Source of the DNA: a virus
Length of the DNA: 44,483 bases
Strand: one strand, 5' to 3'
Virus record (IMG/VR): IMGVR_UViG_3300034110_000469
Span: 1 to 44,483 of that record
Under the pieces are notes generated by a model, which made no database searches, had not been told where the DNA came from, and was given only the letters and a program-made list of their open reading frames with translations. The position numbers were made by a program, and so were the translations under genes. This document shows positions 1 to 44,483 of the stretch, piece by piece. Positions within the stretch are counted from its first letter, which is position 1. Every line of letters begins with the position of its first letter.

Positions 1-127
1 TCACTGACCCTTCGACCAGGACCGACTGATAAAACTGAACCTGTGCCGGCGCCTTGGCAAATAGCACCGCTTCGTAGTTTGTCCACTGATCTGTCTTAGT
101 TTCGCGATCGAAATACTTCACACCGAC
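1..127. repeat. Terminal direct repeat, left copy
   Basis: Bases 1-127 are identical to 44357-44483. The repeat lies inside ssb and reads through in frame, so it is almost certainly the overlap left where a circular contig was opened, not a biological terminal repeat. The length of 127 equals a common assembler k-mer size. Confidence 0.95.
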
Positions 128-208
128 GCGAACGCCGAAACCTGTCGATTCACCTGCCTGAAATTGCGTAGCTGCTTTGTTCAGCTTGCCCGTTACTGTT
201 GTGGCCAT
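1..208 (-). CDS. ssb: Single-stranded DNA-binding protein, N-terminal part
   Basis: This is the first part of a leftward gene that leaves the window at base 1 and continues at 44483-43935 through the circular junction. Joined, it gives 209 residues. The start is the ATG at 208-206, with an AGGA ribosome site that overlaps the stop of the gene upstream. The N-terminus begins the OB fold, which continues with the YFDRETKTDQWTNYEAVLFA segment in the other part. SSB coats single-stranded DNA during replication and recombination. It is the last gene of the leftward recombination operon, which fits a role with the exonuclease and ATPase encoded upstream. Confidence 0.9.
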   Translation of the reverse strand, partial: MATTVTGKLNKAATQFQAGESTGFGVRVGVKYFDRETKTDQWTNYEAVLFAKAPAQVQFYQSVLVEGSV

Positions 209-210
209 TT

Positions 211-423
211 TTAGATCCTTTTTTCTATGTTGCGACGCTTTGCTGCTTCTCTTTTCAGCTGCGCCGCTGTTTTTGATTTACGACCGCGGCGTGGGCCAGC
301 GATCCGTTTTCCTGCCTGCACGGTTTCCACGTGCTGAACGTCCCAGCCGCCACCGGCCAGAGTTCGACCCAGTGACATGGTCAAACCCAGAGCGATGGCG
401 GCGCCGATCAATTTAATCTGCAT
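211..423 (-). CDS. Small protein with N-terminal membrane/signal segment
   Basis: 70 residues, not recognised. Residues about 4-24 form a hydrophobic stretch (LIGAAIALGLTMSLG) consistent with a signal or membrane anchor. The C-terminal half is strongly basic (RRGRKSKTAAQLKREAAKRR), so it could contact nucleic acid or phospholipid. It overlaps the upstream zinc-finger gene by 11 bases and ends 3 bases before ssb, so the three are co-translated. No function can be assigned from sequence. Confidence 0.6.
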   Translation of the reverse strand: MQIKLIGAAIALGLTMSLGRTLAGGGWDVQHVETVQAGKRIAGPRRGRKSKTAAQLKREAAKRRNIEKRI

Positions 424-628
424 AACCTTTCATCCGTTGCCGCTTTTCATGATCCTGCTGACAATCCAGATCGCAAAAACTGCAACCTGGCGCCAGTTCC
501 GTTTCACAGTTCAAACAAAACCGCGGCAATGCGGCGCGCTGTTCTGCTGCCTGGCGCCGGATCTGCGCGATCCGGTTGTCATGTGCCAGGCTCAATTCAT
601 CGGCTGCAATGTCTGCCGCGTCAGCCAT
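413..628 (-). CDS. Small zinc-finger protein
   Basis: 71 residues. The N-terminal half is helical (ADIAADELSLAHDNRIAQIRRQ) and resembles the start of TraR/DksA-type small proteins. The C-terminal half has a compact Cys cluster, FCLNCETELAPGCSFCDLDC, giving CxxC and CxxxxC pairs typical of a zinc ribbon. It overlaps the HTH gene upstream by 8 bases and the next gene by 11 bases within the leftward operon. A transcription-modulating role is possible by analogy with TraR, but the DksA acidic tip is not evident, so it remains a zinc-binding protein of unknown function. Confidence 0.6.
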   Translation of the reverse strand: MADAADIAADELSLAHDNRIAQIRRQAAEQRAALPRFCLNCETELAPGCSFCDLDCQQDHEKRQRMKGYAD

Positions 629-842
629 GATCTGGTCCTTTGTTGTTGTCGTTATCGTGCGCGGTCTGGTTTTTTGACTCCCAGATCACCAGCTTGTCGA
701 TCGGGTACAACACCCGATTGCCAACGCGCTGAACCGGTGGGCCTTTACCCTGGCAGCGCCAGTTCGCCAGCGTGCCAACTGTAACCGCGTTACTCCAGCG
801 CGAAACCAGCTGGGACGCGTTCAAAAACTTTTGTTCTGTCAT
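621..842 (-). CDS. Excisionase-like helix-turn-helix protein
   Basis: 73 residues with a MerR/HTH_17-type winged helix: ASQLVSRWSNAVTVGTLANW forms the HTH, and QGKGPPVQRVGNRVLYPIDKLVIW forms the wing and following strand. This is the pattern of phage excisionases and small AlpA-like regulators. It sits just downstream of the ATPase in the leftward operon and overlaps the zinc-finger gene. It could be the recombination directionality factor for the integrase at 39252, or a regulator. Its distance from attP (about 6 kb across the junction) leaves the choice open. Confidence 0.65.
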   Translation of the reverse strand: MTEQKFLNASQLVSRWSNAVTVGTLANWRCQGKGPPVQRVGNRVLYPIDKLVIWESKNQTAHDNDNNKGPDHG

Positions 843-846
843 TTTC

Positions 847-1839
847 TTAATTCCCTAAGATCTGACTATTCAGATCCACGACGTCGGACGTTTCGCCGGT
901 GGCCGTCATGGCGTTGTGTTGATCGAATGCCTGGGCTGACTGTTTCAGCGTGTCAGGGCATGCGCCGTTCGGGCTGATCTTCTGCCGAAGTTCTGCCGGT
1001 AAACCTTTCCAGGCTGCTGCCAGTGCCGCCATACCCTGTTCGCAGATCATGGCCAGATGATCCCAGGCGTTCTGCGCTGCTTTGTCGATCTCGTTTCCGC
1101 CGTCGACCCAGTCGCGTAGCATTTTACCATGTTCTGGCGTCAGAAACCCTTCGGACCACTTGCCAGACTCGCCGAAGATCGAGGCCAGTTCTGACGGACA
1201 TTTCAGGACGTCGCGCTGAGAGCCACCGTTCCAAAGCATCATGCTGGCGGTCAGTTCGAAAGTGAAACTTTTTTCCTGGATAGGCAGCACGCCCTGGTCC
1301 AGATATACCGTTTTGCCGCCTTGATTTTCCAGTTTAACTTTAGGCTGGGCGCGCATACAGACAATGATGTGCAGCGGAGACTGCAGCATGGCCGACATGA
1401 ATTTTTTATGCTCTGACTTCGCGATATTCCAGCGGCCATTCTTCGGCGCTTTTCCGTTGGCGTCTGGGCCGTTCGCAATATCTTCGCAACCGCCGATCCC
1501 GTTCCATTCGTGCGAAACGGAATCGATCACCAGCACTTCGACACCGGCCTGAACGAACGCGCTGATCGCTTCGATATACCGCGCCGGCGAGAACGGCGGC
1601 ACCAAGTCGCCGATCAAGAACCGATGGATCACGCCGTTGGCGTCGCGCAGATCGTCAGCGTACAAACGGCCGCGGCGGTTTTCAGTGTCCAGGAACCCCA
1701 CTTTTTTGCTGTCGTAGTTTGCCAAACCCCAGGCCAGTTTCAGCGCCGTTGCGGTTTTACCGCCGCCGGAGATACCGCCAAGACCTAACACCAGGCGCGC
1801 GCCTTCGCGTTTTGCTTCTTCAATCTTAAAAATTGCCAT
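847..1839 (-). CDS. AAA_24/RecA-fold ATPase, probable phage recombinase
   Basis: 330 residues. Residues 22-29 (GISGGGKT) are the Walker A loop. FLDTEN at 49-54 and EVLVIDSV at 101-108 (Asp106, Walker B) complete a RecA-like ATPase core of the AAA_24 family found next to phage exonucleases. Some members are Sak4-type single-strand annealing or recombination proteins. The gene lies between a RecE-like exonuclease and ssb, exactly the context of phage recombination modules. The C-terminal third (about 230-330) is helical with no recognised motif. The ATPase call is firm; the recombinase role is inferred from context. Confidence 0.75.
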   Translation of the reverse strand: MAIFKIEEAKREGARLVLGLGGISGGGKTATALKLAWGLANYDSKKVGFLDTENRRGRLYADDLRDANGVIHRFLIGDLVPPFSPARYIEAISAFVQAGVEVLVIDSVSHEWNGIGGCEDIANGPDANGKAPKNGRWNIAKSEHKKFMSAMLQSPLHIIVCMRAQPKVKLENQGGKTVYLDQGVLPIQEKSFTFELTASMMLWNGGSQRDVLKCPSELASIFGESGKWSEGFLTPEHGKMLRDWVDGGNEIDKAAQNAWDHLAMICEQGMAALAAAWKGLPAELRQKISPNGACPDTLKQSAQAFDQHNAMTATGETSDVVDLNSQILGN

Positions 1840-1848
1840 TATTATTCC

Positions 1849-1986
1849 TTAGAAAAACAGATCGCCTATGGCGAAAATAACGCCCCAGGTGCCAACAACT
1901 AAGCCGGCCAGCATTCTGGGGATCGGGTTTACTTCATGCGAAATCAGGATGATCCCAGAAATCAGCAGCAGTTCGCTGGCGGTCAT
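1849..1986 (-). CDS. 45-residue membrane protein
   Basis: A 45-codon frame fills the gap between exonuclease and ATPase genes. The ATG at 1986 overlaps the exonuclease stop as ATGA, and the stop lies 10 bases before the ATPase start. The product has two hydrophobic stretches, ELLLISGIILIS and AGLVVGTWGVIFAI, joined by HEVNPIPRM, so it is probably a helical-hairpin inner-membrane protein. Tight coupling on both sides supports expression. Function is unknown. Confidence 0.6.
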   Translation of the reverse strand: MTASELLLISGIILISHEVNPIPRMLAGLVVGTWGVIFAIGDLFF

Positions 1987-3314
1987 TGTGCAGACTCCAA
2001 CAGATGTTCATTTTTCTTCGCGTGCCATGCTGGCAGCGTGATGGTTTGGATCTTGTCGCCATAGCCTGGCCACTGTTCTGACGCGCGGCATTCATGGAAA
2101 CGGTTCAGGTCGGCGCGGTACTGGGCGCGGCCAAGTTCGATCGATTCTTGATCGAGCACATAACACCCGACGGCGTGAGGAAATTTCTTTTCCACAGCCA
2201 GGAAAACGAACGCTTTAATGGTCCGGCCTGTCGCCAGCTTTATGCCGTCGCGATAGTAAGGATCCTGCACGTCATAGCGCCAGTTTGCGATCGACTTGGC
2301 GAACCCTTCGGGGCTGGCGTCGTCGGTGGTTTTAACGTCCACGATCACGTCATCTTCGCGCCAAAAATCTGGGCGGCAGCGGCACAGTTCACCGGTGATC
2401 GGATCGGTCCAATAAACTGAATGTTCTGCGACGCCTGGCCGGTTTGTCAGCAGAGCGCGCGCCATAGGATGATCCATTACAGCGTCACGCATGGCCATAA
2501 GCTGCGCATGCTGTTCGTCTGTCAGCACCTGGCGGCCGCTGTTTTTTTCCAGCCACGACGCGAGCACGTCAGACCACAGCAGGACCGGCCGACCGTTGGC
2601 GTTCAACCAAGCTGCCATATCATGCCGGCTGGCGCTGGTGCTGCCGATAAACGGCACGCCGGTGGTTTTCTCGCCGTCTTCGCAGATCTCTGACCACAGA
2701 ACGAATTCGGCACCGTTGGCGCGCAGAGTGGCTGCGAGATCGGACGTGCTGCCGCTGGTGGACAGCAGGCCGGTGCGATGTTCGTTTAGCTTGTCGAACA
2801 GCACTTTCAATTCAGCGGTTTTCAGCTGATCCAGCGTTTCCGGCTGCAGTCGAAATTCTGGTTCAAAATCGGCAGTGGCTTGAACCAGGCGCGCGATCTG
2901 GTCGGCCTTTGTTCCGCCTGTCGGCAGCTTAGACAGGCGCGTTTCGTTCAGCTTGGCGATCATGACCACCAGTTGTTCCTTGTCGCGGATCGCGTCAGGG
3001 AATGCCGCTTCACGTGCCTGGTTGATCTCAGTCACCAACGCGACCAGGTGATCACGATCTTCGATCGCTTCGGGCACTTCGGAACGCTGCAACTGCTGGC
3101 AGTACAACTGCGAAAACGATTCAGGTTCAAGCAGTAACGAATGAAACGCCGTTCCAATCGCCTGGGCGGCTGTCGGTTCGTTGTCATTGGCTGCAGTTTT
3201 GGCCGCGCGGTAATGCAACGGGCTGCGATGGATTAGATCAAGCCCACTTTTCGAAATGCCTGGGCCGCCGTGATATTCTTCATTGCTTAAGTTCGGATAT
3301 ATGCCTGGCTGCAT
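1983..3314 (-). CDS. RecE-like PD-(D/E)XK exonuclease
   Basis: 443 residues. The opening GIYPNLSNEEYHGGPGISKS is the hallmark of the RecE/exonuclease VIII C-terminal domain (DUF3799 type). The nuclease core follows: CRCRPDFW with Asp316, then VDVKTT with Asp326 and Lys328, and NWRYDVQDPYYRDG. Such enzymes resect double-stranded ends to make 3' tails for annealing. Residues about 80-255 are an insertion between GTAFHSLLLEPESF and the catalytic core that contains related internal segments (see findings). It is the first gene of the leftward operon, preceded by a purine-rich AAGGAAAAAAG ribosome site, with the ATPase and SSB downstream as natural partners. Confidence 0.85.
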   Translation of the reverse strand: MQPGIYPNLSNEEYHGGPGISKSGLDLIHRSPLHYRAAKTAANDNEPTAAQAIGTAFHSLLLEPESFSQLYCQQLQRSEVPEAIEDRDHLVALVTEINQAREAAFPDAIRDKEQLVVMIAKLNETRLSKLPTGGTKADQIARLVQATADFEPEFRLQPETLDQLKTAELKVLFDKLNEHRTGLLSTSGSTSDLAATLRANGAEFVLWSEICEDGEKTTGVPFIGSTSASRHDMAAWLNANGRPVLLWSDVLASWLEKNSGRQVLTDEQHAQLMAMRDAVMDHPMARALLTNRPGVAEHSVYWTDPITGELCRCRPDFWREDDVIVDVKTTDDASPEGFAKSIANWRYDVQDPYYRDGIKLATGRTIKAFVFLAVEKKFPHAVGCYVLDQESIELGRAQYRADLNRFHECRASEQWPGYGDKIQTITLPAWHAKKNEHLLESAQ

Positions 3315-3361
3315 TCTTTTTTCCTTTTCTTGTTGGCGTTAATTGACGTGATTGCTGGTGA

Positions 3362-3391
3362 ATTGTAATTATATACTATTGCATCCGTCAA
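3362..3391 (-). promoter_or_regulatory. Probable promoter of the leftward early operon
   Basis: On the minus strand, TTGACG (3391-3386) and TACAAT (3367-3362) are separated by 18 bases, about 50 bases upstream of the exonuclease start. The rightward promoter across the same region has the same -10 hexamer and the same 18-base spacer. Confidence 0.6.
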
Positions 3392-3478
3392 CATATATTT
3401 GCTAATTCGTTCGGGCCGGATGAATAACGCTACGATGGTTTATAAGTCAACCGACTGAACAAAAATTATTTGCCGGCG

Positions 3479-3508
3479 TTGCGAATGGTCGGCCGTGATG
3501 TGTACAAT
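3479..3508 (+). promoter_or_regulatory. Probable promoter of the rightward early operon
   Basis: TTGCGA (3479-3484) and TACAAT (3503-3508) are separated by 18 bases, 35 bases upstream of the helicase ATG. The 3315-3542 interval between divergent operons is AT-rich. No strong palindrome is visible apart from a short AGTC-AACC-GACT inverted repeat near 3447. Confidence 0.6.
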
Positions 3509-3542
3509 AGTCATTATATTGCGTGAATGAAGATTATAACGA

Positions 3543-4952
3543 ATGAATATTATAAAACTGCGAGACTATCAGGAAGAAATGATCGGCGGCGCACGTGTTG
3601 CCCTAAGATCACACAAATCGATCTTGCTGCAGGCACCTACGGGAGCAGGCAAAACCGTGCTGGCGTCATTTATGATCAACCAGACGCAGGCACGCGGCGA
3701 ATCAGCCTGGTTCATGTGCCACCGCGCCGAACTGGTGGACGGCACCAGCAAGACGTTCACGAAATTTGGGATCCGTCATGGGTTCATAGCTGCCGGCCAA
3801 CCGGCGAACCCGTCGGCGATGGTGCAGATCTGCAGCATAGACACGCTGAAAGGTCGCCTGGCAGTTCTCAAACCGCCGCGCCTGGCTGTGATCGATGAAT
3901 GCCATCACAGTGCCGCAGCTGGCTGGGCGTTGGTTGTGGAATGGCTGCGCGCAGCTGGGACGCTGATCATCGGACTGTCAGCCACGCCGCGCAGGCTGGA
4001 CGGCAGCGGCCTGGACGATCTGTTTGATACGCTGGTGCCTGGGCCGACAGTGGCGTGGCTAATGTCAAACGGCCACCTGGCGCCATACCGATTTTTTGCG
4101 CCGAACAACCCAGACATGAAAGGCGTTCGCCGGCAGATGGGCGACTTTTCCAAAAAAGACGCCGCGGAAAAAATGGACAAACCCAAACTGACCGGCGACA
4201 TCATTACGCACTGGCGGAACAACGCCAACGGGATGCGAACGGTCGGTTTCGGCGTGAACGTTGCGCACTCCCAGCACTTGGCGGAATCGTTCAAGCTGGC
4301 AGGGATCCCAGCCGCGCACCTGGACGGCGCAACCGAACGAATGGAACGACGGCGGATCATCCAGAAATATGCCAGCGGTGAAATTCTGGTGCTGTTCAAT
4401 GTGTCACTGTTCGGCGAAGGGTTCGACCTGTCAGCCATTGCCCAGACTGACGTCACGATCGACGCGCTGATCGATGCGGCGCCAACGCAGTCACTGGCGG
4501 CCGTGGTCCAACGATGGGGCCGCGTGCTGCGTCCTGCGCCTGGGAAAATTGCGATCATCAACGACCACGCCGGCAACCTGTACCGGCACGGCTACCCAGA
4601 CGACGCACGCGAATGGATGCTGGAAGGCGTCGAACAGGGCACAGGCGGAACCGGTGAAAAGGAAGGGCCACCGCCGCCGGTGATCTGTTCCAAGTGTTTC
4701 AACGCGGTGAAACGGCCGATCCCGACAAACTGCCCACACTGCCGCGAGGTGCTGATCAAAACCGCCGAAATCAAAGTGGGCGAAGGCGAACTGCTGGAAC
4801 AGACCGAAGCCGACAAAGAGGCCGTACGCGCGAAACTACGCGCAGAGGAACGCGAAGCCAAGACGCTGGAACAATACATGGCCCTGGCACATAAACGCGG
4901 CATGAAATCACCAACAGGCTGGGCGCTGCGACAGTTTAAAAATAATAGATAA
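3543..4952 (+). CDS. DEAH-type superfamily 2 DNA helicase
   Basis: 469 residues. Residue order is typical of SSL2/RadD-like helicases: LRDYQEEMI (Q-like motif), Walker A APTGAGKT at 31-38, motif II DECH at 118-121, motif III SAT at 146-148, and the C-terminal RecA domain with QRWGRVLRPAPGK (motif VI). A C-terminal zinc ribbon follows (CSKC then CPHC, about 395-415), as in RadD-like proteins, and then a charged tail. It uses ATP to move along or unwind DNA and is the first gene of the rightward operon, so it probably supports replication initiation or recombination. Confidence 0.88.
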   Translation: MNIIKLRDYQEEMIGGARVALRSHKSILLQAPTGAGKTVLASFMINQTQARGESAWFMCHRAELVDGTSKTFTKFGIRHGFIAAGQPANPSAMVQICSIDTLKGRLAVLKPPRLAVIDECHHSAAAGWALVVEWLRAAGTLIIGLSATPRRLDGSGLDDLFDTLVPGPTVAWLMSNGHLAPYRFFAPNNPDMKGVRRQMGDFSKKDAAEKMDKPKLTGDIITHWRNNANGMRTVGFGVNVAHSQHLAESFKLAGIPAAHLDGATERMERRRIIQKYASGEILVLFNVSLFGEGFDLSAIAQTDVTIDALIDAAPTQSLAAVVQRWGRVLRPAPGKIAIINDHAGNLYRHGYPDDAREWMLEGVEQGTGGTGEKEGPPPPVICSKCFNAVKRPIPTNCPHCREVLIKTAEIKVGEGELLEQTEADKEAVRAKLRAEEREAKTLEQYMALAHKRGMKSPTGWALRQFKNNR

Positions 4953-4960
4953 AATACTTA

Positions 4961-5022
4961 CTAAAGTAGTTGCGCAGTTTCCAAAGGTAGATATATAATA
5001 AATACATCGAAACGCAACTACT
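4961..5022 (+). promoter_or_regulatory. Repeated promoter/operator element, copy 1
   Basis: TTGCGC (4970-4975), an 18-base spacer and TATAAT (4994-4999). The spacer and flank match two other copies (11643-11704 and 12195-12256): TTTCCAAARGTAGATAT followed by ATAAnTACATCGAAACG. A perfect 10-base inverted repeat, AGTAGTTGCG (4965-4974) and CGCAACTACT (5013-5022), encloses this copy. Confidence 0.65.
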
Positions 5023-5034
5023 CAAGGCAGCACC

Positions 5035-5223
5035 ATGAAAACTTTCAAAAACACCACAGCAAACCGAGACAGCGAATCAACCGTGATCATGTTCGCCCAG
5101 GCGGAAGAACGCACCACGCAGATCAGTTCTGTTTATGTTGAGTGTGACGAAAGCGAGTTAAAACAAAGCCGCGCCAGTCACTTGTTCACCCAGGCCGGCG
5201 TTCGTTTCTTTGGTTTTTTATAA
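5035..5223 (+). CDS. Small early protein of unknown function
   Basis: 62 residues, not recognised. It starts 36 bases after the -10 of the repeated promoter, with AAGG about 8 bases before the ATG. The protein is hydrophilic with an acidic middle (VYVECDESELKQS) and ends FFGFL. Being first behind a strong-looking, reused promoter suggests an early protein made in quantity, for example a host modulator. That is inference from position only. Confidence 0.5.
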   Translation: MKTFKNTTANRDSESTVIMFAQAEERTTQISSVYVECDESELKQSRASHLFTQAGVRFFGFL

Positions 5224-5235
5224 CAACAACGCGCC

Positions 5236-5252
5236 GCCGGTCGCTTACCGGC
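5236..5252 (+). other. Intergenic hairpin before ribosome site
   Basis: GCCGGT-cgctt-ACCGGC, followed directly by TAAGGG, the ribosome site of the next gene. No T-run follows, so it is probably not a terminator. Confidence 0.5.
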
Positions 5253-5263
5253 TAAGGGATTGT

Positions 5264-5422
5264 ATGAAATTGCAACGAACGGATTTTGTTATGCGCCAAC
5301 GTGCGCAGGAAGCGGAAACACTAGGCGAAGTTTTTGGGGAATTCCTGATCATGGTCGCGGCGCTGATCGCTGTTCCCACGATGTTTTATTATTTCGGCGG
5401 GTTATATGCTGCTTACCTCTGA
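5264..5422 (+). CDS. Small membrane protein
   Basis: 52 residues. The ATG at 5264 is chosen because AAGGG lies 6 bases upstream; longer upstream versions would read through the hairpin. The N-terminal half is charged (MRQRAQEAETLGEVFG) and is followed by a single membrane helix, FLIMVAALIAVPTMFYYFGGLYAAY. It overlaps the next gene by 17 bases. Unknown function; a single-pass inner-membrane protein made early. Confidence 0.5.
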   Translation: MKLQRTDFVMRQRAQEAETLGEVFGEFLIMVAALIAVPTMFYYFGGLYAAYL

Positions 5423-5672
5423 TCAGTACAAACTGGCGCTGTTTATCCTGGCGAATACGCCGGCGAGCATTTCAGCCGAGCAAAAAGAAACACTGGAACA
5501 ACTGCGCGACCTGGGGCACGTCGCGTTCAATCACAGCAGGCTGGTGATCACCGGTCGCGGTGGCTGCGCGTTGCGTCGGTCTGGTTATATGGGTTCGCTG
5601 GACAGTCAAGTGATCCAGCCAACAAAAACAAAATGGCGCGGCATTGCCGCAATATATCGGGATAATGTATGA
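5406..5672 (+). CDS. Hypothetical protein
   Basis: 88 residues. It resembles no family I can name. The N-terminal half is helical (SDQYKLALFILANTPASISAEQKETLEQLRDLGHV) and is followed by a short beta-rich segment (LVITGRGGCALRR) that could be a small winged fold. It overlaps the gene before by 17 bases and the gene after by 4 bases (ATGA), so it is translationally coupled. Confidence 0.5.
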   Translation: MLLTSDQYKLALFILANTPASISAEQKETLEQLRDLGHVAFNHSRLVITGRGGCALRRSGYMGSLDSQVIQPTKTKWRGIAAIYRDNV

Positions 5673-6637
5673 AAGAATTAACACAGTTTCAATTCGATGT
5701 TTTAGTGCAGTTTGCCGGCATTCGCGCAGCAACAGACAGAAGCCTGGCGCGCGCCATGCGTTGCGAAATGGCAGTGATCAAGCACGCGATCGCCATGTTA
5801 TTAAGGGGTGGCCTGATCGCAATTGATTTGCAGGGCGAAATCACGCTGGCACCTGCAGGCGTTACGCATTTAAACGCCAAAGGCGTAGCAGTGAAAAAGC
5901 CGAAGGACGACAGCCTGGCAAAACTTGCCGTTCTGGACCTGCCACCGTCAAACGAGACACTGCAGGCGCTGGCGGAAATGACAGGCGCCGACGTGCAGCC
6001 GGATTTTTACAAGGCGATCACCGAAGGCGACGACCAGCTGGCGTTCAACGTCAGAAAATCGGGCGTGCTGAATATCGAGAATGGCCAGGCGAAGTTCACG
6101 CCAGCACCAGAGCAAGAGCCGGATCCGGAAGTGCCGACACTGCCAGGCGTGGATCAGATTGTTTTCGTGGAATCGACGCCAGAGGGCAGCGACAAGCAGC
6201 GCAGCGTCTGGAATGAAGGAACCGGACCAGGCACCAAACCGGCTGGCCAGATCGTTTTCACTGCACCGACTGGCGACTGGGGCCAGCTGGAAGCGCTGGA
6301 TCTACCAAAAATAAAAGCGCACCTGGGAAAGCGCCAGGAATCAACGCAGAAGTTTCTGGATCCGTCAATTGGCCGTCCTTTTGCTGAAGTGCCAGAGCCA
6401 GATCGCCCAGACTTCACCACGCTGGTGCGTCAAGGGCTGGATCGGCTGAACAAACAGCTGGGACGCGTTGACACTGAGATCGACGAAATCGATCTGAAAA
6501 TAGAAACCCTGTCGAAATTATCCGTCAGTGTTGAGAAAATTTCTGCAGAAACCGCGCAGATCCTTCGCGACGTTTCCAAAGACCTGCACCGGATCCGGTA
6601 TAACTACACCGGCGACGATGCCCGTTCATCAAAATGA
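5669..6637 (+). CDS. Hypothetical protein with winged-helix-like N-terminus and coiled-coil C-terminus
   Basis: 322 residues. Residues 1-70 (FQFDVLVQFAGIRAATDRSLARAM ... LLRGGLIAIDLQGEITLAPAG) read as a winged helix. The middle (about 80-220) is acidic and Pro-rich, probably flexible. Residues about 245-310 (LDRLNKQLGRVDTEIDEIDLKIETLSKL) form a coiled coil that would make an oligomer. This domain order suits a DNA-binding adaptor or scaffold in replication or regulation, but no family is recognised. It shares ATGA overlaps with both neighbours. Confidence 0.55.
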   Translation: MKELTQFQFDVLVQFAGIRAATDRSLARAMRCEMAVIKHAIAMLLRGGLIAIDLQGEITLAPAGVTHLNAKGVAVKKPKDDSLAKLAVLDLPPSNETLQALAEMTGADVQPDFYKAITEGDDQLAFNVRKSGVLNIENGQAKFTPAPEQEPDPEVPTLPGVDQIVFVESTPEGSDKQRSVWNEGTGPGTKPAGQIVFTAPTGDWGQLEALDLPKIKAHLGKRQESTQKFLDPSIGRPFAEVPEPDRPDFTTLVRQGLDRLNKQLGRVDTEIDEIDLKIETLSKLSVSVEKISAETAQILRDVSKDLHRIRYNYTGDDARSSK

Positions 6638-6924
6638 TGCGCGGTTATCCGTGCCGGTGCAGTAAGTGCAGAACGCGCCGGACACTGGCCAAGCTGCCGA
6701 ACCAGTACAAGATCGAAAAGTTCGCCAGGTGCCAGCTGACTGGCTGCGACGGCGAAATGCGCGTGGACTGGCACCGCAAGAAAAAAGAGCACAAAAAGAA
6801 CCTGTGCAGCTGTTTTGGGTATTCATTCAGACACAGGAAAGGCGGTGGCGTCTGGTGCGAACAACACCCGACCGGACCCACAGATCAAGACTATATCGAC
6901 AGGTACGGCCACGATGCCGTCTAA
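6634..6924 (+). CDS. Cysteine-rich zinc-binding protein
   Basis: 96 residues. It has a CRCSKCRTRRTL knuckle near the start, CQLTGC in the middle, and CSCFG plus a CEQH pair toward the end, so it probably binds one or two zinc ions. It is rich in Lys and Arg (WHRKKKEHKKN), consistent with nucleic-acid contact. Small proteins of this shape are common in phage early operons next to nucleases, as here. Specific function unknown. Confidence 0.55.
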   Translation: MMRGYPCRCSKCRTRRTLAKLPNQYKIEKFARCQLTGCDGEMRVDWHRKKKEHKKNLCSCFGYSFRHRKGGGVWCEQHPTGPTDQDYIDRYGHDAV

Positions 6925-6933
6925 GGAAAGGAA

Positions 6934-7266
6934 GTGGAAGAAATACTGACCGTGCTGCAGCTTGGCTGCGGCGTTCAACTAGACAAACGCCAGGCCGTCA
7001 GACTTGGCACACTGATCACCAATCTGCAGAACGAACTGGCACTGGCCAAGCAAGAGGCAGATCACTGCCGCGCATGCTGTGACGAACTGCGCACCAAGCT
7101 GGACACGCTGGAAGCTGACGTGCTGGACCGTGAAGCGGATCTGATACACACCGCGCCAGACGCGTCTGGCCTTGCTTGGTCGAAAAGCGAACGCGGCATA
7201 TTCGCCAATATTGCCAGCATGATGAAATCACGCGCAGCACTGGCACGCGCTAAGGCTGGCAAATAA
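6934..7266 (+). CDS. Hypothetical coiled-coil protein (GTG start)
   Basis: 110 residues. The GTG at 6934 is chosen because AAGGAAAGGA lies just upstream. Residues about 20-75 (LGTLITNLQNELALAKQEADHCRACCDELRTKLDTLEADV) show heptad spacing typical of a coiled coil. The last codon overlaps the next gene (TAATG). No enzymatic motif is visible. Confidence 0.5.
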   Translation: MEEILTVLQLGCGVQLDKRQAVRLGTLITNLQNELALAKQEADHCRACCDELRTKLDTLEADVLDREADLIHTAPDASGLAWSKSERGIFANIASMMKSRAALARAKAGK

Positions 7267-7625
7267 TGCCTGCCTTTCTGGAAAAACTGCCGGAGAACCT
7301 GCGCGCAAAAGTAACGCTGACCGATCGCGGCTGTATGGAATGGCAAGGCGAGATCAACCGGAACGGGTATGGCCGTTTATGGTTCGGTGGCCATAGACAT
7401 ATGGCGCACAAGTTCACTTTTGAACTGTACAAAGGCGAAATAAAAACTGGCCACCACATCGATCACTTATGCCGGAACCGTTGCTGCGTGAATCCTGATC
7501 ATTTAGAACAAGTAACGGCCGCAGTGAATATTCGCCGCGTTCACCGCCGGCGCAAACTAATCAACGACGCCGGCGAACTGGTCGGCGGCAAAATGAAACC
7601 AACAACAGCGAGATCAGCAACATGA
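7266..7625 (+). CDS. HNH endonuclease
   Basis: 119 residues. The ββα-metal core is clear: GHHIDHLCRNRCCVNPDHLE carries the His-Asp-His and the C-terminal asparagine and histidine of the HNH motif, preceded by AHKFTFELYKG. This is the layout of HNH_3-type phage and homing endonucleases. It could be a free-standing homing enzyme or a recombination nuclease. It overlaps the VRR-NUC gene by 4 bases, so it belongs to the operon and is not an isolated intruder. Confidence 0.8.
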   Translation: MPAFLEKLPENLRAKVTLTDRGCMEWQGEINRNGYGRLWFGGHRHMAHKFTFELYKGEIKTGHHIDHLCRNRCCVNPDHLEQVTAAVNIRRVHRRRKLINDAGELVGGKMKPTTARSAT

Positions 7626-8002
7626 AAGAACATGGAATCCAGAACGAAATTCGCAACGCCCTGGCAGGCCAGTGCCTGCTGTTTCGTGCGAACGTTGGCC
7701 AAGCCTGGGCCGGCGACGTCACCAAGCTGCCAGGCAATCGAGTGGTGATCGACAACGCGCGACCGTTTAACACCGGTTTACCGCCTGGGTTCGCCGATCT
7801 GTTCGGCCTGGTATCGGTTGAAATCACGCCGGACATGGTCGGCAAGAAAGTGGCCATATTCACCGCGCTGGAAGTGAAGACCAGCACCGGCCGCGCGTCC
7901 AGCAAACAGACCGATTTTTTGCAGGCTGTCGCGAACAACGGCGGACGGTCTGGCGTGGTCCGATCTGCAGCTGATGCGCTTAACGTGATCCGCGGTGAGT
8001 AA
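7622..8002 (+). CDS. VRR-NUC domain nuclease
   Basis: 126 residues. It has the VRR-NUC pattern: HGIQNEIRNAL at the start, RANVGQAW, GLPPGFADLFG with the catalytic Asp, FTALEVKTSTGRASSKQTDFL with Glu and Lys of the PD-(D/E)XK core and the conserved Gln, and SGVVRSAADAL. Phage members are thought to act on branched DNA such as Holliday junctions. It is a stand-alone domain of normal length, placed between HNH nuclease and Cro-like genes. Confidence 0.8.
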   Translation: MKEHGIQNEIRNALAGQCLLFRANVGQAWAGDVTKLPGNRVVIDNARPFNTGLPPGFADLFGLVSVEITPDMVGKKVAIFTALEVKTSTGRASSKQTDFLQAVANNGGRSGVVRSAADALNVIRGE

Positions 8003-8020
8003 ATATTAGATGCAGTTATA

Positions 8021-8049
8021 TTTACTTTAGTATATCATGGCCGTATCTT
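8021..8049 (+). promoter_or_regulatory. Possible promoter/operator before the Cro-like gene
   Basis: TTTACT (8021-8026), a 17-base spacer and TATCTT (8044-8049) give a weak promoter. The sequence TACTTTAGTA (8023-8032) is the reverse complement of TACTAAAGTA-type sequence next to repeated promoter copy 1 (4959-4968), so the same regulator may bind both. Confidence 0.35.
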
Positions 8050-8068
8050 TACTATTGGAGCAGAACAA

Positions 8069-8254
8069 ATGCACGCACGAACAGAAGAACTACACCAAAT
8101 CATGAAAAAGAACGGCCTAACCTGCAAACAGGTGGCCACACTTATGGGCCGCAGCGAAAAAACCGTTCTGATCTGGCGATCAAAGGGCGACGAGAAAGTG
8201 ATCCCAGAAAACATGCTGCAGCTGTTGAAATACAAACTGGCGGAGAAAGTATGA
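8069..8254 (+). CDS. Cro/C1-type helix-turn-helix regulator
   Basis: 61 residues, about one HTH domain. LTCKQVATLMGRSEKTVLIWRSKG gives the two helices and turn of a lambda-repressor-like fold. There is no second (oligomerisation or peptidase) domain, so it resembles Cro more than CI. It has its own possible promoter and a TTGGAGCA ribosome site. It is the only Cro/CI-like protein seen in the window and so a candidate for early regulation. It overlaps the DUF4406 gene by 4 bases. Confidence 0.65.
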   Translation: MHARTEELHQIMKKNGLTCKQVATLMGRSEKTVLIWRSKGDEKVIPENMLQLLKYKLAEKV

Positions 8255-8556
8255 AGTCAATTTATATTGCTGGACCAATTACCGGCAAACCGCATTTTCG
8301 TGAAACGTTCAACCGCGCCGAACTGGACCTGCTGAACAAAGGCTGGATCGTTCTGAACCCTGCGAAGCTGCCTGTCGGCCTGTCTGAATCTGCTTACATG
8401 GATATATGCCTGGCGATGGTTCGCCAAGCTGACGCGCTGGTGATGCTGGACGGCTGGGACGATAGCAACGGCGCATGCTGTGAACGCCTGCTGGCGGTCA
8501 AGATGGGCAAAAAGATCCTGTACTCAGTTCGCGACGTTGCGAGCGTGGCGGCATGA
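8251..8556 (+). CDS. DUF4406 nucleoside deoxyribosyltransferase-like protein
   Basis: 101 residues. It opens with IYIAGPITGKPHFRETFNRAE and continues with GWIVLNPAKLP, the DUF4406 signature, then MVRQADALVMLDGWDDSNGACCE. The fold is that of nucleoside 2-deoxyribosyltransferases. Phage members are common but poorly characterised, with proposed roles in nucleotide metabolism. It overlaps the methylase gene by 4 bases. Confidence 0.75.
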   Translation: MKSIYIAGPITGKPHFRETFNRAELDLLNKGWIVLNPAKLPVGLSESAYMDICLAMVRQADALVMLDGWDDSNGACCERLLAVKMGKKILYSVRDVASVAA

Positions 8557-9080
8557 GCGGCGCAACTATGGGCCGCAAATCGGCCACTGATCCGAATAAG
8601 AAGGACTACTGGAACACTCCCTGGCACGCCGTCCAGGACGCCAGCGCGCTGATCGGGATGCCGTTCACGCTGGACGCCTGCGCGATCGATGGCAACGCAG
8701 CCAAGGCACGCGAGTGGATCACGCCAGAGCAGGACGCGCTGAAAACGCCCTGGCTGTCTGCAGCTGGTGCCGTCTGGTGCAATCCGCCGTTTTCCAACAA
8801 GCTGGCGTTTCTGGATCGCGCATACCAGCAGGCCAAGCAATACGGCCGGACAGTGGTTTGCATGATCCCACAGGAACCGGCGACAATCTGGTGGCAGCGT
8901 TATGTCTACGGCCGCGCCAGTTTTGTTTTCGTGCCTAATGGCCGATACAATTTTCTGGATCAGGAAACAAAACAGAAGTCTGACGGCTGCAACTTCTGCA
9001 CCTGTTTTGTGGTTTATACGCCGCTAAACGTTCCGACGCAGTACGTTCACTTCGAACGCGGGATCGGTTCGCGTGCCTAA
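8553..9080 (+). CDS. Phage N-6-adenine DNA methyltransferase (Dam-like)
   Basis: 175 residues. Residues about 16-40 (KKDYWNTPWHAVQDA ... FTLDACA) and the catalytic NPPF motif (VWCNPPFSNKLAFLDRAY, about 72-90) define the phage Dam family, which methylates adenine using SAM. VVCMIPQEPATIWW and RASFVFVPNGRYNF are also typical. Length is normal. A second ATG at 8568 is also possible. The genome is unusually rich in GATC (see findings), the usual target of this family, although the sequence does not show specificity. Confidence 0.82.
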   Translation: MSGATMGRKSATDPNKKDYWNTPWHAVQDASALIGMPFTLDACAIDGNAAKAREWITPEQDALKTPWLSAAGAVWCNPPFSNKLAFLDRAYQQAKQYGRTVVCMIPQEPATIWWQRYVYGRASFVFVPNGRYNFLDQETKQKSDGCNFCTCFVVYTPLNVPTQYVHFERGIGSRA

Positions 9081-9330
9081 CCTATGCACCTGGCAGGCGC
9101 CGACGGTTACGCTGCGCGATGGTCGCCAGGTGCGCAGCGATTCGGTCGAATGGCTGAAAGAATGCAAGGAACGGCACGAACTGGCCAGCCTGATTTTATC
9201 CTGGCCAATAGAAAAACGGCGCGTTTATTTATTCGATCAGAAAACCGGTTTCGGCCAGCGCTATGGGCAAGAACAACTGGAACGGCTGCAGGCCGAAATC
9301 AAAAGACAGTTTTCGAGGCAAAAAAAATAA
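9073..9330 (+). CDS. Hypothetical protein (GTG start)
   Basis: 85 residues. The GTG at 9073 overlaps the methylase stop region by 8 bases. The sequence SDSVEWLKECKERHELASLILSWPIEKRRVYL is a recurring short phage protein of unknown role, usually beside replication genes. The C-terminus is a basic helix (EQLERLQAEIKRQF). No catalytic motif. Confidence 0.5.
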   Translation: MPNLCTWQAPTVTLRDGRQVRSDSVEWLKECKERHELASLILSWPIEKRRVYLFDQKTGFGQRYGQEQLERLQAEIKRQFSRQKK

Positions 9331-9331
9331 C

Positions 9332-11608
9332 ATGCAAACAATGCCAGAGCTAACACCACAAGACATAGGCGACGCGCTGCAATACGTGAACGCAGACGAT
9401 CGCGACACCTGGCTGAAAATGGCCATGGCTGTGAAATCCGAGCTAGGCGATCACGGTTTCGAAATCTGGGATCAGTGGTCCAGGACGTCCGGCCAGTACA
9501 ACGAACGCGACGCGCGCCACGTCTGGAAATCGTGCAACGCGCACGGCAACGTCACGATCGGTTCGCTGCTGTTTGAAGCTAAGCAGGGCGGGTTCGTCCT
9601 GGCGAGCAATGACAACCGCATGACAGCCGAACAGCTGGCAGAGCGTCAGCGGGTACGGGACGAAGCGCGCCGGCAGTCGATTGCTGACCAGAAGCAGCGC
9701 GAGTATGACGCGGCGATGCTGGCCGGCGAAATCTGGGACGACGCGATCGACTGTGCCGATCACCCGTACCTGGAACGCAAAGGCGTGAAGGCATACGGCC
9801 TGCGCGTTGGTCGGTGGCCACTGCGCAACAAGTCCGGCGAGATCTACAACTACGCAGAAAACGCGCTGCTGGTGCCGGCGCGCAGTTCAGGATCCAAACT
9901 GACAACGCTGCAGGCGGTTTTCTCGCAGCTGCCGGCCGGCTACGCGACCGACAAAGCGTTTTTGAAAGACGGCGTGAAGTCTGGCAGCTGGCACACGATC
10001 GGCGACTTCAGCACCGCCAGCACAGTGGCGTTATGCGAAGGCTACGCAACCGGCGCGACAGTTCACGCGCTGACAGGCTGGTGCGTCCTGGTCTGTTTTG
10101 ACCGCACGAACCTGATCACCGTTGGCAAGAAAATCAAACCGCACGCGGACGGCAAAACGCTGATCGTCTGCGCGGACAATGATCGGCACACTGCAGGCAA
10201 CCCAGGGATCACCGCGGCCAAGGCTACCGGATCCGAAATCGGGGCGCGCGTGCTGATCCCAGAATTCACCGACGACGACAGCGGCACCGATTTCAACGAC
10301 CTGGCGAACGCGGAAGGCGACGACGCAGCACGCGAACAGCTGACTGGCCACCAGGTCGCCAAGGTGGCCAAAATGCCGACGCCGGACCAGGTGGACTTTT
10401 ATACGCCGCTGCCGGACATCAACAGCACCGGCAAACCGTTGGCGACGATCGAAAACCTGGCGGCCATAGTCAACCGGCTGGGAGTGACGATCCGGTACAA
10501 CGTGATCAAGAAGGAAGAAGAAATTCTGATCCCAGGCGAATCGTTCCTGATCGATAACGAGGCGAACGCGTCGCACAGTTGGCTGGAATCCTGGTGCGCG
10601 CGTTTCCGTATGCCATCGGGCAACCTGGGCGGTTTCGTCACGTACCTGGCCGACAAGAACCCGCACAACCCTGTCGCCAATTGGACCGAGTCGAAACCCT
10701 GGGACGGCGTCACCAGGCTGCAGGCACTATACGACACAGTCAGAACCAAGTCGGACAAACGCACGCCCAGCGGCGAGCGGCTGCGCGACATTCTGATCAA
10801 ACGCTGGATGATTTCCGCAGTAGCTGCAGCGTTCAACCCGACAGGCGTCAGCGCGCACGGCGTTCTGACGTTCCAGGGGCCGCAGTACATCGGGAAAACG
10901 CTATGGCTGAAACGCCTGGTGCCTGAATCGCTGGGAGTGGTGCAGGACGGTATGATCCTGCGGCCGGACGATCGCGACAGCGTGAAACAGGTCTGCTCAT
11001 TCTGGATCGTGGAGCTGGGCGAACTGGACGCCACGTTTAAAAAATCCGACATAGCCGCGCTGAAAGCGTTCCTGACCAAGAAAAACGACGTCCTGCGCCG
11101 AGCGTATGCCAGGAAGGATTCGCAGTTTGCACGGCGGACCGTTTTTTTCGGTTCGGTGAACCCTAAAGAATTCCTGCACGATCCAACGGGGAACCGGCGC
11201 TACTGGGCGATCGATGTTGAATGGCTGGACCTGACGCACACGATCGACATGCAGCAGGTCTGGGCCGAAGTGCTGCACCTGTACCGGAACGGCGAAGGGC
11301 ACTATTTAAAACCGGAAGAAATGGACGCGCTGAACGGCAGCAATGAAGATTTCCAGGTGGTCGATCCTGTCGAAGAACGGATCCAGACCAGACTGAACTG
11401 GGACGCGGCGCCGATCGAATGGGAGTGGCGCACAGCCACCGACGTGCTGATCAGCGTTGGCATTGACAAGCCGAACCAAGCAGACGCCACCAAGGCGGCG
11501 CACTGTATCAGGAAGATGAACAACGGCGAGGGGAAGCGATCGAACGGCCGGAACCTGTTACTGGTGCCACCAGTAAGGACCGGAACGGCGAGCACGTCGC
11601 CCTGGTAA
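9332..11608 (+). CDS. Primase-helicase: PriCT-2, Toprim and VapE/VirE ATPase domains
   Basis: 758 residues from the ATG at 9332, the first good start after the preceding stop; an in-frame upstream start at 9263 would overlap that gene by 68 bases. Order: PriCT-2-like region (about 5-85, DRDTWLKMAMAVK), linker, Toprim domain (LCEGYATGA at about 234, ADNDRHTAGNPG at about 281), then a VapE-type ATPase with Walker A GPQYIGKT at about 517 and FWIVELGEL. It probably makes primers and unwinds DNA at the phage origin. It is the last gene before a strong terminator and therefore closes the main replication transcript. Confidence 0.88.
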   Translation: MQTMPELTPQDIGDALQYVNADDRDTWLKMAMAVKSELGDHGFEIWDQWSRTSGQYNERDARHVWKSCNAHGNVTIGSLLFEAKQGGFVLASNDNRMTAEQLAERQRVRDEARRQSIADQKQREYDAAMLAGEIWDDAIDCADHPYLERKGVKAYGLRVGRWPLRNKSGEIYNYAENALLVPARSSGSKLTTLQAVFSQLPAGYATDKAFLKDGVKSGSWHTIGDFSTASTVALCEGYATGATVHALTGWCVLVCFDRTNLITVGKKIKPHADGKTLIVCADNDRHTAGNPGITAAKATGSEIGARVLIPEFTDDDSGTDFNDLANAEGDDAAREQLTGHQVAKVAKMPTPDQVDFYTPLPDINSTGKPLATIENLAAIVNRLGVTIRYNVIKKEEEILIPGESFLIDNEANASHSWLESWCARFRMPSGNLGGFVTYLADKNPHNPVANWTESKPWDGVTRLQALYDTVRTKSDKRTPSGERLRDILIKRWMISAVAAAFNPTGVSAHGVLTFQGPQYIGKTLWLKRLVPESLGVVQDGMILRPDDRDSVKQVCSFWIVELGELDATFKKSDIAALKAFLTKKNDVLRRAYARKDSQFARRTVFFGSVNPKEFLHDPTGNRRYWAIDVEWLDLTHTIDMQQVWAEVLHLYRNGEGHYLKPEEMDALNGSNEDFQVVDPVEERIQTRLNWDAAPIEWEWRTATDVLISVGIDKPNQADATKAAHCIRKMNNGEGKRSNGRNLLLVPPVRTGTASTSPW

Positions 11609-11613
11609 AAATG

Positions 11614-11634
11614 ACCCGCTTAGGCGGGTTTTTT
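11614..11634 (+). terminator. Rho-independent terminator after primase-helicase gene
   Basis: ACCCGC-ttag-GCGGGT followed by a T-run, starting 5 bases after the stop codon. Confidence 0.85.
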
Positions 11635-11642
11635 ATTTCACA

Positions 11643-11704
11643 AAATAATCAGTAAATAGTGTTGCAGCATTTCCAAAAGTAGATATAATAACTATATCGA
11701 AACG
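11643..11704 (+). promoter_or_regulatory. Repeated promoter/operator element, copy 2
   Basis: TTGCAG (11662-11667), a 16-base spacer and TATAAT (11684-11689). It contains TTTCCAAAAGTAGATAT and the ATCGAAACGCGAAAC downstream flank shared with copies 1 and 3, and follows directly on a terminator. Confidence 0.65.
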
Positions 11705-11726
11705 CGAAACAACAAAGGAAATACAA

Positions 11727-11903
11727 ATGAACCAATTCAAGAAAGACGCCATCAAAATGACAGTTGAAGCAGTCGCCGCAGAATTAAACTGCACCATGCT
11801 GGAAGCCTGCACCAAGATGCAAGCGACAGCAGCGCGCCAGGGCAAAGAAGACCTGCTGCAAGACCTGATCGACTTCAAACGCGACTTAATCGAAGCACTG
11901 TAA
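11727..11903 (+). CDS. Small early protein (58 residues)
   Basis: First gene behind promoter copy 2, with AAAGGAAA 7 bases before the ATG. The product (MNQFKKDAIKMTVEAVAAEL ... EDLLQDLIDFKRDLIEAL) is wholly helical by composition and has one Cys pair. No family recognised. Its position behind a dedicated promoter and between terminators suggests an independently controlled early gene. Confidence 0.55.
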   Translation: MNQFKKDAIKMTVEAVAAELNCTMLEACTKMQATAARQGKEDLLQDLIDFKRDLIEAL

Positions 11904-11910
11904 CAACTGC

Positions 11911-11928
11911 CGGCGGGGAAACCCGCCG
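11911..11928 (+). other. Intergenic GAAA-tetraloop hairpin
   Basis: CGGCGGG-GAAA-CCCGCCG: seven perfect pairs and a GNRA loop, between a stop codon and the next ribosome site; no T-run follows. Confidence 0.6.
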
Positions 11929-11947
11929 AAATCACCAGGACAACAAA

Positions 11948-12154
11948 ATGACCAAAACACAGCAAGCATTCGAAATCGGTTACAACGCAGCCAAGAACGG
12001 CGAACCAAGCATTTTTTCACGCAACGCAGAAGCGCAGGCGCTGATCATGGGAATGGACGTGGACACCGAAGAAGGCATGCAGATCATGCGTTCTTTCAAC
12101 TGCGGAGCCAGAAAAGGGATCGACGAAATCCTGCAGCTGACCTGGGGAAACTAA
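11948..12154 (+). CDS. Small early protein (68 residues)
   Basis: Not recognised by family name. TQQAFEIGYNAAKNGEPSIFS and MQIMRSFNCGARKGIDE suggest two helices around a conserved-looking Gly-rich turn, a layout seen in short phage proteins of unknown role. It is the second gene in the promoter copy 2 unit, which ends at a terminator 12 bases downstream. Confidence 0.55.
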   Translation: MTKTQQAFEIGYNAAKNGEPSIFSRNAEAQALIMGMDVDTEEGMQIMRSFNCGARKGIDEILQLTWGN

Positions 12155-12165
12155 GAGAAAACCAG

Positions 12166-12184
12166 ACCCGCAGCCGCGGGTTTT
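12166..12184 (+). terminator. Rho-independent terminator
   Basis: ACCCGC-agcc-GCGGGT followed by TTTATTTTG. The stem is the same as that of the terminator at 11614. Confidence 0.8.
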
Positions 12185-12194
12185 ATTTTGTTTA

Positions 12195-12256
12195 AAATAT
12201 TTCCTAAAGTATATTGCACGTTTCCAAAAGTAGATATACAATAATTACATTGAAAC
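12195..12256 (+). promoter_or_regulatory. Repeated promoter/operator element, copy 3
   Basis: TTGCAC (12214-12219), a 17-base spacer and TACAAT (12237-12242). It carries CCTAAAGTA upstream, TTTCCAAAAGTAGATAT in the spacer and TTACATTGAAACG downstream, as in the other two copies. Confidence 0.65.
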
Positions 12257-12278
12257 GGCAAAACATTAGGAAAACAAA

Positions 12279-12446
12279 ATGACAAACTCGCAAATCATCG
12301 AAAAATTAAGCAGCCAGCTGATCAAGAAAATCGAATGGCGCATGGCTGACCTGGGCGAAAATTACGCAACAGCAAAAGCCAAAGTGCAGCAGGACAGCGT
12401 CGCAGGTCCAGCAGTTTGGGCGGTAGTGGATAGCAAATTTAACTAA
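12279..12446 (+). CDS. Small early protein (55 residues)
   Basis: First gene behind promoter copy 3, with TTAGGAAAAC before the ATG. The product (MTNSQIIEKLSSQLIKKIEW ... WAVVDSKFN) is mainly helical and basic at its N-terminus. No family recognised. It is followed by a tetraloop hairpin and then the frameshifted gene at 12491. Confidence 0.55.
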   Translation: MTNSQIIEKLSSQLIKKIEWRMADLGENYATAKAKVQQDSVAGPAVWAVVDSKFN

Positions 12447-12453
12447 GGCGAAC

Positions 12454-12469
12454 GGCGGGGAAACCCGCC
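12454..12469 (+). other. Intergenic GAAA-tetraloop hairpin
   Basis: GGCGGG-GAAA-CCCGCC, nearly the same hairpin as 11911-11928, again between stop codon and next start. Confidence 0.6.
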
Positions 12470-12490
12470 AGCATTCAAAGGCGAATAATT

Positions 12491-12730
12491 ATGAAAAAGC
12501 AAAAAATCACCGCAGTTTTCAGCAATGGTTTTACCGACGCTTATAACGGCGTGCGACCAGTGACCGCGGCCTGGATGATCACGAAAAAAGAAACCGGCGA
12601 AGTCTACAAAAGCGGCCACAGCTTAGATCGCACAACGGCAGCGAAAACCGCGGCAGGTAATCTGCGGTTCGTCACTATGACGTTTTCAACACTAAAAACA
12701 ACACAATCCAGCGCACCCGTTACCAGTTAG
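12491..12730 (+). CDS. Hypothetical protein, apparently frameshifted
   Basis: 79 residues in the annotated frame. Residues 1-57 (KITAVFSNGFTDAYNGVRPVTAAWMITKK ... TAAGNL) look like a natural protein. The tail FVTMTFSTLKTTQSSAPVTS looks out of frame. The -1 frame is open from 12661 to 12840 without any ATG, GTG or TTG start, and encodes a plausible continuation. So the gene is either broken by an indel, mis-sequenced, or uses a -1 shift, for example at the A-run CTAAAAAC (12700s). Function unknown. Confidence 0.5.
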   Translation: MKKQKITAVFSNGFTDAYNGVRPVTAAWMITKKETGEVYKSGHSLDRTTAAKTAAGNLRFVTMTFSTLKTTQSSAPVTS

Positions 12731-12840
12731 GGCTGGCAAGGGCGGCAGGTTTCAAAACGATTGAAGAACTGCTGCTGCAGTACAAACGCGAAAACGCGGA
12801 ACTGGCCAGCCAGTACCAGGTCGAAATCGTAGATCTATAA
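12661..12840 (+). other. Out-of-frame continuation of the 12491 gene
   Basis: 59 sense codons open in the -1 frame relative to 12491, with no usable start codon. The encoded HYDVFNTKNNTIQRTRYQLG and KTIEELLLQYKRENAELASQ have normal phage composition and a helical C-terminus, so this is likely the true C-terminal half of the preceding protein. Confidence 0.5.
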
Positions 12841-12853
12841 CCAACCAAACCGC

Positions 12854-12870
12854 GCCGGACGGTTTCCGGC
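12854..12870 (+). other. Intergenic hairpin, possible weak terminator
   Basis: GCCGGA-cggtt-TCCGGC followed by AATTTTTGAGG. The short T-run could give partial termination; the GAGG just after is the ribosome site of the MazG-like gene. Confidence 0.5.
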
Positions 12871-12889
12871 AATTTTTGAGGAATTACCA

Positions 12890-13303
12890 ATGAATCATGT
12901 CGAGAAAGTACAAACCGAAGGCGGACAGCTTGTTATTGCGCAGGCTGTCGAGTTTCTTGGCGAAGTCTGCCACGGCGTTGCTGATGAATCAGGCTGGTGG
13001 ACTAACCCGCAAACCGGCGAAAGCCTGAAGGGTAAGCGCAACGTGCCGGAAATGCTTTGTTTGATTCACAGCGAAATCAGCGAAGCAATGGAAGGCCACC
13101 GCAAGAACCTAAACGACGACAAGCTGCCGCACCGGAAAATGATTGAAGTCGAACTGGCCGACGCCATGATCCGTATTCTGGATCTTGCTGGTGGCTTAGG
13201 GTTAGACCTGGGCGGGGCGTTGGCCGAAAAGCTGGCATTCAATACGCAACGCGCCGATCACAAGCTGGAAAACCGCGTGAAAGCTGACGGCAAAGCGTAC
13301 TAA
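12890..13303 (+). CDS. MazG-like nucleotide pyrophosphohydrolase
   Basis: 137 residues, all-alpha NTP pyrophosphatase type. LIHSEISEAMEGHRKN supplies the first acidic pair that binds magnesium, and HRKMIEVELADAMIRILDLAGGLGLDL the second (E..D). These enzymes hydrolyse nucleoside triphosphates to monophosphates. In phages they are proposed to clean nucleotide pools or lower ppGpp. Length fits the short phage form. It has its own GAGG ribosome site after the 12854 hairpin. Confidence 0.75.
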   Translation: MNHVEKVQTEGGQLVIAQAVEFLGEVCHGVADESGWWTNPQTGESLKGKRNVPEMLCLIHSEISEAMEGHRKNLNDDKLPHRKMIEVELADAMIRILDLAGGLGLDLGGALAEKLAFNTQRADHKLENRVKADGKAY

Positions 13304-13310
13304 ACAAACC

Positions 13311-13328
13311 AGCCTGGTTCGCCAGGCT
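13311..13328 (+). other. Intergenic TTCG-tetraloop hairpin
   Basis: AGCCTGG-TTCG-CCAGGCT, running straight into the TAAGGAAA ribosome site of the next gene. Confidence 0.6.
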
Positions 13329-13339
13329 AAGGAAATTTT

Positions 13340-13579
13340 GTGCGAGTATTTCAGACCATATTCGGCCAGATCACGGTCGAGGCAGTCAAAGCCGGCGAGT
13401 ACGGGCCAGGCTTAGTTTTCAGAGGCACGGCGACCGACGGCGCTATGGTGAAAACGCATTACGTCATGCCTGGCAACCAAGTGGACACCGCGCTGCGGTT
13501 TGTCAGCCAGGCGAATGCCGACCAGTTCGCCAGGGAAAACCTGTCACGTTCGCCGATGAATATCATCGGCAGAGAATAG
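13340..13579 (+). CDS. Hypothetical protein (GTG start)
   Basis: 79 residues. The GTG is set by the leader GGCTAAGGAAATTTTGTG, which is repeated exactly before the next gene. The protein is beta-rich (RVFQTIFGQITVEAVKAGEYGPGLVFRG) with a short helical end. Not recognised. Confidence 0.5.
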   Translation: MRVFQTIFGQITVEAVKAGEYGPGLVFRGTATDGAMVKTHYVMPGNQVDTALRFVSQANADQFARENLSRSPMNIIGRE

Positions 13580-13587
13580 CAACCAAC

Positions 13588-13603
13588 AGCCAGTCGACTG
13601 GCT
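13588..13603 (+). other. Intergenic hairpin (16-base palindrome)
   Basis: AGCCAG-TCGA-CTGGCT, directly followed by the AAGGAAA ribosome site of the next gene. Confidence 0.55.
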
Positions 13604-13614
13604 AAGGAAATTTT

Positions 13615-13893
13615 GTGGAAGAATTAGATTTAACCCGCGTAGAAACTGCCACTATTGGCAAGGATGCGGCAAACGTGATCTTACAGACAGAAGCGTGGTT
13701 CAACGCACGCCGCGATCAGATCGCTGAACTTGTTGAAACCGCCAACGATGAAAAATCAAAGATCCTAGTCGGTGATCTCGAAATTGATGATCAGCGCATG
13801 AAGCTAGGTTTTGCCACTGGCCTGATGGTTGCGCTTCAGGTGCTAGGCAATTGGCCGTTGACTATGAATTGCCGCGAGGATGACGACGAATGA
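13615..13893 (+). CDS. Hypothetical protein (GTG start)
   Basis: 92 residues, GTG start with the same 18-base leader as the gene before. Acidic at both ends (MEELDLTRVE and REDDDE). The middle is helical with a hydrophobic segment (GFATGLMVALQVLGNW) that is too short and interrupted to be a confident membrane span. It overlaps the next gene by 4 bases. Not recognised. Confidence 0.5.
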   Translation: MEELDLTRVETATIGKDAANVILQTEAWFNARRDQIAELVETANDEKSKILVGDLEIDDQRMKLGFATGLMVALQVLGNWPLTMNCREDDDE

Positions 13894-14282
13894 ATAAAAC
13901 ACTGCTGGACGAATTCGCCATGGCTGCGCTAGCTGGCTGGGTTTCTACGCTGGAACCTGACGCAACAGTCAACTGCGAAACGGTCGCGGCGAGTCTGTAC
14001 GACCTGGCAGGCGCCATGATGGCCGAACGTGCCAAGCGTATGCCAGCGCCGACACCAGAGCCAGATCACCAGGATGAACGGCAGCCATCGTTCAGGGCGC
14101 GCGTTCTGTGTCAGGTCGAGAAAATGAAAGGCAGCCGCGTGACTTGTACGCAGGTTTTCCAGGCTATCGCAGGACCGGACGATCGATCGTCACTGTGGGC
14201 ACTGCAGCAGATCGGCGGAATACTGCGCCAGCTTGGTTTCAAGCGCGCGCGTTCTGGTGGCAAAGACTATTATCAGCTTTAA
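13890..14282 (+). CDS. Hypothetical protein with winged-helix-like C-terminus
   Basis: 130 residues. The N-terminal half is helical (LLDEFAMAALAGWVSTLEPDATVNCETVAASLYDLA). The C-terminal half (FRARVLCQVEKMKGSRVTCTQVFQAIAGPDD ... LRQLGFKRARSGGKDYYQL) reads as a small winged helix, as in phage DNA-binding accessory proteins. No specific family recognised. It overlaps the gene upstream by ATGA and is followed by a GGAGG ribosome site. Confidence 0.5.
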   Translation: MNKTLLDEFAMAALAGWVSTLEPDATVNCETVAASLYDLAGAMMAERAKRMPAPTPEPDHQDERQPSFRARVLCQVEKMKGSRVTCTQVFQAIAGPDDRSSLWALQQIGGILRQLGFKRARSGGKDYYQL

Positions 14283-14294
14283 AATGGAGGTTTT

Positions 14295-14486
14295 ATGTTA
14301 CAAGTGATTTTTTCGTTATTCGTTGGCGTGTCTGGCATTTTGTGCTTGGCGTTATGTTTTTTCACCTGGGCGGCAAGCGGTGCAGCTGGCGGTCCTGGCA
14401 AGACTGAAAAGCGCGTGATCGGGCTGTCGTTCCTGTTCGGCGTTGCGCTGATCTGCCTGGCGCTGTGGCTAGTGGGGGCGCTATGA
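14295..14486 (+). CDS. Small two-helix membrane protein
   Basis: 63 residues with a strong GGAGG ribosome site 6 bases before the ATG. Two membrane helices: IFSLFVGVSGILCLALCFFTWAA and VIGLSFLFGVALICLALWLVGAL, joined by GGPGKTEKR. It lies in the early operon, far from the lysis genes, so holin function is not favoured. A membrane-acting early protein such as superinfection exclusion is possible but unproven. Confidence 0.5.
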   Translation: MLQVIFSLFVGVSGILCLALCFFTWAASGAAGGPGKTEKRVIGLSFLFGVALICLALWLVGAL

Positions 14487-14752
14487 GCAGAGCACGCAAA
14501 CCGCGCAAAGCGTACCTGGTGCGACTGGCGGAATTCAGAACAAGAGAAGAACGCGCAGCGCTTTACCAGGAGATCGAGATCCTGAACCAAAACAGCCAGC
14601 AGATATGCTACCGCGTGATCGGTGGCGACCAGGTGGAGATCACCGCTGCAGAGTTAAAAGCGCAAGGCCGTAAGATATTCCGTGACGTAGGCGAAGCAAA
14701 AGCGGCGCTGCACGATAACCTGGCCAAGATCCGGCAAGGCGGTGCGAAATGA
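14483..14752 (+). CDS. Hypothetical basic protein
   Basis: 89 residues from the ATG at 14483, which overlaps the preceding stop as ATGA; the in-frame start 18 bases upstream is less likely. Basic N-terminus (SRARKPRKAYLVRLAEFRTREER) and a helical remainder. Not recognised. It overlaps the next gene by 4 bases. Confidence 0.5.
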   Translation: MSRARKPRKAYLVRLAEFRTREERAALYQEIEILNQNSQQICYRVIGGDQVEITAAELKAQGRKIFRDVGEAKAALHDNLAKIRQGGAK

Positions 14753-14943
14753 AAGCAGTGATCGTAAACAGCCAGTTGGCCATCGTGCCAGGTAATCAAA
14801 CAGAACATTATGCGCTGATCCGTTGGTTGTCTGAAAACTCAATGCAGTACAATGATCCAGCAAGGGCTGAAAAGTGTTTCATCCGAGCAAGCGCGATCAA
14901 AATCACCCAGCCGTTGACGCTGGACCATGTGCCACCAGTATGA
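14749..14943 (+). CDS. Hypothetical protein
   Basis: 64 residues, coupled by ATGA overlaps on both sides. KAVIVNSQLAIVPGNQTEHYALIRWLSEN suggests a small alpha/beta fold. No family recognised. Confidence 0.45.
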   Translation: MKAVIVNSQLAIVPGNQTEHYALIRWLSENSMQYNDPARAEKCFIRASAIKITQPLTLDHVPPV

Positions 14944-15197
14944 GGTACATAGTCCAAGGCAGCCAGACGCAAGAACGCCTGGACTGGCTGCTGAAACTGA
15001 CCAGGATCGCCAGCGAAGACGTGATCACCGCGTTGCGTCTGCACCTGGTCACAGGGCTGGCCGAGTCGACCGCGGCGCATATTGCAGACGTGAAACTGTC
15101 GAATCTGAAACGCGCGCTGGACACGTTGAACGAAACGGCCGAAGCAGTCGAGAAAATAAAGGAAATAGATTGGCGATCTGTTCGCTCAGTTAAGTGA
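14940..15197 (+). CDS. Small HTH protein, TrfB/PapB-like
   Basis: 85 residues from the ATG at 14940, chosen for the ATGA overlap with the gene before. DVITALRLHLVTGLAESTAAHIADVKLSNLKRALDTL matches the helix-turn-helix layout of TrfB/PapB-type regulators, in which a helix-G-x-x-x-AA segment is followed by a recognition helix. It is the last gene of the early operon, just before the non-coding control region and the Mor-like gene, so a regulatory role is attractive. Confidence 0.5.
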   Translation: MRYIVQGSQTQERLDWLLKLTRIASEDVITALRLHLVTGLAESTAAHIADVKLSNLKRALDTLNETAEAVEKIKEIDWRSVRSVK

Positions 15198-15230
15198 TAA
15201 TATACATTAGGTAAATAGGAGATCGTAAAA

Positions 15231-15452
15231 TTGAAGATTAAAACACATTTTTCAACGGCGCATTTTGCCAAAGACCTACGCCCACAGCATGGCCCACAGG
15301 TTTGGCCATGGTGGCGATTGTTTTCGGTAAGCGTTGTTCGTTTGGGAGTTGCGAAGCCGCACACCGGATACAGGGCTTGGTTGTATACGCGATGGGGCGC
15401 GGCATGTTTTGACGTTTGTTTCATTCGCAAGACGAAGGCGCCGACACGCTGA
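15231..15452 (+). CDS. Possible small protein (TTG start)
   Basis: 73 residues if the TTG at 15231 is used. AGGAG lies 10 bases upstream, and an AT-rich stretch that could hold a promoter -10 precedes it. The product is basic and aromatic (HGPQVWPWWRLFSVSVVRLG) with no known motif. Weak start and composition keep this uncertain. Confidence 0.35.
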   Translation: MKIKTHFSTAHFAKDLRPQHGPQVWPWWRLFSVSVVRLGVAKPHTGYRAWLYTRWGAACFDVCFIRKTKAPTR

Positions 15453-15486
15453 CGCCAACACGCGCAAGCGCGATACCAGCATGAAG

Positions 15487-15508
15487 CCGGCCACTGAGCC
15501 GGTTTTTT
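15487..15508 (+). terminator. Rho-independent terminator at end of early region
   Basis: CCGGC-cactga-GCCGG followed by seven T residues. It would stop early transcription before the control region. Confidence 0.75.
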
Positions 15509-15520
15509 TATGCAAAAACA

Positions 15521-15793
15521 GTGCACCTGCACTTTTCAGCACTAGGTTACACTGCAACGGTACACTGTCAAAAAATCCAATGTTTTCAGAGTGCTGCCTT
15601 CTATTAGTGTATCTAGTGTATGTTATGTACTATATATTATAAAAGAAGGGAAAGGACTAAGCACACACGACGAACACCCGCGATCCCCTATATGGAAAAA
15701 TGAGCTACCAGATACACTAAGTACACTTTTCAGCGAAAATCCGTTTAAATTCAGCGCGTTATGCAGTGCACCCTATTTTTGGCAAGGTGCACT
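15521..15793. promoter_or_regulatory. Repeat-rich non-coding control region
   Basis: No convincing gene lies in 15453-15857. TACACT occurs at 15548, 15561, 15713 and 15722, and inverted (AGTGTA) at 15606 and 15615. Two of these pairs have a 9-base period and face each other about 100 bases apart. The related TGCAC occurs at 15522, 15528, 15767 and 15788. Between the facing pairs is an AT-rich stretch (TATATATTATAAAA near 15631) and an unused AAGGGAAAGGA purine tract. This looks like operator clusters around promoters, or iterons of an origin. Confidence 0.5.
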
Positions 15794-15823
15794 GGTGAAA
15801 TGGCATTTACTCAAGTAAACTGA

Positions 15824-15851
15824 CCCAGTATAGACAGTGGTCATTACTGGG
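15824..15851 (+). promoter_or_regulatory. Inverted repeat covering the Mor-like ribosome site
   Basis: CCCAGTA (15824-15830) and TACTGGG (15845-15851) are perfect 7-base arms around 14 bases. The right arm includes most of the GGGG ribosome site, 5 bases before the ATG at 15858. It could be an operator or an RNA hairpin that hides the ribosome site. Confidence 0.5.
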
Positions 15852-15857
15852 GATTAA

Positions 15858-16325
15858 ATGCGATTACCTAAAAGCGTGCAGGAAATAGCGGACGTGATCG
15901 GAAATGAACTGGCGCTGTTCCTGGTCGGTCAGCTGCCCAGGTGCGTGATCAGGGATAAACGCTATCCGAACGCGAAAACCACGCACGTGATCCTGTACGT
16001 TCCGACTGCTGGCCGTTTAGCGCCAGATCACCAACTTGTCCGGCTGCTGGGATGGCACCAGGCCGTCAGACTCTGCCAGCACTTCGGCGGCGAGATCTTA
16101 CACCCAGCCAACTGCGCAGACGTCTATCGGCAATTTCGCGACCGTTCGATCGTTCGCATGGTCCGAACCGACGGAATGGATCCTGCGCTGGTGGCTGAGT
16201 TTATGGACGTTTCGCGCCGGCACGTCAGCAACTTGCTGCGGGAAAACCCACAACAGGATCAGACGGCCGCAAACGATAACGATCGCGAATTGATAACAAC
16301 CGAAAAACTAAGGGCGAAATTTTGA
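15858..16325 (+). CDS. Mor/C-family transcription activator, probable late-gene switch
   Basis: 155 residues, close to Mu Mor. The N-terminal dimerisation part (VQEIADVIGNELALFLVGQLP) is followed by the C-terminal HTH region: CADVYRQFRDRSIVRMVRTDGMDPALVAEFMDVSRRHVSNLLRENP. In Mu, Mor turns on middle and C turns on late transcription by recruiting RNA polymerase to promoters lacking a good -35. Here it lies between the early operon and the lysis/head genes, the right place for a late switch. It overlaps the holin gene by 4 bases. Confidence 0.75.
   Translation: MRLPKSVQEIADVIGNELALFLVGQLPRCVIRDKRYPNAKTTHVILYVPTAGRLAPDHQLVRLLGWHQAVRLCQHFGGEILHPANCADVYRQFRDRSIVRMVRTDGMDPALVAEFMDVSRRHVSNLLRENPQQDQTAANDNDRELITTEKLRAKF
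16241..16260 (+). repeat. Near-copy of the interspersed 20-base repeat
   Basis: GGAAAACCCACAACAGGATC, two differences (positions 14 and 20) from the repeat found at five other sites. It is coding here, within the Mor-like C-terminus. Confidence 0.4.
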
Positions 16326-16657
16326 AAAACGAAGCTGAAAGGATGGCGATCCAGTGGGGGATCCCGCTGGCGTTGGCACTGCTGGCAGTTGGTGCGCGGC
16401 TACTCATGTCAACCGACAGACTGACATTGCTGGGCATAGCGCGCGGCGTTGTTGTCGGCCTGTTCGTCGGCAGCCTGGTCAATCTGTACCTGTCCGACAT
16501 GCCGGATCTTGGCGAAGGAACGCGCGGTGCGTTGGTCGGTGCTGCTGCAGTGCTGGCCGAAGATCTGGTGGTCATGCTGATGAAAGTCGGCAAGTACCTG
16601 CGCGAACGGCCAGAAACGATCGTGGATTTTTTCCTGAATCGAGGCGGCAAGAAATGA
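16322..16657 (+). CDS. Holin candidate (LydA-like)
   Basis: 111 residues from a TTG that overlaps the Mor-like stop; an ATG at 16343 is an alternative. Three hydrophobic segments: WGIPLALALLAVGARLLM, GIARGVVVGLFVGSLVNLYL and ALVGAAAVLAEDLVVMLM. A charged C-terminal helix follows (KVGKYLRERPETIVDFFLNR). This matches the P1 LydA-type holin layout. It would form the membrane lesion that times lysis. It is the first gene of a tight lysis cassette with endolysin and spanins downstream. Confidence 0.65.
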   Translation: MKNEAERMAIQWGIPLALALLAVGARLLMSTDRLTLLGIARGVVVGLFVGSLVNLYLSDMPDLGEGTRGALVGAAAVLAEDLVVMLMKVGKYLRERPETIVDFFLNRGGKK

Positions 16658-16956
16658 AGATAATTGATTTTTTTGGGTATGGGCTTGGTTTCCTGGCGTT
16701 GTTATTGGTGGTTTATGCGTTGCGCTGCGTATGCGTGGCCAGGAAGCACCACAAAGACCCGCGACCGTTCGCCCTACCCGTATTTAGTTTGTTGGCGTTC
16801 GCGCTGATGCAGGGCGTTCTAAGCGCGTCTGGTGCGATTTCCACACATAACGAGACACTGATCGGCACTTGGCTGGCGGTGGAATATTCACAGCTGATTT
16901 CAACAGGCTGGCTGCTGCACTATGCCAGCAAGGGCGGAAACTATGGATCACTTTGA
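16654..16956 (+). CDS. Second small membrane protein in lysis cassette
   Basis: 100 residues from the ATG overlapping the holin stop (ATGA). Membrane segments: FGYGLGFLALLLVVYALRCVCVA, FALPVFSLLAFALMQGVLSASGA and TWLAVEYSQLISTGWLLHYA. It could be a second holin or an antiholin, since paired membrane proteins before an endolysin are common. Sequence alone does not decide. It overlaps the endolysin gene by 14 bases. Confidence 0.6.
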   Translation: MKIIDFFGYGLGFLALLLVVYALRCVCVARKHHKDPRPFALPVFSLLAFALMQGVLSASGAISTHNETLIGTWLAVEYSQLISTGWLLHYASKGGNYGSL

Positions 16957-17476
16957 TTTTGCTTTATCGCTGGTGCTCAAGCACGAAGGCGGCCACGTCA
17001 ATGACAACCGCGATCCTGGCGGCGAAACGAACCTGGGGATCAGCGACCGCCGCGACGGCCGGATCGATGGCATGGCCGACATAAACGGCGACAACGTGGC
17101 AGACGTTGCGATCTCTAAGATCACCAAAGTTCAGGCCGCTGTCGTATATCGCCGCGACTATTGGAACGCCTGCAAGTGCGATCAGCTGCCTGGGCCGCTG
17201 GCCGTTTTTCTGTTCGACACAGCCGTGAACTGCGGCAATCGTGCAGCCGTTCGCATGCTGCAGCGTGCAGTCGGTGCGAATGACGACGGCGTGATCGGAC
17301 CCGCAACGATAGCCAAGTGCCTGGCAATGGCACCAGTGGCGGCAGCCAATTACATGGCGATCGAACGCATGATCCATTACCGCGCGCTGAAGACGTTCGC
17401 GACCTACGGCAAAGGCTGGACGCGTCGAGTTCAGGACGTGCTGATGAAAATCGAAACGCTGGAAGGTGCCGAATGA
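16943..17476 (+). CDS. Endolysin, glycoside hydrolase family 108
   Basis: 177 residues from the ATG at 16943, seven codons inside a longer frame. The N-terminus FDFALSLVLKHEGGHVNDNRDPGGETNLGIS carries the catalytic Glu of the GH108 EGG motif. YRRDYWNACKCDQLPGPLAVFLFDTAVNCG is also typical, and a PG_binding_3 segment (VGANDDGVIGPATIAKC) follows. It cleaves the peptidoglycan glycan chain. No signal peptide is visible, so release through the holin is expected. It shares ATGA with the spanin gene. Confidence 0.88.
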   Translation: MDHFDFALSLVLKHEGGHVNDNRDPGGETNLGISDRRDGRIDGMADINGDNVADVAISKITKVQAAVVYRRDYWNACKCDQLPGPLAVFLFDTAVNCGNRAAVRMLQRAVGANDDGVIGPATIAKCLAMAPVAAANYMAIERMIHYRALKTFATYGKGWTRRVQDVLMKIETLEGAE

Positions 17477-18000
17477 TCGGCTGGCAGCGTTGGTTCATTT
17501 TTTGTTTTGTCGTGGCTGCTGTGGTGGTCGGTGCCTGGCTTGATGGGCTGGACCATGGCCGAGCGTCAGAGGCCGAAGCCTGGGCAAAGAAGTGGGACGC
17601 GCAAGTGCTGGCCATGACGCAGGCCCACAACAGGGCGTTGCAGGCAGCACGCGACGAAGAACAGCTATTAATTAAAACGATTGAGGTCATACAAGATGAA
17701 TCGAAAAAACAGATTGATGCAGCGCGTGCTGATGCTGCTGCCGCTGACCTTGCTGCTGTCGGCCTGCATGAGCAAGCCAGACGCATGGCAGCACGTGCCA
17801 GTCAGTGCAGTGGCACTGCCACCGCTACCGACAGAGGCCAGGCAGCCAGAGCCACCGACGCCGCTGTGCTTGCCGAGTTGTTCAAGAGGGCTGACACAAC
17901 AGCGGGGCAGCTGGCTGCAGCTTATGACAGAGCAAGGGCCGCAGGGCTGACGTGTGAGCGTGCGTATGATGCGGCACGCAATGCAAGGACTGTGCCATGA
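17473..18000 (+). CDS. Rz: Inner-membrane spanin, Rz-like (DUF2514 type)
   Basis: 175 residues. One N-terminal membrane helix (WFIFCFVVAAVVVGAWLDGLDHG) is followed by a long Ala-rich coiled coil (AEAWAKKWDAQVLAMTQAHNRALQAARDEEQLL) and a helical tail with two Cys. With the lipoprotein nested inside it, it would fuse inner and outer membranes in the last step of lysis, which implies a Gram-negative host. Confidence 0.8.
   Translation: MIGWQRWFIFCFVVAAVVVGAWLDGLDHGRASEAEAWAKKWDAQVLAMTQAHNRALQAARDEEQLLIKTIEVIQDESKKQIDAARADAAAADLAAVGLHEQARRMAARASQCSGTATATDRGQAARATDAAVLAELFKRADTTAGQLAAAYDRARAAGLTCERAYDAARNARTVP
17696..17950 (+). CDS. Rz1: Outer-membrane spanin lipoprotein, Rz1-like, nested in Rz
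   Basis: 84 residues in another frame wholly inside the Rz-like gene. MNRKNRLMQRVLMLLPLTLLLSACMSKPD is cut here only for reading: a basic start, hydrophobic core and LLSAC lipobox. A Pro-rich body follows (PLPTEARQPEPPTPLC). A GAGG lies 10 bases before the ATG at 17696. The nested arrangement is as in lambda. An upstream TTG at 17681 is an alternative start. Confidence 0.75.
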   Translation: MNRKNRLMQRVLMLLPLTLLLSACMSKPDAWQHVPVSAVALPPLPTEARQPEPPTPLCLPSCSRGLTQQRGSWLQLMTEQGPQG

Positions 18001-18151
18001 TGCGCGGTCGAGTGGTCGACCAGCGAGGGCAAAAGGTACTCCCTGCGACCGGACGGCCTGCGGGGGCATGACCTCCGCAGAAAACGCGTTGTGCGTGAAA
18101 ATTTGAAATCGGTTTTATCATTATAAAAAAAATTCCTAAGCGAAAAAATAA
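18001..18151 (+). promoter_or_regulatory. Intergenic region before the head genes
   Basis: It holds a near-perfect hairpin (CTGCGGGGG ... CCTCCGCAG, about 18059-18081) without a T-run, then an AT-rich stretch (TTTTATCATTATAAAAAAAA) upstream of terS. This is a plausible late promoter for an activator-dependent system, but no clear -35 is visible. Confidence 0.35.
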
Positions 18152-18667
18152 ATGACAACGAGCAAGGGCAAAGGCCAGGTATTAAACCGCGGGGATCTAG
18201 CTGAAACATTCGGCGTAAGTTCGCCCACGATCGACAGCTGGATCCGTGCCGGCTGTCCTATAATTTCCAAGGGCGGCCGCGGCGTTGCTGCGTCATTCAA
18301 CAGCGCTGACGTTGCCAATTGGCTGCGCACCAAAGCGCGCGACGAAGGCGCAGGCACAGCGAAGGCCGACGAATCGGAATTGAAGCGCCGCAAGCTGGCA
18401 GCCGAAACCGGCCTGGCCGAACTGGAACTGGCCCAGGCGCGTGAACTGGTGGCACCGCTGGACCAGGTCGAACGGATGGTGGCGCGTGCGTTCGCCGAAG
18501 TTCGCGCCGGTATGCGGAACATTCCCAGCCGCGTGGTTTCAACCCTGATCGGCGAAACCAACGAACGCACCTTCAAACAAGTGTTGATGGAAGAAATCGA
18601 CCAGGTGCTGGAAGCGCTGAGCAACGCGGATCTGGCCGAAGACGAGGCCGATCCAGATGCAGACTGA
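18152..18667 (+). CDS. terS: Terminase small subunit, Nu1-like
   Basis: 171 residues. The N-terminal winged HTH (VLNRGDLAETFGVSSPTIDSWIRAGCPIISKG) matches lambda Nu1. A helical region (ELKRRKLAAETGLAELELAQARELVAPLDQVERM) and an acidic C-terminus (ADLAEDEADPDAD) follow. It recognises the packaging site and recruits the large subunit. It overlaps terL by 11 bases. Homology to lambda Nu1 suggests cos-type packaging, but no cos site was identified. Confidence 0.85.
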   Translation: MTTSKGKGQVLNRGDLAETFGVSSPTIDSWIRAGCPIISKGGRGVAASFNSADVANWLRTKARDEGAGTAKADESELKRRKLAAETGLAELELAQARELVAPLDQVERMVARAFAEVRAGMRNIPSRVVSTLIGETNERTFKQVLMEEIDQVLEALSNADLAEDEADPDAD

Positions 18668-20672
18668 TCGGCTATCCAATGCGGCCGGCGTTGTCGCCGC
18701 GATCCGCGGGGCGCAGCAGCAGCTGAAACCGCCGCCAGACATGGCGCCCAGTGAATGGGCCGAAGCCAACATAAGGATCCCAGCTGGCAACGCCGTACCA
18801 GGCAAACTTCGCCTGGCCAACGCGCCTTATCAGCGCGAACCAATGGATCAGCTGGTAAACCCTGACTGCTACCGCGTGACGCTGATGTGGGGCGCGCAGG
18901 TCGGCAAAACCATGCTGGCGCTGATCGTCCAAGCGTATTCGATCGCCATGTCACCGCGTAGTCAAATGATGATGCAGCCAAGCCAGGACGACTTGCGCAC
19001 CTGGCTGGAAACTAAATTCAATCCGCTGGTGGAGGAAACGCCAGCTGTCGCCAAATGCGTGGCCAAGGCGCGCGGCCGCGACGGCGTGAACAACCAAAAA
19101 ATGAAGTCATACCCTGGCGGGTTTATGATGTTCGCGTGGTCCGGTTCGCCCAAAACGATGCGCGGCCGCTCTGCACCGCTGATCGTCTGTGACGAGGTGG
19201 ACGGCTACGAGCGGACCAGCGAAGGGCACCCAGTCGGCCTGTTGTGGCAGCGTTCTGCCACGTTCGGCGATCAGCGTTTCCTGCTGGAAATCAGCACGCC
19301 GACGATCAAAGATGAAAGCTATATCGAAAAAGCGTTTCAGATGGGCGACGAACGGCATTTTTATGTCGAGTGCCCACACTGCGAAGTTGCCGATCGCCTG
19401 CAGTGGCAGAACGTATTCTGGACCGGCCGCTGCGATACTGACGACGAAAACAAGGCGGCGATCGACAGCCACCTGCCTGCGTCTGCCGCGTACCATTGCC
19501 CACACTGCGGCGCAGCCTGGAACGACGGCGAACGGATCCGCGCGATACGCGAAGCTGAAAGCAAAGGGCACGGCTGGAAAGCCAGTAAACCGTTCGACGG
19601 TCACGCAAGTTATCACTTAAGTGAGCTATATTCGACGTTCAGAACCATACCAGCGATCGTTCGCGACTATGTGGACAAGCTGAAAACCGACGATCTGCAG
19701 ACGTTTTACAACGTCAGTTTGTCGCAAACCTGGGAAGAAGAAGGCGAGAAAATCGACGCAGACAGCCTGTTTGCGCGCGCCAAGAATTCGGAACCATACC
19801 GCGCAGAAGTGCCAGCCGGCGGTTTGTACCTGACAGCCGGCATAGACATGCAGATGGACCGCCTAGAATGCGAGGTGGTCGCCTGGGGCTTGCACGAACA
19901 AAGCTGGTCAATCGGTTATTATGTTTTATGGGGCGACCCGCTGCAGGGCGACGTCTGGAACGACTTAGACGATCTGCTGGCCGGCACGTACCTACACGAA
20001 AGCGGCGCGGTTATGCCGATCAGTGCTGCCTGTTTAGATACCGGCGGGACTGACGGTTATACCCAGGCCGCCTATGAATACGGCAAAGGGAAAACCGGCC
20101 GGCGCCTGTTCCTGATCAAAGGCGTTGGCGGCTGGGGCCGTCCGATCGTTGAGAAGCCGCAGCGCAAGCAAAGCGGGAAAAACGCGCGCAAAGTCGACCT
20201 GTTCCTGGTCGGCACCGACGAAGCAAAGCTGATCGTCATGCGCCGGCTGGCCAACCAAGCGATCGGGCCAGGTTACTGCCATTTCCCGAACGACAGAGAT
20301 CAGGAGTATTTCAAACAGCTGACCGCTGAAAAGCTGATGACCCGCTACATTAAAGGGCAGCCGATCCGCGAGTGGCACAAGCCAGATCGCGCGCGAAATG
20401 AGGCACTAGACTGCCGATCGTATGCGCTGGCGGCGCTGAAAATCATGCAGCCGTCATTCAAACGACTGGCAGAACGTTACAAAGACGACGAAACAACCCA
20501 AAAACCGGAGATCAAGACCGTGAAAACAGTGAGAAAACCAGCCGAAAAACCTGCGGAAATCCCACAAGAGGAAGGCAAACAGGACGCAGAACAGACTAAG
20601 CCAATTATTAAACGCACCAGCGCGGCAGCGAAAGCGCGCAAAGGGCGCAAATCATGGGCGAGTAACTGGTGA
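18657..20672 (+). CDS. terL: Terminase large subunit, GpA family
   Basis: 671 residues. PSEWAEANIRIPAGNAVPGKLRLANAPYQREPMDQL is the GpA opening. Walker A is WGAQVGKT (78-85), Walker B LIVCDEVD (about 175), followed by the nuclease domain starting near YLTAGIDMQMDRLECEVVAWG with its catalytic Asp. Two CxxC pairs (CPHC) around 240-285 suggest a zinc site. It pumps DNA into proheads and cuts it. The C-terminal tail is Lys/Pro-rich and contains one copy of the interspersed repeat (EIPQEEG). Confidence 0.92.
   Translation: MQTDRLSNAAGVVAAIRGAQQQLKPPPDMAPSEWAEANIRIPAGNAVPGKLRLANAPYQREPMDQLVNPDCYRVTLMWGAQVGKTMLALIVQAYSIAMSPRSQMMMQPSQDDLRTWLETKFNPLVEETPAVAKCVAKARGRDGVNNQKMKSYPGGFMMFAWSGSPKTMRGRSAPLIVCDEVDGYERTSEGHPVGLLWQRSATFGDQRFLLEISTPTIKDESYIEKAFQMGDERHFYVECPHCEVADRLQWQNVFWTGRCDTDDENKAAIDSHLPASAAYHCPHCGAAWNDGERIRAIREAESKGHGWKASKPFDGHASYHLSELYSTFRTIPAIVRDYVDKLKTDDLQTFYNVSLSQTWEEEGEKIDADSLFARAKNSEPYRAEVPAGGLYLTAGIDMQMDRLECEVVAWGLHEQSWSIGYYVLWGDPLQGDVWNDLDDLLAGTYLHESGAVMPISAACLDTGGTDGYTQAAYEYGKGKTGRRLFLIKGVGGWGRPIVEKPQRKQSGKNARKVDLFLVGTDEAKLIVMRRLANQAIGPGYCHFPNDRDQEYFKQLTAEKLMTRYIKGQPIREWHKPDRARNEALDCRSYALAALKIMQPSFKRLAERYKDDETTQKPEIKTVKTVRKPAEKPAEIPQEEGKQDAEQTKPIIKRTSAAAKARKGRKSWASNW
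20555..20574 (+). repeat. Interspersed 20-base repeat, copy in terL
   Basis: GGAAATCCCACAAGAGGAAG, coding here as EIPQEE near the TerL C-terminus. Confidence 0.7.
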
Positions 20673-21199
20673 TATTACCCGATAAAATCAGCGCAGGGCT
20701 GACGTTTAGCCAGTTGATCACGCTGACCGCATACCAGGCACCAGCCTGGACACTGACGGCAGCGCTGCGCGGTCCTGCAGTAATCAATTTAACGGCCACA
20801 GCCGAAGGCACCCAGCACCGTTTCGCGGCTAATGCAGCAACGACAACGAACTGGGCGCCTGGCGTTTACTGGTACACCGTGCGCGCCACTGACGGCGTGG
20901 AAACGGTCGAAGTCGAGGCAGGGCAGCTGACTATTGCGCCAGATCTGTCTGCAGCTGGTGAGAATTACGACGGCCGCACGCACGCGCAGCGATCGCTGGC
21001 AGCCATTGAGGCGGTGATCGAGAAACGCGCGACGATGGATCAAGAGCGTTACCGCATAAACAACCGCGAACTATACCGCACGCCGATCGCTGACTTGCTG
21101 AAACTTCGCGACGTTTACCGCGCAGAGGTTCGCCAGGAGAATGCCGCGGCACGTGGGAAAAATTTATTCGGCGGCACTGTCCGCGTAAGGCTGCGCTAA
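20669..21199 (+). CDS. Head protein, probable head-completion/joining
   Basis: 176 residues, GTG start overlapping the terL stop. The N-terminal half is beta-rich and Ig-like (TLTAYQAPAWTLTAALRGPAVINL ... VYWYTVRATDGVETVEVEAG). The C-terminal half (RSLAAIEAVIEKRATMDQERYRINNRELYRTPIADLLKLRDVYRAEV) is helical and resembles gpW-type joining proteins. Its place between terminase and portal supports a head role. The exact function is inferred. Confidence 0.55.
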   Translation: MILPDKISAGLTFSQLITLTAYQAPAWTLTAALRGPAVINLTATAEGTQHRFAANAATTTNWAPGVYWYTVRATDGVETVEVEAGQLTIAPDLSAAGENYDGRTHAQRSLAAIEAVIEKRATMDQERYRINNRELYRTPIADLLKLRDVYRAEVRQENAAARGKNLFGGTVRVRLR

Positions 21200-22747
21200 G
21201 TGTTTAATTTTTTCAAACGATCAACACCAGAGACAGCCGCGCCGGTTGAAAAGACCGCGCGCCGGCCGTTTATGCGCCAAGCAATGGCGCGCATGTTCAC
21301 GTCTGCCGAAGACAGCCGGCTGACGTCGGGCTGGGGCGGCACACCGCTGACCGCGGATCAGATCGTAGATCGGAATCAGCGCGTCCTGGTGGCGCGTTCG
21401 CGCGAACAGTCTGCAAATAACGATTACGGTCGATCATTCCTTCGAATGGCGCGGCAGAACATTGTCGGCCACCAGGGCGTCCAGCTGCAAGCGCAGAGCA
21501 CGGACGAAAAAGGAAAACTGGACACACTCGCCAACCAGGCGATCGAAAAAACCTGGGCGGAATGGACAAAAAAGCAGAATTGCGACGTTACCGGCAAAAT
21601 GTCCTGGCGTTCAATACAGGCAGCTTGCGTTAATAGTGCAGCCAAGGACGGCGAATTTATGCTGCGGCTGATCTTCGGCCGTGACGCTGGCCCGTTCGGT
21701 TTCGCGGTTCAGATCTTGGATCCGCAGCGCTGTGACGTCGGCATGAACGACAAAAACCTGCGCGGTGGTGAATTCATTCGCCATGGGATCCGGTTCAATC
21801 GTTACGGCCGGCCGTTGTCGTATTTTTTCAGCACTGTTGACGAAACGGAATCGACATACAGCCACGGCGGCAAAAATTACGTTGAAGTGCCAGCCGATCA
21901 GATCGTGCACGGGTTTTTGTCTGACATGGTCGGGCAGAAACGCGGCCTGCCATGGATGGCAACCGCTCTTTTCCGTATGCGCCAGCTGGCTGCGATGGAA
22001 GAAGCCGCGATCGTGAATGCGCGCGCTGGTGCCAATAAGCTGGGTTTCATTAAGTGGAAAGACGGTTTCGGGCCAGAAATGGACGACGGCGAAGAACTGC
22101 TGGTGGACAGCCAGCCAGGTGAATGGCAGGTGCTGCCAGAGGGCGCCGAAGTTCAAGAGACAAACCCGAACTACCCGAACGGCGAATTCGAACCGTTTAT
22201 GAAACGCGCGCTGCGCAGCATGTCTGCAGGTTTCGGCGTTTTATACAACAACTTATCCAGCGACCTGGAAGGCGTGAATTTCTCAAGCATCCGGCAAGGT
22301 ACGCTGGACGAACGCGAGCACTGGAAAGATCTGCAGGAATGGCTGATCGAACAGCTGGTGCAGCCGGTTTTCGAAGCCTGGCTGCCTCGCATGCTGCTGG
22401 CTGGACGGATCCAGGTTAAGGGCCGACCGCTGCGCGCTGAACGGATCGATCGTTATAGCGTCGTGACGTGGCAGGCACGCCGCTGGCAGTGGATTGATCC
22501 GCGTGCAGATGTGCAGTCAGCCGTTGACAGCAAAAACAACATGCTGACCAGCGCGGGGCGAATTATTCGCGAACAGGGACAGGATCCGCAGACCGTTTGG
22601 GCAGAAGCAGCGCGCGACGTGCGAGCGATGATCGACGCGTATGTGGCTGAGGGGCTTAGCAAGGAAGAAGCGACAGAACTGGTCATGCTGAGCATGGGAA
22701 AACAGCCGGCAAAACCGGCGCCAACTGGACCGAAAAATGAAAATTGA
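21200..22747 (+). CDS. Portal protein, lambda B family
   Basis: 515 residues, GTG start directly after the preceding stop. It contains the family blocks RSREQSANNDYGRSFLRMARQNIVGHQGVQLQ, DGEFMLRLIFGRD, IRHGIRFNRYGRPLSYFF, DQIVHGFLSDMVGQKRGLPWM and MSAGFGVLYNNLSSDLEGVNFSS. It forms the dodecameric channel for DNA at the head vertex. Length is near lambda B. It overlaps the protease-capsid gene by 11 bases. Confidence 0.9.
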   Translation: MFNFFKRSTPETAAPVEKTARRPFMRQAMARMFTSAEDSRLTSGWGGTPLTADQIVDRNQRVLVARSREQSANNDYGRSFLRMARQNIVGHQGVQLQAQSTDEKGKLDTLANQAIEKTWAEWTKKQNCDVTGKMSWRSIQAACVNSAAKDGEFMLRLIFGRDAGPFGFAVQILDPQRCDVGMNDKNLRGGEFIRHGIRFNRYGRPLSYFFSTVDETESTYSHGGKNYVEVPADQIVHGFLSDMVGQKRGLPWMATALFRMRQLAAMEEAAIVNARAGANKLGFIKWKDGFGPEMDDGEELLVDSQPGEWQVLPEGAEVQETNPNYPNGEFEPFMKRALRSMSAGFGVLYNNLSSDLEGVNFSSIRQGTLDEREHWKDLQEWLIEQLVQPVFEAWLPRMLLAGRIQVKGRPLRAERIDRYSVVTWQARRWQWIDPRADVQSAVDSKNNMLTSAGRIIREQGQDPQTVWAEAARDVRAMIDAYVAEGLSKEEATELVMLSMGKQPAKPAPTGPKNEN

Positions 22748-24749
22748 TCTGATGAATTTATTTTTACGCCGCGACGGATCCAGCGGCAAGGCGCTGCCTG
22801 ATTTTAACAAGGAAGGCACGCTGCAGCGCGACATGGAAGTGCTGAGCTATGACGAAAAAGCGCGCACCGTTGAACTGGCGTTCTCGTCAGAAATCGAGGT
22901 GCAGCGCTGGTTCGGTATTGAAATTCTGGACCATGACGCGGCAAGCGTTGACCTGTCGCGATTGCAGAACGGCGGCGCCGTTTTGATGGATCACGACTGG
23001 GGCGACCAGGTCGGCGTCGTGGAATCTGTTCGCATAGACTCAGACCGGCGGGGCCGTGCTGTGGTGCGTTTCGGGCGAAGCGTGCGAGCGAACGAGATTT
23101 TCCAGGATGTGATCGATGGGATCCGCCGTCACGTGTCGGTCGGGTATCGCGTACACGCTGCCAAATTGGTGGAAACGCGAGGCGACGATCTGGACGTTTA
23201 CCGGATCACACGCTGGGAACCGTTCGAAATTAGTTTTGTAAGCGTGCCGGCGGATCCGTCCGTTGGCGTAGGTCGAGCGCTGGAAATCCCACAAGAGGAC
23301 GCACCAGCACGCCAAATTCAAACTGCCAATACTGACAAACCGGCAGAAAAACTGAAAACTGAGGATATTAGAATGGAAAAGATTTTGCGGGATGCCGCAG
23401 GTAACTTGGTTCGCGCCATGGTTGACGCTGCCGGCAATATTACGCAGGTGCTCGAAGTTATCGAGCGCGCAGGCGAAGACGTTGCAGCCGCACGCCGCAA
23501 GGCAGAAGGCGAAGCACAGGCGCGCACCGCTGCGATCCTGAGCATGGGCGACAAGTACAATTGCCCAGAACTGGCACGCCAGGCACTGGTCGACAATAAG
23601 ACTGTTGACGAGTTCCGCGCGTTGGCGTTGGACCATATCAATGGCCAGAACGGCAAGGCTGGCGGCAACGGCGAACGCAGTTCAAAGCCACTGAGCGAAA
23701 TGCCAAGCCCAGAAATCGGCCTGACTGACAAAGAAGTGCGTCAGTATTCAATGTTCAAGGCGATCCGCGCGTTGGCAAATCCAACGAACGAACAATTCCA
23801 GCGTGAAGCTGCGTTCGAGCGTGACTGTTCGCGCGCTGTTGAAAAGCAGTTCGGCCGCACCGCGCAGGGCATTCTGGTGCCGGAAGACGTACTGGGCCGC
23901 GCGTTCAACACTGGCGGCGCACCAAATACGCCGGCGGGTTCGCAGACTGGTAACGTTCTGGTGGACACCACTTTCATGGGCGGTTCGTTTATTGACATGC
24001 TGCGCAACAAGACCACGATCATGCGCATGGCCACTGTTATGGGCGGCCTGGTCGGAAACGTGGATATTCCTAAGCAAACCGGCGGCGCGACTGCGTACTG
24101 GTTAGGCGAAGGCGACGACGCGCAAGAGTCTGGCCCAAGCCTGGGGCAGATCGAACTGTCGCCGAAGACTGTTGCAGCATATACGGACATTACGCGCCGT
24201 TTGATGATGCAAAACAGCCTGTCAGCTGAAAGCATTGTGCGCAACGACTTGATCAACGCGATCGCCCAGGCGATTGACTTCGCGGCCTACTACGGCAGCG
24301 GCACGGCCAACCAGCCGCGCGGTTTGAAGTCTTACACAGGGATCAACGCGGTTAACTTCGCAGGCACTTGGCCGACTTATGCCGAGCTTGTGCAGATGGA
24401 ATCAGAGATCGCCAGCGACAACGCCGACATTGCACAAATGGGCTATGTGGGGAACGCTAAGTTCCGCGGCAACGCGAAGACTTCGCCGAAGTTTGGCGCC
24501 GGCACCGAGTCAGTGATCTGGGAACCAGGCAACACAGTGAACGGCTACCGCACAGAGATCACCAACCAGATCGCTGATGGTGAAATTTTCTTCGGTAACT
24601 TCGCGGATCTGATCATCGGCATGTGGGGCGGCCTGGATCTGACTGTTGACCCGTATGCGCTGAGCAAATCAGGCGGCGTTCGTGTCGTAGTATTCCAAGA
24701 CGTCGACACTGCACTGCGTCGCGTCGAGTCAATCTGTTTCGGTAACTAA
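22737..24749 (+). CDS. Fused prohead protease and HK97-type major capsid protein
   Basis: 670 residues. Residues 1-185 are an HK97-type serine protease with GGAVLMDHDW (His86) and GIRRHVSVGYRV (Ser134). Residues about 210-330 form a helical delta/scaffold region (AAARRKAEGEAQARTAAIL). From about 340 the HK97 capsid fold follows: NVLVDTTFMGGSFIDMLRN, GNVDIPKQTGGATAYWLGEGD, YTDITRRLMMQNSLSAE and a C-terminal P-domain. Self-cleavage would free the capsid subunit. The interspersed repeat lies at the protease/scaffold boundary (EIPQED). Confidence 0.9.
   Translation: MKIDLMNLFLRRDGSSGKALPDFNKEGTLQRDMEVLSYDEKARTVELAFSSEIEVQRWFGIEILDHDAASVDLSRLQNGGAVLMDHDWGDQVGVVESVRIDSDRRGRAVVRFGRSVRANEIFQDVIDGIRRHVSVGYRVHAAKLVETRGDDLDVYRITRWEPFEISFVSVPADPSVGVGRALEIPQEDAPARQIQTANTDKPAEKLKTEDIRMEKILRDAAGNLVRAMVDAAGNITQVLEVIERAGEDVAAARRKAEGEAQARTAAILSMGDKYNCPELARQALVDNKTVDEFRALALDHINGQNGKAGGNGERSSKPLSEMPSPEIGLTDKEVRQYSMFKAIRALANPTNEQFQREAAFERDCSRAVEKQFGRTAQGILVPEDVLGRAFNTGGAPNTPAGSQTGNVLVDTTFMGGSFIDMLRNKTTIMRMATVMGGLVGNVDIPKQTGGATAYWLGEGDDAQESGPSLGQIELSPKTVAAYTDITRRLMMQNSLSAESIVRNDLINAIAQAIDFAAYYGSGTANQPRGLKSYTGINAVNFAGTWPTYAELVQMESEIASDNADIAQMGYVGNAKFRGNAKTSPKFGAGTESVIWEPGNTVNGYRTEITNQIADGEIFFGNFADLIIGMWGGLDLTVDPYALSKSGGVRVVVFQDVDTALRRVESICFGN
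23282..23299 (+). repeat. Interspersed repeat, copy in protease-capsid gene
   Basis: GGAAATCCCACAAGAGGA, 18 bases identical to the other copies, coding EIPQED at the end of the protease domain. Confidence 0.65.
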
Positions 24750-24756
24750 TTGATCG

Positions 24757-24774
24757 GGACCGGTTCGCCGGTCC
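24757..24774 (+). other. Intergenic TTCG-tetraloop hairpin
   Basis: GGACCGG-TTCG-CCGGTCC, just after the capsid stop and before the next ribosome site. Confidence 0.6.
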
Positions 24775-24791
24775 TTATCCTGGGGAAATTT

Positions 24792-25091
24792 ATGTCACAG
24801 AAAACATTTCTGTTGCTGTTGACCAGCGCGCTGGTGATCGATGGCGTGATCTGCAAAGCAGGTGAAACCGTCGAAGTGAGCGAAACGGAAGCGAAAAACT
24901 TTCTGTTCCGCGGCAAAGCCACGCTGGTGGAAAGCGACGAAGAACCGAACGAAGATCAGGACGAAGACCTGATGAAACTAACCAAAGACGAACTGTTTGC
25001 ACTGGCCAAAGAAGCCGGCGTGGAAACTAACGATCGCATGGTTAAGGCTGAAATTGTTGCGGCGCTGAGCGCTGCGAAGACTAAGGAATAA
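24792..25091 (+). CDS. Capsid-associated protein with SAP/LEM-like C-terminus
   Basis: 99 residues from the ATG at 24792 with GGGGAAA 3-10 bases upstream. The N-terminus is a small beta unit (LVIDGVICKAGETVEVSETEAKNFLFRGKATLVE). An acidic linker leads to LTKDELFALAKEAGVETNDRMVKAEIVAALSA, a Rho-N/SAP-like helical domain common in capsid-adjacent phage genes. Possibly a head accessory protein; exact role unknown. Confidence 0.55.
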   Translation: MSQKTFLLLLTSALVIDGVICKAGETVEVSETEAKNFLFRGKATLVESDEEPNEDQDEDLMKLTKDELFALAKEAGVETNDRMVKAEIVAALSAAKTKE

Positions 25092-25094
25092 ATT

Positions 25095-25454
25095 ATGCGC
25101 GGAATTGTAACGCTATCGCTGGCAACCGCTGCCAGCATTACGGCAACAGGTAACGGCGCCGCTGTGAATATCCAGGATTTTCACAGCTTCGCAAAGATCG
25201 TTCTGAATTCGGGCACTGTGAATGCTGGCACCAGCGTGACCAAGCTGCAGCACAGCGACGACGGATCAACCAACTGGATTGACACCAGCGACACGTTCGC
25301 AGCGGTTACAACCGTTGCAGCGACTGGTCAGCAGGAAATTTTGGTGAATGCTGACAAGTTCAAAAAGTTTGTGCGCGTAGTTGACACACTGGCCGGCGGC
25401 GCCACTGCGGTGGTTCGTTCTGTTCAGTTGGTCGGCAGTAAGCAGGCAAGCTAA
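25095..25454 (+). CDS. Probable head decoration or structural protein
   Basis: 119 residues, Ala/Thr/Val-rich and beta-dominated (IVTLSLATAASITATGNGAAVNIQDF ... AVVRSVQLVGS). KLQHSDDGSTNWIDTSDTF resembles phage beta-sandwich structural proteins. It sits between capsid and joining genes, where decoration proteins are often found. Start ATG three bases after the preceding stop. Function is inferred from position. Confidence 0.55.
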   Translation: MRGIVTLSLATAASITATGNGAAVNIQDFHSFAKIVLNSGTVNAGTSVTKLQHSDDGSTNWIDTSDTFAAVTTVAATGQQEILVNADKFKKFVRVVDTLAGGATAVVRSVQLVGSKQAS

Positions 25455-25792
25455 TGGGCGCGCCTAGCTGGGAAAATCTGGACGATTTCCTGGCCACCGA
25501 TGAAAACGGCGGGTTTGCAACACCTGCCGTTTTGCTTTTCTCGACTGGCCAGCGCCGAACCGTTTCAGTGATATTCGATGATCCGTATTTTAACGCGCAG
25601 CTGGGCGAGTATGACGCCGAAAGCAGCCAACCGCGGATCCTGGGCAAACTGGCCGACCTGGCGCACGTTAAACGCGGCGACGTGGTGCGCGTGGACGGCA
25701 AAGACTACGACGTGATGACCAGCGCGCTGCCTGACGGCACCGGAATGGGCACAGTCATGCTGGCGGTTCAAAGTGCTGCACTTAAATATTGA
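25454..25792 (+). CDS. Head-tail joining protein, lambda FII type
   Basis: 112 residues. SWENLDDFLATDENGGFATPAVLLF and the C-terminal block LADLAHVKRGDVVRVDGKDYDVMTSALPDGTGMGTVML are typical of the FII/head-tail attachment family, a small beta-barrel ring at the connector. The ATG overlaps the preceding stop. It overlaps the Z-like gene by 20 bases. Confidence 0.7.
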   Translation: MGAPSWENLDDFLATDENGGFATPAVLLFSTGQRRTVSVIFDDPYFNAQLGEYDAESSQPRILGKLADLAHVKRGDVVRVDGKDYDVMTSALPDGTGMGTVMLAVQSAALKY

Positions 25793-26318
25793 TCTAGACA
25801 GCCTGCGCGATGTTGGCACCGAACTGGGCGCCAGCGAAACGCAGATCAAATACGCATTGACCAGGGCGCTGCGCAGGACCGAAGCAAGCCTGCGCAAGCT
25901 GTCCAGCATAGGATTGACCAAGGAACTGGCGCTGCGCAATGCCAAATCATTGCGAAGCCGTTTGAAGGCGCTGAAGACCGGCACCAAAGGCGGCGAATTC
26001 GGCCTGTGGTACGGTCTAAACGATCTGCCGGTTTCGGCGTTCAAGGGCCGAGCCAGGAACACAGGCAAGGGCGCCACGTTCAACGGGCACAATTTTGAAG
26101 GCGCGTTCGTCGGCCGCAGTAAATTCGCCGGCAAAAATACGATATTCAAGCGGAAAACCGAAAAGCGGCTGGCAATTACCGAACAAGGGCTGCCGATCGA
26201 AGACAAAGCGATCGTATTTATCGAAGATGAAATTTTTGCGCAGACAGAGGAAATTTTCTGGAGGCACTTCAAACGCGACCTGGCGGCGCGCGTAAGTTAT
26301 CAAATAGGCGAAAAATGA
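25773..26318 (+). CDS. Minor tail protein Z-like
   Basis: 181 residues from a GTG at 25773. ETQIKYALTRALRRTEASLRKLSSIGLTKELALRN and FGLWYGLNDLPVSAFKGRARNTGKGATFNG match the lambda gpZ family. A C-terminal helix (IFAQTEEIFWRHFKRDL) follows. In lambda it helps link the tail to the head. Its presence with a contractile tail shows the mosaic head-neck origin. It overlaps the next gene by 4 bases. Confidence 0.7.
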   Translation: MLHLNIDLDSLRDVGTELGASETQIKYALTRALRRTEASLRKLSSIGLTKELALRNAKSLRSRLKALKTGTKGGEFGLWYGLNDLPVSAFKGRARNTGKGATFNGHNFEGAFVGRSKFAGKNTIFKRKTEKRLAITEQGLPIEDKAIVFIEDEIFAQTEEIFWRHFKRDLAARVSYQIGEK

Positions 26319-26896
26319 ATATAGATACTGGAATTGATCTTAATACGCTGCACGCGTCGATCGTTGCCGACATTCGGGCAAAATTTCCGACGCTGGCAAC
26401 CGTTGAATTTTACCGCGAAGAACGCACACAGCTGCCGACGCCTGCCTGCCTGCTGTCACTGACAGAACTGGAAGCGGCAGAAGACGAGGATCCAGGCACT
26501 GAACAGATCGCGGTTTACGCGCATTTCGAAGCGCAGCTGATTATCAGTTTTAGACAGCCGAACGCTAAGAATTCGATCAGGAATCTGGCCGGCGCGTTTT
26601 TGGGTTTCCTGCGCAAGCGCAAGTGGACCGATCCGGCGAACCCAGGCAAGAAACTGCCGACAGGCGAGTGCCTGCCAGTGGGCGCGTATGAGGACGATTT
26701 CGCCAGCATGATGGCCGGCCAGCGCGACACACCGCTGGATCAGTTCGAAATTTTCCGCGTCGAATGGCGACAGCTGATCAACCTGGGCGAAACCGCCTGG
26801 AACGACGAAGGCGTGACGCCGTCGATCGTGTTTCTGGGGCAGGTGCCGAAAATTGGGCCGACACACCTGGAAGATTATGTGCAGGTGGCGCCATGA
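26315..26896 (+). CDS. Neck/tail-terminator-type protein
   Basis: 193 residues. IVADIRAKFPTLATVEFYREERTQLPTPACLLSL and TEQIAVYAHFEAQLIISF give an alpha-beta fold like tail terminator proteins (gpU of lambda, Gp37 families). Gene order (after Z-like, before V) supports a role closing the neck. The assignment is by order and fold impression, not by a clear signature. Confidence 0.5.
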   Translation: MNIDTGIDLNTLHASIVADIRAKFPTLATVEFYREERTQLPTPACLLSLTELEAAEDEDPGTEQIAVYAHFEAQLIISFRQPNAKNSIRNLAGAFLGFLRKRKWTDPANPGKKLPTGECLPVGAYEDDFASMMAGQRDTPLDQFEIFRVEWRQLINLGETAWNDEGVTPSIVFLGQVPKIGPTHLEDYVQVAP

Positions 26897-27579
26897 GTTT
26901 TGAACTGTCAGAAATGCAGCGCCAGCTGGCCAATGTGGTGCGCGTAGGTCGGATCGTTGAGCTAGACGAGGCCGAAGCGCGCGTGAAAGTCACAACCGGC
27001 GGCCTGACAACCGCCTGGCTGCCATGGGGCGCAGCACGTGCCGGCACAACACGATCCACCAGTATGCCGAGCGTTGGCGAACAGGTGGTGCTGTTTTCGC
27101 CGTTCGGCGATACCGCGCAGGCCGTTGTCGGGTTTTCGCTGTACCAGGACAATCACCCAGCCGCGAGCAACAGCAAAGACAAAGACGCGACGATCTACCC
27201 AGACGGCAGCGTGGTGGAATACGACAGCGCCAGCAACACGCTGACCGTGACAGTGAGCGGCAGCGGCAACGTGGTGATCAATTGCAAAGTTGCGACCGTG
27301 AACGCTGAAACCAGCGCGACGATCACGACAACCGACGCCACAGTGAACGCCAGCGCCAGCGTCGCACTGAACACCCCAGAAACGACCTGCAGCGGCAATC
27401 TGACAGTTGCAGGCGCGATCGCTTATGGCCAAGGTATGACCGGCACAGGTGGCGCGACAATCAACGGCGATTTTGCAGCGCAAGGCGGCGCGTTCAGCCA
27501 CAACGGTAAAAACGTGGGCAGCACGCATTCGCACAGCGGCGTCACACCTGGCGGCGGGAACACAGCCGCACCGAACTAG
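26893..27579 (+). CDS. V: Baseplate spike protein, P2 gpV type
   Basis: 228 residues from the ATGA at 26893. The OB domain (VVRVGRIVELDEAEARVKVTTGGLTTAWLPWG and SVGEQVVLFSPFGD) is followed by a beta-helix spike made of alternating Val/Thr/Ala strands. The tip ends THSHSGVTPGG, the HxH that binds iron at the point in P2 and phi92 spikes. It pierces the outer membrane. The interspersed repeat begins one base after its stop. Confidence 0.88.
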   Translation: MSFELSEMQRQLANVVRVGRIVELDEAEARVKVTTGGLTTAWLPWGAARAGTTRSTSMPSVGEQVVLFSPFGDTAQAVVGFSLYQDNHPAASNSKDKDATIYPDGSVVEYDSASNTLTVTVSGSGNVVINCKVATVNAETSATITTTDATVNASASVALNTPETTCSGNLTVAGAIAYGQGMTGTGGATINGDFAAQGGAFSHNGKNVGSTHSHSGVTPGGGNTAAPN

Positions 27580-27599
27580 GGAAATCCCACAAGAGGAAG
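27580..27599 (+). repeat. Interspersed 20-base repeat, copy after V
   Basis: GGAAATCCCACAAGAGGAAG, non-coding, immediately after the V stop codon and 22 bases before W. Confidence 0.7.
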
Positions 27600-27621
27600 C
27601 CGGACGCGCTGGCCGTACATC

Positions 27622-27969
27622 ATGGCCAGCATGAACGGAACAAATTCACAGACAGGCAAGAGCCTGGCAGGGATCGAACACCTGCGCCAAAGCATCCGCG
27701 ACATACTGACAACGCCGATCGGCAGTCGGGTAATGCGTCGCGACTATGGATCGCGTCTGTTCGAGCTTATCGACGCACCAATGAACCGCAGCACGCTGCT
27801 GGAACTTTACGCAGCCACTGCAGAGGCGATCGAAAAATGGGAACCCCGATTCCAACTGATCAGCGTTCAGGCCGTCACTGCGACACCTGGGCGCGTAGAA
27901 TTGGACATGGTCGGTAAGTACCTGATCGACGGCCAAACGATTAAACTAGACGGAATCATAATTGAATAA
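27622..27969 (+). CDS. W: Baseplate wedge protein, P2 gpW (gp25-like)
   Basis: 115 residues. LAGIEHLRQSIRDILTTPIGSRVMRRDYGSRLFELIDAP is the gp25/W signature (the EPR-like contact region follows at EKWEPRF). It forms part of the baseplate wedge that triggers sheath contraction. ATG at 27622 or 27631. It overlaps J by one base. Confidence 0.88.
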   Translation: MASMNGTNSQTGKSLAGIEHLRQSIRDILTTPIGSRVMRRDYGSRLFELIDAPMNRSTLLELYAATAEAIEKWEPRFQLISVQAVTATPGRVELDMVGKYLIDGQTIKLDGIIIE

Positions 27970-28868
27970 TGGCCAGCACTTACACGTCTATTAATTTATC
28001 GAACGTACCGGCGCCGACGATAGTCGAACAGATCGACTATGAAGTCATACTGGCCGCGATGATTGCGGATCTGCAGGCGCGCGATCCGTCGTTTTCCGCG
28101 CTGGTGGAATCGGATCCGGCCTATAAGGTTTTGGAGGTTTGCGCGTACCGCGAGACCCTGATCCGCCAACGCTGCAACGAATCCGCGCGCGCAGTCATGC
28201 TGCCTTACGCGACGGGCACCGACTTAGATAATTTGGTGGCCCTGATGAACATGGCGCGACTGGTGGCCGTCCCAGAAGATTTAAACACGATCCCGCCGAC
28301 GCTGGCTGTGATGGAAACGGACGACGAACTGCGGCGCCGTGCGCTGCTGGCGTGGGAATCATTGAGCACCGCCGGACCTGCTGGCGCATACATTTATCAC
28401 GCACTGAGCGCTGACGGCGAAGTGAAGGACGCGAGCGCCACCAGCCCAGTGCCTGGCCAGGTTGTTGTTACTGTCCTAAGCCGTGACGGAAACGGCACGC
28501 CAAACGCCGGAACACTGGCTGCAGTTGAATCGCGCCTGACGTCTGAAAGCGTCCGGCCGCTGACTGATCAGGTCACTGTGCAAGGGCCATCGATCACCAC
28601 TTACCAGATCGTTGCGACGCTGTATTTATTCCCTGGTCCTGACAGTGCTGTGGTTCTGGCATCGGTCCAAGCGTCTGCGGAGAATTTCGCGAAGAACAGC
28701 CATCGGCTGGGCGTTGATGTGACGATCTCAGGATTATACGCGGCATTGCACCAGCCAGGCGTTCAGCGCGTGGAGTTGATACAGCCAGCCGCTGCGCTGG
28801 TGATGGATGCGCACCAAGCGGCCTATTGTACGCTGGTGCAGATCGGTTTCGGTGGCCGCAATGAATAA
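27969..28868 (+). CDS. J: Baseplate assembly protein J
   Basis: 299 residues, normal for P2 gpJ (gp6-like wedge). Typical segments: VEQIDYEVILAAMIADLQARDPSF, ALVESDPAYKVLEVCAYRETLIRQRCNE, YATGTDLDNLVALMNM, DDELRRRALLAWES and STAGPAGAYIYHALSADGEVKDA. It joins wedges into the baseplate ring. It overlaps I by 8 bases. Confidence 0.88.
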   Translation: MASTYTSINLSNVPAPTIVEQIDYEVILAAMIADLQARDPSFSALVESDPAYKVLEVCAYRETLIRQRCNESARAVMLPYATGTDLDNLVALMNMARLVAVPEDLNTIPPTLAVMETDDELRRRALLAWESLSTAGPAGAYIYHALSADGEVKDASATSPVPGQVVVTVLSRDGNGTPNAGTLAAVESRLTSESVRPLTDQVTVQGPSITTYQIVATLYLFPGPDSAVVLASVQASAENFAKNSHRLGVDVTISGLYAALHQPGVQRVELIQPAAALVMDAHQAAYCTLVQIGFGGRNE

Positions 28869-30435
28869 TCTGCTGCCGCCGAACGCGACACCGCAGGAAG
28901 TTGCACTAGTTGAAACAACAGAACGCATAGACGCGATCCCAGTCAGATCGCGCCAGATGTGGAACCCGCAGACGTGCCCAGCCAACCTGCTGCCGTGGCT
29001 GGCGTGGGCGTGTTCGGTTGACGAGTGGAACGCCGAATGGTCCGAACAGCAGAAGCGCGACACGATCGCGGCATCGTTCGCCATTCACAGCACAAAAGGT
29101 ACGCTGGCCGCTGTCAAATCGAGTCTGGCCGCACTGGGTTACAACAGTAATATAACTGAGTGGTTCCAGCAGCCTACGATCTTGCCACCGTACACGTTCA
29201 CCGTTGACATTGACGCGGGAACGTCGCCGATTTCCAGCGATATTTTTAGCGAGTCAACCCGACTAATTGAGCAAACCAAAAACACCCGCAGCCACTTGGC
29301 GCGGTTGCGCGTGGCCAGTTCTGCGCCGGTCCAGTTTTACGGAGCGGTGGCGCAGTCATACGGTATTTACTGCGCGGCTGGTGGCGCGCTGTCTGTTGTT
29401 GGTGGTCGGCCGTTGTTGCTGAAAGCCAATGCGTTCGCCGTGGCGTCCGCTGCCGCAAACCTGACGTCATTGGTTGTTCGTTATTTTGCCTCTGGTCACG
29501 TGGATGGCGATATTCAGATCTGGAAGGTTGACGGCACAGCATTTACCGCAGTGTCGGATCCGGATATTAAGCCAGGTTTCGAAAGTTCAAACCTGATTTA
29601 TGGTATAGATTTCAGTCCGAACGCCGACTACCTTGTGGCAGCGTGCAACCAGTCGCCTAGGATCTATCTATACAAACGCACTGGCGATACATTCGCGAAA
29701 TTGCCAGATCCGGCTGTATTGCCTGGTGGCGTTGCTGGCGGTGGTGCGCGGTTCAGCCCTGACGGGATTTATTTAGCTGTCAGCGGCAACGGCGGTTTGC
29801 AGATATACCAAAGAAGTGGCGACACGTTCACAAAGCTGACTGATCCGGTCAACAGCATGGGCGGGACGTCCTGCGCATGGAATAGAAACGGCGACTATTT
29901 AGCATCATCGAGCGGGAACACGTTTCCATACATATATTCTAGATCTGGCACGATTTTCACAAAAATCGCCAACCCGACGACAGAGCTACCAAACCGCGCC
30001 AACGGCATGGCATTCAGTCCAATCTCAGATCTGCTAATCTGCGCACACGAAGGCGCGCCATTCATTAGCGTGTCAAGTATCACCGGAGGCGTTCACACTA
30101 GGCACGCGAACCCTGCAGTTTTGCCGACATCAACAGCAAAAGCAGTCGCTATCAATCCGGCGGGAAATATTGCTGTTGTCGGATTTTCGTCAGCGCCTTA
30201 CTTGCTGGTTTATACAATAGCGGGAACAACACTGACTAAGCTGCCAGATCCTGCTGTGTTGCCAGATTCGCAGGTTAACAGTTTAGCATTCAACGCGGAA
30301 GGCACAGTGCTGACCGTTGGATTTTCGTCAGAGCCTTACTTGGTCACTTATTCGGTAAGTGGCACGACATTAACACAGATCAGCAATCCGCCATCAATAC
30401 CGGCGACTGCCATCTTTGGCAGTGATTTTTCATAA
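28861..30435 (+). CDS. I: Tail protein I fused to a C-terminal beta-propeller
   Basis: 524 residues, far longer than P2 gpI (about 180). Residues 1-180 are gpI (SRQMWNPQTCPANLLPWLAWACSVDEWN; KGTLAAVKSSLAALGY). After a Gly/Ala linker, residues about 200-524 hold seven repeats of about 41-44 residues with the pattern FSPDGxYLAV ... YxRSGDTFTKLxDPAVLP, that is, WD40-like blades. The last strand (IFGSDFS) could close the ring with the first partial blade (RYFASGHVDGDIQIW). gpI links baseplate to fibres, so the propeller probably adds a binding surface. Confidence 0.8.
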   Translation: MNNLLPPNATPQEVALVETTERIDAIPVRSRQMWNPQTCPANLLPWLAWACSVDEWNAEWSEQQKRDTIAASFAIHSTKGTLAAVKSSLAALGYNSNITEWFQQPTILPPYTFTVDIDAGTSPISSDIFSESTRLIEQTKNTRSHLARLRVASSAPVQFYGAVAQSYGIYCAAGGALSVVGGRPLLLKANAFAVASAAANLTSLVVRYFASGHVDGDIQIWKVDGTAFTAVSDPDIKPGFESSNLIYGIDFSPNADYLVAACNQSPRIYLYKRTGDTFAKLPDPAVLPGGVAGGGARFSPDGIYLAVSGNGGLQIYQRSGDTFTKLTDPVNSMGGTSCAWNRNGDYLASSSGNTFPYIYSRSGTIFTKIANPTTELPNRANGMAFSPISDLLICAHEGAPFISVSSITGGVHTRHANPAVLPTSTAKAVAINPAGNIAVVGFSSAPYLLVYTIAGTTLTKLPDPAVLPDSQVNSLAFNAEGTVLTVGFSSEPYLVTYSVSGTTLTQISNPPSIPATAIFGSDFS

Positions 30436-30448
30436 CTAAGGGCAGGCA

Positions 30449-32044
30449 ATGAGCTATATCACTCTAATAACAAACGCGGGGCTTGCGAAGATCACCGCCG
30501 CAATTGCTGGCGGTACTCAGATCACGCTAAGCCAGATCGCTGTCGGCGACGGGAACGGCAACCCGACAACCCCAGGGCAGACGCAAACGGCGCTGGTTAA
30601 CGAGCGTTACCGCGCCAGTGCCAACCAAGTGGCGATCAACAGCGAAGGCAAGCTGGTGGCGGAACTTATCATTCCGCAGAGCATCGGCGGTTTTACCGTG
30701 CGCGAAATCGCACTGTTTGACAGCACCGGCACGCTGTTTGCTGTGGGATCAACACCAGCGATCCAGAAACCGACTGTGGCAGAAAACGCTGCGGCCGAAC
30801 TGGTGATCCGCCTGATTGTTGCGATCAGCAATGCAGCAGTGATCCAACTAACCGCGTCGAGTTCGATCGTGGCGACACGCGACTGGGTAGAATCAAACTT
30901 TGCACTGGACGCGCTGTTTCCTGGTGGGACCACGAACCAGATCCTGCGCAAAAAATCTAACCTTGATGGCGATACAGAGTGGGCGAACCCGACAAACGTT
31001 AACGTCACAGTGAACACAATCGAGGAAACGCAGACGCTGGCAAATGCCCAAGTATTGGTTACGCTGGCGACTGCAACGACTACGGGCGCGGCTGTTTACA
31101 TCGATGGGATCCGGCTACCCCGTGCGCGGTATACCGTAAACAGCGCGACTCAGATCACACTTACGCAGTCTTACCCTGCAGGTTCGCTGATCACTGTCGT
31201 GCAAAATGAGCCGTCGGCACAAATTCAAGCCGTGCCAGTTGGTCAAGTGGTTTTACTGGGATTGTCCGCGCACCCTGCGCAGCTGTTCGGCTATGGCACT
31301 TGGCTGCAGGTCGGTAAGGGCCGCGCGCTGTTCGGTCTGGATGATGCTGACGCAGATTTTAACACGTTAGGGAAGACCGGCGGCCAAAAGCTGCACGCGC
31401 ACAGCGGTCTTACAGAGGTGGCAGGTAGCCACAACCACGGCGCAGCAGTCGCGGCAGCTGGCAGCCACAACCACGGCGCAGTCACAGCGGAAGGCGGCGA
31501 CCACAACCACGGCGCAACAACCGGCAACGCAGGCGCACACACCCACGGCAGCGTCACAGGTAGCGCAGGCGCCCACAGCCATGGCGGAACGTCTGGCGGT
31601 ACAGCGCTTACACCAGACCAGATCCCAAGCCACGATCACACGTACCGCGATCGGTATTACGCTGAGAACGGCGGAAGTTTGATTTCTGCGACATACAAAG
31701 AGGCAATGCCAAACAGCTACAATGCGGGACTTGGCTCGTCTGATACTGATTTCGACAACAATCAGTTTATGTATATCGACAAGACCACAGGCGCGACCGG
31801 CGGCGGACAGGCGCACAGCCACACGATCCAGACCGAAGCGGCCCACAGTCACACAGTCACCGCAGAACCGGCGCACGCGCACACGATCACAGGTTCAGGC
31901 ACGCACACGCACGCCGTTTCTGCCGATGGTACGCACACGCACGCCGTTTCAGCAGACGGCACGCACAGCCACGTTCTGACCACTGCGCAGACTACCAGTT
32001 TGCCGCCGTATTTCACCGTCGCCATGTGGCAGCGCACGGCATAA
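30449..32044 (+). CDS. H: Tail fibre with tail-collar N-terminus and HxH arrays
   Basis: 531 residues. The N-terminus SYITLITNAGLAKITAAIAGG ... ITLSQIAVGDGNGNPTTPGQ ... GFTVREIALFD is the P2 gpH/DUF3751 baseplate-binding domain. A middle domain (about 185-260) and a collar-like turn (GTWLQVGKGRALFGLDD) follow. Then come 13 His-x-His motifs in two arrays around an ALTPDQIPSHDHTYRDRYY segment. In T4 gp37 such motifs bind iron in a thin needle at the receptor-binding tip. It is the main adhesin candidate. Confidence 0.82.
   Translation: MSYITLITNAGLAKITAAIAGGTQITLSQIAVGDGNGNPTTPGQTQTALVNERYRASANQVAINSEGKLVAELIIPQSIGGFTVREIALFDSTGTLFAVGSTPAIQKPTVAENAAAELVIRLIVAISNAAVIQLTASSSIVATRDWVESNFALDALFPGGTTNQILRKKSNLDGDTEWANPTNVNVTVNTIEETQTLANAQVLVTLATATTTGAAVYIDGIRLPRARYTVNSATQITLTQSYPAGSLITVVQNEPSAQIQAVPVGQVVLLGLSAHPAQLFGYGTWLQVGKGRALFGLDDADADFNTLGKTGGQKLHAHSGLTEVAGSHNHGAAVAAAGSHNHGAVTAEGGDHNHGATTGNAGAHTHGSVTGSAGAHSHGGTSGGTALTPDQIPSHDHTYRDRYYAENGGSLISATYKEAMPNSYNAGLGSSDTDFDNNQFMYIDKTTGATGGGQAHSHTIQTEAAHSHTVTAEPAHAHTITGSGTHTHAVSADGTHTHAVSADGTHSHVLTTAQTTSLPPYFTVAMWQRTA
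31394..31582 (+). repeat. HxH array 1, 12-residue period
   Basis: Six His-x-His motifs (HAH, HNH, HNH, HNH, HTH, HSH) at exactly 36-base intervals, mostly of the form G-S/A-H-x-H-G. Confidence 0.85.
31814..31972 (+). repeat. HxH array 2, 10-residue period
   Basis: Six His-x-His motifs (HSH, HSH, HAH, HTH, HTH, HSH) at exactly 30-base intervals, with the unit HTHAVSADGT duplicated at the DNA level. Confidence 0.85.
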
Positions 32045-32062
32045 CATAGGAGCGATACTTGA

Positions 32063-32572
32063 TTGAGATCACTAGAATACATTATGGCAAGCGGCATTGT
32101 TCTGCCGTTCGCTGGTGCGGCAGCACCAACCGGCTGGCTGTTATGCCAAGGGCAGGCAGTTAACCGCGTGACTTATGCGGCGCTGTTCGCCGTCATTGGG
32201 ACCACTTACGGCGCTGGTGACGGTTCGACCACGTTCGGCGTTCCTGACATGCGCGGCGAGTTTCCGCGCGGATTGGATGCAGGCCGCGGCGTTGATTCCG
32301 GCCGGACGCTAGGCAGCGCGCAGAAAGGCACGATCATGCCGATCGACAGCACCGGCGATAACCAGCCATACGTTCCGGCGTTCACGTCTACGCCTGGCCC
32401 TGGCGTTGCAGACACTGCGCTGGTGGCTGCGCGCACAGGTTTGGACGTTGGCAGCGCTGGCGACTACCCAAACACAACCCCCCTTTATGTGAACGGCGGC
32501 GGTTCCGGCGGTTTTTTTCATGGCGTCGCACGACCCCGCAATATCGCACTGAATTTTATCATTAAAACCTAG
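32063..32572 (+). CDS. Tail collar domain protein
   Basis: 169 residues from the TTG at 32063 (AGGAG 10 bases upstream) or 162 from the ATG at 32084. GIVLPFAGAAAPTGWLLCQGQAVNRVTYAALFAVIGTTYGAGDGSTTFGVPDMRGEFPRGLD is the phage collar fold, and ARPRNIALNFIIKT is the conserved end. Such domains occur at fibre tips or in short companion fibres. It follows the main fibre and is closed by a terminator, so it is probably a second tip or fibre component. Confidence 0.8.
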   Translation: MRSLEYIMASGIVLPFAGAAAPTGWLLCQGQAVNRVTYAALFAVIGTTYGAGDGSTTFGVPDMRGEFPRGLDAGRGVDSGRTLGSAQKGTIMPIDSTGDNQPYVPAFTSTPGPGVADTALVAARTGLDVGSAGDYPNTTPLYVNGGGSGGFFHGVARPRNIALNFIIKT

Positions 32573-32588
32573 TTTGACCCTGGCCTTT

Positions 32589-32616
32589 GACCGTCCTTCG
32601 TGGCGGTCTTTTTTTT
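32589..32616 (+). terminator. Rho-independent terminator after fibre genes
   Basis: GACCGTC paired with GGCGGTC through a CTTCGT loop, followed by eight T residues. It separates the baseplate/fibre unit from the sheath unit. Confidence 0.85.
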
Positions 32617-32618
32617 AG

Positions 32619-32638
32619 GGAAAACCCACAAGAGGAAG
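32619..32638 (+). repeat. Interspersed 20-base repeat, copy before sheath
   Basis: GGAAAACCCACAAGAGGAAG, directly after the terminator and 67 bases before the sheath start. Confidence 0.7.
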
Positions 32639-32704
32639 CACCGCCAGAGCGCTGCCACCATGGTGCGAGCATTGCACAACTTTGCCAGCACTAAGGAAAA
32701 CCAA

Positions 32705-34135
32705 ATGAGTGAACTATTTTTGCACGGCGTGGAGGTGGTCGAAGTCGATACCGGCCCACGTCCGATCGCCACTGTCCGATCAAGTGTGATCGGCATCGTT
32801 GGCACAGCGCCGAGCGCTGACGCTACCGCATTTCCCCTTAACACCCCTGTACTGATCGCAGGCAGTCGCCGAGAGGCTGCAGCACTGGATCTTCTGGGCA
32901 CAGGTCTGGGCACGCTACCGGCGGCCGTCGATTCTATTCTGGATCAGACTGGCGCGGTTATCGTCGTGATCCGCATCGAGCAGGGCGCAGACACAGCCGC
33001 AACACTGGCCAACGTACTGGGCGGCGTGAATGCTGTCACAGGCAATTACGAAGGCGTGCACGGTTTCTTAGGCGCCGAATCCGTTGTGGGTTTCCAGCCG
33101 CGCATTCTGTTGGCGCCAGGCTTTACCGACACGCGCCGCGCTAACGCAGTGACTGCGATCACCGTTACCAACCAAGGCACTGGCTACACCAGCGCGCCGA
33201 CCGTTGCGCTAACTGGTGGCGGCGGTACAGGTGCGACGGCAGTGGCTGTTCTTGGCACTGGCGCGAACGCAACGAAGGTTGTCAGCGTCCGCGTGACGAA
33301 CCCAGGCACCGGCTATACCAGCGCGCCTACAGTCGCATTTTCTGGCGGCGCCGGATCAGGCGCTGCAGCGACGGCCAGTTATGGCACGTTGGGCAACGCT
33401 GTGGTTGCTGAGCTTGTCGGCATTGCCGAACGTCTGCGCGCGGTGATTATCGCCGACGGTCCAAACACTACCGACGCAGCCGCGATCGCTTACGCTGGCG
33501 ATTTTGGCAGCAAACGCGTTTACGTGGTGGATCCAAAGGTTATCAAAACCGACGCCGAAGGCGAGCCGGTTACAGCATGGGCCAGTCCTTGCGTCGCTGG
33601 CCTTATCGCGAAATCAGACAACGAACGCGGTTTCTGGTGGTCGCCATCTAACCAGGCGATCAATGGCATCATTGGCACTGGTCGGCCTATCGATTTCACC
33701 CTGGGCGATTCGAGCAGCCGCGCCAACCTGCTGAACGAATCCAAGGTGGCCACAATCATTCGACAAAATGGCTGGCGGCTGTGGGGCAACCGTTCGCTGT
33801 CTGCGGATCCTAAGTGGGCGTTTTTGTGCGTAGTTCGCACCGCCGACATTATCAACGACAGTCTAATGCGCGCACACCTGTGGGCAGTGGATCGAGGGAT
33901 TACCAAAAATTACATTACCGACGTAACAGAGGGCGTGAACAATTATCTGCGCTATCTGAAATCGATCGATGCTATACTGGGCGGCGAATGCTGGGCGGAT
34001 CCAGATCTGAACACTGCGGACCAGATCGCACAGGGCAAGGTGTATTTCGATTTCGATTTTACGCCGGTTTACCCTGCAGAGCATGTGACGTTCCGCAGCC
34101 AGCTGACTAACGATTACATTCAGGAGATCTTTTAA
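32705..34135 (+). CDS. FI: Contractile tail sheath protein with inserted repeat domain
   Basis: 476 residues from the ATG at 32705 (CTAAGGAAAAC upstream). The P2 FI signature is clear: FLHGVEVVEVDTGPRPIATVRSSVIGIVGTAP, RILLAPGFTD, AELVGIAERLRAVIIADGP, RGFWWSPSNQAINGIIGTGRPIDF and the C-terminal DFTPVYPAEHVTFRSQ. Residues about 150-232, between APGFTDTRR and AVVAELVG, are two tandem copies of VTNxGTGYTSAPTVxxxGG with Gly/Ala-rich ends. This insertion would lie on the outside of the sheath ring. Confidence 0.9.
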   Translation: MSELFLHGVEVVEVDTGPRPIATVRSSVIGIVGTAPSADATAFPLNTPVLIAGSRREAAALDLLGTGLGTLPAAVDSILDQTGAVIVVIRIEQGADTAATLANVLGGVNAVTGNYEGVHGFLGAESVVGFQPRILLAPGFTDTRRANAVTAITVTNQGTGYTSAPTVALTGGGGTGATAVAVLGTGANATKVVSVRVTNPGTGYTSAPTVAFSGGAGSGAAATASYGTLGNAVVAELVGIAERLRAVIIADGPNTTDAAAIAYAGDFGSKRVYVVDPKVIKTDAEGEPVTAWASPCVAGLIAKSDNERGFWWSPSNQAINGIIGTGRPIDFTLGDSSSRANLLNESKVATIIRQNGWRLWGNRSLSADPKWAFLCVVRTADIINDSLMRAHLWAVDRGITKNYITDVTEGVNNYLRYLKSIDAILGGECWADPDLNTADQIAQGKVYFDFDFTPVYPAEHVTFRSQLTNDYIQEIF

Positions 34136-34641
34136 TGGCAGCCCGTGACATTCGTAAAAACTTCAATCTGTTCGTTGCAGGCCGAGGCTATGCAGGGCAG
34201 ATCGAAGAGTTTAACGCGCCGAAACTGACCCTAGTCACTAGCGAATTTCGCGCCGGTGGCATGGATGCGCCGATCGATCTGGACATGGGCATGGAAAAAA
34301 TGACCTGTGACTTTTCGATGAAATCATACGACGCGATGGTGCTGGCCCTGTTCGGCCTTAAGATCGGCGAGAACGTGCCACTGATTGCGCGTGAAGCGCT
34401 GGAATCAGCCGACGGCACAGTGACTGCAGTCACGCATATTATGCGCGGCAAGGTCACAGCGATCGACCCTGGCACCAGCAAGCCAGGCGAGCCGCCTGTG
34501 CTCAAAGTGGACATGTCGCTGAGCTTCTACAGCATGACGCATGGAGTTCTGCCGATCCACGTTATCGACGTCGAAAACATGGTGCGGATCATTGCTGGCG
34601 TTGACCAGCTGGCCGCTACCCGCGCGGCGTTGGCAATCTAA
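34135..34641 (+). CDS. FII: Tail tube protein, P2 FII type
   Basis: 168 residues, TAATG overlap with the sheath gene. RKNFNLFVAGRGYAGQIEEFNAPKLTLVTSEFRAGGMDAPIDLDMGMEKMTCDFSM is the tube-protein opening, and LKVDMSLSFYSMTHGVLPIHVIDVENMVRIIAGVD is its conserved end. It stacks as hexamers to form the inner tube. Normal length. Confidence 0.9.
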   Translation: MAARDIRKNFNLFVAGRGYAGQIEEFNAPKLTLVTSEFRAGGMDAPIDLDMGMEKMTCDFSMKSYDAMVLALFGLKIGENVPLIAREALESADGTVTAVTHIMRGKVTAIDPGTSKPGEPPVLKVDMSLSFYSMTHGVLPIHVIDVENMVRIIAGVDQLAATRAALAI

Positions 34642-34658
34642 CAAACCCAGAAAAACTA

Positions 34659-34678
34659 AGGCCGGAAAATACCGGCCT
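34659..34678 (+). other. Intergenic hairpin after tube gene
   Basis: AGGCCGG-aaaata-CCGGCCT followed by ATTTTCC. It could attenuate transcription between the abundant tube message and the assembly genes. Confidence 0.5.
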
Positions 34679-34702
34679 ATTTTCCAAACAGGATCAAAAC
34701 AA

Positions 34703-34975
34703 ATGAGCAAAGAATTTTTGAACGCAGGCGACGGTTATGTGGACGTCAAATTGAACCGCGCGATCGTGATCGGTGGCGTGAAGACGGACACAGTTCGGAT
34801 GCGCGAACCGACCGTGGCAGACCAGGAAGCAGCCGGAGCAATCCAGGGCAGCGACGCAACGCGCGAGATCATTACTTTCGCGAACCTGTGCACACTGGCG
34901 CCAGACGAGATCCGCAGCCTGTCGATCCGCGACTATAAGCGGCTGCAGTCGGCTTACGTGTCTTTTATCGACTGA
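34703..34975 (+). CDS. E: Tail assembly chaperone E
   Basis: 90 residues from the ATG at 34703 (AGGATC upstream). VDVKLNRAIVIGGVKTDTVRMREPTVADQEAAGAIQGSD and LCTLAPDEIRSLSIRDYKRLQSAYVSF match P2-like tail assembly protein E. It binds the tape measure during tail assembly. The next frame (E') overlaps its 3' end in the -1 frame, as expected for the E/E' pair. Confidence 0.82.
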   Translation: MSKEFLNAGDGYVDVKLNRAIVIGGVKTDTVRMREPTVADQEAAGAIQGSDATREIITFANLCTLAPDEIRSLSIRDYKRLQSAYVSFID

Positions 34976-35100
34976 ATGCCGAGTTTATCCGCAGCGGTAT
35001 TCTAGCGCTGGCCAGTCATACAGGTTGGTCACTTGCGGAAATAGAACGAATGAGAACCAGCCGTTTTATATGGTTTATTGAAGGTCTGCCGAGGCAATAA
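34963..35100 (+). CDS. E': Frameshift extension E'
   Basis: A -1 frame opens after a TAA near 34936 and runs to 35100 without its own start. It encodes YRLNAEFIRSGILALASHTG and WSLAEIERMRTSRFIWFIEG, the typical E' ending. Between that stop and the E stop, the only run suited to slippage is CTTTTATCG (34962-34970), where the E-frame TTT can re-pair one base back. The E-E' fusion would be about 134 residues. The E' stop overlaps the tape measure start (TAATG). Confidence 0.7.
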   Translation, partial: FYRLNAEFIRSGILALASHTGWSLAEIERMRTSRFIWFIEGLPRQ

Positions 35101-37361
35101 TGAGCAATAAAAAGTTATCCGCAGTTATTGCCATCGGCGGTACTGTTACAAGCGATTTTCGCGCTGCAATAGATCAGACAAAATCAAAATTTAGAGAAGT
35201 AGGCGCGGCACTGCGCGACGTTGAACGCAATCAGCGCGCGCTGAATGCTGAGATCAAAAAGGCTGAAAAGGCCGGAACCGACGCAGCGAAATACCGCGAA
35301 GAACTCACCAAGCAGATCGCCAAAACCAACGAACTGAAACGAGCAGGCCAAGCACTGCTGGACGTTGAAAAGAAGATCACCGAAAACCGCAAACGGCAGG
35401 AAGAACTGCGCGGCAAGATCCGCGACACTGCTGTGGTCGGCGCGGCCATTGCGTTGCCTGCTGGTTTTGCGTTTAAAGCTGCATCCAATTTCAATTATGA
35501 ACTGCAGGCCATTGGCAACACCGCCGACATGACGCGCGGCCAGGTTGTTGCGATGGGCGCCGAAATCATGCGCCTATCTGACCGCACCGGCCAGTCAGCT
35601 GACACAATGAAGAACGCGCTAGGGTTTCTAGTCGCGGCCGGTCAGAACATCGGCGAAGCACAAAAGAACATGGAGACTATCGGCCGGACAGCTACGGCAA
35701 CGGCTGCCGATATTGAAGACGTCGCGAAAGCGTCGTTTGTGCTGCAGGACGCGCTAAAGATCGACTCCAAGCAAATGCAGTCGGCCATGGACGCGCTGGT
35801 GCAGGCAGGCAAAGAAGGTAACTTCGAATTCAAGGACATGGCCAAAGAACTGCCGGTTTTGGGCGCAGCGTTCCAAGCGTTGAAATTTACAGGCAAGGAC
35901 GCAACCGCATCAATGGCGGCCTATTTGCAGATCGCGCGAAAGGGCGCGGCGACGTCTAGCGAAGCTGCCAACAATATGAACAATTTTCTGGGGAAAATAC
36001 TTTCGCCTGAAACGCTGGGAAAGGCCAAGAAACTAGGCAGCGATTTATACGGCGTTGTCAGTGGCGCACAAGCTAAAGGCCAGAACCCTATCGAAGCAGC
36101 GATCGCAGAAATCAACCGCATAACCAAAGGCGGCGATCAGAAACTACTGGGCGAATTGTTCGCAGACATGCAGGTGCAGAACTTCTTACGGCCAGCGCTG
36201 CAGAACCTGGACGAGTACACCAAGATCCGCGACAAGGCCATGGCAGCCGGTGGCGTGGTCGATCGCGATTTTGTCGTAATGATGGAAACCAGCAAGCAGC
36301 AAACGGCAGCATTCAGCAACGCACTGAGCACCCTACAGATCGTGATCGGTAACGTTTACGACGCCGTGATCGGTAAGCTGGCGTCAGCGTTTACGCCGTT
36401 TGTTATCAGCGCGCGCGAATTCGTCATAGAACACCCGAAACTAACCGGCGCTGTCATGGCTGCCGCTGGTGCGTTCACCGTTCTGCGGCTGGCCGTGCTT
36501 GGCACTCGCCTAGCGTTCGCAGTTTTGGGCGGATCTATGCTGCAGGGCGTGGCCAAAATGGTTAACCTACGCGCGGCGGCTACGATGGCCGGTGGCGCAC
36601 TGCCAGCAGTGGCCGCAGGCGTTCGCACCATTGGGCTGGCCCTGTCTGCCACACCGATCGGCGCAGCGATTGCAGCGATCGCCGTTGGTGCGACTCTGAT
36701 TTATAAATACTGGGAACCGATCTCTGCCTGGTTCGGTGGCGTGATCGAGGGGCTGGGCGCAGGGATGCAGCCCGTTGTCCAAGTGTTCCGCGATTTTTAC
36801 GACAGCTTGGGTTTCCTTAAACCAGCCTTCGACGTGGTCGGCGGTGCTATTTCTGCGGCCGTCGATTGGTTCACTAGCTTGTTTGAACCTGTGAAACTTA
36901 CCAGCGCTGAAATGGAGGCCGCAGGCAAAAAAGGGAAATCATTCGGCGAAGCGCTGGCGGCTGGTATTGAGTTCGCACTAAAACCGCTAACCCTGCTGAT
37001 CGAGGGCATAACGTGGATCAATAACAACGTTGGCGCGGCACTGGCCAAGATCAACGAAGTGGGATCCGCTGCCAGCGGTGCAGCCAGTGGCGTGGTTCAG
37101 AAAGTCAAGAACTTTTTCGGTTCGGATGATCCGCAACAACCGAGCGCACCAGCAGGCGCCAGCGTTCCAAAACTCCCAGCTATGGCAACAGCAGGAGGCA
37201 AGGGCGCTACGGTTACGGACAACAGCCAGACAACGATCCAGGTTTACCAGCAGCCTGGCCAGAGCACGCGCCAGCTGGCCGAGGAAATCACAAAATACCA
37301 AGAGCAGCAGCGCGCAGTCCGTTCGCGCTCTCTGCTGTATGACGGAGCGCCACAAAATTGA
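35100..37361 (+). CDS. T: Tape measure protein
   Basis: 753 residues. A coiled-coil start (KFREVGAALRDVERNQRALNAEIKKAEKAG) is followed by the TP901-type core (IGNTADMTRGQVVAMGAEIMRLSDRTGQSADTMKNALGFLVAAGQ; ASMAAYLQIARKGAATSSEAANNMNNFLGKIL). Two hydrophobic regions (LTGAVMAAAGAFTVLRLAVLG; ATPIGAAIAAIAVGATLIY) may enter the membrane. A Gln-rich tail follows. It sets tail length, at about 1.5 angstrom per residue roughly 110 nm. Confidence 0.9.
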   Translation: MSNKKLSAVIAIGGTVTSDFRAAIDQTKSKFREVGAALRDVERNQRALNAEIKKAEKAGTDAAKYREELTKQIAKTNELKRAGQALLDVEKKITENRKRQEELRGKIRDTAVVGAAIALPAGFAFKAASNFNYELQAIGNTADMTRGQVVAMGAEIMRLSDRTGQSADTMKNALGFLVAAGQNIGEAQKNMETIGRTATATAADIEDVAKASFVLQDALKIDSKQMQSAMDALVQAGKEGNFEFKDMAKELPVLGAAFQALKFTGKDATASMAAYLQIARKGAATSSEAANNMNNFLGKILSPETLGKAKKLGSDLYGVVSGAQAKGQNPIEAAIAEINRITKGGDQKLLGELFADMQVQNFLRPALQNLDEYTKIRDKAMAAGGVVDRDFVVMMETSKQQTAAFSNALSTLQIVIGNVYDAVIGKLASAFTPFVISAREFVIEHPKLTGAVMAAAGAFTVLRLAVLGTRLAFAVLGGSMLQGVAKMVNLRAAATMAGGALPAVAAGVRTIGLALSATPIGAAIAAIAVGATLIYKYWEPISAWFGGVIEGLGAGMQPVVQVFRDFYDSLGFLKPAFDVVGGAISAAVDWFTSLFEPVKLTSAEMEAAGKKGKSFGEALAAGIEFALKPLTLLIEGITWINNNVGAALAKINEVGSAASGAASGVVQKVKNFFGSDDPQQPSAPAGASVPKLPAMATAGGKGATVTDNSQTTIQVYQQPGQSTRQLAEEITKYQEQQRAVRSRSLLYDGAPQN

Positions 37362-37363
37362 TC

Positions 37364-37735
37364 ATGATGATTTTAGGATCCTTTCAGTTCAGCGTCAGCA
37401 CGGCTGCCTATCAGGATCTTACGCGTTCGACAGAATACCGATGGGCTGCGCAGGACGTGTTTGGCGTCCGGCCGCGTCTGCAGTTCACCGGCCAAGGCGC
37501 TGACAGCGTAACGGTCGAGGGCGCAATTTTCCCAGAGTATCGGGGCGGACTTGGCCAACTGGATAGAATGCGAGCGCTGGCCGGTGCTGGTCAGCCGTTA
37601 CGCATGATCGACGGGAACGGCAGAATTATGGGGCGATGGGCGATCGAACGCGTGCAGGAAAAACAAACCGTTTTTGCCGCGTTCGGCGTACCAAAACGCC
37701 AGGACTTCACACTGCAGCTTAAGCGGTGCGACTGA
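37364..37735 (+). CDS. U: Tail protein U
   Basis: 123 residues from the ATG at 37364; a TTG at 37358 overlaps the tape measure stop and is an alternative. LGSFQFSVSTAAYQDLTRSTEYRWAAQDVFGVRPRLQFTG and VEGAIFPEYRGGLGQLDRMRALAGAGQPLRMIDGNG are the P2 gpU pattern. gpU is needed for tail completion. It overlaps X by one base. Confidence 0.88.
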   Translation: MMILGSFQFSVSTAAYQDLTRSTEYRWAAQDVFGVRPRLQFTGQGADSVTVEGAIFPEYRGGLGQLDRMRALAGAGQPLRMIDGNGRIMGRWAIERVQEKQTVFAAFGVPKRQDFTLQLKRCD

Positions 37736-37944
37736 TGCAAAAATACAGAACCAGCGCAGGCGACACCGCCGATCTGATCGCATGGAAGAACTACGGCACA
37801 CAAACCGGCCGAGTGGTCGAACAGCTGCTGGAAGCTAACGCAGGGCTGGCAGATCATGGCCCAGTGTTACCGGCTGGCCTGATCATCCTACTGCCTGAAA
37901 TCAAACCAGCGACACAGGACGGAGGGATCCGCCTGTGGGATTAA
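37735..37944 (+). CDS. X: Tail protein X (LysM-like)
   Basis: 69 residues from the TGATG overlap at 37735. MQKYRTSAGDTADLIAWKNYG and LPAGLIILLPEI match P2 gpX, a LysM-like fold that may bind peptidoglycan or the tail hub. Overlaps D (TAATG). Confidence 0.88.
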   Translation: MQKYRTSAGDTADLIAWKNYGTQTGRVVEQLLEANAGLADHGPVLPAGLIILLPEIKPATQDGGIRLWD

Positions 37945-38972
37945 TGCCATCGTACCAAGTGATCGCCAACGATTCCGACATAACTGCGCGCGTCGTTGAC
38001 AGGCTGATCAGCCTGACGCTGACGGACGCCACCGGCATGGAGTCTGACATTTTGGAAATAGTGCTGAGCGATTCAGATCCAGCCGACCCACTGCAGATCC
38101 CGCCGACTGGCGCCGAACTTGAATTGTTCATTGGCTACGACGGGACGAACGCCAGAATGGGGCTTTTTGTCTGTGACGAAATCGAGCTGGCCGGATGGCC
38201 TGGCGAAATGACGATCCGCGCACGCGCTGCCGTTTATGACAAATCGAAGAAGGGCAAAACGGATCTGCAGACGCAGAAAAATCGCAGCTGGCCGAAGGAC
38301 ACCAAACTGGCCGATATGGTCAGCAAGATAGCCAAAGAGCACGGACTTAAACCAGCTGTGGCACAGTCGCTGCAGTCAATCACGCTGCCGCATATCGACC
38401 AGCTGGACGAATCCGACATACACCTGCTGACGCGACTGGCGAAGCAATACGACGCGATCGTGAAACCGTCGGCTGGCAAATTGGTGCTGGCCAAGCGCGG
38501 CGAATCCAAGAGCACAAGCGGCGAGCAGATCACGCCGGTTCTGATCCATGCGAGCAACTGCGCACGCTGGCGCATGATCCAGTCGAAGCGCGAAACCGCT
38601 GGCATGGTGGTGGCGTATTGGCAGGCCGTAAAATCGGCCAAGCGCAAAGAGGTGAAAGTGGGATCGGGCGAACCGGTGCGCCGACTCAAAACGTATTACC
38701 CGAACGAAGAAATGGCACTGGCGGCCGCGCGTTCGGATCTGCAGCGTCGCGGCCGTGGCAAACAAACGCTGGCCATGACCGTGATCGGCGCCCCAATGTA
38801 CGCAGCCGAAGCGCCACTGACCGCCGTAGGGTTCCGCGCTGGCATCGATGGCGAATGGCTGATCACGCGCGTTCTGCACCGCATTGACCCGTCCAGCGGG
38901 TACACCTGCGACATTGAGGCAGAGACACCGAACGGCAGTGATTCGGCCGCCACCGAAGTGACCGACGATTAA
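37944..38972 (+). CDS. D: Tail hub protein D
   Basis: 342 residues from the ATG at 37944. P2 gpD/gp27-like segments: VVDRLISLTLTDATGMESDILEIVLSD, LFIGYDGTNARMGLFVCDEIELAGWPGEMTIRARAA, SLQSITLPHIDQLDESDIHLLTRLAKQYDAIVKPSAGKLVLAKRG and ALAAARSDLQRRGRGKQTLAMTVIGAP. It forms the hub that carries the V spike. Last gene of the P2-like tail block. Confidence 0.9.
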   Translation: MPSYQVIANDSDITARVVDRLISLTLTDATGMESDILEIVLSDSDPADPLQIPPTGAELELFIGYDGTNARMGLFVCDEIELAGWPGEMTIRARAAVYDKSKKGKTDLQTQKNRSWPKDTKLADMVSKIAKEHGLKPAVAQSLQSITLPHIDQLDESDIHLLTRLAKQYDAIVKPSAGKLVLAKRGESKSTSGEQITPVLIHASNCARWRMIQSKRETAGMVVAYWQAVKSAKRKEVKVGSGEPVRRLKTYYPNEEMALAAARSDLQRRGRGKQTLAMTVIGAPMYAAEAPLTAVGFRAGIDGEWLITRVLHRIDPSSGYTCDIEAETPNGSDSAATEVTDD

Positions 38973-39011
38973 GCCGCGCGCCTAGTACACCCGTTAGAAC
39001 ACCCTGATAAA

Positions 39012-39038
39012 AAAAATAGGCCGGAGAAATCCGGCCTA
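39012..39038 (-). terminator. Hairpin terminator, strongest leftward
   Basis: TAGGCCGG-agaaat-CCGGCCTA is an 8-pair stem. An A-run lies on its left, so the minus strand reads stem then T-run; it would stop transcripts leaving an integrated prophage end. Rightward action after D is weaker (CTAAGCTATTGATTTT). Confidence 0.6.
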
Positions 39039-39054
39039 AGCTATTGATTTTAAA

Positions 39055-39099
39055 TGGCGCGCCCGAAAGGATTCGAACCTCTGACCCCCAGATTCGTAG
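39055..39099. other. attP: attP core: 3' half of a tRNA-Arg(ACG)
   Basis: On the minus strand this reads CTACGAA (anticodon loop with ACG), the anticodon-stem 3' side, the T arm with GGTTCGAATCC, the acceptor 3' strand and CCA. Upstream bases do not complete a tRNA, so it is not a functional gene but a copy of the host tRNA end that restores the gene after integration. It lies 150 bases upstream of int. Confidence 0.85.
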
Positions 39100-39251
39100 T
39101 CGGGAAAGGTGCATAATTCGCCATCATATTGATTCACGCATATTAACGGCATATAATTGGAAACGTTCACGAATTCCCGCTGGACTGGCTAAGCGCCGGA
39201 CAATACAACGGGTTTTCATTCGTTCCAAAGGGCACCCGATAGGACACCCGC

Positions 39252-40511
39252 ATGCTGACAGATAAAACAATCAAAGCCGCGATCGCAGCGGTCCAGACCG
39301 AAGTCACACTGAACGACGGCGCAACGAATGGCCGTGGCGCTGGCAGCCTGGTGCTGGTGGTGCGTCGGCTGACGTCCGGCCAGGTTTCGGCGCAGTGGTT
39401 CGCCCAGTGGAAGCGCGACGGCAAACGCCAGAAAAAGCAGCTAGGTCGATACCCTGAAACGTCGCTGGCGTTGGCGCGCCAGATGATGGCCACCGACCTG
39501 GGGCCGCAGATCCGCGCCGGCAAAACGCCCAGGCAGGCCAGTGACGAACTGGCGACGGTTGAACGCATGTTCCAGGGCTACGCTGACAGCATGAAAGCCA
39601 AAGGCCGAGCCAGTGCCACCGAAGTGGAACGCGCGCTGCTGAACGCCAGGCACAACGCAGCAGACGCACTGGGGCGCACCAGGCTGGCCGCTGACATTGA
39701 GGCCGACGACGTGGTGGAGTTCGTCGCCAAATTTTACGCGAGCGGCCACCGTGGCGCAGCTGACAAGGCGCGCAGTTATATCGCGTCGGCGTTCACCTGG
39801 GCGATCCAATCCACAAACGACTACACCAACAAAAACCGCCAGGACTGGGGCGTGAAACGGAACCCAGCCGCGGATCTGCCGAAAGACCAGGGCGCGATTA
39901 AAACGCGCGATCGGAACCTGTCAGCCGCTGAAATTCGCGCGCTGTGGAACGCTACCGGATTCAGCGCTGAAACCATGGCTTGCGTTCGACTGCTGATCAC
40001 CTGCGGCCAACGCGTGCAGGAAACGCTGCGGATCGACGGCTGCGAAATCGACCTGCAGGCAGGCGTCTGGAACATGCCAGCACACAAGACGAAAACGAAA
40101 CAGCGGCCGCACAGCATACCGCTGCCGCAGCTGGCGGTTGACGTGCTGGCGGAACTGATCAAGACGCACGGCGAAGGGCCGCTATTCCCAGCGCGGAACG
40201 GCAGCAAATCGGCGTTGATACCGCACCAGAGTATCAACCAGGCGATCGGCCGCTGGATCGTCAGCAGTGGCGCGGCACCGTTCCAAACGCGCGACATTCG
40301 ACGCACCTGGAAGTCGCGAACGCACGATGCTGGGATCGACCGATTTACGCGCGACATTATCCAGCAGCACGCCAAGCACGACACCGGATCCAAAAATTAC
40401 GACCGCGCCGACTACCTGCCGCAGATGCGCCAAGCGATGGCGAAGTGGCAAGCCTGGCTGGACACCGTGCTGGCCGGCGCGCACCCGTTGCCAGTTCGCG
40501 CAGCAGCCTGA
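39252..40511 (+). CDS. int: Tyrosine integrase, P4-like
   Basis: 419 residues. An N-terminal arm-binding region (SLVLVVRRLTSGQVSAQWFAQWKRDGKRQKKQLGRYPETSLALAR) and a core-binding helix set lead to the catalytic domain. Catalytic Arg in LLITCGQRVQETLRI; HSIPLP; box II TRDIRRTWKSRTHDAG, where the usual His of HxxR appears as Arg; and IIQQHAKHDTGSKNYDRADYL with the nucleophile Tyr. It recombines attP with a tRNA-Arg gene. It sits inside the late region, unlike most temperate phages. The interspersed repeat overlaps its stop codon. Confidence 0.9.
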   Translation: MLTDKTIKAAIAAVQTEVTLNDGATNGRGAGSLVLVVRRLTSGQVSAQWFAQWKRDGKRQKKQLGRYPETSLALARQMMATDLGPQIRAGKTPRQASDELATVERMFQGYADSMKAKGRASATEVERALLNARHNAADALGRTRLAADIEADDVVEFVAKFYASGHRGAADKARSYIASAFTWAIQSTNDYTNKNRQDWGVKRNPAADLPKDQGAIKTRDRNLSAAEIRALWNATGFSAETMACVRLLITCGQRVQETLRIDGCEIDLQAGVWNMPAHKTKTKQRPHSIPLPQLAVDVLAELIKTHGEGPLFPARNGSKSALIPHQSINQAIGRWIVSSGAAPFQTRDIRRTWKSRTHDAGIDRFTRDIIQQHAKHDTGSKNYDRADYLPQMRQAMAKWQAWLDTVLAGAHPLPVRAAA

Positions 40512-40529
40512 AAACCCACAAGAGGAAAC
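40510..40529 (+). repeat. Interspersed 20-base repeat, copy after int
   Basis: GAAAACCCACAAGAGGAAAC, overlapping the int stop codon and 54 bases before the next gene. Confidence 0.65.
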
Positions 40530-40583
40530 ACGCGCGCAGCCGTCTGATCATGCCTACTGAATTTCACAGAGGCACTGATCAAG

Positions 40584-41027
40584 ATGGCTGCAAAATCCGA
40601 CTTTTTAGAAAATAAAATCATTGACTGGCTGTTTCGCGGCCAGTCTTACACGCCACCAGCAACGCTGCATTTCGCACTGTTGACCGTCAACACTGACGAC
40701 GATGGATCGCCACTTACCGAAGTTTCAGGCGGCAGTTATGCGCGCGTAGCCGTTACGCCGTCGCTGGCAAATTTCGCCGGCACACAGGGCGCAGGCACTA
40801 CCGTGACCAGCACCGGCAACACCGGCACCACTTCGAACAACGCAGCGATCACGTTCCCAGCACCGTCAGCAAACTGGGGCAGCGTCGTGGGCATGGCGAT
40901 TTATGACGCGGCAACCGGTGGCAACATGCTGATTTATACACCGCTGACAGTACCGAAAACCGTTAACAACGGCGACGCTGCGCCGGTTTTCGCAGCTGGT
41001 GCGTTCACTTACCAAGACGACAACTAA
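40584..41027 (+). CDS. Structural/fibre-associated protein
   Basis: 147 residues. LENKIIDWLFRGQSYTPPATLHFALLTVNTDDDGSPLTEVSGGSYARVAVTPS is a pattern of small phage structural proteins with a beta-sandwich fold, often located with fibre genes. GSVVGMAIYDAATGGNMLIYTPLTVPKTVNNGDAAPVFAAGAF continues the fold. It opens the second fibre cassette. Exact place in the virion is unknown. Confidence 0.6.
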   Translation: MAAKSDFLENKIIDWLFRGQSYTPPATLHFALLTVNTDDDGSPLTEVSGGSYARVAVTPSLANFAGTQGAGTTVTSTGNTGTTSNNAAITFPAPSANWGSVVGMAIYDAATGGNMLIYTPLTVPKTVNNGDAAPVFAAGAFTYQDDN

Positions 41028-41264
41028 TTGAAGCGCAGTAAAGCCTGGCGAACGCTGATCCTGATCGATCAGTTGTTCGCGGTTTGGATCTTCAACGCGC
41101 ACGAAGATCAGACGATCAGCGGTCACGTTGGCTATAAAGCGCTGATGTTTAGCGAACGCAAATACCTAGCGCTGGAAAAATTCATAAACTGGATTTTTTC
41201 GCCGTGGGAAAAGGATCATTGTTTTAAGGCAATTGAGTGGGATCGAGTGAATGAGCGCAAATAA
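41028..41264 (+). CDS. Small hypothetical protein (TTG start)
   Basis: 78 residues, TTG directly after the preceding stop. ILIDQLFAVWIFNAHEDQTISGHVGYKA resembles short phage proteins with a D/E-TISG motif found near tail-fibre genes. An aromatic C-terminal half (FINWIFSPWEKDHCFKAIEW) follows. It overlaps the next gene by 14 bases. Role unknown. Confidence 0.5.
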   Translation: MKRSKAWRTLILIDQLFAVWIFNAHEDQTISGHVGYKALMFSERKYLALEKFINWIFSPWEKDHCFKAIEWDRVNERK

Positions 41265-42120
41265 CATTGCAGAAACTAGCACCAGCACCGGAACCGGCAA
41301 TATAACGCTGGCCGGCGCATGGTCGCAGGCTGGCACGTACAACATTCACAACAACACGTTTCATTCGTTCTTCGGTGCAAACCACGTTTTTGATTATGAG
41401 ATCCGCGATCTATTGGGCAATCGTGAAAAAGGCGAAGGCTATCTGAGCAACGCCACCACGCTGGTGCGTCTGAATGTTTTTACAAATTCACTTGGCACAA
41501 CAGCAAAAATAAACTTTCCGGCTGGCGAAAAGATCGTTTTTGTTCCGACTGACGCGCGCGCTTTTGGTTCGCGCATGATGAACAAAGTAAATTATAGCCT
41601 GGCGCCAAATTTCATCGGCGTGCGCGGCGAAATAACAATGGTCCCAAATCGGCTATATGTTGCACCGCACCTAGTTGCTGCGCCGTGCAAACTTTCAACG
41701 ATCGCGCACACTATAACCCAGGGCGCTGTCGGTTCGCTGATGCGTGTCGGGATCTACAATCTGACGAAACAGTCAGACACTGGGCAAAACTATGATTCAA
41801 CTTTTCCATTGCTGATTGATTTCGGCACTGTCGATACGGCAACGGCGGCGATCAAGGCGATTTCCTGCGACATTAATCTGGCGCAAGGCGTTTACGGGAT
41901 CGCGGTTATCAGCAACGGAGCGCCGCGAATTATGTCTGGCAGCACTAACCTGATCGATCTTGGCATTCCTGCGAACACTTATCAAAGCAACCCCGTTTCC
42001 CATTGGTATAATGATGGCGCGTCGCAGTTCACAGCGCTGCCGGCTAACACGTTCGGCGCAATGTCTGCGATCATGAATACTGGCGCACCTGTTGCAATGT
42101 TTAAGGGCGGGATCTTATGA
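41251..42120 (+). CDS. Putative fibre/adhesin protein
   Basis: 289 residues. The N-terminus (ETSTSTGTGNITLAGAW) is a recurrent virion-attachment motif of phage fibres. The rest is beta-rich, with a middle domain (KIVFVPTDARAFGSRMMNKVNYSLAPN) and a C-terminal receptor-type region (TFPLLIDFGTVDTATAAIKAISCDINLAQGVYGIAVISNGAP). It overlaps the next gene by 4 bases. No enzymatic depolymerase motif is visible. Confidence 0.5.
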   Translation: MSANNIAETSTSTGTGNITLAGAWSQAGTYNIHNNTFHSFFGANHVFDYEIRDLLGNREKGEGYLSNATTLVRLNVFTNSLGTTAKINFPAGEKIVFVPTDARAFGSRMMNKVNYSLAPNFIGVRGEITMVPNRLYVAPHLVAAPCKLSTIAHTITQGAVGSLMRVGIYNLTKQSDTGQNYDSTFPLLIDFGTVDTATAAIKAISCDINLAQGVYGIAVISNGAPRIMSGSTNLIDLGIPANTYQSNPVSHWYNDGASQFTALPANTFGAMSAIMNTGAPVAMFKGGIL

Positions 42121-42608
42121 TTAATTTCAAAAATCTGGGCTTTGGCCTGACAAAATATCTGGCCAAAAATGGCGTGCTGCTGGAAGAACTAGACGGCGTT
42201 TTCGTTTCTAACTTGCCGGACGAAATCACGAACAGCCTGATCGAGAGTTACAACCCTTGGCCAACCGAAAAGGCGGCCAAAATGGCAGAGATTAATGCCT
42301 GGTTCGACGCAGCTGTGGGCCAACTAACTGCAGGCACCACGCAGTCAGAGCGCGACAGCTGGGCCGTGCAGGTGAATGAAGCCTATGGGATACGGCCTGT
42401 TTCGATGCTGGCAGCCATGGCCAACGCGCGCGGCATTGATCTGGGAACACTGATCGATAAAGTAAAACAGAAATCTGAACTGTTCGCGTCATACTATGGC
42501 GCGATCCAGGGCAAACGCGACGCACTGGAAGATCTGGTGAAATCATTCCCAGACGCTGGCCAGTTTGAGCGGCTGCCAGAGCTTTGGGCGGTTTCGTGTA
42601 CGGATTAG
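42117..42608 (+). CDS. Hypothetical helical protein, possible fibre assembly factor
   Basis: 163 residues. NGVLLEELDGVFVSNLPDEITNSLIESYNPWPTEKAAKMAEINAWFDAAVGQLTAGTTQSERDSWAVQVNEA resembles fibre-assembly chaperones of the DUF4376 kind in layout: a short beta start and long helices. It lies between two adhesin-type genes, which fits a chaperone. Identification is tentative. Confidence 0.45.
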   Translation: MINFKNLGFGLTKYLAKNGVLLEELDGVFVSNLPDEITNSLIESYNPWPTEKAAKMAEINAWFDAAVGQLTAGTTQSERDSWAVQVNEAYGIRPVSMLAAMANARGIDLGTLIDKVKQKSELFASYYGAIQGKRDALEDLVKSFPDAGQFERLPELWAVSCTD

Positions 42609-43654
42609 GGCCATACGGGCTTTACCCTTACGGCGTCGCGCCACAGCAGCAAACCAGCGGCGGTTCTAATACGCAGCTGGCGGCCAACGCTGCCGGCGTT
42701 TCAACCGTCACCGGTTCGCTGACCACAGCGATCAGAATGGTGGCTGCGGCCGCCGCTGTTTCTGCCTGCACGGCCACGCTATCGTCTGGCCCTGCACAGT
42801 TCCAGGCTGCTGCTGTTTCACAATCAACCGCAGCGGCACAGCTGACCACGTCGATCCGACTGGCAGCCAATACCGCGGCACAATCGACCGCGGCCGCAGC
42901 ACTGACCACAGGGATCCGACTTGCTGCGGCTGCCACCAGCAAATCGACGGCAACGGCTGCACTGGCTGCAGACGGTTCACAACTGGCGGCAAACGCCACC
43001 AGCCAGAGCACCAGCACCGCTGCACTGACCGCGCAGATCCGTATGGCGGCAAACGCTGCTGGACAATCTGCTGCAGTGGCGAACGTGACCACACAGATCC
43101 GCATGGTCGCGTCAGCTGTTGGCAGAGCGTCTGCAACGGCAAACCTGGCAACGTCGATCCGACTAAGTGCCAACGCCGCTGCAGTTTCGACTGCGTCGGC
43201 AGAATTTGCGACCGGCGGCGTTCAGTTTTCTGCCGCTGCGCAGTCAGTCGCCACAGTTGCCGGTCAGCTAACGACGCAGATCAAGCTGCAGGCCGTTGCC
43301 GCTGGCGTATCAACTTCGACGGCCACGCTGTCGGGGATCGCTGCGCAGCTGTCGGCAAACGCCCAGGCTGTTGCGTCAGCCAGCGCAGATCTGACCAAGC
43401 CAACGAACCTGCAGGCGAATGCCGCTGGTTATTCGTCGGCAAGCGCTGATCTGGTAACGGCGATCCGATTGTCAGCCACAGCGATCGCAGCAAGTTCTGC
43501 CAGCGCAATACTGACCGGCACCGATTCAGGTTATCTGCCGAACGCCGATCGCCTGGTCGCGGTTTGGCCAGACGTTCGCCTGGTGGTGATCAGAGTTGAA
43601 AACAGGATCCTGGCTGTCGATAGCGAGCAGCGCATAATTTCAAAGAGGGTATGA
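42584..43654 (+). CDS. Protein of fourteen 20-residue Ala/Ser/Thr repeats
   Basis: 356 residues from the TTG at 42584; a GTG at 42596 is equally possible. The N-terminal GLGPYGLYPYG motif is seen in phage structural proteins. Residues about 25-315 are fourteen units of 20-22 residues with consensus LAANAAGxSTATAxLTTxIR. A non-repeated C-terminus follows (YLPNADRLVAVWPDVRLVVIRVENRILAVDSEQRIISKRV). The regular Leu/Ile spacing suggests a solenoid or fibrous stalk. No family recognised for the repeat. Confidence 0.6.
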   Translation: MGGFVYGLGPYGLYPYGVAPQQQTSGGSNTQLAANAAGVSTVTGSLTTAIRMVAAAAAVSACTATLSSGPAQFQAAAVSQSTAAAQLTTSIRLAANTAAQSTAAAALTTGIRLAAAATSKSTATAALAADGSQLAANATSQSTSTAALTAQIRMAANAAGQSAAVANVTTQIRMVASAVGRASATANLATSIRLSANAAAVSTASAEFATGGVQFSAAAQSVATVAGQLTTQIKLQAVAAGVSTSTATLSGIAAQLSANAQAVASASADLTKPTNLQANAAGYSSASADLVTAIRLSATAIAASSASAILTGTDSGYLPNADRLVAVWPDVRLVVIRVENRILAVDSEQRIISKRV

Positions 43655-43938
43655 TGGAAAAATTCGAATTTTTGCACGCGCCAGGCGCGGATCTTGATTA
43701 TGGTTTTAATTGGCGCACAAATGGCTATCTGGAATCAGGCGAGGCAGTGACGATCAGCACCTGGGCAATTTCGCCAGCTGGAACGTTGACCAGGGAACAG
43801 ATCATCAATGCGGAAATCAGCAGCGTTTTCGTAGCTGGTTTACGGCTGAACACCGACTACCAGCTGACGAACACGATCACGACTAGCGAAGGAAGGACGG
43901 ACAGCCGATCGATCCAGCTGTCCTGTGTCAAACGCTAA
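43651..43938 (+). CDS. Fibre-tail adaptor-like structural protein
   Basis: 95 residues. FLHAPGADLDYGFNWRTNGYLESGEAVTISTWAIS resembles small phage proteins annotated as fibre-tail adaptors (LDY-x-F-x-W ... YL-x-x-GE). The rest is a beta-sandwich (SVFVAGLRLNTDYQLTNTITTSEGRTDSRSIQL). It ends convergently with ssb, the two stop codons overlapping by 2 bases. It closes the late region. Confidence 0.55.
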   Translation: MMEKFEFLHAPGADLDYGFNWRTNGYLESGEAVTISTWAISPAGTLTREQIINAEISSVFVAGLRLNTDYQLTNTITTSEGRTDSRSIQLSCVKR

Positions 43939-44483
43939 AATGGGATATCGTCATCGAAATCGATCGACGGTTCAGCTGGGCCGCGGTTCTGTTGGAACTG
44001 CTGCTGCGGCTGCGGCTGCTGTTGGTTGTAGTTGTATGGCTGCTGAACGGCACCCTGGTGGTTATTCGGTGCCGCTGAACCGTTCGCGTGGCGTCCGACC
44101 TGCGGCTGCTGGTTGTATGGCTGCTGTTGTTGCTGCTGCGCTGGGCGCTGCTGCTGTGGTTGTTGCGCATAGCCTTGCTGCGGCTGTTGCTGCTGTGGGC
44201 GTGTCTGCGTCTGCTGTTGCTGGCCAGGCTGCTGCATAGCTGGGACCGGCGGCGAGTATGCGACACCCAGCTGCGCGTCCAGGATTTCGATCGACAACGC
44301 CAGGCCGTTGGTGCCCTGGAACTGACGGATCCGCTGTTTGGTGCCGGTGATTTCAATCACTGACCCTTCGACCAGGACCGACTGATAAAACTGAACCTGT
44401 GCCGGCGCCTTGGCAAATAGCACCGCTTCGTAGTTTGTCCACTGATCTGTCTTAGTTTCGCGATCGAAATACTTCACACCGAC
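43935..44483 (-). CDS. ssb: Single-stranded DNA-binding protein, main part
   Basis: Continuation of the gene that starts at 208. The OB fold (KYFDRETKTDQWTNYEAVLFA, VEGSVIEITGTKQRIRQFQG, ALSIEILDAQLG) is followed by a linker of about 110 residues that is more than 40% Gln, encoded by CAG-rich DNA. It ends with the acidic DDDIPF tip that recruits partner proteins. Whole protein 209 residues. The linker is long and unusually Gln-rich for a phage SSB. Confidence 0.92.
   Translation of the reverse strand, partial: VGVKYFDRETKTDQWTNYEAVLFAKAPAQVQFYQSVLVEGSVIEITGTKQRIRQFQGTNGLALSIEILDAQLGVAYSPPVPAMQQPGQQQQTQTRPQQQQPQQGYAQQPQQQRPAQQQQQQPYNQQPQVGRHANGSAAPNNHQGAVQQPYNYNQQQPQPQQQFQQNRGPAEPSIDFDDDIPF
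44357..44483. repeat. Terminal direct repeat, right copy
   Basis: Identical to 1-127; overlap of a circular contig. Confidence 0.95.

Follow-up and report, generated by a model that had tools for sequence, protein, structure and literature searches.

A P2 gpI-type baseplate wedge protein fused to a predicted seven-bladed beta-propeller, a putative accessory adhesion domain of a P2-like phage tail

Introduction

In phage P2 and related contractile systems, gpI and its counterparts are located at the baseplate periphery, and receptor-binding proteins are attached to them there (PMC10811340). Beta-propellers are known from phage adhesion proteins, i.e., phi11 Gp45, PRD1 P2 and phiKZ gp131 (PMC4901313), and propeller lectins are carried by extracellular injection systems (PMC12923769). 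In the open-access papers searched, we found no earlier account of a gpI-type wedge protein with a propeller, and the protein described here is a new combination of a known wedge protein with a known fold.

The protein is encoded in a 44,483-base metagenomic viral contig (the window, i.e., the whole stretch of DNA that was analyzed), which also encodes an integrase, a lambda-type portal and a gpA-type terminase and, given these genes, is probably that of a temperate phage whose tail is P2-like.

Fusion Gene and Tail Module

The fusion gene is placed between the gene for the wedge protein gpJ (27969-28868) and the tail fiber gene (30449-32044), as gpI is in P2, and the fiber gene follows it directly, in agreement with the original prediction of a propeller beside a fiber gene. 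The main features of the tail module are as follows (L001 and L002 are two related contigs described below).

26764-27579, gpV-like spike
27622..27969, plus strand, baseplate wedge gpW/gp25 (PF04965, 9.8e-17; 25% identity to the L001 counterpart)
27969..28868, plus strand, baseplate wedge gpJ, upstream of and outside the proposed cassette (PF04865, 5e-25; 30% identity to the L001 counterpart)
28861..30435, plus strand, gpI-propeller fusion gene, 524 aa (open frame; Pfam; architecture also in L001 and L002)
28873..29409, plus strand, gpI / Tail_P2_I baseplate wedge domain (PF09684, phrog_48, PDB 6u5b)
29410..29472, plus strand, linker, residues 184-204 (low confidence in the model)
29473..30432, plus strand, predicted seven-bladed beta-propeller, residues 205-524 (AlphaFold2, Foldseek)
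30449..32044, plus strand, tail-collar fiber, 531 aa, proposed cassette partner (PF12571, 1.8e-41; PF21939, 5.2e-18; 69% to the L001 fiber)
32063..32572, plus strand, tail collar domain protein, 169 aa (PF07484, 3.4e-26; 57% to the L001 counterpart)
32600-34135, tail sheath

The fusion gene is an uninterrupted ATG-to-stop frame (28861-30435) with neither an internal stop nor a frameshift. An alternative in-frame ATG is present upstream at 28807; position 28861 was taken as the start because the N-termini of gpI relatives resemble its product (MN.LLPPNAT). From its length of 524 residues, compared with about 180 in P2 gpI, the frame had been read as gpI fused to an extra part, and the profile searches bear this out: Tail_P2_I (PF09684) covers residues 5-143 (E = 1e-46; 158.7 bits vs. 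a Pfam cut-off of 20.6), the conserved gpI region extends to about residue 183, and the protein matches phrog_48 (1.5e-63). Among solved structures, the gpI part is closest to Tri2, a wedge protein of R2 pyocin (PA0619, PDB 6u5b, E = 1e-27). By analogy with PA0619 and with the published account of such baseplates (PMC10811340), the gpI part would sit in the wedge, partnered by two gpJ copies. The gpI portion of the AlphaFold2 model is of low confidence (residues 174-203 have a pLDDT below 50), and high confidence is confined to the propeller. Other gpI proteins carry other, different C-terminal extensions (L011-L014, 5887-6567; L016, 5833-6729), which suggests that domain addition at the end of gpI may be a general phenomenon; the extension in L016 contains a repeated DDSYDYxVxYP motif.

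Repeats are also present in two neighboring virion proteins. In the sheath (32600-34135), two glycine-rich repeats (GxGYTSAPTVxxxGGxGTGA) are inserted at residues about 175-262 and possibly form a surface decoration domain; these repeats also match portions of unrelated virion proteins (phrog_701, phrog_19630, phrog_708). The fiber gene contains a long His-rich collar region (31291-31980) with repeats such as GSHNHGA and GTHTHAVSADGTH, and the fiber is most divergent from that of L001 around residues 400-500 (20-40% identity).

Predicted Fold of the C-Terminal Part

AlphaFold2 predicts the C-terminal part as a seven-bladed propeller, as had been anticipated, with pLDDT mostly above 90 for residues 205-524 (45-sequence alignment); seven blades are predicted already from three sequences, and in both runs the model is a closed ring of seven four-stranded blades. 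The two runs also agree on the proposed arrangement of six full blades and one split between the two ends, the split blade being composed of residues 207-230 (strands B, C and D) and 518-523 (strand A). The repeat length originally given as 41-44 residues needs correction, as the actual blade spacing is 43-46 residues.

29479..29550, plus strand, split blade, N-terminal part with strands B, C and D (RYFASGHVDGDIQIW...; strands 207-213, 218-224, 227-230)
29596..29700, plus strand, full blade 1, residues 246-280 (AlphaFold2 and blade matches)
29734..29835, plus strand, full blade 2, residues 292-325 (AlphaFold2, both runs, and blade matches)
29863..29967, plus strand, full blade 3, residues 335-369 (AlphaFold2, both runs, and blade matches)
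29998..30105, plus strand, full blade 4, residues 380-415 (AlphaFold2, both runs, and blade matches)
30136..30240, plus strand, full blade 5, residues 426-460 (AlphaFold2 and blade matches)
30274..30381, plus strand, full blade 6, residues 472-507 (AlphaFold2 and blade matches)
30412..30429, plus strand, split blade, C-terminal closing strand A, residues 518-523, IFGSDF (strand 518-523, AlphaFold2)

In canonical WD40 ring closure, the N-terminal strand is the outermost one. This closure was not found in the window model, where the innermost strand, A, is supplied by the C-terminal end and the other three (B, C and D) by the N-terminal side (AlphaFold2); of the suggested WD40-like ring closure, the closed ring holds and the canonical mode of closing it does not. 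At the sequence level, the WD40 profile PF00400 passes its Pfam cut-off for the whole protein (44.8 bits vs. 27), and the C-terminal part reaches 193 bits with a blade profile derived from other phages, whereas none of 500 shuffled versions exceeds 3.9 bits. The repeats of the window propeller contain no WD dipeptide and just one GH, which, together with the closure by an innermost C-terminal strand, makes the propeller sequence WD40-like but non-canonical. GH and WD dipeptides are frequent in the WD40 family but not universal (PMC6851490).

Among solved structures, Foldseek matched the model to seven-bladed designed propellers (7bid, 7bie), to 6-phosphogluconolactonase-type propellers (1ri6, 6nau) and to a bacterial WD40 domain (5yzv); among viral models, it matched a protein of phage POR1 (TM-score 0.81 on the target) and M4QPW5, whose 562 residues equal the length of the CGphi29 propeller protein. 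With E values up to 1 considered, the lactonase profile PF10282 gave no match to the window protein; it passes its cut-off in the related CGphi29, L075 and L114 proteins.

Recurrence of the Fusion and Cassette Exchange

The search for the same fusion elsewhere, proposed originally, identified it in two more contigs. L001 (an IMG/VR contig) has the same gpI-propeller architecture in an intact 533-aa frame, in keeping with the expectation of a single protein with no missed stop or frameshift; in L002 (an environmental viral contig), the fusion is present as far as the contig end. Similarity is continuous across the gpI-propeller junction. A whole-protein query against viral contigs gave no match, and the relatives were found with a propeller query and with an alignment query instead. 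A query with the gpI-propeller junction returned plain gpI proteins alone and no further fusions; a distant DNA search with the junction gave no match in E. coli genomes, and the sole match in a scan of cellular genomes was a distant actinobacterial protein of WD40 type (25%).

Identity between the window and L001 is unevenly distributed: it is 25% for gpW, 30% for gpJ and 26% for gpI residues 1-107, rising to about 50% for residues 108-204, 58% for the propeller and 69% for the fiber, with 78% over the first 50 residues of the fiber N-termini. Owing to this step from 25-30% upstream to 58% and 69%, the gpI end, propeller and fiber look like one cassette exchanged between unlike baseplates, a reading of one full contig pair (window and L001) plus L002, where the fusion meets the contig end. 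The third-position GC of the propeller (0.50) is lower than that of all 48 equal-sized stretches from nine other window genes (minimum 0.60), and the L001 propeller follows the same trend (0.54 vs. 0.60-0.64), which fits a later arrival of the propeller.

Distribution of the Propeller Among Phage Tail Proteins

The PHROG 19311 profile matches the window protein (E = 2.3e-17; best stretch residues 421-504). None of the 50,697 annotated phage records has a place that covers 80% of the fusion protein, and only six of them contain the propeller at E below 0.001. A scan of viral contigs with the motif K-R-x-G-D-T-F-T-K yielded at least 120 stretches, a lower bound on the family; this exact motif is missing from the window protein, so that gpI fusions with diverged repeats may be missed. 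Among the matches listed, the commonest repeat length in frames with the scan motif is 46 residues, and most of these frames give seven or eight blade matches; the N-terminal anchors fit tail families in 6 of the 10 tested, as follows.

L075, propeller anchored by a wedge subunit
L099, by a hub or tail protein
L119, by a tail-collar fiber
L103, by a further tail protein
L114 and L089, by fibers

Pseudomonas phage ZRG1 (OQ504961; L007, 9062-10864) has the propeller downstream of a tail terminator domain and a DPTPDP-repeat linker, in a protein annotated as hypothetical. In L075, two propeller frames adjoin each other (1-999 and 1002-2594), and the second opens with a phrog_203-like baseplate wedge subunit domain, so that a wedge protein of a different baseplate type may have gained its propeller independently. 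A hub-like protein (starting LGITVKIGGVDKTEYVDARTLSIRDELTSKVNSASFDF) with an internal propeller insertion is present in L099 (312-3137), L053, L137, L129, L151 and similar contigs, several of which are related. The 714-aa protein of L006 (ctYwJ313, 8840-10984), with about 15 blade matches, probably consists of two tandem propellers.

Attachment to gpI is seen only in the window, L001 and L002 among the loci compared and matches listed. L119 and L076 have a plain gpI gene near the propeller gene, and in L119 it adjoins a fiber that carries the propeller itself. Judged by the number of motif stretches and the many different tail-protein carriers, the propeller is common and mobile in phages, its attachment to gpI being the rare part. 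The original description of a baseplate propeller as unusual is accordingly too broad for phage tails, where many tail proteins carry one, and apt for the rare gpI attachment.

Variability of the Blades

Across 714 blades from the matches listed, differences between blades of the same protein are greatest in two loops, B-C (0.88, 0.80) and D-A (0.87, 0.85). Many scaffold positions have values of 0.05-0.25, and variation is lower in the other two loops (A-B and C-D) and at most strand positions, the low C-D value being due partly to the motif used for choosing this set. Eight proteins found by homology show the same three peaks, at positions 13, 41 and 43 (0.88, 0.85, 0.86); in these, several strand positions vary too and the contrast is weaker than in the 714-blade set. 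The B-C and D-A loops share one face in any propeller. Between the window and L001 propellers, the top loops are 42% identical vs. 68% for the bottom loops; repeats are 74% alike inside one protein and 59% between proteins. The centering of variation on the B-C and D-A loops, i.e., on one face, favors a binding face; since propeller top loops vary generally, variability by itself is no proof of receptor binding.

Discussion

With gpI positioned at the baseplate periphery and carrying the receptor-binding proteins (PMC10811340), its C-terminal domain would be expected near the fiber root. We consider it fairly likely that the propeller is an accessory (second) adhesion domain at this place, the putative ligand being a host-surface molecule. 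The fusion, the predicted fold, its recurrence, the joint exchange with the fiber and the one-sided variability come from the present analysis, and the position of gpI from the literature; exposure of the propeller on the virion, ligand binding and an effect on contraction are what we infer. In the proposed mechanism, the N-terminal 180 residues of gpI would take the usual wedge place at the baseplate rim, where P2-like fibers attach, and the C-terminal propeller would hang at the fiber root. Constant strands and bottom loops would serve as the framework, and a sugar or protein of the host surface would be bound by the variable loops, B-C and D-A, which share one face; this second contact would help to keep the baseplate on the cell ahead of sheath contraction. 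As an ordinary fiber gene is retained, the propeller would not necessarily be the main receptor-binding part.

The main rival to accessory adhesion is fiber docking, in which the variable face would bind the neighboring fiber or a chaperone, the wedge would take a matching fiber only, and variation would track the fiber and not the host. Propellers are classic protein-docking platforms, propeller and fiber move together over unlike baseplates, and gpI counterparts are the fiber attachment site, at which some phages insert connector proteins (PMC10811340). We regard docking as rather unlikely, though worth serious consideration: the propeller is found on the fiber itself, beside a plain gpI, in L119, as well as on hub and terminator proteins, where fibers do not usually dock, and the propeller top loops of the window and L001 differ widely despite conserved fiber N-termini (78%, first 50 residues). 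A structural cap or spacer, stabilizing or enclosing the baseplate rim with no specific ligand, would suit the large size and rigidity of the domain and its place at the outer tip of a wedge protein, and has a parallel in the other C-terminal extensions of gpI proteins (L011-L014, L016), but it leaves unexplained both a conserved scaffold with variation on one face and the transfer onto unrelated tail proteins, and seems to us distinctly improbable.

There is very little to recommend an enzyme, i.e., a propeller of lactonase or glycan-cleaving type acting on the host surface. The 6-phosphogluconolactonase-type propellers (1ri6, 6nau) are among the best fold matches and the lactonase profile scores above its cut-off in related proteins (CGphi29, L075, L114), but it has no match to the window protein itself, and the most variable positions would lie on the very face where an active site needs conserved residues. 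An assembly artefact, frameshift or missed stop joining two genes, a concern with any contig of metagenomic origin such as the window, is ruled out to near certainty, as the independent contigs L001 and L002 share the join and similarity runs smoothly through the junction.

Beyond accessory adhesion at the fiber root, we tentatively suggest, as a possibility that we hold with less conviction, that the propeller is a portable recognition ring: one family would move among wedge, hub, terminator and fiber proteins and change specificity by reshuffling near-identical blades with variable loops on one side, in the manner of the HNWD proteins compared below; here, placed on the wedge, it would let the baseplate itself read the host surface. 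If true, host recognition by P2-like tails is not limited to the fiber, and the wedge that starts contraction could touch the receptor. The propeller family provides many natural cases of a rigid scaffold with a variable face on differing tail parts, and, with many of its carriers annotated only as hypothetical, the way in which phages swap adhesion domains becomes directly testable.

Comparison With Known Systems

The P2 gpI family, including R2 pyocin Tri2 (PA0619) and the T4 gp7 family (BW3), is similar to the window protein in the N-terminal 180 residues and has in common with it the gene order gpV-gpW-gpJ-gpI-fiber and the presumed wedge role, but members of about 180 residues stop where the window propeller begins. 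The PHROG 19311 proteins (Salicola CGphi29, Pseudomonas POR1 and ZRG1, Rhodobacter RcMotherGoose) belong to the same propeller family by sequence, and the POR1 and CGphi29 propellers resemble that of the window in fold too; however, none of these phage proteins is fused to gpI, and ZRG1 has the propeller on the tail terminator and encodes gpI separately. The C-terminal domain of phiKZ gp131 (PDB 4GBF) is, like the window propeller, seven-bladed, and it is located at the baseplate periphery with a proposed receptor-binding role (PMC4901313), although it is outside the best 50 fold matches listed for the window propeller and its carrier is not described as a gpI protein. In phi11, the receptor-binding protein Gp45 is a baseplate protein with a propeller and a proposed GlcNAc site (PMC4901313), but, unlike the window propeller, it has five blades and is a trimeric, separate protein of a siphophage.

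A likeness in mode of evolution only connects the phage propellers with the WD40 sensors of Podospora HNWD proteins (het-d, het-e), which are fungal immune receptors: in both, near-identical repeats differ at a few hypervariable sites, which in the HNWD proteins form the recognition surface (PMC12222747). Among contractile systems, predicted WD40 domains with a proposed role in host recognition are found in diffocin RtbM and in second fibers of some C. difficile phages (PMC13324602); those domains reside on receptor-binding or fiber proteins, whereas that of the window resides on the wedge.

What the first reader, a model, noticed from the sequence alone, without database searches (positions are those of the whole stretch)
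42584..43654. Fourteen-fold 20-residue repeat protein of unknown family
The consensus LAANAAGxSTATAxLTTxIR repeats 14 times with fixed Leu and Ile/Val positions, and the middle of the protein is almost wholly Ala, Ser, Thr and Leu. An N-terminal GLGPYGLYPYG motif and a distinct C-terminal head frame the repeats. It may be a solenoid stalk or a cell-surface binding rod. I do not recognise this repeat.
Basis: seen in the sequence. Interest (0 to 1): 0.7.

Follow-up and report, generated by a model that had tools for sequence, protein, structure and literature searches.

The report
Repeat rope of phage collar fibre
A phage protein built of fourteen 20-residue repeats is most likely the 'rope' that strings bead proteins into a fibre hanging from the virus's collar, and very different ropes with the same repeat spacing sit in the same gene neighbourhood in many other phages.

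Summary
In detail: 14 head-to-tail units of 20/21 residues (residues 32-316), far beyond chance. Two corrections: the start is probably GTG 42596, and the C-terminal 'head' is a second repeat, arginine every ninth residue (R323, 332, 341, 350). Pfam, PHROGs, NCBIfam, the PDB and a phage tblastn gave no hit. The neighbours identify it. The next gene is Pfam Gp77, the fiber-tail adaptor of podophage GP4; an upstream gene is Gp80, the bead of GP4 'fiber I' (PDB 8jou). In many unrelated phages a protein with ~20-residue repeats and, in most, the same 9-residue arginine tail lies beside a gp77-like gene, often with a gp80-like bead, and in three contigs it is fused to gp77. The repeat sequences differ (12 clusters by BLASTP), yet nearly all have a period of 19.75-23.25 residues. 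Best reading: the shaft ('rope') of a bead-chain collar fibre, C-terminus at the collar, N-terminus distal. The cassette is accessory: relatives lack it. That one unit holds one bead is inference. AlphaFold (pLDDT 58.5) predicts two strands per unit but does not settle solenoid versus threaded rope. It is a new, unrecognised variant of a known appendage.

The parts
   Evidence: ORF; start matched to the homologue in L003
42596..42676 (+). N-terminal segment MYGLGPYGLYPYG..., expected to be the distal end
   Evidence: conserved in L003; the motif also occurs in unrelated phage proteins; distal placement is inference from the fused relatives
42677..43531 (+). array of 14 units of 20/21 residues (nine of 20, five of 21)
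   Evidence: unit table; autocorrelation against shuffles
43532..43651 (+). C-terminal arginine tail, R323-R332-R341-R350 at exactly 9-residue spacing; expected collar-proximal end
   Evidence: same kind of tail in most relatives; in L016 and L026 the tail runs straight into gp77 in one ORF
43651..43938 (+). gp77-like collar (fiber-tail) adaptor, overlapping the rope stop codon
   Evidence: PF23148 E=6.8e-17; homologous domain of L026 matches 8jou_B, TM 0.83 by target length
40584..41027 (+). gp80-like bead of the fibre
   Evidence: PF23140 E=2.2e-41; 8jou_a E=1.8e-12
41028..41264 (+). small conserved gene in the cassette (78 aa), role unknown
   Evidence: homologue at L003 2574-2810
41251..42120 (+). 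289-aa protein in the cassette, possibly a tip or adhesin component (guess)
   Evidence: weak PHROG matches to tail proteins, E 1.7e-6 and 9e-5; homologue L003 2797-3672
42117..42608 (+). 163-aa protein in the cassette, role unknown
   Evidence: phrog_2618 (unknown function) E=5.5e-17; 81% identical homologue in L003

Best explanation
The protein is the shaft ('rope') of a bead-chain fibre attached to the collar of a contractile-tailed temperate phage, the same kind of appendage as fiber I of Ralstonia podophage GP4. The gp77-like protein encoded directly downstream forms the collar ring; the arginine tail of the rope docks there; the 14 units run outward and carry copies of the gp80-like bead; the short N-terminus is the distal end. 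Shown: the repeats, the tail, the two neighbour identities, the recurrence of the module, natural fusions to gp77, the shared repeat period. Inferred: that the protein is the rope, that the tail binds gp77, that each unit seats about one bead dimer so that unit number sets fibre length, and the direction of the fibre.
For: Neighbours: Gp77 directly downstream and Gp80 upstream, the two proteins named for PDB 8jou 'Fiber I and fiber-tail-adaptor of phage GP4'. 8jou holds 10 gp80 and 3 gp77 chains, which fits the recalled account (JMB 2023 abstract, from memory; not in the library) of five gp80 dimers linked by a rope protein on a 15-fold adaptor. Synteny: the bead - repeat protein - gp77 order recurs in BcepIL02, Itty13, POI1126, Atu_ph08 and PBC5; in BcepMigl with one gene interposed; and as gp77 - bead - repeat protein in mycobacteriophages. 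L028 and L019, whose repeats and tails resemble the window's, also carry both a gp80-like bead and gp77. Repeat protein and gp77 lie in a single ORF in L016 and L026 (PF23148 at the C-terminus) and L048. Most of the repeat proteins end in arginines nine residues apart. 24 of 27 have a best period of 19.75-22.75 residues although BLASTP splits the set into 12 clusters; no genuine non-rope ORF of about 147 controls has a period of 19.5-23.5 at z>3. Virions: the JC1 homologues of bead (gp53) and gp77 (gp55) were found by mass spectrometry (PMC9144972); BcepIL02 bead, repeat protein and gp77 were all deposited as 'virion-associated'.
Against: No solved rope chain could be compared: BcepMigl's and three other rope-like proteins match nothing in the PDB, so the rope identity rests on position and architecture. 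The JC1 repeat protein (gp54) is not in that paper's virion list, though about five copies per virion would be easy to miss. Several gp77 loci show no PF23140 bead in the stretch held, only small genes of no or weak similarity to it. AlphaFold gives weak support to a self-standing two-strand repeat fold. L030 and L031 have a gp77-like gene and no rope was recognised. Rope candidates were partly picked by eye.
Confidence: 0.7

Rival explanations
1. The repeats fold by themselves into a two-strand-per-coil beta-solenoid stalk; the beads attach elsewhere or form another fibre.
For: AlphaFold2 puts two strands in nearly every unit, with pLDDT about 60-73 over the array. The LSH1 authors describe a weak beta-helix model for the C-terminal part of their gp34 (PMC13243795).
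Against: Overall pLDDT 58.5, pTM 0.53, four sequences; no PDB fold match at E<0.5; the LSH1 authors call such models possible hallucinations. In the L026 fusion the corresponding segment is modelled without structure at pLDDT 22-42. It does not by itself explain why unrelated repeats keep a ~20-residue period beside the same partner genes.
Confidence: 0.2
2. It is an adhesin or receptor-binding fibre in its own right.
For: Some relatives carry lectin-like or beta-helix domains before the repeats (L011 Laminin_G_3, below cutoff; L016 Beta_helix).
Against: The window protein has no such domain, only about 27 residues before the repeats; its units are small uncharged residues; the phage has a separate P2-type tail fibre gene at 30449-32044.
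Confidence: 0.05
3. A non-virion assembly factor or ruler for fibre building.
For: The JC1 repeat protein was not in the virion list.
Against: BcepIL02 repeat protein deposited as virion-associated; natural fusions to gp77, whose homologue is in the GP4 structure.
Confidence: 0.04
4. Low-complexity sequence without function.
For: Composition is half Ala, Ser and Thr.
Against: Repeat signal beyond all 2000 shuffles; unit pattern, tail and gene position kept in L003 while sequence diverges and unit number changes.
Confidence: 0.01

Closest known systems
Fiber I of Ralstonia podophage GP4 (PDB 8jou: gp80 beads, gp77 fiber-tail adaptor; rope protein)
   Same: Window encodes homologues of gp80 (PF23140, 8jou_a) and gp77 (PF23148) around the repeat protein; the inferred architecture is the same.
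   Different: The window phage has a contractile tail; no solved rope chain was found to compare with; the window repeat has no detectable similarity to the rope-like proteins of Burkholderia podophages except period and tail.
Neck fibres of Anabaena myophage A-1(L) (gp82-gp81-gp80)
   Same: Five bead-chain fibres about 100 nm long on a 15-fold neck ring of a contractile phage (PMC10966104).
   Different: There the beads are trimers modelled as joined head to tail without a rope, and the ring is gp5; an analogue, not shown to be homologous.
Alishewanella phage LSH1 gp34-36 'extra structural module'
   Same: Bead-like gp35 (HHpred hit to 8JOU_g), Ig-fold gp36, and gp34 with a lyase-like N-terminal domain and poorly modelled C-terminal part; present in only about half of relatives (PMC13243795).
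   Different: Authors could not assign gp34 or gp36; sequence of LSH1 gp34 not examined here, so the parallel is a proposal.
PHROG_19041 (BcepIL02 gp56, BcepMigl gp28)
   Same: Same gene position, ~20-residue period, arginine tail.
   Different: Unrelated repeat sequence (GAGxADMxLxxxGNGTRR); annotated only as 'virion structural protein'.

Membership tests
GP4 fiber I-type appendage | gp77-type fiber-tail adaptor encoded in the module | tested here: met
   PF23148 E=6.8e-17 for 43651-43938
GP4 fiber I-type appendage | gp80-type bead encoded in the module | tested here: met
   PF23140 E=2.2e-41; 8jou_a E=1.8e-12
GP4 fiber I-type appendage | rope protein homologous to the GP4 rope | tested here: inconclusive
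   GP4 genome not found in the collection under the accession tried; no PDB chain matches rope-like relatives; only position, period and tail agree
GP4 fiber I-type appendage | beads strung on the rope, five fibres on a 15-fold ring | not testable with these tools
   needs cryo-EM of the virion
Rope group proposed here (repeat + tail + gp77 neighbour) | repeat period near 20 residues | tested here: met
   period 20.25, z=17.7
Rope group proposed here (repeat + tail + gp77 neighbour) | C-terminal arginines every 9 residues | tested here: met
   R323, R332, R341, R350
Beta-solenoid stalk proteins | stacked coils in a confident model | tested here: inconclusive
   strands in each unit but pLDDT 58.5, pTM 0.53, no fold match
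A-1(L) neck fibre gp81/gp82 | trimeric globular beads joined head to tail, no rope | not tested
   A-1(L) sequences were not compared; architecture taken from PMC10966104

The most novel reading that the evidence does not exclude
Phage collar fibres are built on a general ruler: rope proteins of unrelated sequence share a ~20-residue unit because each unit seats one bead dimer, the number of units fixes the fibre length, and a 9-residue arginine repeat locks the rope to the gp77 collar. Ropes can change sequence and length freely as long as period and tail are kept.
Probability: 0.4. Interest if true: 0.75.

Novelty: new variant of a known kind. Interest (0 to 1): 0.58.

Why it matters
It gives an unannotated repeat protein, and a large set of 'hypothetical', 'minor tail' and 'head' proteins, a specific place in the virion, and it offers an account of the unassigned gene module reported for phage LSH1 in 2026. 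If period and unit number do set bead spacing and fibre length, appendage length could be read from sequence and tested by counting beads in micrographs.

Tried and rejected
Direct homology searches with the whole protein (Pfam, PHROGs, NCBIfam, PDB, phage tblastn, viral contigs) found nothing; low-complexity filtering is a likely cause in the BLAST-based ones. The GLGPYG motif led to unrelated proteins. The genome-contig scan with gp77 gave two loci in which no rope was recognised. A loose arginine-tail pattern separated upstream genes from others only weakly (17/71 against 34/299, p=0.011); counting three arginines in register sharpens it, but with chance hits in antisense and off-module frames, so the tail supports rather than proves. 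AlphaFold of the L026 fusion modelled gp77 well but not the rope or tail. Rejected: recent slippage repeats; a catalytic or toxin role (no such domain found).

Full report
What is there. The ORF at 42584-43654 is real and holds 14 contiguous units of 20 or 21 residues. The pattern is [LMF]xAxAxxxS[TS]AxAxLTTxIR; alanine 3 is invariant. Autocorrelation peaks at lags 20, 41 and 61 and exceeds all 2000 shuffles of the same composition. Units share 41% of residues and 48.5% of bases on average, so the array is old. The probable start is GTG 42596, from alignment with the homologue in contig L003. After the units come 40 residues with arginines at 323, 332, 341 and 350, a second repeat of period 9.

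No direct family. Pfam, PHROGs, NCBIfam, PDB and tblastn against phages gave nothing for the protein.

The neighbourhood. The next gene (43651-43938) is Pfam Gp77, 'Podophage GP4 fiber-tail adaptor protein' (6.8e-17), and 40584-41027 is Gp80, 'Podophage GP4 fiber I protein' (2.2e-41; PDB 8jou_a 1.8e-12). PDB 8jou is titled 'Fiber I and fiber-tail-adaptor of phage GP4' and holds ten gp80 and three gp77 chains. From memory of the abstract of the GP4 paper (J Mol Biol 2023, 435:168258, not in the library): five fibres, each of five gp80 dimers linked by an elongated rope protein, sit on a 15-fold adaptor. A 2026 paper describes 8JOU_g as a dimer forming a fibril that connects an adhesin to the collar (PMC13243795). 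The window phage itself has terminase, portal, sheath, tape measure and baseplate genes of a contractile phage, an integrase and a P2-type tail fibre.

The close relative. L003 has the cassette with neighbours 78-81% identical, while the repeat protein is much less conserved, has 16 regular units instead of 14, and differs by whole units; the first unit is 75% identical.

The wider family. With gp77 as bait, 20 viral contigs and two bacterial contigs were found, and phage records were added. Next to gp77 there is usually a protein with ~20-residue repeats, in most cases ending in arginines nine residues apart. In Burkholderia, Pseudomonas, Ochrobactrum and rhizobial phages the usual order is bead, repeat protein, gp77, with a pectin-lyase-like gene interposed in BcepMigl; in mycobacteriophages it is gp77, bead, repeat protein. 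In L016 and L026 and L048 repeat protein and gp77 are one ORF, with the tail or its remnant next to gp77, so the C-terminus of the rope is expected at the collar. L028 and L019, with repeats like the window's, carry a gp80-like bead too.

The shared period. For 27 candidate ropes the best period is 19.75-22.75 residues in 24; the exceptions are L037 and L026 (weak signal, where simple autocorrelation gives about 20) and L042 (18.25). BLASTP at 1e-3 splits them, with GodonK gp96 (period 23.25) added, into 12 clusters. Of 150 control ORFs, three fell in 19.5-23.5 at z>3: two are antisense frames of ropes in L028 and L039, the third is GodonK gp96 itself, in a gp77 locus. Candidates were chosen by position and partly by eye, so the comparison is not blind.

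How it probably works. An extended chain of 20-22 residues spans about 6.6-7.3 nm (general knowledge), close to the bead spacing of the A-1(L) neck fibre (~100 nm for 16 beads, PMC10966104), although that fibre is built differently. In L011 and L012 each 22-residue unit splits into two 11-residue halves, which would suit a dimeric bead. BcepMigl's rope has room for about seven units, nearer to GP4's five dimers than to ten monomers. These are consistency arguments, not proof. Under this model the window fibre would carry about 14 beads.

Solenoid or rope. AlphaFold2 puts two strands in nearly every unit with pLDDT 60-73 in the array, 58.5 overall, pTM 0.53; no PDB fold matches and only vague hits to uncharacterised phage models. 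The gp77 part of the L026 fusion folds well (pLDDT mostly 88-96) and matches 8jou_B (TM 0.83 by target length), while the rope part does not fold. The question stays open.

Virion evidence. In JC1, mass spectrometry of CsCl-purified virions found gp53 (bead) and gp55 (gp77-like) but the list does not include gp54, the repeat protein (PMC9144972). In BcepIL02 all three are deposited as virion-associated.

Accessory cassette. In relatives with a similar hub and integrase (L046, L049, L054, L055) the minus-strand block that includes SSB follows the integrase closely and no bead or gp77-like gene was detected; L048 has a fused rope-gp77. LSH1's module is likewise present in only half of its relatives (PMC13243795).

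Judgement.

Noticed in passing
window 40584-41027; BcepMigl gp29, BcepIL02 gp55, POI1126 gp15: PHROG_240 is labelled 'head protein' (DC1 homologue even 'major capsid protein'), but the family is the GP4 fiber I bead (PF23140, 8jou_a); the label is probably wrong.
   Followed up: partly
L016 1590-5279, L026 3957-5240, L048 14326-14928: Rope-like repeats and gp77 occur in one ORF in three contigs.
   Followed up: partly
L035 5715-8003, L043 5808-7394, L044 5720-7306, L033 5292-6482: Mycobacteriophage 'minor tail proteins' carry the arginine tail with four to six matches; they look like ropes placed downstream of gp77.
   Followed up: partly
L042 (Rhodococcus phage REQ1) 4992-5264: A gp77-like gene is not annotated in the record; the stretch lies at the end of a gene annotated as DNA polymerase/primase.
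   Followed up: no
window 31427-31590 and 31898-31967: Tandem DNA repeats rich in His/Gly codons inside the tail fibre gene 30449-32044.
   Followed up: no
window 43935-44477 (-): SSB-like protein with a long Gln-rich stretch before the DDDIPF end; its stop codon overlaps the gp77 stop codon region.
   Followed up: no
L034 5611-6783 (Gordonia phage GodonK gp96): A 23-residue repeat protein downstream of gp77 with an arginine-rich N-terminus and a probably globular C-terminal part, possibly a rope of reversed polarity.
   Followed up: no
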